This document shows, piece after piece, positions 1 to 64,000 of a stretch of DNA of 64,000 bases. The notes under the pieces were generated by a model, which ran no database searches, was not told the origin of the DNA, and saw only the letters and a program-made list of their open reading frames with translations. The DNA is from Ceratobasidium sp. AG-K (lineage: Eukaryota > Basidiomycota > Agaricomycetes > Cantharellales > Ceratobasidiaceae). The translations under genes were made by a program, and so were the position numbers. Numbering within the stretch: position 1 is the first letter of the stretch; the number at the start of each line of letters is the position of its first letter. The stretch spans positions 1,612,001 through 1,676,000 of the forward strand of contig JAWNGF010000003.1 of assembly GCA_037039685.1 (NCBI GenBank), read 5' to 3'.

Positions 1-899
1 CGCGGTTCCTCTGTTGAGCGGTATTGGTGAGGAAGCACACCCGCATATATTTCAACTCGGCGGCTAACCGTTGGCTGTAGTCTCGATGACCGTGCAACTC
101 TTCTTTGCATGGCGTATCTGGGTACTCAGCAAGTCTATACCGCTCGCTGGCGTTATTGTTGCCATTGCCATCGCGCAAGGTATATGCGCCATGTACTCGG
201 GTGTCATGGTAAGCCCTAGCATGCGATCACGGTCCCCAACTAACTCTCGCGTAGTTTGCCATAATCAATGACATTACGAAGATTGCTACTCTATTCCCCT
301 CGGCTACAGTCTGGCTCGGCGGCTCGGCGCTCTGCGACTTTATCATTACTATCTCTATGGTCACCTTCCTCGCCCGGGCCTCGACGGGATTCAGCCAAAC
401 CGACTCGGTCATTACCAAGCTCATCCGGATGACCGTCGAGACTGGTTTGGTCACCACCACTGCGGCCATCACCGAGTTGATCCTCTACCTTGTCTACCAG
501 AAGAATAACCTGCACATGATTCCCGCTCTTGCACTCGCCAAGTTGTATACCAACACCCTGTTGGCCACGTTCAACTCTCGCTCGGTTGCATTCGGCGGGT
601 CGACGAGCCGGACGGATGCTGAGCGCTCGACCCAATATGCTGGAAACGAGTGGCGCCGGGGAACGGGAGCGCAGGCTGTGACCAAGGACCGAGTTCAGAT
701 CACCACTGTTCGCGAGACACACGTCGACGACGCTGGTGTCCAGATGGTTGCTCTTCCTCACCGCGACCGTACCAATACGAGTGATATTGATGATGAGGAC
801 AACTTGTCGAAGCATACCATTGGCCTGAGCCCGAACGACACTTATGCTCCTCCATACATGGGCAGCCAAAAGGACATCGAAGCCCAGCGCTCGCTCTAA
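1..899 (+). CDS. DUF6534-type multi-pass membrane protein, C-terminal part
   Basis: The gene enters from the left edge. About 20 bases of an upstream exon seem to precede an intron ending in CTGTAG near base 80. The next exon encodes two hydrophobic segments around FFAWRIWVLSKSIP and VIVAIAIAQGICAMYSG. A second intron starts at GTAAGC (about 210) and ends near 280, joining to ATLFPSATVWLGGSALCDF and a further helix. The block TKLIRMTVETGLVTTTAAI followed by a last helix is the pattern I associate with the basidiomycete DUF6534 domain (several TM helices, function unknown). The last ~100 residues are polar and probably cytosolic. The stop is at 897-899. The family call is by recall of the pattern; no function is claimed. 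Confidence 0.75.
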
Positions 900-1833
900 C
901 TTGACTCCCTTTTTGTTTATTTTTTTTGTTCCCAGTTGTTTCTATTCGTTTTCTTTTGGTTCTGGTGTCACTGTTTATAGATACTGTACACTATGCTACT
1001 ACGCTCGTTGGCCACACTGACTCTATGCAAACCTGACCCTCGATACATTGAACTGTAATCCTTGCTACCTCGGACTGATATTGATATCCTGTCACCCAGT
1101 AAATGAATCTGCTTTCTATCACGTCAATTAGGGGCTGCAGCCATGCAGAGTGCCTGGACTTGGACTGTTTGCATTTGTTCGTCCCTGACTCCATGATCAA
1201 CTCGGACGCGAATACTGCAAGTTGGCCGATAGTCCGGGCCGCCGCGATATCGCCGGACAACTCCCCCAAATTGCATCAGTTCCGTGTAAATTCTAGGATC
1301 GGTATGTCTGTACCGCTGCGAGGGTCGTGTTTACTTTCCCAGTAAGGCGGCGTTCACGCGTTTGTTTCAGTGCTACCTTCTTCACCCGTTGCTCCGAAGC
1401 TTGATGCACACACGGTACGGTCTACGTGCCACACATTGCCTTCCAAGTTCGAACAACTCTTGGCTGATGGCGGTCAATCTACACACCTTTCGTTGCATTG
1501 CTCTGTCCGGCCGCCGGGCTCGCGAATTTACATGTGGTATGGGCAAAAGATTCGATATGCCAGGCGGAATGCGTACATAGCGTTACAAGATAGCGACGGA
1601 AAATATATACTACGAAACTAAACCCACAAACCGACCAAACAACTGCAACTTATAACTACCAGGAAGAGAAAGTCCAAATGGAGAGGGGATGATAATTATG
1701 ACTAATGCGGTCCTTGTGTACGAGATATATTCAATCGAGGTTTTGTGAAACCTAGCCTTACGAGAATTTAGAAGGGGAGATACAGACTGGATACCAGTAC
1801 TCACCATGCATGACAACCAATACAGCTCCTTTC
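900..1833. other. Convergent intergenic region
   Basis: This stretch lies between the 3' ends of the DUF6534 gene (plus) and the Sec7 gene (minus). It begins with a T-rich run (910-960) that fits a 3' UTR. The open frames here are short and do not look like protein. I see no RNA gene or repeat. Confidence 0.5.
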
Positions 1834-4800
1834 TTAGATCCTACCCAACCCGTTTGTAGACAATCCGTAGCTAAACCCGTTCCCATTACCATTGATCCAC
1901 GGCTGCGGAACGTCGCTCTCGCTCTCGCCTTCTTTGTCCTTGTCCAGACGAGAATGCAAAAACCCAAGCACGAGTGGCAACAGACTATTTTGTTGGCAAA
2001 CCGTCACAAGGTCATGCCCAGTCCTTGGTGCGCCCTTGGGAATCGATGTGGCCTGGATACCCGGGGCTGAGCCCTCTCCCAAGGCAAGCATCGCGCCAAG
2101 CGAAGATCCCGCACGAGCATGGCCAAAAGCGGAGCGGTGGGCTGCACCGGCTGTGGCACGCATATCATCGGGGGCAATCAGGGTGTCTCGAAGAACTTGC
2201 ACGGCAACTGCCTCGGCTGCTCGGCGCGATTGAGCGTTGAGCGGTCCAAGTGACGTTAAGCTTGCGTCTGCCTCAACCGCACGAGCAATCTGTCTCCGCA
2301 TAACGTTCATCCACTGTTGATGCACCAAGCTCCCTTCAACGCTGAACATGTACTTGCGCGCCTGTTCTGTGTGGCGGACAAAGGAGACCTGGAACGTGTT
2401 GCGCATGAACGCACGCTCAACGCTAAACTTGCTGCTCAATGGGAGGCCCGTGTAGAGCGGCGCATTGGGGCCAGTTCGTGCCATGATCATCGTCTTGGTT
2501 CCGAAAGAGTTGCCGACGACCTTGAATGTCTGCTCGTTCGATTCGGAAAAGTCCAGCACATTGGGTTCAAAGACCAGATCCTGGCCGTACAATCGAATGG
2601 TAAAGTCCGAGTCAGGTTCAGGAATGCGGATCGTGATGGGTTCCGACGCGACTCGGCATGTGAGTCGGTCAGGGAGGCGTCCGGGCGAGACGGTCGCGGT
2701 CTTGGTGTGGGTATTTTCTCGGGGATCAAGGGCCTGATCGATGCGCTGGTGGCGTACTGAGGCGTAGATACGCTCGAGGACTTCGTCAGGAACAAGCATT
2801 CTCACATCGCGAGTGCGGAACGCGTCGATAAAGTCGCGTACGGAAATTGCACGGTTAGGGAAGCTAAATTGCGCGTCGTAGCCAGAATGGAGCGCCGAGT
2901 TCAGGTGCATAATAGCCAGAACCAAACGAATGGCAAGGTCCTTGTCAAACGCAACTACCCCCGAGTTGGCCTCGTACCATCGTGTCGCGAAGGTCGCCAG
3001 CAGGTAATCGACTGAGCTCGAGTCGGATGGGAGGACGATCGAAAGCAAGAATATCCTCAACGCGTGATCAATGCGAATGGTTGCAAAGCCAAAGCGGTCA
3101 ATGAAATGTCTAAGTATGGCCTTGGAGTTTCGGTGGGCTAGGACGATACCCAACTGGACCCGGTCGAGCTCAGGGGTCTGGAACAAGAGCTGCGCAACGG
3201 TAGCTGGCTCGTTTTGAAGTTTGGCCTTTTCCTGAAGAGAAGTAACAGCCTGGACGCCGTCACGGGCGAACTTCTGCGCAAATAGCTTCATCGCGGGCTG
3301 AGGCTCGGTGTCGGCTGAGGGTGCTAGGGGAGTGTTCTCGTCACGGACCGAGTGCAAATGGAGCTTGTGCAACTCAATCACGCTTCGGACAATTAGCGTC
3401 CGGTCAAGCGAAGGCTTGTGAGCGTCACGCGCCGAATCCTCTTCAACGATGATAGGCTTGGCGATGACAAGCAAGTCCGTGAAAAGGAAGAGGTACCGGT
3501 CCTTGACAGTGTTTTGGTTTACGACTTGTAGCACCGGACTCATGAGCAACAACTTGCGAGGCGGATCGTCGAGCTGTACCGGCCTGGGCGGGTCCGACGA
3601 GAGCAGCGCCTCGACCTGAGCCATTACGTAGTCAAGCTTGAACTGGGGGCGATTTTGGCCGGAATTGCGGGGGGAGACCACGGGGGAAAGCGTGCTCGAA
3701 AATGATGGTGAATGAGTGCTGGCCGGAGAAGGCGTTACTTCCGACGGAGAAAGATGCGGACCGGCAAAAGGATCGGCGGATAACTCCATCCGATTTGTTT
3801 CCGAGCTGTTTGGATGGTGCGCAAGCGGCGGGTGTTGTTTGGATGAACGCGTTTTCTTCGACTCGTCACGCTCGGTTCCACTGTCGCTCGGTTTGACACG
3901 TCCAATAATAACGTCGGTGAGCGAGGCTTTGCGGTTGCGCGGCGACTTGCCGTTCCCAACGCTTGGAGACTGGAACACTTTAAGCCACCTTTTGACTCCA
4001 TCGCGGGTCGTAGGAAGCCCCTTGGAAGGCGCTACGTCGGCACGGATATCGATATACTCTTGCTTCGGCGGGACTGCACCCGTGTTTTGGAATCGTGAAA
4101 GCAGTCGGCTATCCGAGGCTTGATGTTTCAACCGCCTGTCGACTTCATGCTCGGGACTCGGTGTGACACTGTTTGTGGCTGCATGGGGCTGCTCTGGACT
4201 TTCAGCATGACTGCCCGACACTGACTGGCCCCTCTCGCGAAGTTTACGCTCCCTCTCTGCCTCGAGCTTTTGGATCCCAGGGAACGCATGAAGCTTGCCG
4301 TCCGCCAAGCGTGGATCGTTGGACAACGCTGGGGGCACGGGAGAGACGCCGCCCCGAACGTGACTCGACAAAGACATGGCCGATGTGGCTGCATGAGGGC
4401 TTTGCCCGATGGTGTGATGCGAGCCTTGGGAATGGGTGCCATCAGTCTTGCCGCTTGTTGCACTGGCCGCGCTTTCTCGGTTAACGGTGTCCTCGCGCTT
4501 GCCCGTGACGATGCTGTTGGAACGAGAGCGCCTGCCTTCGGCCCGACTCGCGCTCCGACTGAGGGTAACGATCCCAGTCACCACCTTTTGCCATCCGCGG
4601 CCCGACTCCTTCTTGACGCGTTTAGAGTGAGGGGTAGGTGCATCGTTGTCGGGCACTTCTTCCCAGTCGGTAAACGATTGTGAGCGTGAATTGGAAGCCA
4701 TTTGTTGGTGCTGGCCTGACGAATGACCAGATGTAGACGACGCGGCAGCAGGAAAGCGAGTTGCGAGCCCAGAGAGGCGCTACTTCCGTGCAAGTCTGCT

Positions 4801-7260
4801 TGAGCGGAGCTAGAAAGTATTCCTGCGGTAGATGGTGTAGAAGGGGGGAGTGTCGACGATTCACCATGCGGAGACGAGATGTCCTCAGTGCTCGGCCTTG
4901 AAATCCAGGACGCTGCGGCGGGGCGGTGAGAAGGCGGATAATTGGGATACGGCCTCGCCTCGCGATCTGTTTCACCGTCGTTTTCGTCATCATCAGACTC
5001 TATATGCTGTAGATAGTCGGGCTGGGACCAAACACCATCGCTAGTAGTAGACGGATCTGATCGAGATGCGTCAATGTCAGCCATGAATAATCACAATCCC
5101 AAACCTATTTACCATGTTTGTAACCACCATTCTTTTCCAAGGACTCGTTGAATGTCCTCCGTGCCTTTGCCTTGGGGTCCTCGGGATAAACGATCTCCTC
5201 TTGCTCATTTTCGTACTCTTGGTCTTCCATCTCCTCGACAACTTGGCCGGGACTGCTGCCTCCCTCTTTGTGGTATTGGCTAATAGTCACTGGGAATGTG
5301 TCGATCTTGTACGGACTTATGGTCCCCTGCTCGGCGACAATAACAGGAATAGACGCCCCAGACTGTACCGACGAATCCGAAGCATGGGGAGCTCGTGGTT
5401 GCGGGGTTATAGACGCTGGCGTGGGTAGACTGGGGAATGGAGGGGCAGGAGATGTAGTGGCCTCCTCTTCGTCTTCCTCGACTAGCGGAGGTCGGTGCGT
5501 TTGCAGACGAGATGGCGTCCCGCCTGCAAGCCTTTGAAGTGCCCTTTCCCGCTCCCGTAGGCTACGTTGACGCTGTAGCTCGCTAACTACGCCAGAGTCG
5601 TCGTCGTCATCCTCATCATCCTCGTCCCTCTGAGGCGGAGGGATATGAGACGGTCCTACATTGGGCGAGTGGGCAGGCGCGGTCTGCTGAGTGGTCGTTG
5701 CCTGCTGGGACTCTTCACGATCGTCGACGAGAACAGTCTGACGGCTCTTTCTCCTTCCCGATCGCCTCCGTCCTTTGCCTTGCGTAGGAGTCCCGGGAAC
5801 AGAGGATGTCCCCCCCTCGGGCGTCTGGGCCCCTCCTCTTCCAGGCGTATTCGGTCTATTTCCGGGTGTGTGAGCCCGTGCTCCGTTTCCTGGTGTGGTC
5901 GGACGCGCTCCTCCGTTGCCCGGTGTTGTTGGCCTTCTCCCGAACGGCGTGCCTCGCCCGTTCATAAGAACCGTATCTTCCGCCCCACTCGTCTGATCAC
6001 CATCCCCGCCCTGGTTTTTGTCTACTCGCCCAACAATCATTTTCAGCATTGCTTTTCGCACGGTATCTCTATCTCCAGCGGGCGTGGTATTGTTCCGGGT
6101 TAGCATTGGACCAGGAGTATTTCCACGAGAGATCGTAGCAGGTGTGTGGACACGAGAGGGAGGAAGTGGAATTTGGTGCTCTTCGCCTGGACCTTGTTGG
6201 TGTAACCTCGCCGCCGCACTATTAGACCTGAACAAGTTGGCGCCCATTCGATCCCTAATGTGGTCAAGGGAAGGTAGTCCAGGGTTGAGCGGATTGATCA
6301 TAATGGGAGTCGCAGGCGATATGGGCATGGGGAGCTGGAAAAGGGGCGATCCAGGCATATTTGGTGTGGGACTACGAGAGCGGACTTGGGCTTGGAGTTG
6401 GAGTTGGTGCAGAAGAGCAAGAGTCTCTGGGGTCGTATTGTGTGCCGCAGCCGTCATGGCAAAAGTCTCGGGCTGAGCGGGGGATTGGGCGCGCGAGGCC
6501 GGGAAGAGGTGAGGACTTAACGATACCATGGGAGTAACATATCCAAGAGGTGAGTACGGACCGAGCGCTTCAGGCCCAGCAAAGGGAATGGGGGGAACTT
6601 GGTCGTCTGTAGATGAGCTCAGAGCCGCCTCATCGTCTTGCGCTTGCTTGAGTTGGGCAAGGCGCTTGCGTTCCAAGAGCGCGATCTCGAGCGCGAACGG
6701 GTGCGTTTTCGGGGTGAAGGCGCCGGCTGGATTACCGGCACAGGCGTTTCTACTTCAGGGAGCGGGGGATGTTCCCCTGTTGCGGGTGTAGCAAATTGCT
6801 CGTCTTCGGCCCAATCTCCCTCTGAGCCCGGTGAGAGTGGCATCGGAATGGTAGAGGTTTGAGACTCGAGCTTTCCTCCCGTCGTTGCACTCCTCTGTAG
6901 CCCTCCGGTCGGAGTATCCGGTGTCAGGTCGCTTGGCTTGACTGTCCGTATCGAATCGGACCGTCCGTAGCTATATCCAACTTGGGGTGTGGGTTCGCTA
7001 ACCGTACCTGACTCGCCTTCTGTCTCTGTGTCTAGTTCGTGCCCGGCGGCGTGTGCTGCTCTCCGGCGCTCGACTTCTGCGTCTTCACTGTGAGGAATAA
7101 CACGTTCGCCCTCGCTAACCCCTTCGGAATGCATGGGCATAGGTGGGCGCCGACCATCCCTCATTCGGGGAAGTGATGCAGCGCGCTTGAGCCTGGCCAC
7201 CATGTCGGCGCGCAGGGCAGCAGACCCCGGTGGAGGCGGAGGAGACCGTGCGCGATCCAT
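1834..7260 (-). CDS. Large Sec7/PH-domain protein (Syt1-like Arf GEF family)
   Basis: This is one long gene read from ATG 7260 to the stop at 1834, about 1,790 residues after allowing for two apparent one-base deletions. A 56-base intron (5112..5057, GTAAAT...CTGAC...CAG) joins its middle parts in frame, so the apparent stop at 5105 is intronic. The first ~1,100 residues are low complexity (Pro/Ser/Thr, TPGN repeats near 5830-5960, acidic runs). They are followed by a PH-like segment (DRYLFLFTDLLVIAKP), a Sec7 domain (about 3210-2760) and a C-terminal PH-like segment (KYMFSVEG...QQWMNVMRRQ). Sec7 proteins load Arf GTPases at Golgi or endosomal membranes. The catalytic loop reads LPSDSSSVDY, with Asp where active members have the glutamic finger, and LNSALHSG replaces the usual LNTDLHN, so exchange activity is uncertain. 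Frame breaks: 4761-4763 (AA in sense) and 6711-6714 (CCCC in sense). Confidence 0.82.
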
Positions 7261-8009
7261 ATGAGTTGGGTGTTTTGGATCTCAAATATGCATGGGTCTG
7301 GATAACATACGATCATAAATTAGCTATCTCGTGCTTGAGCTCGTCGCACTTGCCTGTGACTTGGTGGAGTTCTGTATGGTGAACACGATCAAGTGGCAAG
7401 GTCGAAGAGCTGTTAACTACACGCGTCTCCGCTTGAGGGGTATTTACGTGCGCGAGGACGTTGCCAACTCACTTCGGGTTCAACACTACCTCCGATTCAA
7501 CCTCTCGAAATTATATTTACTGCTATGTTGTTAGACGGTATCCAGTAGCACACTATAGCACTTTGCTCACCTCTAAGATCAATACGAGAACCCAAGGGTA
7601 ATGAATTATAAAAGCTGTTAGGATGATGTGGAAGTTCAAGTTGGATGCTGTCAAGAAGGTAAGCGCCGGTAAATCAAATGTGGCAACAGCATCCGCAGGT
7701 CCACGCCAGAACATTCACCAAAGGTGGTCGCCATGTGCTCGAGGCAACCTGATTTATTACATTCTTGCTCACTTTTGTTCTATACAAGAAGTATCGTACG
7801 TGTGCATAGATCATTCTCTATGGAGTTACTTGGCACCACTCCAAGTGGCGATCACCGTTGATCCCCTACCACGAGGTAATCACGCTGCCGGTAGTCGTGA
7901 TTTCTCCCCAAATACAATTCAACGAGCCTGATCTTCTGATCCATAATAACGCTGCTTCCCGTAGATAAAACTTTCATTATATGCACGTTACAACAATAAT
8001 TACCGCCCA
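7261..8009. other. Intergenic region between Sec7 gene promoter and GDSL esterase 3' end
   Basis: This holds the Sec7 gene's promoter and 5' leader plus the esterase's 3' flank. Short plus-strand frames (7331-7534, 7623-7931) have no recognisable protein features and are probably chance. No tRNA or repeat was seen. Confidence 0.45.
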
Positions 8010-9379
8010 CTATCGTAGCTTTTCAAGCTCTCCCAACACTCCATCCGCCAGCAGTCGGTGAACCTTCTCCGTGATATGCCCCGAATCTATCGCACAGAAT
8101 GGTCGATCAGTAAACGCCCGCAAAAAGGTACGAGAACCAACTTACTGTACCAAAAGTACCCTGGATCAGAACATTGACAGAACCTAAATTTACGCCCAGA
8201 TCAATTAGAACGTGCCTGCCGTCGGCCAAGGCGCCGCCAGTCCGCGAAGTTCACTTACCCAGTTGTGTTGGTAAAGCCAAACTTTGCAGGATTATTCAGG
8301 ACTTTGCTTAGGAGCGCGTTCGAGTCGAACAGTACGACGGAGGTGTCCTTTTTAGTCGCCTTGAATGATTTGACCCGCTGAGCAAGAAGAGAATTGAATG
8401 TAGTGATTTGCGCATTTTGATTGGCTGTCGTAAGGCTGTTTACGAACGCCGGGGCAAGGTCGGTGGGTGGATTGTTGATGAACAGGAACGACCTGATCCC
8501 AGTTTGGTAGACTTGTTCCTAAATAAGGCAGATGTTAGAGCTATATCACTCACGTGGCCCTTTACGTACCACGGCATTGAAGTACGAGTCCATCTCGGTG
8601 TTCCAAAACGCTGTCCAGTCGGTTATCTATGTATCAGTAGTTTAGCTCACGCAGGTCTCTCAACCCAGAGCCACAACGCACGTTCGTCCAACCCCTCACG
8701 TCTCCAGTGTCGTTAATTCCAATAAAGAATGCTGCCAAAGAACTCTTGGAAGGGGCTTTGAGCAATTTATCTTTCCAAGCTTGCACCCATTGATCGACTT
8801 GATCGACCAAGTCGACTGTGTAGTTGTGGTGCAGTGTCAAGCTGTGAGCAGAGGCCTATCAGAATTCTGTCGCCGAATCATAAAACTGCAACTTGCATTG
8901 CGGGGTCGATATTCGCTCCGGCATGCGCGAAATTCCACAACACGCGGGGACACTTGGCTGGCAGCCCCGAGTAGCATTTTGTGATCATCTCAATCTGCAG
9001 CCGTTAGTCATGTTCTCTGGATATAAGTAGGAGATTTACCCAATTGGCTCCATCGGAACTCGTCTGGATCTAGGATTAGTATTTTCCACTGGTTTTTGAC
9101 ATGGATTCTTACCTTGTTCCCAACAATTTCGTTCTTGCGCACCTGCTCTTTGGTGATGTTCAAGTTGAACCTGTCTCCCCAAAAGCTTACACCCAAGTGA
9201 ATATCTTAATGCATTAAACAATGGCAACCATCATACCTGTAGTTGGCATGACCAAGAGTTCCCTGCACAAACGTATAACTATCTCCAAATGCGAGAACAG
9301 TTTTCGTTTGAGACCACTTCAAGGCCGTCACCAAGCCCACCAGCGAGGAGATCGTCACAAGAGCACAGGTCAGACGCAT
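8010..9379 (-). CDS. Secreted GDSL lipase/acylhydrolase (CE16-like)
   Basis: ATG 9379 begins a signal peptide (MRLTCALVTISSLVGLVTAL), followed by the GDSL block VLAFGDSYTF with the nucleophile Ser. Further exons give WNFAHAGANIDPA, a GIND block (FFIGINDTGDV) and the C-terminal DSGH motif (Asp and His of the triad), then HRLLADGVLGELEKLR and the stop at 8010. Such enzymes remove acetyl or other ester groups from plant-wall polymers; the substrate here is unknown. The gene has at least seven introns. One (8896..8842, 55 bases) has a GC donor, GCAAGT, and joins DPA-I-LTLHHNYT in frame. A TATA box lies ~45 bases upstream of the ATG. Two in-frame Met codons lie further upstream (9496 frame), but the signal peptide favours 9379. 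Confidence 0.85.
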
Positions 9380-9421
9380 ATTCCAAAGGGGAACGAGCGA
9401 CGCACGAGGTTTCTCGCCGCA

Positions 9422-9427
9422 TTTATA
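9422..9427 (-). promoter_or_regulatory. TATA box of the GDSL esterase gene
   Basis: TATAAA reads on the minus strand 43 bases upstream of the chosen ATG at 9379, the usual distance in fungal genes. It also supports that ATG over upstream in-frame alternatives. Confidence 0.5.
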
Positions 9428-9911
9428 CCCATTATTGCGTATTCTCTCGAGCGGGCCGGAAGGCGGAGTTGTCTCCAAATACGGCGAGAAGACCAATATG
9501 AGAGCCCGAAATACATCTATGGTTTACCATCATGGTCTAGTCTATGATCAATGTCTCCCAATGGTTATGGAAGTGTGTAGCCTATTTGAAGAAGCAGGTA
9601 CCACAATCAATGCATCCAAGTCGCGGTGGTCGTTTAAAGATGGGTGGCCAGCGCCAGATGCATTGATGGTCACCTGACTTTTATATTGATTAGTCTTACC
9701 TCTGGCGTTTCCCACGGCACTGGAAGATGCTCAAATGCGTCATCGTCTCTCTAGCAAGATAAGGAACGCCCGTATACTCGCACCCCAAGATGGCGCATAC
9801 ATCCCGACATTCTTTGCCACTTCGCGTGAAAACAGATGGCAATCACCTCATCGCCGGATCTACGTGACCGCGGCGTAAACTCCACTTCCTTGCACATGCC
9901 TTGTCAACTCC

Positions 9912-9919
9912 TATATATA
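9912..9919 (+). promoter_or_regulatory. TATA box of thioredoxin-fold gene 1
   Basis: TATATATA lies 50-57 bases before the ATG at 9969. The tandem copy has TATAAAG at almost the same distance from its own ATG. Confidence 0.5.
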
Positions 9920-9968
9920 TGCGTACCCTCATCTCTCACTTTGATCAGACCACCACCTCACCAGAACC

Positions 9969-10783
9969 ATGTCTCTTCAGCCATCGCTTTCGTTCCTCCA
10001 GATCGGCAATCCCGCTGCGCCGCACTCGCTCGAACTATATCTCGGTAAGTGCATCACCCATCGGGATTAATATGGCACTGTATACTCATTTACACCACAT
10101 ATGCAGATTTTGTATGCCCCTTTAGCGCAAAGATCTTCCTAAATTCCGTCGACAAAGTGCTCAAGCCAGCGTTGACCGACGGCAAGTACGCGGGCAAGGT
10201 CAGGCTCTTGTTACGCCTACAGCCTCAGCCGTGGTATGTAACTTTCTTGGAGTTAAAGAAAAACACTGATGGAACTGGTTGCAGGCACGGTACTTCGACC
10301 TACACGCACGAAGCGGCTTTGGCAGTCGGACGAGTCTCGCCCGACAAGTTCTACGCATACGCAATTGAGGTGTGACCACTCACTTCTACAAGCGTTGTCC
10401 CACTGACACTGCGGTAGCTCTTCAAAAACCAGGAACAATTCTTTGACATTCCAGCCTCAACCCTGACGCCTATCCAGGTTCGTGAAAAGCTCGTTGCTAT
10501 TGCGCCTGAAGGCATCGACAAGGCTGCAGTCGGAGACCTGCTGAAAAATAAGACCACGCCCAATGGAGGTGTGGCGGTCACAGATGACTTGAAGTATGGG
10601 AGTAAGTACCCGCAAGCATGAGATCGGGAAATGTACTGATGTGGCGCAGTTAAACTCGGGCGTCAGAACGGTATTCATGTGACACCAACGGCGGTCTGGG
10701 ATGGGCTGCTAGCCAACGACGTATCGAGTTCGTGGGGTCAGGAAGAGTGGGACAAGTTTTTGTCGGCCAAGGTCACCGTCTAG
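9969..10783 (+). CDS. Thioredoxin-fold (DsbA-like) protein, copy 1
   Basis: The first exon encodes MSLQPSLSFLQIGNPAAPHS, followed after an intron by the active-site-like segment DFVCPFSAKIFLN, then LLLRLQPQPW, EAALAVGRVSP, LFKNQEQFF and NGIHVTPTAVWDGL before the stop at 10781-10783. The fold pattern (Cys-Pro-x-x near the N-terminus, helical insert, cis-Pro-like TPT late) fits the DsbA-like thioredoxin family (thioredoxin_4-like). The second active-site Cys is replaced by Ser (CPFS), so a dithiol exchange is unlikely; a monothiol or non-redox role is possible. Length is about 200 residues over six exons. There is no signal peptide, so a cytosolic location is likely. A second copy follows at 11259. 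Confidence 0.8.
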
Positions 10784-11258
10784 AAGTTGAATGCTTGTTG
10801 ACAACTACATTCAATGTACGAACGTGAAAGCCACCTTGAGAGTGAACAGAATTTTAGTTTGCTTGAGATGTGCCTGGGTTGTTGATACCCAAGTTTGTTG
10901 GGCTCTTCCGCTCTTGGCAAAAGTCGGTGGTATATTACCAGGGACTCTGACATACAAGTCACACTCGACCCATATATGGTAAAACTTGTAATTTACCAAT
11001 GAACCGCACGGCAACCAGCCTCCTAAATCTCTTGGGTGCGCTCACTTTCAAGGGCTGCGACCGCGTTGATGACCAACGAGAGTACTGTAAATGTACAAAC
11101 CATCTAGCATCGCGGCCATACAAGGCCGGTCGCCGCAACGATTCCAAACTAAGCGCATACATGCAGCTCCGCGGAACCAAACGGACATACCGTCCGATAA
11201 ATCTATAAAGACTCCCACGGGTGCATACCTCAACTACATTGCCCATCTAGTCTGCAAG
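10784..11258. other. Intergenic region between tandem thioredoxin-fold genes
   Basis: This holds the 3' flank of copy 1 and the promoter of copy 2, including its TATA box. The short open frames on both strands show no recognisable features. Confidence 0.45.
11204..11210 (+). promoter_or_regulatory. TATA box of thioredoxin-fold gene 2
   Basis: TATAAAG lies 49-55 bases before the ATG at 11259, matching the spacing in copy 1. Confidence 0.5.
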
Positions 11259-12061
11259 ATGTCTCTCCAGCCTTCTCTCTCTTTCACGCAAATCGGCAAC
11301 CCAACGGCGCCACATTCGCTCGAGTTCTACCTTGGTAGGCTGAGTTCATATGCAATATTGGACTAAATTAAACTCTATTTAGACTTTCAATGCCCGTTTA
11401 GCGCCAAGATTACCCTCAATGCCATTGACAAGGTTCTCAAACCTGCTTTCGCAGAGGGCAAATATGTGGGTCAGGTTAGGATCTTGCTCCGCCTTCAACC
11501 TCAGCCTTGGTTCGTACCATTTATTTTTGATCCAATTGCATTGAGACTAACGCGGTACTAGGCACGCCGCCTCAACTCTCATGATCGAGGCCGCATTGGC
11601 AGTCGGACGCGTCTCGCCAGACAACTTTTACACGTACGCACTCGAGGTACGCAAGTCCTTCCCGCGTCCCAAATACTTATACAATCTCCACTGCTAGCTA
11701 TTCAAAAACCAGCAATCTTTCTTCAACGTCGCCGTCTCGACACTCAGCCCAATCCAAGTCCGCGAAAGGCTCGTAGTGCTCGCACCTGAAGGCGTCGACA
11801 AGGCCGCAGTCGCCGAACTATTAAGACACAAAACAACGCCGAATGGGGGTGTAGACGTGACCGAGGACTTGAAGTATGGGAGTAAGTGCGTTCCATTGGG
11901 TGTTGGGTGTTGGGCTGATTAGAGTAGTCAAACTTGGGCGACAAAATGGGATTCATGTGACCCCGACGGCGGTTTGGGACGGGTTGGTAGCTAACGAGGT
12001 GTCGAGTTCGTGGGGTCAGGAAGAGTGGGGCAAGTTTCTGACGGCCAAGATCTCCGTTTAG
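11259..12061 (+). CDS. Thioredoxin-fold (DsbA-like) protein, copy 2
   Basis: This is a tandem duplicate of the gene at 9969 with the same strand and same exon order. Matching parts include MSLQPSLSFTQIGNPTAPHS, DFQCPFSAKITLNAIDKVLK, LLLRLQPQPW, EAALAVGRVSPDNFYTYALE, the LFKNQQSFF exon and a near-identical last exon ending SSSWGQEEWGKFLTAKISV. It keeps the CPFS motif with a single Cys. Divergence is concentrated in the third and fourth exons (STLMI versus STYTH; SFFNVAVS versus QFFDIPAS). The stop is at 12059-12061. Both copies look intact, so both may be expressed; the role is unknown. Confidence 0.8.
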
Positions 12062-12499
12062 GATTATACTATCAACCAGCAACTGTATGAATGCGAATAG
12101 GTTATCAATATACTTCCATCAGCATACTTGATTAACTCCCTGCTATCGTAGGGGCCTTGCGTGTCAATGGAATTTAGCAGTGCAATTACATCCAAAAAAG
12201 GCCTCCGTAATTCTAATTCCAGCGCATACACCCGGTCCCGAGAGAATTCCTGCCTGAATGAAAAACTTCACCAAGCGAGGCTGGGTGTACGTACCACTTA
12301 CGTGCAAACCCCGTTACTTCCGCGCCGCCTGGTCAATGCGCCGAGACGCGCCAGCAAATAGCAGGCTAAGCGCATGCCCACACTCGCTCGTTCACAAAGC
12401 GAAATGTTCAATTACATATTGTATGGCAAACACATCTCGAGTCAGTCCTAAACACCAGTGCAAGAACAGTAAATATACAAGTATCACTCTGCCACCGCT
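12062..12499. other. Convergent intergenic region
   Basis: This lies between the 3' ends of thioredoxin-fold copy 2 (plus) and the MAPKK gene (minus). I see no third thioredoxin copy and no RNA gene here. Confidence 0.45.
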
Positions 12500-14451
12500 C
12501 TAAGGGTCGGCGGGCTTGGGATCTACTCCGTCCGTTGTCGATTCGGGCTCTGGGGCCGTGTCTTCCGCAGGCTTGTCTTCCACAGGTTTGTCCTCTGCGG
12601 GCTTGTCTTCTGCAGGCTTAGCTTCGTCTGCAACCTCCCCCGCCTGAACAGCCGCAACGACCGTACCCTTGTCCGCCACCGTATCATCCGAACTCGAGAC
12701 TTCAGCTCCCCCAGCGCGCTTTGCATTCCGGAACTCGACAGCCTGAGCGACCCACCCAACCATATCCACCTCCCGATTTCGATCCGCAACCAGCCACGGG
12801 TGGTCCTGCACACATGAGTACCCCGATAAGCAAGTGGGATCTGAGACGTACCAGTAACTCGGCATACGTCGCTCGCTTGGTGGGTTCCTTCATCAAACTT
12901 TGTCCCCGTTAGATGCGTTCGAGCGTTGAGAGTGGACTTACCAGCTCGCGACGAAATCGGCCGCGTCGGTGCTGTACTTGCCTTCTGGGAGCTCGGGTGG
13001 GGGACCGTGTACGATAGCCGTTAGCTGGGCAAACACGTTGGAATAGGTTTCGGGCGGGTAGGGGTAAGCGCCCAGAGCGAGCTCGATGATGGATAGGCCG
13101 AGGGACCAGACGTCGGACGAGACAGTGTAGGTGCCGACATTGTTGATGGATTCGCCTTTGATGCGTTCGGGCTGCGTGGGGTTAGAAAGGCGCGGGCTAG
13201 GGTCGAGGGTACGTACGGCCATGTAGCTCTGACATCCGATATTGGTCTTGGCCAGACTGCGTTCGAGCTGTCCCGACACGCCGAAATCGCACAACTTGAC
13301 GGCGCCTTTTAGGTTTACGAGGACATTCGTAGGCTTGACGTCTACTCGGGTGAGATGGAAATAGGGTTGCAGGGTTGGATGACGTACCTCGGTGCATGAT
13401 CTGAAGCTCATCCTTGAGAAACTTGAGGCCGCGGACCATGCTGGCGGTGATGCGTGCGAGGACGTCTTCGGGGACGCCGATGCCGTTGAGGGTGTCGAGA
13501 CTTCCTGCGTCCATGTATTCCATGCAATAATAGACACACGACTCGATAAAGAAAGCGCCGTAAAAGTCGATAATCTCGGGAGCGACGGCACGGTGGAGGA
13601 TATCGAGTTCCATGAGAATGGCGTTAAGCTTGGCATCATCGAGCTCGAGGCGGATTTCCTGCGGGGGGTGAGCGCGGGCTGGGCAAGGGTGAAGCACGGA
13701 CCTTCATGGCCATGACAACATTGGTGGGCTTATGGAAGACCTTTTTAACGGTGCCATAGTTGCCACGACCGAGCTCCTCGTCGAGGCGAAACTCGGACAT
13801 GTTGATCTTGAAGCTCGAGCCATTTGAAAAGTCGACGCCGGACGAGTGGATGACGGCCTTGCCACCGCCAAAGCGCAGCACTCCCGAGGGGTCTCTGCGC
13901 CCGTCAGCACAGATTAATAATGATTGGTTGGACTCACACAATTTTGCTAAAGTTGGCAAACGGCGTTCCTCCGGGGCGCTTGGGCGGATCAGGGCCGAGA
14001 CTGGGGCGACCGGCGCCGAGACCCGCAGCGGCGGCCCCTCCAGCGGCGCCAATGCCAGGGGGCGGGCCGCCGAGGGCCGGGTCGATGCTGCGGAGGTTGA
14101 GGCCGGGTCCGGGGCGTCTGGATGCGAGTCCGCCGCGTCCTCTGCCGAGGGGTGTCGCCGGTGCACTCGCCACGGGCCCGCTTATCGCTGCATTCTGGAA
14201 CGCATCACTCAGCTCGGACACGCCCTTGGACGGTCCAGGAAACGACTGGGGCTGGCCTCGGTTGGCCATCTACTACAGTCAGCAGAGATAAATGGAATGT
14301 ACGCCGCGCTCACCGCCTGCATCTTGGCCTGCAGACTCGGGGGAATCCGCGACGCCGGGCGTGCTGCGGCAATAGGCGGGCGTCCCCCAGGCCGGGCGGG
14401 CGGAGGGCGCGGGGCAGTGCGCACGCCATTCGGTTGCTGCTCGTCGGCCAT
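12500..14451 (-). CDS. PBS2: MAP kinase kinase of the Pbs2/Wis1 (HOG pathway) type
   Basis: The start is ATG 14451 (MADEQQPNGVR), leading into a Pro/Gly/Ala-rich N-terminus. The kinase domain has LGRGNYGTVKKVFHKPTNVV with VVMAMK (Lys of lobe N), ELDILH, MEYMDAGSLD, the catalytic HR/DVKPTNVLVN (split by an intron), DFGVSG and the activation segment SLAKTNIGCQSYMAPERIK. The SLAKT pair (Ser-x3-Thr phosphorylated by upstream MAPKKKs) and TNIGCQSYMAPER are characteristic of Pbs2/Wis1, which activates the Hog1/Sty1 MAPK under osmotic stress. The last ~60 residues form an acidic tail with (P-A/V-E-D-K) repeats near 12556-12620, unlike yeast Pbs2. The gene lies 57 bases downstream of U2SURP on the same strand. 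The proline-rich N-terminus could hold an SH3-binding site for a Sho1 homologue, but I cannot assign one. Confidence 0.88.
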
Positions 14452-14508
14452 CGTGTCGCTCGTCAAGTGCAAGAGCCACCATGACCTCATCAATTCATGA
14501 CTAATACA

Positions 14509-17200
14509 TCAATCAGAGTCCATTTCCATTTCATCTCCACTCAACCCCTCCCGCCCCACTTGCTGTCCACCCATGTCCTCGCCGTCAATCCCTTCGCCTT
14601 CAATCTTCTCTCCGTCCAGGTCCTCACCGTCAATATCTTCGCCATCAATGTTCTCCCCGTCAATGTCGTCCCCGATTTCTGCCCCATCAATGTCATCATC
14701 GACTCCCCGATCGACCGCACTCGGCACGTCTACCACCGCTCCAAACGCCGCTGCCTTGAACTTGCTTACGACTTTCTTTTCCTCTTTCTTTTCCTCGCTT
14801 TCGCGCTCCTTGTCCTTGATCGTCTCGTCTTCCTTGCCATCCAACCGTCGGCGCAACTCGCTCGTAAAGTCGGGCGCAAACACGATCCAGTCTTCCCACA
14901 CCTCGACCACGCTCAGTACCTGCTTCTTGAACGTCTCGGCCGTGATGCGCCCCGGGAACGACTTGTAGATTGCACACAGGTGGTCAAACACCCCTCCCAG
15001 CCGCGACTCGAATTCGAGCCGGAATTTCCAGGCGTTGGTGATCGACGCTGCCGAGTTGTGGAGAATGTCGCAGATCAGGTGCAATCGTGCGATTTTGCGT
15101 GGGACGGGGGTCGAGTCGACCACCAGTGAGGAAATGATAATCTCGGCCACCTGTGTTGGGTGAGTACGAGTAGGTGCGTCGAGACTGAGCGTACCTCGGC
15201 GGCTGATTCGGCGTGTTCGAGACAGAATGCCATGCACCGTGCCAGTTCGCCGCGCTTGCCACTCAGACCTCGCAGCAGGATGAGGAACCGTTTGCGGGCG
15301 AGTTTGCCAAGCGTGCCCTTGCGGATACGTTCTCGCTCGGATTCTTCGCCCGAGTCGGTCGAATACGCCGAGTGTGGGCCCTAGTCCAATCAGCATTGCA
15401 TAGACTCAGTCACGTAAATACTCACATCCTCGTCGAATACCGGAGGTGGAGGAGGCAACGGTACCCCATCCATAATATACATGTACAACAAATGTCCCGG
15501 ACTCTGCACACGATTAGCCATGTACGCCACCACAAAATAAACCCACCTTGTCATCCCACAAAAACGCAAAACTCGGATTATTCTTCTCCCTCGTCTCGAG
15601 CAACGTTTGAAACGCCCGTCCGTTGCGTTTAACTTTTTCCGCCACCTTGCGCACAAACTCTTCCTCGGTTGGCGTGATGCCCAAATAACTCAGGTCCTTG
15701 GGCGGAGGGGACCGCGAGCGAGAGTATGAGGCTGACCGGCGTCGCGAGTGACGCTGTCGCGAACGAGACCTCGACCGCGAGCGTCTTGAGCTCCGTCGAT
15801 CTCGATCCCGATCATAGTCCCTGTCCCTGTCCCGGTGTCGATCCCGATGATGCTCCCTCGACCTCGAACGGGACCTCCTCCGCTTATCCTTTTCCCGCCG
15901 AGGAGATCTCGAGCGGGACCTGGACCGCTTGCCCAGGTCATACATGGCTCGTGCAGCAATCGGGACTGCTTTACTCCATCCGACACGCAAGACACTCCCA
16001 CCCCAGTCGAACCCATCCAATTCACGCACGCACGCTTCGGCGTCGGCGCGTGTCATGTACGAGACGAAACCTGACATGCCCCGGCGCGCTGATGTGGATA
16101 TGTCCGAGCCGGGTGGAGGGGGAGGGTGATGCGGGTCTGTGCGGGGCCACATGATTTTAACCTGGGTTGCGTTAGTTGGGGACTGGGTGTGAGTAGGAGA
16201 CGCACAGAGCCAACGGGGCCCATTCGGGCAAAGAACATTCCGAGCGAGCTTTCGTCGATGTTTGAGGGGAGGTTGGCTACGAATATGTTTGTTGTCTGTG
16301 GAGTGTTAGGGCGGGTATTGAGTGGCTGGGAGAGGGCTTACGGCTGGGTCCCCGCGGTCTCGGCTGCCACTTTGACTTTCGAATGCTATACGAGGTTAGA
16401 TGGATATGTTGGCTTGAGGAAAGGGCTTGCCTGCAATGGCCGAGACGGAACTTCCATGCGCTGCACCAGTGTCAATGCCGACCTCTCGAACAAGTATGTC
16501 ACTTACAGCCAGTATACTTTTTAAACCGACTCTCGCGCTCTGCTTGATCCCTGCATCCACCGAGTAAAACACCCAGAAAGTTCATTTAGTGACCAGCCAC
16601 GCATACGCCAGCGTCCGACCCGCCGAACCTCTTAATCTCTTCCAAGAATGCGTCCATGGCACGTTGGCCTTTGGGTTTGGGCTTTGCTGGCCCGGGAGAA
16701 GGTGGGCGGTCCTGCTGCTTGTTAGTAAGCGCTAGAGCCGGAAGGTGGGGCGCACCATTAGACTAGGCCTGTGTGAGCTTTCGGATTCGAATGTGTTTCG
16801 AGCGTTGGTGGGTTTGTAGCTCCCCTCTCCACCGGCGCGGATGAACCCGCCCCCGCCCGGGCGTTTCTGACGAGGTGTGTCGGCGTCAAACGCATCAACA
16901 AAGTCTGCATAGGCCTGCACGCATGTTAATTACAGTCAAGATGTGGTCCACCGGCTCACCTGCGCAGCCTGCTCTTCCTCGTCCCGCTTCTTGGCCTCTG
17001 CAGCCTCGCGTTCCTTTTCTCGCTTGGACTTGCGCACCACACCTTGCGAATAATGCGCAAGCTTATACTCGTCCAATTGTTTTTGCTAACGGTGACGTCC
17101 GGTGAGTACAAGCACAGACAACAAAGATCAGCGTTACTTGAAACGGAGGAGCGTCGTCGTCGTCCACGTTGAACATCATCGCCAGTTTCTTCTTGTCCAT
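14509..17200 (-). CDS. U2 snRNP-associated SURP-motif protein (SR140/U2SURP)
   Basis: The start is ATG 17200 (MDKKKLAMMFNVDDDD); no earlier ATG is in frame. Order of parts: a Lys/Glu-rich helix (KSKREKEREAAEAKKRDEEE), the AYADFVDAFDAD block and FIRAGGEGSYKP typical of SR140 N-termini, an RRM (TTNIFVANLPSNIDESSL...VKIMWPRTD, GFVSYMTRADAEACVRELDG), an Arg/Ser/Asp-rich stretch, a SURP domain (EEEFVRKVAEKVKRNG...NNPSFAFLWDD), a CID/RPR domain (KLARKRFLILLRGLSGKRGE...IARLHLICDILHNSAAS), and an acidic tail of (D/E)GE(D)xD repeats. SR140 is a U2 snRNP-linked splicing factor in the nucleus. The RS stretch between RRM and SURP is an expansion compared with the human protein. The N-terminus faces the cyclophilin gene across only 153 bases. 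Confidence 0.9.
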
Positions 17201-17353
17201 CTTGTCGTCGTTGGATCTCTCAAGTTGCCGGCGGCGCTTAACTTGGCAACTTGACAATAAACGCCGGTCCGTGGACGGGCCAACGTGTCAACAGATTAAA
17301 GTGTGGGGACCACTTGGAGCGGAAGTATCGAGCTAGTTCTCTCCACTCTCACC
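17201..17353. promoter_or_regulatory. Compact bidirectional promoter, U2SURP / cyclophilin B
   Basis: Only 153 bases separate the two divergent start codons. No clear TATA box is present on either side. The final bases CTCTCACC form a pyrimidine-rich leader just before the cyclophilin ATG. Confidence 0.5.
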
Positions 17354-18773
17354 ATGCTGTTCTCTCGCCCCGTTACGCTGCTTGTTACGGCCCTTGTTAT
17401 GCTCGCCAGCCCGGTTGCTGCGGCAGAGGGCAAGGGACCAAAGATCACGCACAAGGTGTACTTTGATATTAAGCATGGCGACAAGGATCTTGGACGCAGT
17501 GAGTACAGTATTTTTAGTGTGGGGCGTGTACTGAGGTTCGGATAGTTACTATGGGTCTTTATGGTGGAGTACGTCGCGCCACAAGGTCGTAAAATGTGTG
17601 CTGACTGGGTTGTAGACTGTTCCCAAGACGGTCGAGAACTTCCGTGCTCTCTGCACTGGTGTTAAGAAGGACGGCACCGAGCTCGGGCCTGGTTTTGGTT
17701 ACAAGGGCTCGACTTTCCATCGTGTCATCAAGGAATTCATGTGAGTGGTCCGTTTCAGTTGTTAGTATATGCTAACGCGCGTATAGGATCCAAGGAGGCG
17801 ACTTCAGTACGTGATCCAGTGCGCTCTTTGGCGCGTTTTTGACATTTCATTAGCTCGCGGCGACGGCACTGGTGGAAAATCTATCTATGGCGAGAAATTT
17901 GCCGATGAAAACTTGTGAGCTGGCTTCCCATGCGCTGGCGAGTTGGCTCTGAGCTATTTTTGTCTTTAGCAAGCTCCGTCACACCGCTCCTGGTGTGCTC
18001 TCCATGGCTAACGCTGGCAAGGTATGTGTGATGGAGTCGTGGTTGAATCGAGCTGACTGAAATGCTAGGATACCAACGGCTCTCAATTCGTGAGCATCCC
18101 GAGGTTGTGTGTATATGCGCGTTTCTGACCATTTGTACAGTTCATTACTACTGTTGTCACCAGCTGGCTCGATGGCCGGCACGTTGTTTTTGGAAAAGTT
18201 CTCGAGGGCATGGACATTGTCAAGCAAATTGGCAAGTTACATATGTCCCGGTTTGAGCGTTATCTAACCGGACTACAGAGAACGTTCCCAAGGGACCCGG
18301 CGACAAGCCCAAGGAAGCCGTCACGATCGCCGATTCCGGTGAACTCAAAATCGAATTGGAGGTGGATGAGAACGGCAACCAGGTGCCTCTCCGTGCTGAG
18401 CTTTGATCCCCTTCCCTTCTGTGTCCACGATATCATGTCACGTCCACAAAATTACAACGCGGAACAAAATGTTAAAATCTTTTCTGTGCTACAGGAAATT
18501 CCTCCACCTGTTGAAAAGCCGACGACCGATGCGACTACGAACACGACCACGACCATTGCCAAGGAAGAGGATGAGTACAAGGTACTCTCGTCCCCCCTGC
18601 ACTATCTCCTCGTTTTGCTCGTGTTTGTGGTCATCCCCGTGACCGCGTTTGTTCTCTTGGGTGGAATGCGCCTCGTCCGTCGCGCGTTGGGTCAAGACAT
18701 CAAGGGCAAAGGCCGCGAGCGGGACTCGCGCAGCCGTGGACGCTATGGGCGCCTCTCGGATGAAGAAAAGTAA
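17354..18773 (+). CDS. ER cyclophilin (peptidyl-prolyl isomerase B) with optional C-terminal membrane anchor
   Basis: ATG 17354 starts a signal peptide ([16 protein letters not shown]...VAAAEG). The cyclophilin domain has [17 protein letters not shown], the insert [36 protein letters not shown] and [13 protein letters not shown]; catalytic Arg, Gln, Trp and His are all there, so binding to cyclosporin is expected. Two ends are possible. If bases 18383-18494 are kept, the protein ends ...QVPLRAEL with stop at 18404-18406, an HDEL-like tail suited to ER retention. If they are removed as an intron (GTGCCT...GCTACAG), reading continues in frame from Gln into EIPPPVEKP, a single TM helix ([20 protein letters not shown]) and a basic tail to the stop at 18773. 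Both forms look purposeful. The role is prolyl isomerisation during folding of secreted proteins. Confidence 0.88.
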
Positions 18774-18981
18774 AAGGGGTTGGATCTGATGGATGGATGC
18801 TTCGACTGCATAGGATGTACCTTTTTACATACTTGCTTTGTTTGCCTTTTGTCGTTCAAGTCTCAATGAATTATCCAATAACATAATACTCGCTTAAGTC
18901 AGCCACGGAAAGGGGCTAAATTGGTCCTGGTGCGGTTGCTGCCCTTGCGAGTCCGGCCGTCCCTGCGAGCGCCCTCATTGC

Positions 18982-21900
18982 ATGAGCTGGCGCAAACGGC
19001 CTCCAGAAGAAATGGAGTCGTCACCGCAGCCTTCATCGACTCGTCGACGAACGTATGACTATAGTCACCAACCCGAGCAAGGCCTCCAGGAGTGGGCGAG
19101 TCGAATCAAGAGCATTCAGGCAGAAGTCGACAAGGATGGGGAAGCAGAGCAGAAGAGACTGGAAGAGGTGCGTCTTGCGTTGGGAACTGAGATCAAGCGC
19201 GAGCTGACATACAACTGAATTGGTCGTTGTTGGATACCCCAGGAGATCGTTGCTTCGAGACTCGCACGCGCTCAAAGGAGGGCAAAGCAGGGATCCAGAC
19301 GTAAGCAGCACTACATCCAGCTAGATAATTCGATCTAACCAGAGTGTAGGCCTCTCTGACATTGCGGTCGCTGGTCCAAATCCCGAACCGGACCAGGTAA
19401 AAACGCCTGATTCACCACGACGCAACAGCAATTTTGGCTCTGCCAGGACAACACTTATGAGCCCCAAGGCTGACCCCACCAGCGATCCCCCACCCGAAAG
19501 CCCTACCAAGCCCTCGTTTGGCTCGGCGCGTACGAATGTGGTCAACCCTAGTCCAGGAGCGCCCGTCTCGCTCGCTGCCTTTATTGGTGGTCGTGCAACG
19601 GGTCCGCGGCTAACAAAACCTGCCCCTCAAGCCGATACTCATGATCCCAATCAGTTTGACCAGACGTCACGCTGGGGTGGCGGCCCGTCTGCATCTGCAA
19701 ACGCAGTTCAGGCGGCTGGTCGCACCACCAAGTTTGGAGGAAGTGTGGCCCTACCTGGGCTGGGTGCAGTCAATAAAGCATCTGCGCCGAGTTCACCTGC
19801 GACAGAATCGCCCTCGCGTGGTCCTCGAACTCTGATCCCGCCCCAGCAACCAGGCACTACCGCACATACGCGCCAAAGGACTTCTTCCTCGCCGACCAAG
19901 CCCTCTAGCCCCACCCCTAGCTCTCCGCCCAAAGCGCAAACTGGATTGACGAGGTCTAATACTGTCGCTCGTGCACGAGCCAAGTCGAATGCCAATTCGA
20001 ACCCGGATTCACCTCCCAAAGGTCCACAGGCTCGGTGACACTATCACCCGCGTTTTCGACACCCCCACGCGTGCCAACCAAGTCTCACACCACACCAACC
20101 CAGGGCAGTTCACCCACCTATGGACTCGCGCGTCCAATTCAGCCCACACCTCCCCCTCAAGATCCAAACAAACTCCCCATGGCACAGAACGCGTCTCCTG
20201 CATTCAGAACTACAATTCACAGCTCAGCCAAGGAACTCAGCCCGTCGCTCACTCGACTCAAGGGACGAGGCTTTGTCGGAAATCGCGTGCGTCAAGCCGA
20301 CGGAGGATCGACGCCTCCCTCTTCACTTGGGATTTCGTCATCGCCATTTGGTGAGCGAGAGAAACCAAAACGCGGAAATGTCCAGGAGCGATGGCAGGCG
20401 GCCATTCAAGGCCAGAGCTCGTCTCCTTCCCCCTCCTCGCCCGCAGCTGGGGATGGGCCTGCGTGGAAGCGCCGTTCGCTCAAGGAGCCTATTCCGTTCC
20501 AGCCTACTGGCGATGTTAGCAATCTCAACAAAGCTAAAGGGATTATTGGATCGGTCACATCACATAGGTCGGCCTCGCCTGAACGCATGAGGGATAGCAT
20601 GGACGAGTTTGGTCGCAGGGCATCGCCGGTATTGTCTGGAGCATCACCCGCATTGTCCAAGGCTTCGCCCGTGCTGTCCAAGGCTTCGCCGGTATTGACC
20701 AAGGCAGCTGCAATTGGGTCAACAGAGACCGGGTTCGACAGTGCGAAATCCGCTATTCAACCCAAGCCTCTAAATCATGTAAGTTATTTGATTTCAGTGA
20801 TACAATTTGTGTTGACCATTGCGACCAGCTAACTCGGGATCGCGCCCGGAAACCCAAGAAGGGTGTACAAGTCAAAGACATCTGGAAGGCGCCTGAGCTT
20901 CCTACGACTACTCCCGTTGGTACTCCGCCACACGATCATCGACCTCCTTCGCCCTTTAAGCGCTTGCGACCGGCCGCCTCTCAGCCTTCAATGCGCCCTC
21001 CTTCGCCCATCAAGTCCCCTCAGCTCAAGGACACCTCGCTGCCGAGACCTCCACCCAGTCCTAGGACCACGGCGAACCCACTGCCGGCCTCGCCTGTCCG
21101 CAAGGCTGCCCAAGTATTCTCAGCGGCCCCAGGCCAGAGTCTCCGACCAAAGAGAGCAATGTTTCTCGCGCAAAGGACTTATGGGCCGAGCGTGCGCCTA
21201 TCGGTGTCAAACCCCAGCGTGGACATCTGACAGGGCCGCTATTCCCCTCGCATACTGGGCCAAATCTCGTTGGGAAACGCGCCCTACCTGGGATGGTTAC
21301 TCAGTCTCAACAGGCGCGGCCCGAATCACCCACTAGACCAAGCCAAGTACGACCTGAATCGCCCACCAGACCGAGCCAAGTGCGACCTGAATCTCCCACC
21401 AAGCCGAGCACTCCCAAACCTGTCTCTCCTGTGTCTCCTCCTCGGCCGGTTATACCTCCAAGCTCCCCAGGGCGTCATATCCGCACGCCAAGCACTGGGA
21501 ATCGGGCAACCGTGATGGAACTTGCGCAGACTATGCTCCAAAAGCAAGACGATTTCCCGCCGGTATTTACGGACGAACAGTCTGCTTCCAAGGCGCGTTT
21601 GTCGCCTGGACCTCCTTCACCTTCACCTCGTGCACCATCCGAGCGCAGGAGGTCAAGCTATGACCGATATTCGTCGATTGTCATGCCTCCACTCAAGGAG
21701 GAAAAGACGCCTGTGCCCACACCCGCTGGGACGCTTTCTAGGTCTCAGGAATTGAATGTGCCTCCAGTTGAAACTATGCCAGCTCTTCCGTTGCCCAAGT
21801 CATCCCCGAGAATGTCACCCAGGCCATCTCCAAAGGTGTCGCCCAAAGCCTTGCCTGGGGCTTCTCCGAGGCCTTCCCCCAAGATTCAACCCGCCGCTTT

Positions 21901-23584
21901 GCCAGTAGAACCCAAGCCAAAGCCAATTGATGAGATTTTCCGCGTCGGTGAGTTGATGCTATGTTTGACGCTGTGCGCCGACTCACCTATGTTTCAGACC
22001 AAACCATGGCTCCGATCCCGCCGTTCAACCTCCAGCAGGTCATCAGTTCTAACCCGTACAACTTTACGTTCCCGCCAAACCTCAAACGTATCTCGACAGA
22101 CGTGTTTACAGTATCAGGTGGTCAGGCGATGGTGGTGTCGACCGTACCCTGCGTTGTGTATGACACCGATTTAATCGCTGTCGTCCAACGCGTGAGGAAC
22201 GAAAGCAGTGGGTTGATTGCCAACAAGGTTTGGGGCTGGTATGGTAGAAAGGCTCAGTTGGGAGCCAAGGATGAGGCCAAGTTGGTCGAGCTGGCGAAGC
22301 AGTATGGTACGAGCGTGGTGAGTATGCGCCTTGGCATAAATTTGGAGTATTGGGTCTTATGCGGTTGTTTAGATCCCGTCCGTTCAAGGCGACGAAAGCC
22401 AAGAACTTGTTGACGCTATCGGCGGACACTGGATCACCCGCCAGGTGAGTACGGCAGTAGCTCAGAACGAGCGACCCAACTGATGTGTATGAATTCTAGG
22501 GATCTCGTGCTCACTGGACGCCCGAGAACACCACGATGCAGTGCACAAGGCGCTTGGGTGACGTTTGCTTCACCGACGAAGTCGATTTCGTGAGTCGAGT
22601 TGAGCCATTTGGTGGTCATTGAACTGACTATATGCACTACCAGCACGTATCAAATTTGTGTTCCGCATACAGTTACACAATCACAGCCCTGGATGCCGTG
22701 TACGTTTGGCACGGTCGTGGTACAACTCAAGTCGAGCGCGAAGTTGCAGCAGCATACGGGAAGTCGATCGTCGGACCTGAGAAAGAGATTGGTCAATTCG
22801 ACGAAGGCAAAGAGGACCCCATGTTTTTCATGCTGCTGGGTGAAGACCCATGGGCAAACGCCGACTACTGGAAGTACCGAGCTCCATTGAACAAATTTGC
22901 ATACCGGCCGCGGATGTTCTCAATTGATGCGAGGAACAAGAAACAACCGGTACGCGGCATCTCATGGGTTGCCTTATGAACTCTTGGTCTGACTATATGC
23001 TACTCCTAGGTCTCGTCTCACATTCCTTCAGAGGGCAAGGTTACTCCAGACACGGTCTCTGTTCTCGATAACATTTTGGAGTTGTTTGTGATCGTCGGTT
23101 CGGAAGCTCGTGCCAGGCGAACCGATATACTTCTTGGCGTACACGTTGCTATTTCGATCGCGGCGGCTGTCGACTCGCAGCGAGCGTTTGCTCCTCCGGT
23201 TCACTTGATTGTCCTTCCTTCGCAGCTTCCTCTGGATGTCAGGTCTGGTTTCTTCCGCTTTGCTTCTGACGAACGAGTGGTATGTACAAGGTGTTTGTTT
23301 GAGGGAATGTGGCTGACGAGTGTCGCAGAATTCTGCTGGAGTTCCCTCTCATATGAATCTCTTGACGCTATCTGAAGCATCTGAACAAGTGAGTAGACTT
23401 TCTCAATACTAGCAAACCGAATCTAATTCAGCATCCAGCTCTCCGCTTCCAGCTGGCCGAGATCCAAGCTTCAGAGCCTCGACTATTTGCCTCTGGGAAT
23501 CCACCCAAGCCAACTGAAATGATACCAATTGGTTGCACTAGCCCTGAATCGCTTCATGATCTCGCTACTAATTTCTCGACTTGA
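18982..23584 (+). CDS. DUF4045/gelsolin-repeat actin-binding-like protein
   Basis: The start is ATG 18982 (a second Met, MESSPQPSS, lies 10 codons in). The N-terminal helix LQEWASRIKSIQAEVD...EEEIVASRLARAQRR fits the DUF4045 region of fungal gelsolin-like proteins. About 900 residues of Ser/Pro/Thr-rich sequence follow, with tandem repeats (RPESPTRPSQV, 21317-21409; ASPVLSK, 20620-20705). From ~22010 come gelsolin-fold segments: FNLQQVIS...FTFPPNLKR, VWGWYGRKAQLGAKDEAKL, LDAVYVWHGRGTTQVEREVA and NILELFVIVGSEARARRTDI. Gelsolins cap and sever actin filaments; this architecture probably links actin to signalling or membrane sites. The frame jumps at 20018-20020 (AAA) and 21127-21130 (CCCC), each consistent with one missing base; RPESPTKESNVSRAKDLWAE after the second jump is clearly coding. 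The stop is at 23582-23584. Confidence 0.8.
21317..21409 (+). repeat. 33-base tandem repeat in the gelsolin-like gene
   Basis: Nearly three units of 33 bases encode RPESPTRPSQV, RPESPTRPSQV and RPESPTKPS. Copies differ by a few mostly silent changes, so the array is coding and not very recent. Ser-Pro sites could be phosphorylated by proline-directed kinases (inference). Confidence 0.8.
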
Positions 23585-23712
23585 GTCTGTTTGTGGTATC
23601 TTGTGGATTTCGTCGACACATTTCCTTTGCCACAGTTACACTGTACATCAATCCATCCTAATTTTGTGCCTGAACAGAGTACAAGAGAGATATGATTCTG
23701 GAGCGTGCGCGG

Positions 23713-25211
23713 TTACGCCCAGCGTCCCGGAGCAACGGGGTGAGAGGCGCTCAGTCCACCATCGACAGCGATGTTTTGTCCGTTGACAAAGCTGGACTCG
23801 TCTGCAAGCCGAAAGTGAGAAGACGCATATCCCGAGGCAACAAGATCCCTACCTGAAGCCAAGAACAAAGCCGCATTGGCAATCTAGAGGGAAAGATAAT
23901 CAATTTTGGATATCCGGTGGTTAGGTTTGCATCGCCGCGCATACCTCTTGCGGAAGTCCAAACCGCTTCAGCGGAACCAGTTGACCGAGCTTTCCCGCCA
24001 CACCTTTCGCTCGGGCATAGTCAAAGGTTGCTACCGTCATTCCGGTCTGGTAGAATCGTGGCATCAGTAGGTGAGAGGTATCTCATAGCAATTATACAAA
24101 CTTCAATAAGGCCCGGGCAAACCGTGTTTACGCGGATATTTGTGAATCCAAGCTGGTGGGCAGCAGTTTTAGCCAACGAATTGACTCTACAAATGGACAT
24201 CAGTTTGGCTTCATAATTTCAACGACTGCCTCACGCACGCTGCCTTGCTGGCACTGTCTATTCACAATCGCGGTTATAAATCCCTGTTTACGCTAAGAAA
24301 CTAGCACAACTCACATCCATTGACCCGGCGCCCGACCGTATGCCCGCAACGGAAGCAGTCAGAATGATGCTCCCGCTACTCTCCTTTTTGTCAGCCGACG
24401 TGACCTGCATCGCGGCCGCTCCGTGCTTGATAGCCAAGAAGCAACTGCTCAAATGTGAGCGATGGAATAAACAATGGATAGGACGAGAAGCACATACGAG
24501 AGGACGTTTACACGCATCATATTCATGAACCCCTTGTCGTTATGTCGGCGAAGAAATCCGCATTGGCGATTCCAGCCTATGGAAGAGTAAGCCTACAAGA
24601 CAATGCCGGCCGGATTTTGGGCCTCACATTTGCGAAAAACACGTCGAGGCGGCCCTCTTCTTTGATGGCGCGTTCGCATATCCCAGAGATGGCTGCCTCG
24701 TCGGCTGCATCTGCTTGCTGTGTGGTAACCTGCGAGAATACCATAAGCATTTAACCGACCAGCAAATGTCAAGTTACGCGCCTTGACATCTGGATAGTCT
24801 TTCTTGAGAGACTCCTCGAGATTTGGCAGGTTCTCTCCGGCAAAGTCAAGCAGATAGAGATGACGAGCGCCTGCAGTATGGCAATTAAACAATACGCCCA
24901 ATGGCGGAATAGATGCCCCAACTAACCTTGGTGTGCGAACGCGAACGCAGTCGCTCGCCTTTAGGCCTTGTATCAGTACAGCACTCGCCACCTGCGTTTC
25001 TAGCTACCCACCCGATGCCTTTGACCGACCCCACACCCGTGATGACGCAGACTTTCCCCTGAAGCTTCCCCGCACGGGGTTTGGACGAAAGCTGAGATTG
25101 AATCGCCTGCAGTCTCTCAACCGTTCGCTTGGCAAATTCCTCAGGATCTCCTTTGGGGGGTGGAAGGGCAGTAGGAGAGGGGCGCTTGGACTTGGTCGGT
25201 GCGTCGGGCAT
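23713..25211 (-). CDS. Short-chain dehydrogenase/reductase (SDR), frame broken
   Basis: ATG 25211 leads to a Pro/Lys-rich N-terminal ~45 residues, then the NAD(P)-binding turn GKVCVITGVGSVKGIG, GARHLYLLDFAGENLPNLEE, DVFFANAGIANADFF (NAG motif), SGSIILTASVAG (catalytic Ser region), YSASKAAVNSLAKTAA (Tyr and Lys of YxxxK), INTVCPG-like IRVNTVCPGLIETGM and a C-terminal FVNGQNIAVDGGLS. This is a classical SDR that reduces or oxidises a small alcohol or ketone; the substrate is unknown. Two breaks are seen. At 24534-24535 one base is missing between FFADIT and the GFMNMMRVNVL block. Near 24248-24317 the splice phase is off by one at the active-site Tyr codon. They may be assembly errors or a decaying gene. 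The stop TAA is at 23713-23715. Confidence 0.75.
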
Positions 25212-25895
25212 AGTGGAATGTGGTGGTAGACTCGGGTCGGCTCGTTCGCTAACCGGTTGGTCGATGAGGAGACTTATGAGCCCTGGATCAAACAGGGTCC
25301 TATTAGTCAGCTCAAGCCTTCGAAAGTCCGTCTGGGGGAGGGTACGATTCCCACCATAGGCGCCTTAAGCTTCCAGCCCTACCACGGAAGTCTTATCCGC
25401 TATTTCTTTTAACCTTTCAACTTGAAAATTTATAACTGACCTATGCTGGGATATGAAACGGGTGAAATTTGGCTCTCACGCGTCACTAACCTTGCATATG
25501 CATAGGTGCAGCCCTGACCCTCGCCGAGGCTACGCTAGCTATGTACTTGTACTAAGACGAGTCAATATCTTGCGGATTACTCAAGACAACCTCCTAGTCC
25601 TATCTCTCGCAGACGTGCAAATAGATGGTAAGCAATTTCCCATGGTACATCAACCTCCAAAAGCAGAACTTCAACACCGAGCGGTATACGGGCGCCCTAA
25701 ATTATATTAAAGTTACGCGATGCATAAACACCGTAGCAAACAAATGAATTTCGGGGTTCGATATGGTGATTCCCCCGAGGCTTGCGTTGCTTCGGCTGCT
25801 TGATCCCTGCAGAATTGTGTCAGCCCTTCCCTAAACTCCCTAGCATATAAGTCTAGTACTTGGTGAGGATTCTGTGACTCACCAATTCAGCCAAC
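25212..25895. other. Divergent promoter region, SDR / carboxylesterase
   Basis: This 684-base region sits between two divergent genes. A TATA box near 25846 serves the carboxylesterase. Short open frames (for example 25453-25710) have no recognisable features. Confidence 0.45.
25846..25851 (+). promoter_or_regulatory. TATA box of the carboxylesterase gene
   Basis: TATAAG lies 45-50 bases before the ATG at 25896. Confidence 0.45.
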
Positions 25896-28218
25896 ATGCG
25901 CTGGCCGTTGTCCCAAGCTATAGCTACTATGTTGTTCGCTGCGCCCTCCACAGCAAACCCAGTTATACGTGGATCCTCTGGGCTCTCCTATATTGGACTG
26001 CATAATGCTACCTCTGGTCAGGACTACTTCCTCGGCATTCCATTCGCTCAACCTCCGGTTGGTTCCTTGCGCTTCAAACGGCCAGTTCCGTGGTCTGCAG
26101 GTAATGGTACCGTAGTGAACGCCACCCGTTACGGTCACAGCTGCGAACAATCTGTTCCGTATACTACGAACAGTATTTCAGAGGATTGCTTGACGCTAAA
26201 TATTTGTGCGTGTAACCAAATGGCTTATCACATGGCAATAGCTTACGTTCAGCGATAGGGAAGCCAACAAATGTCACAGGTAAACTTCCCGTTATGGTAT
26301 GGATCCGTGAGTAAATCAATCGAGTCCGATTTATCAGGCTGACAATGTGGGATAGATGGAGGGGGATTCTATATCGGAGAGAGCCAAAGATATCCCGGAA
26401 CTTATCTCCTTGAGAGGGCTAACAAAATTGTACGTCCATATCTAAATTTAAGTACGTCGGGATTGCGTTCTTAATACTTGTGCGATTCTCATACTAGGGG
26501 AAGCCGATGATTTATGTAGCAATGAACTATCGAGTTGGAATTTATGGTTGTAAGTTTGGTTAACCGAAGATCATCGGACCTCTATTCAGCTTATGTTCCT
26601 AGTTCCTCCTGGGCAAGCGGCGGCTGATGCGGGTGGGCTCAACCTGGGTTTCAAAGATCAGCGACTAGCGCTCGAGTGGGTCCAGAAGAATATTCGTTAT
26701 TTCGGTGGTGATCCAGACAAAGTAAGTGCACTCTAAGGAAGGTAGAAAATGGGACAAGACTAACGATTATGCTCAAGGTAACCTTGTTCGGTTTATCTGC
26801 CGGAGCGATGAGCGCAGGATACCAGACCTTCTATAGAGGTGGAAACATAGGTGGTGCGTTTAGGGGGATGATTCTCGAGTCCGGATCCCCAACAACGTAG
26901 GTCGAAATTTAAGAACCGAGAGCGGGGCTCACTTGATTGCATGTAGTATCAGTGCATCCAAGCCAAACGATCCAGTGCGCGAGGCCGGATTCCAGTTTAT
27001 CGTAAATGCGACCGGCTGTTCGAACGCTCTGGATCAATTCGAATGCGTCCGCAATGCGCCAGCAGATGTTCTCAGCCAGGCAAATAAGGATGTATTTGTG
27101 GTATGTTTGAATTATTCTATGGTTCGGTCATGTCATACTTTCTGTTTACGATCTATCCTCGAAGGTCGAGCCATATTATGCTGCCTATGGCCAAGCGCCC
27201 ACTATATATGGACCAACGTTCTCTCCAAAGGACGACTTTTTCACCAAGCCAATCCACCAGTTGATGCACCACGGCAAGTTTGCCAAGGTCCCACTTATTA
27301 ATGGAGGTAATTGACGGGATAGTCCTTCAGCAACCTGGATACTTACTCTGATCTAGCTCAACTGGATGAGGGGACGTTGTTTGTCAATGGCCCTGGGACA
27401 TCCATCCAAACTGACCAGGATATTGTAAACTGGTTGACTGCTCGATTCCCTGGACTTTACTTTGGGATATCTAACACGACTGCAGTCAAAGAGCTGCTGA
27501 AATATTACCCAATATCGCCGGCCGCAGGCTCCCCATACGGTACAGGAAACGAGACATTTGGGCGAGGCGCTCAGTATAAACGGTTTGCTAGCCTATTTGG
27601 CGATATTGGGATTCAAGTGGGTACCAGCAACGATGGCAAGACTGTTCACTTGACCATCTTATCGTCAGGCTCCCCGACGCGACCACCTTAGGAGTGCAGT
27701 CAAGTTTGGTGTCAATACCTGGTAAGCACGGGTTACAACAATCCATTGCTCCATCTGATTTTTGGTATAATTTAAGGTCTTATATTTTCAAGGAACCTGC
27801 TCCAGACTTCCTCCCGCTATACGGTATATCCCACGGCGGCGAGGCCACATTTGTGATGCAGGCGCTGCGCATACTTTCCCCGAATGCATCGCCCGCCAAA
27901 ATTGATCTACAAGAAACTGTGGGAGACTATTGGTATGAGATCTAACGGGTTCATGTGTTTATGTGGGCTTACTTGGCCTCCAGGATCAACTTTGCGTACA
28001 ATCTAGACCCGAACCCGAGAGTGGGCCCAAAACGTAAGTACCAGTGGGCTGTGGTTATACCCGCTCACATGCCATCGCCAGGCCCATTCTGGTCCCAATA
28101 TGGAAAGACTGGGGCGACCCTCCAGCTGCTCGCTTCGAATGTGACCGCCTTCAAAGACTCGGAGAGGGCCAAGGCCATTGATTTCATTATTGATGGTAAC
28201 GGCTTGTACATTAATTAG
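25896..28218 (+). CDS. Secreted type-B carboxylesterase/lipase
   Basis: ATG 25896 gives a likely signal peptide (MRWPLSQAIATMLFAAPSTA). Matching blocks are DYFLGIPFAQPPVGSLRF, SEDCLTLNI, an oxyanion-hole HGGGF made when an intron (donor GTGAGT after ATCC, about 26310) is removed, GGLNLGFKDQRLALEWVQKN and IRYFGGDPDKVTLFGLSAGA with the nucleophile Ser at 26796-26798, then APRRD, YGISHGG (catalytic His) and a stop at 28216-28218. The nucleophile elbow is GLSAG rather than the usual GESAG. There are about ten introns of ~50 bases, and every junction I tested keeps frame. The family hydrolyses esters and triglycerides outside the cell. A relic of a related gene lies at 32412. Confidence 0.87.
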
Positions 28219-28414
28219 TATGCCAATCGGCCCTCCTCCCAATTACATTGCGGCACGAGCAGCATTTCTTAATACCCTTCTCTATGTGCGAAAGCCTCTA
28301 CATGGCTCTTTGTTGACTGCCTCCGATTGCGAACGAATCATTAGTGCTATTACATGTGCTGTATCTTGGATCATTCGCGTCAATATGACTTTCAATTAAA
28401 CAATACTTTTAGAA

Positions 28415-31234
28415 TTATCTTGACTTAGGCCTAGCAAGGCTTTGTAAAGCAACAAGGATATCCCGAGCCGATGGGCGATATTGCGGGTCGGGCTGCCAGC
28501 ACTGAAGCAACAGCTCCCACAGCTCGTCAGTGAAAATGTCGGAAATTCGTTCCGGTAGTTCCCCCCGCATGATTGCACCAATAACCTGTGCATCATTTCT
28601 ACGACTGGCAAAAGGGAGAACTCCTGCAAATATTTCCTAACATACATGGTGAGCTAGGTATACGCGGTAGTGTTCCGCAAAAACCTACGTAGAGTGTCTG
28701 AAATTACACCTCGAATAGTTAGATTCCAGTGCCAATACATATTCAATAAAGCCCACCATTCCCAGTGCATAAACGTCACTCGACAGGTTAGGTTTACAGC
28801 AATCAGCGTGGGGTGCCGGGGGGCAAATTAGCTCACGAGCCTAGCAAGTTCCAAGTCACTAGTGCTCAATGAAATGATTATTATGCTGGCCTACCATCCA
28901 ACGGGATGTGCCTCCAACCGACGAGGATGAGGATCGTTCCGTAGAGTCCTCCGCTCTAATCATTTGTGCCAACCCAAAGTCTGTCAGCTTGGGGGTCCCG
29001 TTTGCATCCACCACAACATTAACCTGTAGGAGTCTGTCTCAGAGTTCAATCTTGGTGGCCTCGATGCCCGACTTACTGCCTTCAGATCACCATGTACCTG
29101 CAGCAAGTTAGAGGGTAGTCAAATATCAAGGTCCAACATACTTACGACACGCTTTGGATGTTCGTGAAGGTACACGAGACCGGCGCATACATTAATCGCC
29201 TAATGAAAACCCGTCAGCCTGTTATCATCATACAGAAGGAGGAGCATAGGGCGCACCAGGTAATAACGATCAGCCGCGGGGTTTTCACGAATGTAGTCTT
29301 GGATGTTTCCATTGGGCATAAACTCAGAAACCATACCGAGCTCATTATTGATGATGCACAAGCCGAGCAATGGTAACACATTATCGTGTTCCAAAAAGGA
29401 CCAAACTCGTATCTCCTTTAGCGATTTCTAATCATTCAATCCAGTTATAATGCGCCCTAAATATAACGAGTCGAATGATGTACGCACCCTTTCGAGTCGG
29501 TGTCTGCCAGTGTCTTGCGCAGAGGTATAGAAACGTAAACACTTGATTGCAACCTGCCTCCCGTCGCGTAAATATGCTCGACGCACATCTCCAAATGCCC
29601 CTTTAGCGAAAGGATGTGATTCCAAAGAATCAATGTTGATGTTTAGCCCTATATCGTTTGCATACCCTTTAGCAAAGGGATAAGTATCTACTACCGCAGG
29701 TACTCCTGAAATGCGCCTGGTTATTTATGTAAACCTGCAAGTGACTCAAATACGCACTCAATGTAGAGGGACCTGCATCTGATTGACTCATCGCACTAGG
29801 GGAGTATGGTGGAGGAAGATCAACAACCTCCTCAACCACAACCTTGGGTGTGGTCATAACCTGACGTTTAGAGCCAACCCCCACTTTTTTTACAGGACCA
29901 CTCGCGACAGCATCTGGGATGGGCCGGGAATTGCCCAAGGGATCACTGTCACCACCCGGCGAAATGCTACGCTCGTCCGATGTTTCTCCCGTAGCCGGAG
30001 GATAATATGGAGAGGCGATAGTGGTGGTGTCGCCTCGGATTGTAGGATCGATGCTTGGACGGACTAGACTGCCCGGATGGTACAGGGGATCGTCTGGATG
30101 GAGTGGTGTACTATCTGTGACTCGCCGAGCACAAATGCGGCGCCACAATGGTCCAAACTGCTCCGCCCTCCTGCGACGCAAACATTTAGTCTTCACGCAT
30201 ATATGATAATTTAGGTCATCAATGCTTACGAGTGGGAGGAATAGTCATGAATACTCGTCGCTAACACAGAAATGACTCGGTCGACGACCACCATTTCGAT
30301 GCAACTCGAGTTGATAACGCGCTCAACATCCAAAAGAAAGTCCGCCCGAGTAGCTTGGTCAAGTACGAATGAATTTGCGTTTTTCATCAGAATGGCCCAT
30401 AACTAGGTGGGTCCCACAAGTTAGTGTGTACCCGATGAACTCCCTTTAAACAACGTACTCGCCCTGCAGATAATTGTTGGACCACTTCACCAGTCCTGTG
30501 ACAAAACTAAGGTTAACGCCTAACCAAAGCAACTCCCTCAGCAGGTAGCAGGAAATCTTACATTAGACCTCTAATTATACACCTCAGCACACTTTTTGCG
30601 TTTGTGCTACTTGCGGTAGCACCCCTAAGGACATCCTCGACGAGAGACCAGTCATCTAATCCATTGTTTACCACCGTTGCTACAGGTAACATGCGAATTG
30701 TCAGTTGTTGTGGGGAAACTGCCACACTGCTTCTCACATGCTAATCTCATCAAATGTGGGTTCGTCACCTCCTTCAACGATCGATACCCCCCAAATCCTC
30801 GGAGAGAAGAGCTTAATCGTCTGATCGGAGATAATATCGGATGGTTTTTGGGCTCCTATTGTTACTTCGGTCAGCAAATAGTATGCGTAGTTTATAATAA
30901 GAAAAATACTTACTCCCGGGGATACTGTGTTTGTGTATTGCCGGGCATCAAAGTCCGAGGGCCGCCGGGGTGTGGGACTCTCAGATACAGGGCTACGGAT
31001 TCTTGGTGACCACGGGGCGCGCGAAGACGGGGTCACAGGAGATGGCCATGATGCACTGGATGTTGTGCTGAATAATGCCCCTGGCGTACCGGGTGTCACC
31101 GGCATAGGGTGCGCTCCAATCGATTCGCATGGTTGCGAGCTGTAGAGTAGAGATCGAGAAGTCTGCTGCACATCGGTATCAATGCGAAGCCGCATCTTCC
31201 GAGAGCCTGCTGCCATTGTTGGTTGGAGCGACAT
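28415..31234 (-). CDS. VHS/ENTH-like domain fused to a TKL-type protein kinase
   Basis: ATG 31234 starts a Ser/Pro-rich tail. Then comes a helical domain: WGVSIVEG, DDWSLVEDVLRGATASS, an exon joined as SAGRLWAILMKNANSFVLDQ, DFLLDVERVI and FGPLWRRICARR. This resembles the VHS-like module in many basidiomycete proteins. After a Pro-rich linker (VVEEVVDLPPPYSPS) the kinase domain has GAFGDV with VAIK, EIRVWSFLEHDNVLPLLG, VSEFMPNGNIQDYI, VHGDLKAVNVVV (HGD in place of HRD), LTDFGLAQ, APELICPP, a 9-base exon (28689-28697) completing LGMTLYEIFAG, and LLLQCWQPDPQYRPSARDI. The stop is at 28415-28417. VHS modules bind endosomal cargo or phosphoinositides, so the kinase may act at membranes (inference). 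Exons were chained by eye across about twelve introns. Confidence 0.75.
28689..28697 (-). other. Nine-base micro-exon of the VHS-like/TKL kinase gene
   Basis: In sense, ACACTCTAC (Thr-Leu-Tyr) is flanked by CAG and GTA. It separates introns of 59 bases (28756..28698) and 52 bases (28688..28637). It restores the subdomain IX motif DVYALGM-TLY-EIFAG, which otherwise lacks three residues. Both introns have GT...AG ends. Confidence 0.7.
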
Positions 31235-32411
31235 AGAAGAACAAGGAAGCTTGGGCTTTAGCGGCGCATATAGGAGTTTCGGTAACGAGCTCCGAGTAGG
31301 AACGAGAGTTGATAGCCCCTTGGCCTATTCCAGGACACTGGAGGGGGAGGTAATGCAAGGAGGGCCCTAGGGCACTTCATGTTGGGTTGTACTTATTTAT
31401 CCTTTACCTATGGATCTGCGCAAGATACTAGCTGAATATGTCCGTCCAGGAATAGTCTGTTGGAACGCGATATAGCGCCTAAAGAGAGGGCTTCGGACGC
31501 TCCTTGCAGCCGTGCGCGCCTCATTTTACCTGATCTGGGATGCCATCTCCCCGACCCCGGAGTTCACCTAGACTAGTATGGTCAAACCGCCCCAAACTAC
31601 CCACTTTTTTGCACCCAAAAATCCATAGGGCTAAAGGAAGGGCTTGACTCGACCGGTCAGAACACTGCCGGCCCGTACGACTCGGGTGCCGAGCGGCCCC
31701 ACTAAGACATTACAATTTCGGACATGGTCGAAATGAGGCGCAGCAGGAACTGGAGTGCATAGCATTGGCGACGAGATTCGTGGTACAATCGGTTCCCAAG
31801 TTCCTTGTGCAGACTTCAATAGAGGTTAGACTTCGTAACCCCGAGAGCGCCGCAGTGAGGAAATGACTTGCCATCACGACACGTGATTCGATTTCAAGCC
31901 GGTTATAACCTCTCTGTCCAAAACCAAGTCCGGCGCGGACGCAGCAGCCTCAACGGCGCTCCGAACAGAAAGCGCAATTCAGCAGGAACCAGACGATGGT
32001 GGTAACAACAAGGAAGATGGTTCCATTTAAGGACACCACGCACTCAGTTTTATCGCATATACTCATACCTCGTTATGATCGCAGCTTCGCATCCGCGACG
32101 ATTTAAGTTAGGCTTATCGTTTGATTGACCTAAAATAGCCATAAAATTAGCATTCGAACCTCTCTGGGTACTGTCGTGCTTAACGCCCGGCTATACCTGA
32201 GCCCGACACCGAGAAACCGCATCAGCGTCGTACGAGTTGGGTTGGTATCCCCATTCTAACCGAGAAACACTAGTGTTCCAAGGGAAAATGATAGCTTGTA
32301 TAAATGGAATGAACCTTAGCCCATCGATGCACCAAATGTATCAACATTCTTTTAGGGTTGTTGAGATGACAGTACATTCAGCTCAACTGGGATTCACATC
32401 GTTGTTTGTCC
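31235..32411. other. Intergenic region before the esterase relic
   Basis: This is upstream of the VHS-kinase gene. It carries only short open frames (such as 31631-31819) without recognisable domains. No terminal repeats or transposase fragments were seen. Confidence 0.4.
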
Positions 32412-32676
32412 CGTCGATGAGGGCGTTGGTGGTCAACTCCACAACGGTTACTGGGCACTCTGCTCTTTCATCTCTTGGACTTCAAGGCTCGACTGCTGGA
32501 CTGGACTACTTCTTTGGCATTCCATTCGCTCAGCCTCTTGTGGGCCCGCTACACTTCAAGCCACCTGTTCCATGGTCCTCGGTGAACGTGATGACTGTCA
32601 ACGCCACTCGTAACGGCGACAGTTGTGAGCAAGGGATTTTGACGACGACTAACGCTGTTTCTGAAGACTGCTTGAG
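32412..32676 (+). pseudogene. Relic of a type-B carboxylesterase (N-terminal fragment)
   Basis: The translation contains TAGLDYFFGIPFAQPLVG, LHFKPPVPWSS, VNATRNGDSCEQ and NAVSEDCL. These align in order with DYFLGIPFAQPPVG, LRFKRPVPWSA, VNATRYGHSCEQ and NSISEDCL of the intact gene at 25896. Similarity stops right after SEDCL, where the intact gene has its first intron. No oxyanion-hole, nucleophile or histidine exons follow before the OPA3 gene at 32988. The flanking open frame (32237-32818) gives extra codons without esterase similarity. Confidence 0.75.
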
Positions 32677-32987
32677 ATCCTGGGATGGACTACATCATTT
32701 CTGTGGCACCGTACAAGTAGCAGGCTGGGAGTTGAGCTCGCGTTATTATTCGTCCTTACTGAACCTCCAAGCCTATGAGTACGTATATCCACCAATGACG
32801 CTTCCTTCACTCATTTGATCTGGCCGTCTACTTTTGATGCCTGTATATAGTTACATTGTTCTGGTCGTAATGAAATGTTCGGTCATCCAGACGCTGACCA
32901 GATACTCATGATAAGCGCCGCGACTGTTGATCGTTGTTGACGCGATCGGGATCTATCCGCTCATTACACCCTATCCTACCTTGGCAA
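32677..32987. other. Short intergenic region upstream of OPA3
   Basis: This contains the remainder of the relic's open frame (to 32818) and the OPA3 promoter. I see no further esterase exon. Confidence 0.4.
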
Positions 32988-33855
32988 ATGGCGACCGTGA
33001 AACTAGCAACGCTGGTCATCAGAGTGGGTTAGATACGACCGTGTTACAATTATGGACTTACCTGCGTTCCCCATCTGTAGACTCTGGCTAAACCCATTAG
33101 TGCGAGGTTAAAGCACCAAGCAGAGCAGTATGTACATATGCCTAATACGCGCTTCCATGGTTTAACAGAAAGTCGAGATTAGGCATGAAACGTTCAGAAA
33201 GATATGCGTTTCTTGGGCGCAATGGGCACACAAGACCGAGGTGAGTCCTTCCTGCGTCCTTACGAATAGCCCTAACGCGATGCGCCAGGTCGGCTTGCGT
33301 ACAAATATCATGGGCGAGCCGGCCAAACACATAAAACCACTGAGCGAAACTCGGTAAGAGAACGTCGGTTCCTATGCCCCCGACTCATTGAGCCGTATGG
33401 TCAGGGCGATCCAGAACGGCGCAAACTCCCTTGCCGAGGCGTTCTTGTTCACGGTTGGCGCCAGCCTGATATTAGCTGAAGCGTGGCGGTCAAATAGATC
33501 ACAGGCTCGGCGGCGAGGCGACGTGGATGATCAGCTGGATGATCTCCAAGCGGAAGTGGGCGCACTCAAAAGTCAAATAGCCCAATTGGGGACGGTCTGG
33601 GAACAGAAATTGGAGGAGGAACACGACAGGTGGGTATTATTCGGTGCCTTGCGTATGGTTCTAAACCCCGTATGACCTAGGAACAACGAGTTGTCCCGGA
33701 TCCTAACGCGAGTGGTCGAGATTGGTCTCCGTGGTGGGTGGGCAGAGATTGTCGACCAAGCACCGCTTAAAATACCGTCAACTGTGGTAACTCACGCCGA
33801 GCTCCCCGACCCCCGAGCGAGCAATGGTGGTGATAGCTCTTCAAGCGAGTCTTAG
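32988..33855 (+). CDS. OPA3-like mitochondrial protein
   Basis: Five exons were chained: MATVKLATLVIR / TLAKPISARLKHQAEQ / KSRLGMKRSERYAFLGRNG / VGLRTNIMGEPAKHIKPLSE-TR / AIQNGANSLAEAFLFTVGAS, each across a GT...AG intron that keeps frame. The LRTxxxGEPAKHIxPLSE and AIxNGANxLAExFLF blocks mark the OPA3 family, linked to the mitochondrial membranes. A hydrophobic segment (LAEAFLFTVGASLILAEAW) is followed by a coiled coil (DDQLDDLQAEVGALKSQIAQ), and the protein ends PRASNGGDSSSSES, stop 33853-33855. The start at 32988 is chosen because KLATLVIRTLAKPIS matches the family N-terminus. The longer open frame beginning at 33388 is only part of the last exons. Confidence 0.85.
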
Positions 33856-34170
33856 CCTCATGGACCAGTGGTTCACATGTACAGTCACCGAGTCAACTCG
33901 GGACATAATCAATATAGAGATACAAATGGGATGGTCGTTCATATGGATTACCGGGCATAGTCACGTGTGGTTACTAATCACCGGGCAGTGAGGGACACGG
34001 CATCACTCAGACGACTTACCAAGTTTCTTTCGCCCCGAACACCCACGGTTCCCGAATCGCCGTCGCAACTGCCACGTATCCACTCATTTCCACCGTCCCG
34101 TATATCTATCGTGCCTCGGACTATCTAATACTCCCAACTTGCTCCTCTCACTTTACACACCATCCCTTGC
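33856..34170. other. Promoter region of ERO1
   Basis: This 315-base region sits between OPA3 (same strand) and ERO1. A palindromic CACGTG lies at 33962-33967. Whether it is a bHLH or stress-response site cannot be told from sequence. The final ~60 bases before ATG 34171 are pyrimidine-rich. Confidence 0.4.
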
Positions 34171-36197
34171 ATGATGAATAATCGGATACGACTGACCTCA
34201 GCTCTTCTGTCTGTCTCTGCGGGAGTTGCACTCGCAGGCACACCATTCCCTGGAACGCCACCGAGTTTTCTCCAAAGTGTTCTAGGACAGAAGAGCGTCA
34301 AGAGTGGAGGAACGTGCCATAAGGTGAGTTCTGCGATTAAGCTTTATGGATGCTGGCTGACTGTGCCGCAGCCAACAGGGCCCATCGAAACGACCCTTTG
34401 CGACTTTGAAACTGTGGAAGGGGTAAACCCCAGGCTGTACGAACAACTTCACGATCTCGTAGCAACACCATTTTTCAAGTATTTCAAGGTAGGAACGGCC
34501 AGTTGAGATCCGTGGTGATGCTCATCTCGTCTTCAGGCCGACTTGTCCCGCGACTGTCCGTTCTGGGAAGATGACGGCATGTGTGCGAACCGAGAGTGCG
34601 CAGTTACTTCGATCGACGAGAGCGAAGTACCCGAGATGTGGCGCACGGCCGCACTGAGTCAGGTTGAAGGTCTCTCTGAGGAATCCGTAAGCCTTTCTAC
34701 TTTCCGTTACAGGAAACTGCAGAGCTAAACCCCACCATTTAGCGCAAATCATTCCCTGGCTGCTATTATCGCGACTCGGATTTCTGTTTCCTCGACGATG
34801 AAACCAGCTCTGACGGAGAGTACATTGACTTGACGGCAAACCCCGAACGATTCACTGGTTACTCTGGAAATTCCGCTCATCAAGTCTGGCGCGCCATCTA
34901 TGAGGAGAACTGCTTTGGACTTACCGAGACCAAGTACTCGGCAAACTGGGTGGTCTAGGTGTTCCCAGCAGCAAACCAGTCTCGGGCGTAGTCGTACCAC
35001 CTGGTCTCGTGCCCGATAGCAATGAACCAAAGACCTGGGATGCGTCGGGTGCGTCGTGCCTTGAGAAACGAGTTTACTACCGAATTATCTCAGGTAAGTG
35101 AACATTGGCATGACTAGACCGACAATGACTAAAACGTTTTGTTCGACAGGTCTTCATGCCTCGATTTCGACGCACATCTGCGCGGAAACTCTTAACCAGC
35201 AGACGGGAGAATGGGACTCTGATTTGCAGTGCTACATCGACAGGGTAGCCTCGCATCCCGAACGGTTACAAAACATCTACTTTGACGCTGTCTTGCTCCT
35301 ACGTGCCCTTCGGAAAGTCGGCCCATATCTTTCTGCATACAACATCTGCTCTGGAGATCTAGTTAGTCAATGCTTCTTCCTGGATTACCCGTTCCATACT
35401 AACCATGCGATGTTGTACAGGAAGAGGAAAAGCGAAGCAGGCTCTTATTGAACAACGTCCTCGATATCGCGGAAGAAGTCGGGAAATTCGACGAAAGCGC
35501 GTTATTCAAGGGTGCCGATGCTGCGGTAAGCCAGCCCATCTTGCGTTCCTAGCCAAGAATGCTTCCTGACATGAACTGTTAGATCCTCCGTGAAGATTTC
35601 AAGGACCGCTTCAGGAACGTCACTCGTATCATGGACTGCATTGGATGCACAAAGTGCCGACTCTGGGGAAAGATCCAGACGACTGGAGTGGCTACGGCGC
35701 TGAAGATCCTGTTTGAGTTTGACGGGGAGACATTAGAGTACGTCCATAAAGCACTTGCGGATATGTTCATTAGCTGACGCACATCCTAACTAGTCCCCGT
35801 ATCAATCCTAATCTCCTCAAGCGTGCCGAGGTCGTTGCGTTGATCAATACCATGCATCGAATCAGCGAGTCTCTTCACGCAGTCGAAATGTTCCGCAAAA
35901 AGTGGGAAGAAGAAAACGGAAGGCCTGCTGTAAGTTCATTTCGTCCCGTCCCTATGAATTCTCTAACCTCAGGCTGTGCAGGTTTCGGTCGCATCGCAAG
36001 CCAGGGAAACTACTCCGCTCACATCATCGACTCGTGCCAGCCAAGAGACCAAACCCAGCGCCAGCACCATCAGTGACTGGTGCCCAGAGTGCGTCCGGAA
36101 TTGGGCGCATGGCGTACAGGAGTTTGTCACAGGGCTCAAGGTCGAGATTGAGGACCTATTTTCGCCCAAGGACGGCATACCTCGACCGGACTTGTAG
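34171..36197 (+). CDS. ERO1: ER thiol oxidase Ero1, one frame break
   Basis: ATG 34171 starts a signal peptide ([14 protein letters not shown]). Blocks in order: [28 protein letters not shown]-like [38 protein letters not shown] (shuttle disulfide region), [48 protein letters not shown] [39 protein letters not shown] with the CxxCxxC active site, and [15 protein letters not shown]. Ero1 passes electrons from PDI to oxygen through FAD and so drives disulfide formation in the ER. At 34948-34950 (GGG) the frame stops (WVV then TAG) in a poorly conserved loop; one extra G would read W-G-G-L-G-V-P and continue. The stop is at 36195-36197, after a Cys-Pro-Glu-Cys tail. Confidence 0.87.
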
Positions 36198-37103
36198 ATT
36201 GGGTTAGAATAGATAGGACATGGAATTGGGCACACGGTATCGGTATCTATCTGTTATTGTAATTGTACAGTTTTTCTTCGTTTTTGCCTTGCTTTTGTTT
36301 GTCTTCGCACAGTCTCAATCTACATTTACACGGCTCCACGAACTTACTGATGTTAATCATACAATTGCCACTTGCCACTCAACAACGCGCGACGAAGACG
36401 GCCCCGCAAGGACAAGGCGTGGAGACTGCTATGTAGTCTACGCAGATGAATTAAACCAATATATACGAAACATCAGGTTGAGCCAACAATAAGTCATACA
36501 ATTCGTGATGGCAAAAGTCGTGGTAGTGCATATATGCGCGAGTGCGTGAAGCAAAGAGGTGGGTAACCCATAAAAAAATAGTAGCCTGAACCTGTATTCT
36601 CGTATTGGTACGCGCTGTGATCGAGCACAGGCTGAGGCCAAGCACAGCAGGTCTCCGCTGAAACGTTTCAATGTACATCCCTAAAGACGTTCCACACAAA
36701 AATTGGTCACACATGGAGTAATCTGGGAAACAAACATTGCATAGCCTTGATATGCGATCTCAAGTTCCGGATGGAGGCTTAGGAAAGAAGTTGAGATACC
36801 ATATGAGGAGCAATGAGGTCTGGTTCCTGTACGAGCACGGCTCTTTCTGACGAACACTCTGCAGGAATTTGTATCTGTGAGTGCTGCCTGGCTAGTACCG
36901 GTAGCTCAAACAGGGATAGAAGCATCCATCACCGCCTACCTACTGATAATGCATGCGTGTCTCAGCTCGAGGATTATGTTGCTTTGAGTCTGGAAAGGTA
37001 GATGGGCGAATAGGTTGATGAATGCACGTGTATTAGCGAAAGCAAATGCAAGAAAACTAGTAACGTATAATGACGGGTAGCAAAAGATAACATCTAAAAG
37101 CAA
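36198..37103. other. Convergent intergenic region
   Basis: This lies between the 3' ends of ERO1 (plus) and the ABC transporter (minus). Short frames (36438-36714, 36813-37001) lack protein-like features. No RNA gene was recognised. Confidence 0.45.
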
Positions 37104-40100
37104 TCATGGCGCGGACGAGGCTAAGGCATCCTGGAGTTGTGCCTCGGCACCAGCACGGATCTTCAAAATGTCGGCGCGAGAGAGCCCAGCCTTGTCGCAC
37201 ATAGCACGGAATTGGGAGTCTACGGGAATGTCAGGCAAGGCCATACTACGGAGCTTTCATCATACCTGGATTGTCAAACAGGTTGAGTGGTGTATCATAC
37301 TCCTTCAAACGGCCCCTGTCCATCACAAGTACCCGATCATAGAATGCAATAGTGTTTACTAAGGTTACCGTCAGTCCTTGTAAATATCTGGTAGTACTCT
37401 CTGCGGACTTACAGCGATGAGCGATGCACAGCAGCGTCCTTCCATGGAAATCGCGTTGGATCATCTGTTGCACCATCGAATCGGTGTCTACGTCAACGCT
37501 GGACGTTGCCTCGTCAAGAATGAGTATCTTGCAGTGATCCTTGATCAAGGCACGGCACTAGAGACTGTGTCAGCATCATCTCCAGTTGGATGACCCAAAA
37601 TACTCGCCAGAGCCAAAAGCTGCCTCTCTCCAGCGCTGAACGAGTCATCTCGAACTTCGTTGTCGAGATGCAATTTAGATTCGCGTGGTGGTGGTCCAGA
37701 CCCGGGGCTCAATAGCTGTACTCGTCGGAGAGCAGCGTATAGTTGTTCATCCGTCCTAGTTTTGAGTGGATCGATGTTTTCGCGCAGGGTGCCTATTTAT
37801 GCAAGTTGAGCTGGTAACATATAGATTTGAAAAGTTTTCAGACCTTCAAAGAGCACAGCATCCTGAGGAATGATGCTCAAGCGATGTCTCAGTGTTTCGA
37901 TCCCGACTTTCTCAATGTCGACCCCGTCGATCTCAATTGTTCCACCAGACAATGGAGCAACACGGAACAACGCGGTGAGCAGAGAAGTTTTGCCTAGCGA
38001 TGTCGGGTAAACATAATGTAATACGACTCAAGACCAAGGCTCACCTGCTCCGGTTCTTCCTACTATACCGACCCTCTCACCTGGCTTGACATCGAATGTC
38101 AAACCGTCCAGGACCAAAGGCAAGCCATCGCGGTACCGAAGCGCAACATTCCTAAAGTTGATACCACCCTGTTGCGGCCACTCCTCTGGAGGATCATCAG
38201 GGAGCTTTGCCGCTGGCTCTTGTTCGAGATTGCGGTAATGCACAATTCGTTCGACCCTGGCGGATGGTCAGTCGAAAAGGTGTGTATGGCAGGCTGCTTG
38301 AACTCACGTGTTCATGTCTTGCTCGACTTGGGCGAGCTGAGTAACCATTTGCGAAAAGGTCTGAGTCTGCGGAGTTGTGTTAGTATTCACAGATAATTGA
38401 GGGCGCTCCAGATGATCCACTCACAATCGTCAAGGCGTACGTCAAGACTACCCCGAGCTTGGATGGATTGGCGCTGGTTCGGAAACCAACTGCGATAAGT
38501 CCAATGCCCAGAATGAGCAGATTGCCCAAGAAATCAAGTCGGACACCAAGGTAACGCTACGGTGGGTGAGGTGAGAACAGTGGTTGCATAGGCTTAGCTG
38601 TCAGTGCTTACTTGGCAAGCGATGGTCATAAAGTAAGCCTTATTTTCTATGTCGATCTGACGTTCTGACACTCGCGTGAAGCGGGATTGCTCGCGATACG
38701 CGCGAATAGTGCTCAAGCCGGTCAATGCTTCTGAGAATGCAGCATACAGCAACGAACGTAAGATAGAGTCGAGACGCTTGACTTCGATGCTAGTCCTCCG
38801 ATAGAACATGGAGAAGTACCTGCAAACAATATATTAGCGACCCAGAACCTCACACTTGGTAAGTATGCTAACTCACCAGTAGAGGATAAAAAGCGGAGGG
38901 AACACTGAGAGACCGGTCAACAAGTCTGACGGGTGCATATATTTGAATGAACTCACTAATCCCCAACCACGCGTAAGAGTAAAAGACAAGGGCGACCGTA
39001 CCAAAGATACTGAACGCGTTTGAGAGCAGCTAGCAGGATGATTTGTCAGTGGCGGAGGTATTTGCACCAGATCTGGACACACCTGGAACCATGCTTGCGG
39101 CAGATTGGCGTCGAGAGTGTCAATGTCTTTACTCAACCTAGCAATGATTGCGCCAATAGGAGTGGTATCGAAGAACTTCATAGGTGATCCAGTACACCAC
39201 CCAGAGCCCCAGCAAACAAGTTCAACGACGCCGTGAACCCAGCCCATGCAAATGCGAAGGACCTAAGATAATGCTTAAAACTCTACTCCTAACCATTACG
39301 GATTTCACTTACCCCATAAATGAGAAGATTGCAGTGGTGAATCCAAGTCCGGCATAAATGCCCATGTATGCCCCTTGTGGCAAGTCCCAGTGATTGGAGG
39401 TCCAGAACCCAAGGAACAAGGTACTCAAAACCTGACCGAAAATCTGTTAGAAAACTGGTAATCGAACAAGTAGTGTCAAAACGAACATTTGCCGCTTGCG
39501 CTAGACTCAGTAATAAAATCAAGATCGGCATCCAATGCAGCCCTCCGGCGGCCCGCACATAACTAGCATAGGCATCCCAGCCTACAGCCCCAGTGGCCCG
39601 TTCGTCGCCCTGCATCAGCTTGGTTGCGGGCGCATCGGTATTCTTCGCCCTTTCGTCATCAGCCGTAGCAGTCGAATCCTTGGCCCCTTCCTTCATGCTG
39701 TTATCCTCGGCTACACCGTATTCTGCAACTAGTTGACTAAACTGTCCACCGGCTGCGACTAGGTCGGCATAGGTGCCTCGTTCAACAATCCGGCCTTCAT
39801 CCATGAAGATAACTTCATCTACGTATGGCAGCACGTGAAGTTGATGTGTGACCAAAATGCGAGTTTTCTCGGCGAGAGGACCGGAGAGGAAGCAGTTTTC
39901 GAGGATGTGTTTGGACACATGACTTGGCCGAACGTCAGTGTGCTATACACGCCCGAAATTCGCGAGCGCCTCACCTGTCAACAGCACTAAGGGATCGTCC
40001 AGCAGCGCAATATCCGGACCAAAGTATGCAACCCTTGCCAAATTAATACGAGCCTAACAGAAAACTAGTTAGCGCATACATAATCGCCTCAAACGCCTTG

Positions 40101-43045
40101 TGCTACCTTTTGACCACCTAAATATTGACAAGCTTCAAAAAATAGCTCATATAGACTGGATTACAATGCAACTTACCAGACAGATTTACACCCCGCTCCC
40201 CAATCTCCGTCCGTTCTCCATCGTGAAGCATTTCAATATCTGGCCTGAGAGCGCAAGCTTGTACAACCTGGCTGAAACGCTCCTGAACGTCCTCCTTGCC
40301 AAAAGTGACGTTCTGGCGTAGGGTCATGTTCTGAATCCATGCTTGCTGAGGCGCATATGCAGTCGTTCCACCCAAGATTACGTTGCCAGTCGTGCGGCGC
40401 ATTTCGCCAGTCATGGCTTGCAACAAAGATGACTTTCCACCTGCAGGATAATGTTAATACCCGGAATTTGTTAACAAGCGAACAGTACATACTCCCAATC
40501 TTTCCAGCAATTCCAACGAAAGACCCGCGCGGGATTTGAAGGTTGACGTCGACAAGACGGAAAGGCTCTGGGCCATTCTCCTCGTCGTCTGAAGAGTCGT
40601 TGGGATCAATCCCTTTCCTCTTCTTCGCCAACCGCGCCTTGTCCCGCTTTTTCTTCTCTTTCTCTTTGGCCTTCTTTTCCTCTTCTGCGGCCTTTTTCTT
40701 TGCCAACTCTTCCTTGGTAGGTTTCGGGGCCTCGGCAGCGGCCGCTTTAGCCGCTGCAACCGCCTTCTTGCCCTTGGGCTTGGCATCTTTGTCCTGAGGG
40801 GCCCCACCTCGCTCCCATGTAAAAGTACCACGGATATCAACAGCATATTTGTTCTCCGGCTGAATCTCGAATTCGTCCTCGAGCTCCTCACTGGTCAGGA
40901 ACTTGCCGATACGACCAAGAGCAACGTACGCGTCGCCGCAGCTGCTGGCGACCTGAATCGAACCTTAGCCGTGATTATACTAACCCACGAGCTGCAACGA
41001 CTCACCAGAGGCACAAAGACTAGGGGCATTCGAATCTAACATCATTGGTCAGCCCCACAGTTCCAGCAAAACCGACAGAAACTCACAATGTTGAAAAGCT
41101 GCAGACTCGAGAAGATAATCGCGGGGTTGAGATCATGGCCTATCCGAAAATATATGAGCGCATATAACAACCCGAAAGCTGGGTTTACTAACCACTCAGC
41201 GCGTATGTAATGAACCTATCCAAATCGCGTCAGCTATCATCACAACCCCGGCTCGTCCAGACTTACGATAATGTAGCGGCAAGAATCGGGATGAAGGTAA
41301 TGGTTGAAATAATCGTGGCGCGGTACAAGGCCTAAAACGCGGATATTAGTGGTATGCGCGCGGGTGCGCGGATCAAGCACTTACAGTTTTACGAATGCGA
41401 ACCAACTCTCGCCTACGGAACCCTAAAACCTTCTCGCCATAATGGCCTTGCCATCCCTTGTGCGCCATGTCAGACCAAGTTATGAAGAGGCACGATACAC
41501 GTACAAATAATACCAGAAGTCGGATCCCTTGCAGGATTTCTTGCAGGAGGCGGACTCGTTTATCGGTAATTTGCACGTCGCGCGCCGGGTTTGGATCATC
41601 CGATTGACCATAACAGCTTGCTGTGATTTTAACTCAGCAAGTAGCGAGACCGCATCATCTTGAAGGTACTTACGATTGGAATCCCAATAATAAGCACCCC
41701 GAGGCCGACTAAAGCAGAATAGCCCAAATTATGGATGCTGTACGTGGGTTAGACTCAAGAAAGTATGGATATCAGATAAACACACAGTAGGGCAAGTCTG
41801 AAAATAACCAGTCAGTACGAAAAAGATCACTGTGAACGAACTACTGACCCAATAAGGATTTCGATCGGACCGGTCCAAATGACATGGAAAAATCCCGAAG
41901 CGAAATCCAAGCGAGTACAATCCGCACTGATCATTGTGGTAATCTGCCCAGTTGAATGTTTGGTACTATAGAGCGCTCACTCAATATGCGGTGGTTCTGT
42001 CGAGTATCTACCGACTTACCGAGATCGCCCTGATAGCCGCAGGCTCTTCCTGAAGATTGTGGATATGACACTCGTACGAATCAAGAATCCAGTCGTCATG
42101 GCTCTGAAGAAGTACTGGTTCGTGCACAGGGAACTGACTAGAAGACATAACATTAGACGAAGTCGAGAGCAAGCAAGTGGGAACATACCTTCTTGCATCG
42201 CAGCAACAGCAACGGCTAGACCAAACCCATAACCGGCACCCCGAGGTTGAGGGGCGCCAGGGACGCCTCGGGAGTAGTAATATGCCTCTCCGAGATATGT
42301 CAAGAGCAGTCGGGTTACAATAGCTAACCAGAGTGCAACGTGAGAATCCAAGGCACTGTGAGAACTCGTTGAAACATACGAGTAGTTGCGTTCAAGATAT
42401 CTGCCACGGCCTTGAATAATCCTGCTGTCCAAAACCTCCAGAAGAATGCTAAAATATCCGTATATAGTCAGGTCAAAGGCACACATTAACAACCATGAAA
42501 ATACTTGCCTCTATTTATGGCACGAACCAAACTTTGATCCCACTTGTTAGGGTGGTTACGCAGCGGAAGCCATGTCTCGTCGGTCGCCGGCCCGCCACCC
42601 TTGCCATCGTTCAGCTTCTTGCCCTGTGAACGTTTCTCAGACAGAGTCCCACTAGACGTCTCGACGTTTTCCAGGTCCCGGTCCTCAGCTCCCTTTTCAG
42701 GCCCAGCTGCCTTGCGTACGTGAGGTGGGCGTTTACGGGGCGGACATCGCTCATAAAACAGTCGTTCAACACGGTCTCCACAGACAGTTGCCTGACGTTT
42801 GACATCGAGCTCCCACAAGTCTAGATACGTAAACAATGTTGGTTGAGCACCTAAATCACCCGGTAAAGCTCCGTACCTTCAGTCTCGAGAGGCCGCGTCC
42901 ATCCTGCGCGTAGCAAGGGGGCTAGCCACCAAAATGTAAACTGCGAAAAGACGTTTGCCCTTGCATCTGGAACAGTCTTTCCCTCCCCGAAGTTGGGCGG
43001 CACAGGCTCTGGATGCCAGAGCCGCTGAAACAAGCCTTTGCCCAT
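37104..43045 (-). CDS. ABCC-family (Yor1/MRP-like) full ABC transporter, one frame break
   Basis: ATG 43045 starts MGKGLFQRLWHPEPVPPNFG and FWWLAPLLRAGWTRPLE, typical of fungal Yor1-like ABCC proteins. Two TM domains alternate with two nucleotide-binding domains. NBD1 has GKIGS-GKSS (Walker A across an intron), VNLSG-GQKARINLAR and ALLDDPL. NBD2 has VGIVGRTGAG, SFSAGERQLLALCRALIK and ILILDEATSSVDVD, with HR as H-loop. A Lys/Glu-rich linker (40590-40740, for example EEEKKAKEKEKKKRDKARLA) precedes NBD1. The family exports conjugates, drugs and oligomycin at the plasma membrane. At 39989-39990 one base is missing: DDPL is followed by SAVD only in the neighbouring frame, though this D-loop is essential. 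There are about 25 short introns. The stop TGA is at 37104-37106. Confidence 0.87.
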
Positions 43046-43626
43046 GGAAGAGAATTACGAGGGTATCAAGGGAAGAAACAAGAGTGGATATTTATAATTC
43101 GATCCGCGTGTGAGGAACAGTCCGAAGACCCCGCGCGGGCAATAGAGAGCACGCGCGCGGAGATCCTCCTGCCCGATGACAGACATGCCGCGTCATGCTA
43201 CGGCCGCCGTAATTGACCAATAGGGCAACGGCAGATTTATAAGACGTACGAAAGGAGTTTCAACCATCAATGCACAGTAAACTTAGCACGCTACGGCGCA
43301 GGTATGAGTCAAGGAACAGGATTCAACCACATGGCAAAGACGCTTGTCAACACGCAAGAGGGGCTGACTCGAGCTGAAATGACGATTCTAGGCTCATGCC
43401 GAAAGGTCTGAAAGAGCGATAAGCCAGCGCGGATCTAATCTAATCGGATCCGCGCATAGAACTAGGCAGGACCAAGCCTCACTTCGGAACCAAATCTATC
43501 CCGGTGGGCTTCCGTTACGCCAATCCTCAAGGTATGTCGCCCAAACGCCGAGTGACAGATAGCCAACTAACTAGGGTGCCAGACTGCCAACGCCGCCCCT
43601 CGACACTTTGAACCGTCGTACTCAAA
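43046..43626. other. Divergent promoter region, ABC transporter / RPS5
   Basis: This 581-base region separates a transporter gene and a ribosomal protein gene that point apart. A TATA box lies on the transporter side (43089-43096). No TATA box is evident close to RPS5, as is usual for ribosomal protein genes. Confidence 0.45.
43089..43096 (-). promoter_or_regulatory. TATA box of the ABC transporter gene
   Basis: TATAAATA reads on the minus strand 44-51 bases upstream of ATG 43045. Confidence 0.5.
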
Positions 43627-44495
43627 ATGGCCGCTGTAAAGACACTCCCGACTGAAGTTAGCCGAGTTGGAAACGAGGGCACCGTCAAGCTGTTTGGCCG
43701 ATGGGAGGCCCAGGAGTGAGTCTGATGCGAATGAGGTCTATACAGGAGATAACCTCGCATTAGCGTCGAGTGCAAGGATATTTCCTTGACTGATTACATC
43801 CAAATCCGCCATGCCGTCTACCTCCCTCACACTGCCGGCCGTTATGCCAAGAAGCAGTTCAAGAAGTCGCAGATGCCCATTGTCGAGCGTCTCGTGGACA
43901 GGTACATATAGGATTATTTAATTAGGGTTATACTTAAGATAATTTGCAGCTTGATGATGAAGGGCCGCAACAACGGAAAGAAGCTTATGGCTGTCCGCAT
44001 TGTTGCACACGCCTTTGAAATCATCCACCTCCTCACCGACCAGAACCCTATCCAGGTCCGTATAAACGCGAAGAATTTATTCGGATTATCCTAAATATTC
44101 GGGCAGGTTCTCGTCGATGCCGTTGTCAACACTGGTCCCAGGGAAGACAGCACTCGTATTGGTTCTCAGGGAACTGTCCGTCGTCAGGCCGTCGATGTGT
44201 CCCCTCTCCGACGAGTCAACCAGGCCGTGGCCCTTTTGACCATCGGCGTAAGTCGAGAATCTTGATTCCATAAGCGCCCACTCACCGCGTATTTCAGACC
44301 CGCGAGAGCGCGTTCCGTAACGTCAAGTCCGTCGCCGAGTGCCTCGCTGATGAGCTCATCAACGCGGCAAAGGGATCGTCCAACTCGTATGCCATCAAGG
44401 TACATATTACATTGGGATTGATCGCATGCATTCTAACACACGTCATTCAATAGAAAAAGGACGAGCTCGAGCGTGTTGCCAAGTCTAACCGGTAA
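43627..44495 (+). CDS. RPS5: 40S ribosomal protein S5 (uS7)
   Basis: [20 protein letters not shown] and LFGRWEAQE are followed by exons with [100 protein letters not shown] and [14 protein letters not shown]. All family blocks are there without gaps. It binds the small-subunit rRNA head near the mRNA exit and is essential for translation. There are about five short introns. Start and stop (44493-44495) are unambiguous; length is about 205 residues, as expected. Confidence 0.96.
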
Positions 44496-44791
44496 AAGCT
44501 TGGATCGTACTGGGTTGGGCGTGGCCTTTTGTGTACATCGCATGTTTGTAAAATGTATGCCACTTTATGCGTCAGGCTGCACTATATGCATTTGTTTCAT
44601 CTACTTGAAGACAATTATGGTTCTGTAACTTGTTTGAGTCAGGCGCCCAGTCAGAACTTGAATCGATCAAATCTCTAAGCGCCGAACCGCCTGACGCAAA
44701 GATCCAACTGATCCGACGACCAGGCCACGGACAACGACGACCACTAGACGTCTTGTAGACCAAGATCAAAGCGAAAGAATCCAGTTGGTGC

Positions 44792-46408
44792 ATGTCTTCT
44801 CAACAAACTGCGAAACCGTCTCTTCAAGTTAGTGGCTAACCCAAGGCCCCACCCAGCTGTTACTGACTACATGCAAAGGGCGTCCGAATCAAAGCGAGAA
44901 AAGGCGCCGTCAAGGCGCAAGCTAAACACGAACCGAGCGGTGAGTGCAGCCCACGAGTCGAGTAGTGTAGCTAAGCCCCTTGCCCAGTATTCCGCGACCA
45001 ACTGTATAAACATCTCGGATCTGTCCCATCTGGAGACTTTGACGCGTACACAAAGGAACTTGTATCGGCCGGTGGAACTCTTGAATACCTCAAATATGCA
45101 GACGCGCTCTTTGAAATCCTCATCGTTGGTGGGCTCCTGCAGCCAGGTGGAAACTTTCTCGAGGACGGCGCGCCCAAGTCCCCGTTCTCGATCGCCAATG
45201 TTCCGGAACCTGTGCAGATAGACGAGATAAGGAAGTATGTCGAAGTTTTCAACAAGCTGATTCGTAGGTACGTTGCCAGCCTTTGTGTAGACGTGCACAT
45301 TTGACGTATTGTAGGTACAAATACCTTCAGCGTCCTCTGGAAGAGTCTTCTCTTCCTAGCCTGATGCAATACATGCACCGATGGCCCGCCGCACAAAAGG
45401 ATCGAGTTGCCATGGCCGCTGGGCTCTTGATTTCCCAGGGACTTGCGTCCGCCAGTTGCTTACAGCCACTTACCAAGGAGCAAATTATCAAAGACGGTAC
45501 ATACAACACACCTTCAATACGTCACCAGCTCATCATCCCACAGGCGCCTCACTCAACATTGTCACTTCCATCTTTCGTGTCATTCTCGCCGAGCAGTCGA
45601 TGGACCACCTCTCAAGTCTGCTTAAAAAAGGCGGGATCAAAGACATCATGCTGTTCTTCCCAAACTCGAAACGCACGCCCAACGATCTCTATACACACTT
45701 TAGAGGCGCAGATCTTCCTGCCGTAGCTGATTGGTATCAAAAGAAACAAAACTCGGCGCTCAAAACGGAACTGATCGCGCAACTCAAGGAACTGTGCGAA
45801 AACGAGGAGACACCCGCATCGATCGTGGCTGCGGTCCGCGAACACCAGTCGCGTGCGGGCCTACCCGAGACGGAGCTTGTTCAAGTTATCTGGCAGGGGC
45901 TGATGGCCTCGGTTGATTGGTCTGCGCGTGCGGACCAAATCGAAGGCCTTGCCCTCCGAGAGGTTACGGTACGTATGGTCGAGGCCTGGAATCACATTCC
46001 GGTACTGAGCATTCGTCGTGTAGAAATATGCGCCCATTATTGAGCCGTTCTGCACGGGGCCCAAGACTGAAGTCGCGCTTATCAACGCGGTGCAGGTTTA
46101 TTGTTACGACGATACACGGGTTATCAAAGCCTTCCCTCAGATTCTCAAGGTTTGTCATTCTCGAAGCGATGGCGTTGCGGTGCTAATGGCGTGGGCAGGT
46201 CCTGTACAACAAGGACTGTGTATCGGACCAAGCAATCATTTACTGGTTCCAGAAGGGTGCCAAACCCCAGGGCAAGCAACACTTCCTTAAAGCCAGCGAA
46301 CCATTGGTCAAGGTACGCATTCATGCGGGTTTTGCCGGACAGGTACTGACGTCTCCACAGTTTTTGCAAGCCCAGGATGATGAGAGCGAGGAAGAAGAAG
46401 ACGAGTGA
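44792..46408 (+). CDS. eIF5-mimic protein (BZW-type, W2 domain)
   Basis: ATG 44792 (MSSQQTAKPSLQ) is spliced to GVRIKARKGAVKAQAKHEPS and then VFRDQLYKHLGSVPSGDFDA. Later blocks are LEYLKYADALFEILIVGGLL, RRYKYLQRPLEESSL, SMDHLSSLLKKGGIKDIMLF and FFPNSKRTPNDLYTHFR, then a C-terminal W2 domain (WSARADQIEGLALREVTKYA, CYDDTRVIKAFPQILKVLYN, IIYWFQKGAKPQGKQHFLKA) and an acidic end (DDESEEEEDE). BZW/5MP proteins copy the eIF5 C-terminal domain, bind eIF2 and eIF3, and tighten start-codon choice. The acidic tail matches the aromatic/acidic boxes of the family. The stop TGA is at 46406-46408. Confidence 0.9.
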
Positions 46409-46751
46409 GATGGAACAGCGAGATGGAACATTATTGTATACAACCGTTCTTCCCTGTAATTATTTTCCATACAAACGCCATATAAACTGCTTTTGTGGAT
46501 CCAAGGAGACTAGACAAGACAACGAGGCGGAGAGAGGCAAGGCAGGAGCAACCACCCAAGGTAGCAATAGAATACAAGAAATACAAAAAAAGAGGGTGGG
46601 AAAATAGACTGATGTACACTAGGCAAACAAGGGTAAATATAGGGTGGAAACTGGTGCCTCGCCGAAATGAAGAACGCACACACGTACACGTCAACTGACC
46701 GCCATGACTTGGATTGTACCCGGCCCCAATCAACTCGATGGAGCAACTCGT
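46409..46751. other. Convergent intergenic region
   Basis: This lies between the 3' ends of the BZW gene and the Zn2Cys6 regulator gene. A purine-rich stretch (46500-46600) falls here. I saw nothing else. Confidence 0.4.
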
Positions 46752-49689
46752 CTACCAAGCCTCGGGCATCCCCATCTCCCCCAGCCCGGTCCACCCCGGG
46801 CCGAAGGGCAAAAACACGCCATCAGAGCCATTAATGGGCAATCCCAAATCAGTGAGACTCTGTAAAGCGATGATCAGTTCAGATTCAAGCGCGGTGGCGT
46901 TTTATCGGGTTGGGGAAAAGTGTGGGGTACAGACCTGCACACAGACACTCACCGCCTCTTGGAGCCACAATGGGATATTGGACGGACTAAACATGCTGTC
47001 CGCCGGCCAGGAGAAGGACATGTCGTCCAAGACGCCCATCCCTGTCAGGCCTGTTACGGACTCGTACATGCCACTCGCGACGGCAGCAACGTCAATAGCG
47101 GTGGCTGCGTCTCCGGGTTGGAGTGCAGGCGTCGTCATTCCAATCTTGCGTCGCAGATTGGTGAGCATCACTCGGAGCGTAAGCGCATATCGCTCGGCGG
47201 CGACTTCGCTCAGGAGGTTTGCAAGCTGGTCTACCTGCACAGCAATGGCAGACAGGTCTACCTCGCCCGGGAACAAGTTGGCCACCTTGAGCAGGAACAG
47301 GCCAGAGAACGCAGCGGTGACTAGGCTATCGTGGACGGCGTATCGCAAGGCTGCGCGGTAGGCTGGCGAATTAAGGAATATCGCTAGACAATTAGTCGCA
47401 GCTTCCTTGGCCTGGAATGCGAGCTCGCGTTGCTCAAACGGCATCTTGTCCCAAGACACACCACGCAGCGCCACGCAAACGAGCCAGAGCTTCGCATAAT
47501 ACAGCTCGCCAGATAAGATTTTGCGGAGTAGCGAATCTTCGTCCATCGTGGGGCCTGGAATGCGGTTAGCTCGCGTATTAAGCGCGTAGAACCCAACCCA
47601 CGGTGTAGCTCATCACAGTCCGACCACCATTTGTCGAGTGCAATGTTCGCACGCCGAATAAACGCCAACGTGCTGTGGTTCACTTGACCGTTGAGCGGGG
47701 AAAGCGTTTCATATATTTGAGCTGGGGAGGAAATTAGCATGCCGTATTGCACTTGGTGCATTGCTTACTCTTTTGGATAATCAACTCAATTTGAGACACG
47801 AGCCGCACATCGGTGGGCGAAGCCATGGGATGGGAGAGCAAGAGCCGACAATGCCTAATGGAACTCTCATCCCGAAGGATTACTGGGCGCCCTGTTCCAA
47901 GGCTCATCCTGCCAGCAGGGTCAGCTGAATTCGGGAATGGCGTCGATGATGCTTACTGATGATCAAACCAGTATAGACAAAGCCAGATTCGGGCAGAAAC
48001 AACCAAATCACGCTCTTCCGCCTCACTGCGCTTTCCTTCCGACGGACCATCGGCCAACTTTTCGAGCGCCCGATGGAGACCGAGATCCAATGCCATTCGC
48101 ATTGCATGCCCGCTCGGCAGCCAGCCATTTGTGCTCCATGCCGACAACAATAACATGGCTAGGCATGTTCAGGCCACGGGATCAAGAATAACAAATTAGA
48201 TGTGTAACTGACCTTGAACGGCCTCTTTCCGCACGACGGGACCAAACAATGTCGACCGCGCAATGCCCTGGGCTTCTTCTAGGCACCTGTGAAATGTCGC
48301 GCCCGGCTGACCGTTGCCCACGCGAATCTTCGCAGCCACCGCTAATATTGCGTCGAAGCAAAATGGCGTTCGGTCACGCAGGCTCTCGAATGTATCATAG
48401 GCAGGATCGAATAACGGGATAAACAAATGGCAGCCCGAGAAGAATCTAGAAACAATTGAGACAATTCCAACAAATAAGCTTTATGCGCTTACATGTTGTA
48501 GAGTTCTCGAGCCTCCTCCTCGCGAACCAGGCCCTGCAGGTAGTCGGTTAATACCCTGTGTTTAATCAAGAAAATCACCGACCTTCTCGAGGACATTAGG
48601 AAAAGCATTCCGAGGGGTAGGTTCGACTCGTTTGCGTTTCTTGACACGACTGTAGGCATCGCGGCTGCCGAACGATTAGCGTTTCATCCACGCCAATTGG
48701 TCCCGACATACCGTGGGGAGAGGCTCGGACCCGCAGCAGCCTCGACGGCCGCGTTGGCAAGACCTTGGAGCGCCTCGATGGGGGCGTTGAGTGCAGATCG
48801 CGGCAGAGTGTCCTCCGACTCGTCATCTGATGATGGTGCTGTGGACGGGACAATTCCGTATGTTGCAAATTTGTGCGGCTGCACGAGATTAATCAAGGTG
48901 TTGGGATGAGCGGGCGGAACTTACTGGAGGAGCAAAGCCGGGGAGAGGGGGGAACTTTTTGCGGGGAGGGGATCGGTCGTCGTCGTAGTACCCCTCCCGA
49001 TTGGACGAAGGCACGACGGGCTGTGGAGTAAACGAGACGTCGTTTCGGGGAGATTCGGACATGGAGGGATAGGTCGATGCAGACTGGGGCGTCGGGGGAA
49101 TGCCATTGGCCGGGTATTGTGCCCCGCCCTGGTTCTGGATGGCAGACAGAATGCGATCGAGCGACGACTGCATGCCAATCATTTGGGACTGCATCATCTG
49201 GTACTGACCCTCTAAGCGCGAGACCCGTCTGGAGCCATGTCAGCGAGAGCCGGTGAGTCAGCGTCGTACGTACTCGACAGAGCCATTGTTGGTTACACCA
49301 TTCGTCTGTTGGTTTTTCTTTTCTGGCTTTTCGAATACACACTGTGTGCCACTCATCTGACATCGGCGACAGGGAGACTGTGCGGGGTCAGCGATCGAAC
49401 TATATCGGGGCGGGGGTCTCACCTCTCCCTCGCATCGATTCTTGCCCTTTCGGCAGGCCGTGCAGGCCCGTGCGCCGCGCTTAGGAATGCTGGTGGGCGG
49501 GGGTCCGGGCGTCGCTGACGGCATCTGGGGGTGAGAGGGGTACTGCCCATTCGGGGGATGCATCTGGTGCATGGGCATCGTGGCATACTGCTGAGAGTCG
49601 CTGCCAGTGTTGGACGTGTAGCTCATCGCTCGCTTGCGCTTTGCATGTGGGGGTTCCGAGGTCGAGGTGGACGATGGAGAGAGAGACAT
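46752..49689 (-). CDS. Zn(II)2Cys6 fungal transcription factor
   Basis: ATG 49689 leads to a Ser/Pro/Gln-rich start and then the binuclear zinc cluster RACTACRKGKNRCEG / PCRRCQMSGTQCVFEKPEKK, split by an intron inside the cluster; six Cys are spaced CX2CX6C...CX2CX6C. A coiled-coil-like linker follows (RLEGQYQMMQSQMIGMQSSL), then the fungal-specific middle homology domain: CHLFIPLFDPAYDTF, FDAILAVAAKIR, SGHAMRMALDLGLHRALEKL and WLCLYWFDHQMSLGTGRPVI. The C-terminus ends GMPEAW, stop 46752-46754. Such proteins bind CGG-type sites and control metabolic genes. The cluster sequence faintly recalls protease/nutrient regulators (PrtT-like), but I cannot assign a target. No neighbouring pathway cluster is obvious. 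Confidence 0.88.
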
Positions 49690-51173
49690 GCCGCAATACC
49701 ACGTGAGCGATCAAATTGCTTGGCTCGATGTCGTTGTGGCGGGTGTCCTAGCAGCGGGGCTGATAGAGATCGCGCCCTGCGGGGGACTGGGGAACCGACT
49801 TTTAAAACCCCCCAAATCAAACTCACGTGGGCTGACAGAACCACCCCGAACCTCGGCAATCCGCACAGCTTCTCACGATTGCCATTTTCGGTCCTACACG
49901 AGCTCATGATCTCCCGTTCGCAAGCTTAATGTCCCGTCCGTTTATCTTCGTAATAACCCATCTGCTGTACCTAGGAACACACCCGCGTTGTCCCATGGAG
50001 CGGAATCTCTCCGTACGGAAACCCTTCGATTGGACAGTTTCCTGCTTCCTGGCATTTCAGACTGTAAAATCCTGCCGACGCCTCGAGGTCGCAAGAAATG
50101 CACGCCGTGGTCGGCCTCGGGATTAGCGGAATGGCTACCCAACCGAATGTCATCCGAGCTTTACGCCCAGCGGCGTCAACTCGGTGTCCTCCCACCCAGG
50201 TAGTTCTGCCCTGGTTACGCGCGTCAAGTTGGGAAGTACAATGGCTGGGCTCTGAGCGTCCCGGAAGCCCAAAAGCATTCTAACCACCGCGATCTCACGC
50301 GAACATCGCATTAAGCTCCACCGGCGAACCAGTGTATCACCCCAGTCGGCCAGTTTTGCTCAACTGACCTACTTGGGAGCCAATATCCAGTAATGTCCTC
50401 GTGCACATGGCACCTGAGCATTTGCCTTCTAGCTCTGTTCCTCTCGATTGACTTGTCCTTCTTGCCTTCGGTGATAATGCTATAAGTTTCAGTGGCATGG
50501 TTGCCTAGCGATTAGCGCGATGCTCAGCAGACCTCGTCGGGAGATCAGAGCGCAGCCCACACATAACGCCGGTACCGTGCATCAAGGGTAGCACATCCTC
50601 TCGTATGCTCCATCGAACGGATGTACGCGTCCGATCGGCCAGTCACGACGACTGCGAGGCCCTGAGCGCACGCGTCTAAAGCATCCCTCGATGACAGTTT
50701 GGCCACGCGAGTGAGTTACACCGACCCAGCGCCGACTGATCTCCGTTGGTCGCCGTCGGTGTTCCTTTGGACCTAGACTAATTATAGGGCTTTTGAACTT
50801 CTTGTTCAAGTCCTCGGGAAGTTGAAATGCCACATGGCGACCGTCTACGTCGTTCGCGTGGGGGACATCCCCATTTACTATGTACAGTTTGGTGGCTGCG
50901 GATTTATGGCGGAGAATTTGTGCCATGTCAGTTGGGTTATAGGTGTGGTATGTGTGGTATCTCGGTGAACAGACCGCCGGCGAGAGAGCCCGAGTTGTGT
51001 CGAGGGCCGAATGAATGCGTCTTCCAAGTTGCACGTGACTATTGGAATTTGCCATCATCTCCCCACAACTTGGTCCTTGCGACGAGCCAATCACTCCAAC
51101 TTGGATACATGAATGCGTCTAGATATATCTCGTTGTATAGGGTGATATAAAGTTTACATATTATTTCGAAACT
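49690..51173. other. Large divergent intergenic region with one doubtful small ORF
   Basis: These 1.5 kb separate the Zn2Cys6 gene and OMA1. A minus-strand frame (Met at 50928, stop 50582) reads MAQILRHKSAATKLYIVNGD, then VAFQLPEDLNKKF, and might encode a ~115-residue protein, but it has no domain I know and its last half looks non-coding. No tRNA, repeat or mobile element was found. Confidence 0.35.
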
Positions 51174-53220
51174 ATGTTGCGCCGAACCGCACACAACATT
51201 TACCGAAATCCCCTGCTCAACCCTACCGCACGATTAGGTTTCAGTCCAACCGGGTATTCGACCTTGAGGGTCAACAAGTCGTTTCCCTCGCTCAGGACTG
51301 AGCGGCTAGGTCCCGCGTCGCTATCTTTGGCATATCGGCTCGGTTCCTCGCCGTTTCGAAGTACTATTCGGCAGCAGTATCCTACTCCACTTTACACCGC
51401 GATTCGCAGCTTTCACACAACCCCACCTCGACGAGACGTATTCTTTGTCGCATTTCCCGCTCTCAAAGCCCAACTCTTAGCAATTACCCGGTTTACATTG
51501 GTCTTGCTTCCGTTCATCTGGCGCTACCGGCAAGTTCACACATATTTCTTTGCGCAGTCAAGCTAACGCCTCTCTCCAGAATATGGAAGAAATATCCTCG
51601 GTGGAGCTTGGCCATACTCCAGATTCCCGTAACTAAACTTTACCTACTGCCGAGCGTTTACTCACGCTAAAAATACCCTAGATCTTCGCAATTTGCTTAA
51701 TCATTGCGCTCGCGTTGGACCAATCTCCCCGAACGCAACGATGGCGATTGTTAATGATGTCCAAGCGAGAAGAGATGGAATGGGCTCGGTCTCGATTTAC
51801 CGAATGCCTCCTCGACGATGGGCCCCATTTGCTTAAAGAAGGCGACCCGCGCGTGGATCAAGTACGTCGTGTTGCTGCACGATTGTTTGTTGCGGTCGAG
51901 GATGAAGACCTCGATATGGACCACGTTGTGTCGAGTCCGGGGTGGCCTCCGAGGAATCAAGAAGCGCGACCTGACCAGTTGTAAGTTGGTTGGGGAGGTT
52001 TGAACGTATCTGACGTGAATGAATGCAGGCAAGGGCCGGTAGGTCCTTGGGCGACTGGGCAGCGAGTGCATGTTACGCCTGCGTCATTTGGAAAGCTACA
52101 GGCGCAGCTGATGTACCCACCGAGCGCGGTAGCCAAAAGCGCGTTGATGCCGTTTCGTCCAGAGACTTCGAACCCCACAAAGGTTATCGATGATCAGTCG
52201 TGGAAACTCTATGTAGTCGACCAGGTAAGCAATGCATTCTTGTCAAGGACGGAACTAATAATAACCGTGTGCCCAGCCCAAGATCAATGCGTTTGCGCTA
52301 CCAACTAGGGAGATTTTCGTGTATACAGGCCTGATCGACCTTTTGGAGGATGATACTCTTTTGGCTGGTGTGCTGGCACATGAGATTGCGCATGTGACCC
52401 AGCGACACGCGGTTGAGAATGTGAGTATCAAACGTTGTTGGTTCGAGACGATCAATAAACTTTAGTCTCGCAGGCAGGGGTAAGTCTGAAAGTCTACAGT
52501 GACTTCAAGCTGACTCGGTGCCAGTTTCTCAATATCGCCGCTATCTTCTTTGATACCCTGAGAGGAATTTCGTTTGCCCTTACCGTATCATTTCCGTTGT
52601 AAGTAATTGTTATTAACCATGCGATAGCTGCTCATGTGGTGCAGCGTCACTGATGGCATCGGCACAATACTGAACATGATGAACAACTATGTTGCCGATC
52701 GCGCGTACTCTCGCAAGCTGGAATCCGAAGCTGACGCCGTTGGACTAGAGGTATGTTCGCCTATGCATGCGTAGAGCCGGTCATGACGCTTGATTTCAGT
52801 TTATGGCGCGAGCAGGCTACGATCCACGGTACGCGCTGGATCTCTGGGAAGTCATGGCAGCCGTCGAGTGAGTGGTTCTTGGAATGCATCACGCGGTGCG
52901 CTGACTGATAACGGCTAATCGTACAGAGAAGACGCGGCTGCAGCTGGGCAGGCAGTTTCGATCTCAGAGACGTTGCCTTTTCTGCGGACGCATCCTTCTT
53001 CGATTCAGCGACAAAAGGCAAGTGATCGGTTGGGAGAAACAGGGTGCTAATGATGTATTAGGACTTGGAAAAGTTGATGCCCAAGGCCATGCGCATGTAT
53101 GTCGACTCGCCACTGCGTCCGCGACCCAACCAGAAGCAGCCCGAGGAGCAGCCCAAGGAGGAACAAGATCAACCGTCTGGAATTGCACAGGAGTACGAGA
53201 GCGAAACGACTTCGGCTTGA
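51174..53220 (+). CDS. OMA1: Mitochondrial metalloprotease OMA1
   Basis: ATG 51174 starts an Arg/Ser-rich mitochondrial presequence (MLRRTAHNIYRNPLLNPTAR). A TM region follows (LLAITRFTLVLLPFIWRY and IFAICLIIALAL). The M48 domain has INAFALPTREIFVYTGLIDL, LAGVLAHEIAHVTQRHAVEN with the zinc-binding HEIAH, a hydrophobic stretch (FLNIAAIFFDTLRGISFALT), and RKLESEADAVGLEFMARAGY with the third ligand Glu. The C-terminal LPFLRTHPSSIQRQKDLEKL is the usual end of the fold. OMA1 cleaves inner-membrane proteins during stress. A Gln/Glu/Pro-rich tail (QKQPEEQPKEEQDQ) extends past the domain. The stop is at 53218-53220. Introns are short and keep frame at the junctions checked. Confidence 0.92.
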
Positions 53221-54790
53221 ACGAATGTAGGATGAACAAAATGTTTGTTGTACTTGAAAATGTGAGCATTTGCCTGCACGATCGTGTGGCAGCAAAAGCA
53301 TACTACATGCACGGGTACGAGGATCCCCAATTACGCGTGCTCTGATTGGTTTGGTTTATTGGGCCTAGTTGGCCTGGGTCGGCAGCAGCCCCACGCTTGG
53401 CAGATATGGTAATAGGGGCGCGCTCTATTTACTAATTCACGTCGAAGCCTAGCATTTGTAGTGCATGGACCCCAGAGTGGTCACGCGCGGTCCATTGGCC
53501 GCCCATGAGCGGTGACCGGAGAGGGAAACCACCGGGGAACTGGACTGTAGTCCGGGGTTCCTATGGAATTGCGGTGAGCATCAAAGCCCCGCTTAAATCC
53601 GAATGGTAGCGCATACACTGTGTGCAAGTTGACCCAAACGTGAAGCAAGCTCTGTCTGTGCGTATGTGTGTTATCTCGTCGCTCTCCATCGCCGTGCAAC
53701 TTGGGCCGGGAGTAATCCCCTTGGGCCAAAGGTCCATATGACGCAGCTCAGCTCCGTGGAGCCTCCTAACTCTGTGCTTCTCCCGCCCGGTCATTGCCCA
53801 TGAGCGGCCCAACGGATTGCGCCTGACCGCGCTCGTTGGGCCATCGCGCTCTATAAGAACCTGCCCGCCCGAGCCAGAGACGACAGCACCCTCCTCTACC
53901 CATCCGCCTCTGGGCTCTCAGCCTCCTGCTCACCTCTTACTCAGCTCCTACTCAATCTCCTACTCAACCTCTCTTGTAAACGACGACAATGTCGTTCTCG
54001 ATGCCCTCAATATGGTAGCGTACAGCTCTTTTGCTTTCAATGCATGGCATTGCCATCCAGTGCTGACTTACTTCTGACAGATCTTGGGCGGGCGACGACG
54101 CCCAGTTAATCCATCCCTACTCTTTCTACATCGACATCCGGTATACCAAGTTGGACGCGATCCGCGCCAAAGGGGATGGTAAGCACATCTTTGCACAGTA
54201 TCGATGACACTGACTAACTTGCCAAATCAGTACCTTCCAGGGTTAGCTTCCAATCGCCCGGATCTGGTAGGCGGGGCTCCATTCCCATCGTCTTGCTAGG
54301 TCTGTGGTCAACCGCGAGCTAGATCCGAGCCCTTGCTCAATGTTCATGCGCCTGACAAGCCTTGACGATGAGCTCGGGCCCCCGAGGGCCATAGGCCGTC
54401 GGGATGGAATGGACATTTTGCTGGCAACTGGCTGCTCATAGAGTGCCAGAGGGTAAGCTTGGACCGGTCTGAGTAATTCGCGCTGGGACGACTACAAGTG
54501 GCAAGTGGTGATCTAGGGCCGATGCCGAAACTAACTTTATCTCCAATAGCCACGATCCCACAGGCGGGGCTACCTGGGATGCGGATTTTCTTGAATATTT
54601 TTTGACTGGATGTATAATGATTTGTCTTCAAACCAAATGATAAACTCCTAAACTCCTATCTTAAGTTGGATCCTCGGAAAGTAGAGCCAAGTGAAGCAAG
54701 CGCCCAAATGATGTAATCAGAAATTCATTCTTCAGGGTTTGCCCTTGAGCGCCGAGACGCGTCTGCCTCGCGCATCCAGAGTCCACCAAA
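53221..54790. other. Long intergenic region with an orphan promoter-like segment
   Basis: A TATA box at 53852-53857 is followed by a C/T-rich leader and ATG 53990 (MSFSMPSI). A possible intron (54015-54081, ending in CTGACAG) leads to SWAGDDAQLIHPYSFYIDI and a second possible intron (about 54180-54231). The first join, however, makes TGA, so no intact small gene can be written. It may be a non-coding transcript, a gene with a missing base, or a relic. The rest carries only chance frames. Confidence 0.35.
53852..53857 (+). promoter_or_regulatory. TATA-like box without an assigned gene
   Basis: TATAAG in a GC-rich setting is followed by a ~130-base pyrimidine-rich stretch and an ATG at 53990, the layout of a highly expressed fungal promoter. 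No intact gene follows. Confidence 0.35.
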
Positions 54791-56920
54791 ATGTCGAGCA
54801 TAGAATTGATCAACCCAAAGGCGGAGAGCGTTCGACGCGCCGCCGCTTTGCAGGTGGGTATATTCGCTCCGACTATTGCTACCTGCTCATTTGACGTAGG
54901 TCAACACCAATGGAGCGATGGGTCTCGCCAATGTGGTCAAAGGAAATTTGGGTATGGACATGGTTTATCTTGGGATGTCGCGTCTAAAGCTATGTATACA
55001 GGTCCTAGAGGGACAATCAAAATGCTGGTGGACGGAGCTGGAAATATTAAAATGACCAAGGCAAGTGGGTACCTTGAATCAATTTTGCTCTGCTTACCGA
55101 GATGGTTTAGGATGGAAAAGTATTGCTATCCGAGATGCAAATCCAGGCAAGTCAAGTATATCCACTCTTTCTGTCAATCTAACATGGCGCAGAACCCCAC
55201 AGCGGCAATGATCGCGCGCACTGCAGTTGCACAAGATGACCAAGTCGGAGATGGCACTACCTCTGTGGTACTTTTGGTCGGCGAACTCTTGAAGCAGGCC
55301 GACCGCTACATCTCGGAGGGTGTGCATCCTACTGTAATTGCAGAGGGATTCGATCTCGCCAAGAAGGAGGCGTTGGAGGTGGGTCTCAGTGCAAAGAAAC
55401 CCGGCTAGTCTGACTCTCGTCCAGTTCCTTGAAACCTACAAAATCCCTAGCAAACTCGATCGCGCTCAGCTTATTTCTGTGGCCCATACCTCCCTTTCCA
55501 CCAAACTGCACCCCCGACTCGCCACGCAACTCGCACCCGATATCGTCGATGCGGTGCTTTGCATTCGTCCTCCGCCACCTGCCGAGGGTGCCACTGGCAT
55601 CGACGCAATCCGGGAGCCCATTGATTTGCACATGGTCGAAATCATGAAGATGCAACACAGGACAGACTCGGATACCCAGCTTGTTCGAGGGTTGGTCCTC
55701 GACCACGGCGCGAGACATCCGGACATGCCAAAGAGGGTCGAAAATGCGTTTATCCTGACTCTGAACGTGAGTCTCGAGTACGAAAAGACGTGAGTGCTTG
55801 TGTGATGTTGCGGAACTACTCATAACCCGAGCAGCGAGGTCAACTCTGGGTTCTTTTACTCGTCTGCAGACCAACGCGAGAAGCTCGTCGAATCAGAACG
55901 CCGTCACGTCGATGCCAAGCTCAAAAAGATTGTCGAACTCAAGAACTTGGTGTGCGACCAAGCCGTCGGAGCCAATGAGAAACCCAAAGGTTTCGTTGTA
56001 ATTAGCCAAAAGGGTATAGACCCTCTGTCTCTTGATGTTCTCGTTAAAAACGGCATCTTTGCGTTACGGCGCGCCAAGCGGAGAAATATGGAGCGGCGAG
56101 TTGCTTGATTCTGCTTCTGCATGCTTTGATGCTAAACCCACCTGTAGCTTGCAGCTGATTGCCGGAGGTGTGGCACAAAACTCGGTCGATGACCTCACAC
56201 CCGATGTCTTAGGCTATGCCGGCCTGGTTTACGAACATACCCTGGGCGAAGAGAAATACACGTTTGTCGAAGATGTCAAGGAACCCAAGGGTGTAACGCT
56301 GTTGATCAAAGGTAAATTGACCGCTCTGTCCTATTGCCCATGCTCATGCGTGTAGGCCCGAATGCGCACACCATTGCACAGATTCAAGACAGCTTGCGCG
56401 ACGGCTTGCGTGCGGTCAAAAATGCCATCGAGGATGAGCACTTGGTGCCAGGTGCTGGTGCGTTCGAGGTCGCCTGTGCAGCCCACCTGTCCGGCCCGGT
56501 CAAAAAGGCCGCCAAAGGCCGCACCAAGTTGGGTGTGCAAGCATACTCGGATGCGCTTTTGATCATCCCGAAGACCCTTGCGGCGAATGGTGGATTCGAT
56601 GTTCAAGATGCCATTGTTGCAGTCCAAGTATGTCCGGCAGTTGAAAGCTCAATGGATGCTGACTAGCACAGGACGAGCAATCATCGGGCAACATTGTTGG
56701 AATTAATCTGACGAGCGGCGAGCCGTTTGATCCTACCGTCGATGGTGTCTGGGATAACTATCGCGTTAAGCGACAAATGCTGCATTCATGGTGAGCAGAT
56801 TCGTTGTCTAATCTTCATCGGCTAACCCTTTACAGTTCTGTGATTGCCGTGAACCTTCTTTCGACGGATGAAATTTTGAGGGCAGGTCGGTCTAGCTTGA
56901 AGCCGGATGGCGCTCAGTAG
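54791..56920 (+). CDS. CCT6: Cytosolic chaperonin CCT subunit zeta
   Basis: [20 protein letters not shown] begins at 54791. Spliced blocks are [59 protein letters not shown] (GDGTT nucleotide-binding motif), [80 protein letters not shown] and [40 protein letters not shown] marks subunit zeta. CCT folds actin and tubulin. One intron, 56096..56147 (52 bases), begins GCGAGT, a GC donor; it joins RRNMER to LQLIAGG in frame. Another 5' exon boundary lies within the first 60 codons. The stop TAG is at 56918-56920, and CPA1 follows on the same strand. Confidence 0.93.
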
Positions 56921-57113
56921 AGCGACAAGTACACAACCGATAATGATTATTATATGCGTTTCTGCTCGAGTGAAATCCAAATATAGAAGTATGAGATTGT
57001 GCGAGTTTTGCGCCGGGTCACGTGCGCGGTATCTCGGCCGAGTCATTAAACTCGCAAAAACTGAATCCGACGTCAACCTTGAAATCTTCCCAGTGCAGCG
57101 GGGTTTCTTGTAC

Positions 57114-57233
57114 ATGCCCTATCTCCTGAACACAAGGAACGAGTATGTCAAGACGCTGCACCCCTCGTGCGCCGCTGACCTAAAATTTCACAGCTATCTT
57201 TCCGATCTCATCTTTTCGCTCCTCGGTCACTAG
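57114..57233 (+). promoter_or_regulatory. Upstream ORF of CPA1: arginine attenuator peptide (AAP)
   Basis: ATG 57114 opens a short frame. A 51-base intron (57143..57193: donor GTATGT, branch-like CTGAC, acceptor CACAG) splices GA to C, creating an Asp codon and the core D-Y-L-S-D, then L-I-F-S-L and stop TAG 57231-57233. The product is 22 residues. In the yeast and Neurospora AAPs, arginine makes this peptide stall the ribosome at the stop and lower CPA1 output. Their core (DYLSDHLW / DYISDHIW) and the 12 residues between core Asp and stop are matched here, with Phe at the Trp position. The CPA1 ATG lies only 8 bases beyond the stop. Confidence 0.85.
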
Positions 57234-57241
57234 AATCAGCC

Positions 57242-58558
57242 ATGTCCTTCTTCGTTCGCAATCGTACAGCAAAACCTCTCCTCAGCCTCATCCGCCAGTA
57301 TGCTTCTCACGCAAATCCACCTGCGGTATTACATCTCAAGACGGGCCAGTCGTTCTCTGGTCATTCATTTGGTGCGCCGCGTAGCATTTTTGGCGAAACC
57401 GTGTTTTCTACTTCCATTACTTCCTGTAAGTTCTGGACATCCTTGACTGTAATTTACTGATCGCGCACAGATACCGAGTCTATGACCGACCCATCATACC
57501 GCGGTCAAATTTTGGTGTTCACCACCCCGTTGATCGGCAACTATGGCGTCCCCAACAACAAGACCCCTGTTGACTCTCAAGATGTCGGCGTACTTCTCGA
57601 GTCTCAGGGCATCCAATGCGCCGCCGTTGTGGTAGCCGATGTTGCCGAGCGATTCTCTCACCACCAGGCAGTCGAGTCGCTGGCTGACTGGTGCAAGCGA
57701 CACAATGTCCCTGGCATTACCGGTGTTGATACTCGTGCCGTCACTCGCTTGCTGCGTGACCAGGGCACGACTCTTGGACGGATCGCCATTGGGCCTGATT
57801 CGACGCTTCCTCCACCCCAAGAGTCAGAGTACTGGGATCCTTCCAAGGAAAACCTCGTAGACCAGGTTTCGACGCGCGAAGTGTACACGCTCAACCCTTC
57901 GGGGGACATCAAGATCGCCGTTCTCGATTTTGGTGCCAAGGCCAACATTACTCGTTCGCTCGTTCGTCGGGGCGCAGCCGTGACCGTCTTTCCCTGGAAC
58001 TATGACTTCAATAGTGTCCGTGACCAATATGATGGACTGTTCTTGTCCAACGGCCCTGGCGACCCAATGCAATGCATCGACGCTGCGATGAAGCTGCGAA
58101 CGACGATCCAAGAGTGGAATCGGCCGGTGTTTGGTATTTGCATGGGGCACCAGATTATTGGCATTGCCGCCGGTCTCGAGGCATATCGCATGACGTTTGG
58201 GAACCGTGGGCACAATCAACCTGTGCTTGCGCTCGCCAACTCGGGCTCGATCAAGGCTGGCCGTGTCTATGTAACAAGGTCAGTACGAGTAGAGCTTTGT
58301 GTGCTTGTACTCATTCGCTCCAGCCAAAACCACCAGTACGCATTGACGTTGCAAGACCCATTCCCGCAAGACTGGGAGCCTTTCTTTATCAACTGCAACG
58401 ACTCGTCGGTCGAAGGTATCAAGTCGACGACCGAGTCGGGGAAACAGGTGTGGGGTGTTCAGTTCCACCCCGAGAGTGCGGGAGGCCCGTTGGACACGAT
58501 TGAGATGTTTACTGATTTTGTTGATACCTGTCGCGCTGGAAAGGCAGCGCGTGTGTAG
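57242..58558 (+). CDS. CPA1: Arginine-specific carbamoyl-phosphate synthase, small (glutaminase) subunit
   Basis: MSFFVRNRTAKPLLSLIRQY is a likely mitochondrial presequence. The N-terminal CPSase domain follows (VLHLKTGQSFSGHSFGAPRS, TSYTESMTDPSYRGQILVF), then NVPGITGVDTRAVTRLLRDQ and the class-I glutaminase: IAVLDFGAKANITRSL, FLSNGPGDPMQC, FGICMGHQIIGIAAGLEAYR (nucleophile Cys) and GVQFHPESAGGP (His and Glu). It takes ammonia from glutamine and passes it to the large subunit to make carbamoyl phosphate for arginine. Two introns were read: after ACTTCCT (donor GTAAGT, about 57427) and after ACAAG (donor GTCAGT, about 58279). Both keep frame (SYTESM; TSQNHQYAL). The stop is at 58556-58558. Output is probably controlled by the AAP uORF just upstream. 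Confidence 0.95.
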
Positions 58559-59113
58559 TTTCTCATAATTCTCGAATTGATTAGTCCTTGGTTCAGTAGT
58601 GGGGTGGCATTGTGTCCTGAATATATGCACTGACTCGGGCTGTTTACACTCTTGCCCATATCACATAACTGAAACATCACCTTTTGCACCCTTGGTCTCC
58701 GAGGAAAGATCTTAGGGGTAGGGTTGGGGTGGTCGTCCTGGGACTCGCAAACCACGTATTTACCTAGTGTAGCTTCCTCAGCTTCATAGTTTCGAAAAAT
58801 TAAATCCTTAGTGCAATTGAGCTCAGTATATTAATAGTCATTTTCCGATTACCTTTGAGTCATTTTATGTAGCTTATACAATAACATCCATTTGCTCTGT
58901 GCAATTGGATACCCTCGGCCGTATTGAATCACTTGGGACGCGGGATGCTGTTTCGTTACAACCTGCAATCATGAAGTGGACTGACATGGTCATCCCACAT
59001 ATGGGCTCGGGCAATAACCAGTTTCTATACAGGCGTATATACACTTAGAATGTAATTTTTTTACGAGTTGAAATAACGTCAAATCCTTGGGGACGTAAAA
59101 AGAGCAAAACGTT
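58559..59113. other. Intergenic region after CPA1
   Basis: This is AT-rich sequence between CPA1 and the tRNA gene. The minus-strand frame 58459-58755 is antisense to CPA1's end and not convincing. A T-run at 59058-59062 sits 52 bases downstream of the tRNA 3' end and could aid Pol III termination. Confidence 0.4.
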
Positions 59114-59208
59114 GGCCCGAACCCAGGATTGAACTGGGGACCTCGCCCATTATGTAAACAGCTAAGCTGCTTCCCTAAGGGCGAATCATACCACTAGACC
59201 ATCCGGGC
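59114..59208 (-). tRNA. tRNA-Pro (anticodon AGG) with a ~22-base intron
   Basis: Read on the minus strand, the acceptor GCCCGGA pairs with TTCGGGC. The D arm GGTCTAGTGGTATGAT, the anticodon stem CGCCC/GGGCG with loop TT-AGG, and the T arm CCCAG-TTCAATC-CTGGG all fold properly. The anticodon AGG is at 59176..59174. An intron of about 22-23 bases (around 59173..59151) follows the base after the anticodon, the standard nuclear position. The internal promoter boxes (A: TGGTCTAGTGG; B: GTTCAATCC) are present. The terminal CCA is not encoded. Confidence 0.9.
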
Positions 59209-60046
59209 TTGCATCTTGTTACTTATTGTCCTTTATGACATTTTGCCACATTGCGGGTGTATGCTTGTCCCCTTGAGCTTTGTCACACACACCCCTTGAG
59301 TCATTATTGACTGAACAAGCATTGATACTCACTCAGCAGCCACGGCCACAAAGTAACGGTTAACAGCACGTGGATAAGAATACAACCTCGGCGTTACTAT
59401 GCGTTAAAGTTGGCATACGAGCGGAAAGACTGCCCTAGTATCCATTGGCCCGAGCCAAGTATTCTTGCATATTCCCAGGAAGTTGGTCAAGCAATTATTC
59501 AAGGTAAGCATGGAAGGGGCCAATCAACGCACTGAAAGGAATGTATGCGCTTGCCTGAAGGGGTGGGCTGGTCTCCTGAACCTTGACTACCTCCAAGATC
59601 GTCGTGGGAAGTTTAAAGTGTGTTAGCTTGACTAGAGGTACACGGTACAGCAATCTCACAAATAACGATGACTTCCTCATCATATCTCTGTTTTCCTTTT
59701 TTGCTAGGTGGCAGGATAGCAGGCGGCGAGTCCGCGGCACGTTTAGATGGAGCCTGAAGGAAGCACTTGAGTGTCACAGCAGAGGAAGAACTGGAGTAAG
59801 ATTCTACTATTTTTTCAACGTGCGTGCTAGATCGGGTATGGTTCAGATTGATTGGCGTGTTCAAAAGCGACAATTTTTAAGTATGGCTGTTTGTTTGCGA
59901 ATGTCGCCACTGCGCCACCTGGCTCCAGTTTAGTCAAAGGTGTACCCAAACTGTCTAGCCCTACCATAATCTCAATTGCATAATTTTACAACTAGATGAA
60001 GTATAAATTACCGTGGCATCCAAACATACATAATCAGAGATAACCG
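59209..60046. other. Intergenic region between tRNA-Pro and the RNase H2 subunit B gene
   Basis: Minus-strand frames (59613-59873 and 59495-59740) include coding-like stretches such as KRAADSPPAILPPSKKGKQR and LPTTILEVVKVQETSPPL. They could be exons of a small unrecognised gene, but I could not join them with confidence. Confidence 0.3.
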
Positions 60047-61326
60047 CTAAGCCTTTTTAACAAAGAACGTGTTGAGCGTCGACATGCCCTTGGTGTCGGC
60101 CTTCTTGAGCTTGTCCACCCCACGAGACGTCTGCGGTCCCGCCTTGCGCTTTTCGCCTGCACCCTTTCCTTTACCCCCCTTTCCAGCCTCGGCTGCTTCA
60201 GCGCGAGCAATTGCTGCGGCTTGTTCAGCACGCGCATGTTCGGCCTGTATAGCAGCATGCGCTGTATACGCGGATATGCTAAACGACGTGGATCAGTTTG
60301 GTTCGCGCCTGGTTAGAGTAGCCAACTCACTCGTACGTAGCCAACGCTTCTCCTAGTAACCCCTCTTCCACCCAAGTTCCAACAACTTCGCTCGCAATTT
60401 TGATACACGTGGCCGTACGTATGGACTGCGCCTTGGGGTCGTCTAATGGACCAAGCTCAGAGACAGATAGTCCGAGGCGGAGGTGTTGCCTATGGAGGGT
60501 TGGGTAGGCAGGGCCGGGCTTGGTGAGGTCTGGCTCTTCGTTTTGGTCCGGCTGGTCGGTATACCGTTGTGAAGCTGCCACACGGTCTATTCGTCGCTTG
60601 AGAAACGCAATAATACTCTCGTTTGAAGGTCGCTGGACAGTAATATCAGGCGGGATGTCTATGCAGAACATTAGATTTGCACGGTGCTAAAACACAATGG
60701 GTACCCTTTTGTCTCGCACAACTGTTTAAGCGCCTGATGAACGCAATCAAGAGCCATAAACGTTGTAACATCCGCTTGGTCTATTTCTGGCGGTGAATAG
60801 CTCGCTGCGAGTTCCTCTATTAAATCATCTGTCGGTTTAAACGGTGTTTTAGGCTCCTGAATAATCGTTCAAGTAAGTCCTTGGATGTGACGAAAAGACG
60901 AACAATTGCGAGGAGGGCTCTGAGAAATGGAATGAGAACAAACGCTGGATCAATGGGGGTCATAAGTAGCAGCTTTCCATCTAGTGGTTTGTTAGTCATG
61001 GTGAGAAAGCATAGTAGAGTCGGCTTGCCTGAAACAACGGATTGGCCAACAAACCACGAGCGGGTCGCATCAGGCGCTATTGCATGAAGCTCTAGCAAGG
61101 ATTTCCCATGAGGGACAAACAAAGCCGGTAGTCCTATCTATGATTGAGTATGATGTATGGCGATGGGACCAAGACTCACCTGTACGAGGGTGGGGGAGTC
61201 TCAGTGCACAAAGTGATACCGCTGGCTGTGATAAAGTACTTTGGACATCTTGAAGATTGATTAGTACATCTGACTTGATTTTAACTTGCTCATACCTTTT
61301 GGAAGTACGGCGACGTGTGTGGACAT
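60047..61326 (-). CDS. Ribonuclease H2 subunit B (Rnh202/Ydr279 family)
   Basis: ATG 61326 begins MSTHVAVLPK, spliced to VQSTLSQPAVSLCALRLPHP and LPALFVPHGKSLLELHAIAP. Next come KLLLMTPIDPAFVLIPFLRA, the hallmark hydrophobic strand/helix of subunit B, and FKPTDDLIEELAASYSPP, VTTFMALDCVHQALKQLCET and ITVQRPSNESIIAFLKRRID. The basic C-terminus is Ala-rich and Lys/Gly-rich and ends KGMSTLNTFFVKKA, a PCNA-interacting (PIP-like) box at the same place as in the human subunit. RNase H2 removes ribonucleotides from DNA; subunit B scaffolds the complex and ties it to replication. The stop is at 60047-60049. It points away from the CLC gene. Confidence 0.87.
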
Positions 61327-61896
61327 AGGTAAAAGACGAGTAATACGCGGTCAAGATACAACAGCGCACGATCACGTGGGCGCGAAAGGTCACGTGGCAG
61401 CCACCTGAATGCCCTCTTTCCTCCCAGTTCTGGGCAGCGAACCATCGTCGCATTACGCTTCTATCTAATAATAAAAACCCATGCGAATCTCTTGAACCCG
61501 ATGTCAGCTAGTATCCCAATTGGTTAACGTCAGCAGCAACTACCCGATCACATCGCACGCAATAAGCTGATTCATCCAGACGAATGGGAAAGGAAGCTGT
61601 ACTTTACGGCTATCGATGGCCTTATAGGTAGAGTCCTTACAGAGGATTTACCTCGAAATGAGCCTGCCAGATAACAGGCGACCGGCAGGAAGAGATTGAC
61701 GCCGGAACGATTCCGGACACCAACAAGTCGGTTGGAGTCCTTTTGCATATGACATTCTTGGCATCAGCCACGCAAGTGGAATCATACTGACGTCCTTTGT
61801 GCAACAAACAAGATAGCCCTATCCTCTAAAGAGGTCCACAACCAGGTCCGCTCCCGATCTCTGCTCGAGCGACGCTTGAGTGAAGCATAATTCGGC
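61327..61896. other. Divergent promoter region, RNase H2B / CLC channel
   Basis: This 570-base shared upstream region has no convincing reading frame. CACGTG-like and GATC-containing stretches (61370-61400) occur, without clear meaning. Confidence 0.4.
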
Positions 61897-64000
61897 ATGG
61901 AGGGTAATACTGTGATGACCAATGCTTATACATCACGGTATGCGACCGTTCAGCGTCGTTCCGAACAACCACTCACTCCTTTACAGGCCAATCATCGACC
62001 ACAGCTCCAGCAGTCCGCCCGAAATCCCCAGTCGCCCAGCTATCCGACCCCTGCCACGAAACTCGACTGATTCACAGTTACCCTCAATGTCAGAGGACCT
62101 CTATGCCTCGACCGCATCCCTGCCAGTGCGTTTTAAGTATCTATGTGGTATTGCAAGTGTTGACACTTTCACAAGGCACGTCCAGGCCCCCTGTCTGCGC
62201 CTGCGTCTCCCTTGTGGCGCCGGAGACGCTTAATGAACCTAGGCACTCCGACAGCGGGCCACTCACCAACTGCGACTATTTCCCCCAATGACCCACCGCA
62301 CAGTGCGACGGGCGCTGGCTTCCCATCGTATGGCACCATGCCTCGCACACAGGGAGATCGGCTGGCGCAGTCACTGCCTGGTTTAGAAGAGCCTTTGCTT
62401 GGCCTTGATCTACGACGTACCCGGCCCACCTCCTTTTTCGGTACCCTGGGGCGACGTGCACCAACAGCGTACGATGGTCAGGTTAATATGGAAACAGTCC
62501 AAGAGGGCGAAGACGAAGGAGCTCGAATCAATGGCATTCGTGTATGGTACAGCTCGTTTACGTCCATTGATTGGCTACACGATGCGGTGAGCATCTGATT
62601 CGGCTTGTTCGGGTTGAACTGCTAACAGCGCTCCTTGGCTTGTGCAGATCAAGGACTCGGCTCGTACGTTACGCATCCGCCGTCGGCGCTCTGCACGCGG
62701 TCGGCTACTCAATTTGGTCGACCGTAGCATTGGATGGGTCATTGTCACCATCGTCGGTCTCCTCACCGCCGTCGTCGCCTTTTTGATTGTTCGGTCCGAG
62801 CAATGGTTATTCGACATCAAGGAAGGTTATTGCTCCGAGGGCTGGTGGCGAGCGATGCGATTCTGCTGCCCCACGAGCGTCGACAGTCAAAGTCTCAGGG
62901 TTACAACTATGCCGACCGAAATTGAAGTTTGCGACGCCTGGACGACTTGGGCCGACGTATTTGGACCCAAGGCCGATCGGCATGGTATTGAGTCCTGGAT
63001 AATCGAGTACGTCTCGTACATGGCCATTGCAGTGAGTAAAGGTTTGTACGAGACGGCGATAACTACACCGGTTTCAGCTCTCCTTGGCTCTCGCCTCGTC
63101 GTTGCTCACGATCAACCTCACCGCGTCCAATTCGTTCGTATCAAATAAAGACTCGGGAGTACTTGGCCCGGCATTCGACCCAAGCAGAAAGGGCAGCTCA
63201 ACTCCACCTCGAGCCTCGGGGCACGTTCCTAGGAAGATCTTATACTTTGTATGACATCTGATTTACCACGTTTGCGTCAGATACTAACTCTACTTTAGGC
63301 CGCCGGCAGTGGTATTCCCGAGATCAAGACGATATTGTCGGGCTTCGTCATGCACGGATACTTGGGTGGCCGGACACTGTTCACCAAGTCGGTTGGACTA
63401 GCGCTTAGTGTAGCCAGTGGCCTTTCACTAGGTATGTGCCCGACAGTCGCCAAATTAACGCGTTGATTGATTGTTTCCCAGGCAAGGAAGGGCCGTTTGT
63501 GCACATTGCCAGTTGCATCGGAAACATTGTCTCGCGGTTCTTTTCCAAGTATGAAACCAACGAAGCTAAGCGCAGGGAGATTCTCAGTGCGGCGTGCGCA
63601 GCTGGGGTTGCGGTGGCATTCGGAGCGCCAATTGGAGGTGTGCTATTCTCGCTCGAAGAGGTCTCGTATTTCTTCCCGCCCAAGGTCATGTGGCGCAGTT
63701 TCTTCTGTGCGATGGTCGCAGCTGCTACCTTGAAGTTCTTGGACCCGTTCGGAACCGGCAAGGTATGTGTTTGCGTACTCAACTTGGCGGAGTTCCTGAA
63801 TTAGTGCAGATTGTGCTATTTCAAGTTACGTACGACAAGGATTGGCACGCATATGAACTCGGACTGTTCCTTCTTCTTGGTGTATTTGGGGTGCGTGCAT
63901 TCCTGCCGAGTGAGATACTTAGCTCACAAAGATACTCAGGGGCTCTATGGCGCTTATTTCTCCAAGCTGAACTACCGATGGAGCCGACATGTGCGCGGGA
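61897..64000 (+). CDS. CLC-family chloride channel/transporter, N-terminal part
   Basis: ATG 61897 ([14 protein letters not shown]) is spliced to [20 protein letters not shown] and [12 protein letters not shown], a long cytosolic tail, and then [18 protein letters not shown] / [16 protein letters not shown] before the first TM helix ([18 protein letters not shown]). CLC signatures follow: [16 protein letters not shown] (GSGIP), [19 protein letters not shown] (GKEGP with the gating Glu) and [17 protein letters not shown]. The reading runs off the window in [12 protein letters not shown], before the third filter motif (GxFxP), the proton-pathway residue and the CBS domains, so channel versus H+/Cl- exchanger cannot be settled. 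Yeast Gef1, a relative, acts in the Golgi and endosomes. Confidence 0.9.

What the first reader, a model, noticed from the sequence alone, without database searches (positions are those of the whole stretch)
57114..57241. Arginine attenuator peptide uORF 8 bases from the CPA1 start codon
The spliced 22-residue frame carries D-Y-L-S-D and stops exactly 12 residues after the core Asp, as in the yeast and Neurospora AAPs. The Trp important in those peptides is Phe here, and the basic residue after it is Ser. The uORF stop and the CPA1 ATG are only 8 bases apart. That is too short for normal reinitiation, so CPA1 must be reached by leaky scanning, which suits control by stalling at the stop codon.
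Basis: partly seen in the sequence, partly recalled or inferred. Interest (0 to 1): 0.85.

Follow-up and report, generated by a model that had tools for sequence, protein, structure and literature searches.

The report
Arginine-sensing leader peptide of fungal CPA1
Just ahead of a fungal arginine-making gene lies a tiny spliced reading frame that looks like the known peptide that stalls ribosomes when arginine is plentiful, but with one important residue changed and an intron cutting through its key codon.

Summary
Exons 57114-57142 and 57194-57233, joined over a 51-nt intron, encode MPYLLNTRNDYLSDLIFSLLGH, stopping 8 nt before CPA1. CPA1 is a carbamoyl-phosphate synthase small subunit. The D-Y-L-S-D core lies exactly 12 residues before the stop, as in the Neurospora arginine attenuator peptide (AAP; PDB 2xl1). 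None of 20,000 shuffled leaders reproduced even a loosened motif.

I read it as a divergent AAP uORF: arginine makes the nascent peptide stall at UAG 57231, with the stalled ribosome lying against the CPA1 AUG. A basidiomycete AAP is already known (Cryptococcus, PMC7049704), so the kind is not new.

What differs: Phe replaces the Trp reported as critical, Ser replaces the basic residue, the spacer is 8 nt, and the intron splits the core Asp codon (GA|C). Keeping the intron leaves the frame open but puts Ser where Asp must be, so only spliced mRNA can encode the sensor; whether that is used is untested.

'Must be leaky scanning' is plausible (weak upstream AUG context) but overstated. No transcript, footprint or related leader could be examined here.

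The parts
57114..57142 (+). uORF exon 1: ATG CCC TAT CTC CTG AAC ACA AGG AAC GA; weak AUG context (TAC before, C after)
57143..57193 (+). 51-nt intron, GTATGT donor, CTGAC branch-like site, CACAG acceptor, phase 2, cutting the core Asp codon GA|C; open in the uORF frame if retained
   Evidence: only candidate intron in the leader by my splice model; splicing itself not observed
57194..57233 (+). uORF exon 2: completes Asp10 and encodes YLSDLIFSLLGH, stop TAG 57231-57233 (predicted stall site)
57234..57241 (+). 8-nt spacer AATCAGCC between uORF stop and CPA1 start
57242..58558 (+). CPA1, carbamoyl-phosphate synthase small subunit (arginine-type by homologue names), 408 aa; exons 57242-57425, 57471-58278, 58324-58558
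   Evidence: PF00988 E 3.8e-44, PF00117 E 5.4e-41; TIGR01368 391.5 bits against cut-off 307.35
57040..57045 (-). TGACTC, core of the Gcn4/CPC1-type site (label recalled); 68 nt lie between it and the uORF ATG
   Evidence: string match only; by my own arithmetic about 0.16 expected by chance in 320 bp

Best explanation
A divergent arginine attenuator peptide uORF controlling CPA1. Shown by sequence: a 22-codon uORF (if spliced as modelled) with the AAP core at the AAP distance from its stop, directly before CPA1. Inferred: most scanning 40S subunits pass the poorly placed uAUG and start at CPA1. Those that initiate at the uORF make the peptide. When free arginine is high, the nascent chain in the exit tunnel blocks peptide release at UAG 57231. 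Because the spacer is only 8 nt, the leading edge of the stalled 80S should lie on or against the CPA1 AUG, so it both blocks scanning subunits behind it and covers the start codon. Stalled termination 192 nt before the next exon junction would also expose the mRNA to nonsense-mediated decay. Low arginine lets termination proceed and CPA1 be made.
For: Exact anatomy. Null: 0 of 20,000 shuffles, and tight motif unique in the window. N. crassa AAP sequence confirmed as PDB 2xl1; alignment with N. crassa and the recalled yeast AAP keeps D, Y, S, D of the core in all three. Downstream gene is CPA1 by Pfam, NCBIfam and close fungal homologues. A conserved AAP, strong uORF ribosome occupancy, low main-ORF translation and a 5-fold rise in upf1-delta are reported for the Cryptococcus CPA1 homologue, a basidiomycete (PMC7049704, passages). 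Yeast D13N removes the arginine effect, and leaky scanning is concluded (PMC7969011, passages). uAUG context is weak and the main AUG has G at -3.
Against: Phe instead of the Trp reported as critical (PMC3130931, passage) and Ser instead of Arg/Lys. No relative's leader could be read, so purifying selection on the frame is not shown. No transcript start, splice or footprint data. The frame stays open for 70 codons upstream of the uATG, with an in-frame AUG at 56991 (A at -3); a start there would give a longer and less leaky uORF.
Confidence: 0.75

Rival explanations
1. Homologous but weakened: the uORF descends from the AAP but, with Phe for Trp and Ser for Arg/Lys, no longer responds (or responds weakly) to arginine, and acts only as a modest constitutive uORF.
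For: Asp12, Tyr13, residue 14 and Trp19 are listed as critical in N. crassa (PMC3130931, passage); the Trp is changed here.
Against: Asp, Tyr, Leu, Ser, Asp and the exact stop distance are all kept, and the change is to another aromatic residue; unconstrained drift would not be expected to spare just these.
Confidence: 0.18
2. The functional uORF is longer: transcription starts upstream of 56991 and the in-frame AUG at 56991 begins an N-terminally extended AAP (63 residues after splicing) with the same C-terminus. This can hold together with the main reading.
For: Frame open for the 70 codons before the uATG, seen in 2.7% of 5,000 shuffles; AUG 56991 has A at -3.
Against: The TGACTC site at 57040 and CACGTG at 57019 look like promoter elements downstream of 56991 (labels recalled); no other sign that this stretch is coding was tested or seen.
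Confidence: 0.1
3. Chance resemblance in an untranscribed or differently spliced upstream region.
For: No expression data were available.
Against: 0 of 20,000 shuffles and uniqueness of the tight motif in the window, right before the gene type where AAPs are known.
Confidence: 0.03

Closest known systems
Neurospora crassa arg-2 AAP (24 aa, PDB 2xl1)
   Same: uORF of the same gene type; D-Y-L-S-D core; 12 residues from core Asp to stop
   Different: Trp19 is Phe, Arg20 is Ser, His17 is Leu; different N-terminus; the N. crassa spacer length and introns were not checked here
Saccharomyces cerevisiae CPA1 AAP (25 aa, sequence recalled; the name D13N in PMC7969011 agrees with Asp at 13)
   Same: D-Y-(I/L)-S-D core, same distance to stop, leaky scanning to CPA1
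   Different: Trp and Lys (recalled) are Phe and Ser here; the yeast uORF has no intron (recalled)
Cryptococcus CPA1-homologue AAP (CND01050; PMC7049704, passages)
   Same: basidiomycete; AAP uORF before the CPA1 homologue; ribosomes occupy the uORF; NMD-sensitive
   Different: peptide sequence not available to me, so the Trp and any intron could not be compared

Membership tests
Fungal arginine attenuator peptide (AAP) uORF | uORF directly upstream of the arginine-type carbamoyl-phosphate synthase small-subunit ORF | tested here: met
   (by sequence; transcript not seen)
Fungal arginine attenuator peptide (AAP) uORF | Core Asp-Tyr-(Leu/Ile)-Ser-Asp | tested here: met
   (in the spliced frame; splicing inferred)
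Fungal arginine attenuator peptide (AAP) uORF | Stop codon 12 residues after the core Asp | tested here: met
   against PDB 2xl1
Fungal arginine attenuator peptide (AAP) uORF | Trp seven residues after the core Asp (reported as critical for stalling) | tested here: not met
   Phe17; importance from PMC3130931 passage. Whether Phe occurs in other basidiomycete AAPs could not be checked, so it is filed as a variant and not as a plain member
Fungal arginine attenuator peptide (AAP) uORF | Basic residue after that Trp | tested here: not met
   Ser18
Fungal arginine attenuator peptide (AAP) uORF | Poor uAUG sequence context, allowing leaky scanning | tested here: met
   context only: U at -3, C at +4; initiation rate not measured
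[quoted passage not shown]
   needs cell-free toeprint or ribosome profiling
Fungal arginine attenuator peptide (AAP) uORF | Conservation of the frame among related species | tested here: inconclusive
   no fungal relative's DNA was reached: 0 loci, one match in its own genome by DNA search, peptide too short for the protein search

The most novel reading that the evidence does not exclude
A splice-gated arginine sensor. The intron cuts the one codon (core Asp, GA|C) whose change to Asn removes the response in yeast. Spliced mRNA encodes DYLSD; mRNA that keeps the 51-nt intron has the same start and stop, no stop inside, and encodes a 39-residue uORF ending in SYLSDLIFSLLGH, predicted blind to arginine. 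Regulating this one splice would switch CPA1 between arginine-repressible and arginine-independent modes. Against: in-frame length and an open frame come together by chance in roughly one case in six (1/3 for length by my arithmetic, 0.51 open in 5,000 shuffles).
Probability: 0.07. Interest if true: 0.75.

Novelty: new variant of a known kind. Interest (0 to 1): 0.42.

Why it matters
If it works, it shows that the arginine arrest peptide tolerates Phe in place of the Trp reported as critical, with an 8-nt spacer that puts the stalled ribosome on the next start codon, in a fungal lineage (Ceratobasidiaceae, by CPA1 similarity) far from the model yeasts. It also offers a natural test of which side chains matter for arginine sensing in the exit tunnel, and of whether splicing can turn a nascent-peptide sensor on and off. 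If it does not work, it is an example of sensor decay.

Tried and rejected
Comparative evidence was sought and not found. The CPA1 relative P0001 gave no confirmed loci in viral contigs (5 pattern matches, none confirmed) or genome contigs (46 pattern matches, none confirmed); neither collection is fungal. The own genome has one match to the gene by DNA search. The AAP alignment was too short for the protein search. The PDB search with the 22-mer gave only one weak hit to an unrelated human-type factor chain (6cyt_C, E 0.29) and did not itself find 2xl1; the N. crassa AAP did. The exact string GACTACCTCTCCGAC occurs twice elsewhere in the genome, as often as its reversed control; those places were not examined. 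Text search for DYLSD found one paper, unrelated by its title. The RNA structure of the leader is unremarkable (z -0.38; 64 of 200 shuffles fold as well), so an RNA-level switch is not favoured. The bacterial promoter/terminator scan is not informative for a fungus. Rfam gave two matches in 56500-60500, both below their gathering scores and neither in the leader. A chance origin was rejected on the shuffles. In one search I first drew the intron one base too far right, giving Glu in place of Asp; corrected.

Full report
What is there. The window lies in a 53.6-Mb, 17-contig genome. The downstream gene encodes a 408-aa carbamoyl-phosphate synthase small subunit with a CPSase small-chain domain and a class-I glutamine amidotransferase domain. 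Its best protein match by E-value is from Ceratobasidium sp. AG-Ba (89% identity over 99%); the second is an unnamed 356-aa protein from a short contig (93% over 87%); the other named ones of the 120 listed, out of 7,999 hits, are from many Agaricomycetes. So the organism is most likely a member of Ceratobasidiaceae (inference). Several homologues are named arginine-specific. The N-terminus (MSFFVRNRTAKPLLSLIRQYASH) looks like a mitochondrial presequence (inference). DNA search of the own genome found one place only.

The uORF. ATG 57114 opens exon 1 (57114-57142). A 51-nt intron (57143-57193) has a GTATGT donor, a CTGAC branch-like site followed by 14 nt that end in CACAG, and a length near that of the two CPA1 introns, 45 nt each. 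Exon 2 runs to TAG 57231-57233. The peptide is MPYLLNTRNDYLSDLIFSLLGH. The spacer to the CPA1 ATG is 8 nt.

Is it more than chance? I shuffled the 321-nt leader 20,000 times, keeping dinucleotides, and looked in unspliced and model-spliced frames for the AAP core at the right distance from a stop with an in-frame ATG before it. None had the tight motif and none the loosened one. Across the window, both strands, unspliced frames and 324 candidate introns, the tight motif occurs only here; the loose one has one other match, unspliced and on the minus strand. The motif was chosen knowing the candidate, but it is the motif of the known peptide, and the place is right before the gene type where that peptide belongs.

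Comparison with known AAPs. Core and distance to stop agree exactly. After the core the N. crassa residues His17, Leu18, Trp19, Arg20, Ala21, Asn23 and Ala24 are Leu, Ile, Phe, Ser, Leu, Gly and His here; Leu22 is kept. A review lists Asp12, Tyr13, residue 14 (printed as Lys; Leu in 2xl1) and Trp19 as critical (PMC3130931, passages). The primary papers that I asked for (Hood 2007, Spevak 2010, Wei 2012, Wu 2012, Fang 2004) are not held, so I could not see whether Phe has been tested or occurs in other basidiomycetes. That a basidiomycete CPA1 gene has an AAP uORF that represses is in print for Cryptococcus (PMC7049704, passages). Four searches of the held library bore on novelty: 'arginine attenuator peptide' with 'basidiomycet' (2 papers), 'uORF' with 'carbamoyl phosphate synth' and 'Agaricomycet' (0 papers), 'Rhizoctonia solani' with 'upstream open reading frame' (20 papers, 10 listed, none looked relevant by title) and 'arginine attenuator peptide' with 'intron retention' (3 papers). 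In these listings, and in the passages that I read of some of the papers, I saw no description of this uORF or of an AAP codon split by an intron; several listed papers were not opened, and the library lacks most subscription papers.

How it most likely works. The uAUG context is UAC-AUG-C and the main AUG context is GCC-AUG-U. Leaky scanning is therefore the likely route to CPA1, as concluded for yeast (PMC7969011, passages). With UAG in the A site, the P-site codon is 57228-57230. Taking a usual footprint reaching about 15 nt beyond the first P-site base (recalled), the stalled ribosome ends near 57243, on the CPA1 AUG itself. So here a stall would cover the start codon as well as block scanning. 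The uORF stop lies 192 nt before the first CPA1 exon junction, so NMD is expected as well (inference; NMD sensitivity is reported for Cryptococcus). None of these steps was observed here.

The intron. It falls in phase 2 inside the core Asp codon, GA|C. Its 51 nt are divisible by three and hold no stop in frame, so the retained form runs MPYLLNTRNEYVKTLHPSCAADLKFHSYLSDLIFSLLGH with Ser at the Asp place. In yeast Asp-to-Asn at this place removes the arginine effect. This makes a splice gate possible, but in-frame length (1/3) and an open frame (51% of 5,000 shuffles) together are not rare, so it is only an idea to test.

Open points. The frame is open for 70 codons before the uATG (2.7% of 5,000 shuffles), and AUG 56991 lies in it with A at -3. 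A TGACTC core at 57040 (minus strand) and CACGTG at 57019 hint that transcription starts after these, which would leave 57114 as the first AUG. The region 57046-57260 has no unusual RNA structure (z -0.38; folded as unspliced RNA).

Verdict. Very likely a real AAP-type uORF, and as far as the searches above show not described for this lineage, with a departure at a residue held to be critical. The kind is known, which limits the interest; the Phe, the 8-nt spacer and the intron-split Asp codon make it a useful natural variant.

Noticed in passing
56904-57113 (+): The uORF frame is open for the 70 codons before ATG 57114, with in-frame ATGs at 56907, 56943 and 56991; 2.7% of 5,000 shuffles are as open.
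   Followed up: partly
59114-59208 (-): A tRNA gene with a 23-nt anticodon-loop intron, missed by the bacterial-mode scan and found by ARAGORN with introns allowed. It is called Tyr(ata), but the arm also reads as an intron-bearing Pro(AGG), which I think likelier (recalled resemblance). Rfam's only match there is a sub-threshold plastid 5'UTR family on the other strand.
   Followed up: partly
56020-56666 (+): Upstream neighbour is a TCP-1/cpn60 chaperonin family gene: 2 of 3 reading frames tested match PF00118. By my reading it ends at the stop 56918-56920, leaving 193 nt to the uORF ATG.
   Followed up: partly
57019-57074: CACGTG (57019), TGACTC (57040, minus strand) and GACGTC (57069) lie within 56 nt upstream of the uORF; they look like amino-acid-control and bHLH/bZIP sites (labels recalled).
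   Followed up: no
57145 (+): If the intron is kept, it brings an out-of-frame AUG with a 12-codon frame ending at 57183.
   Followed up: no
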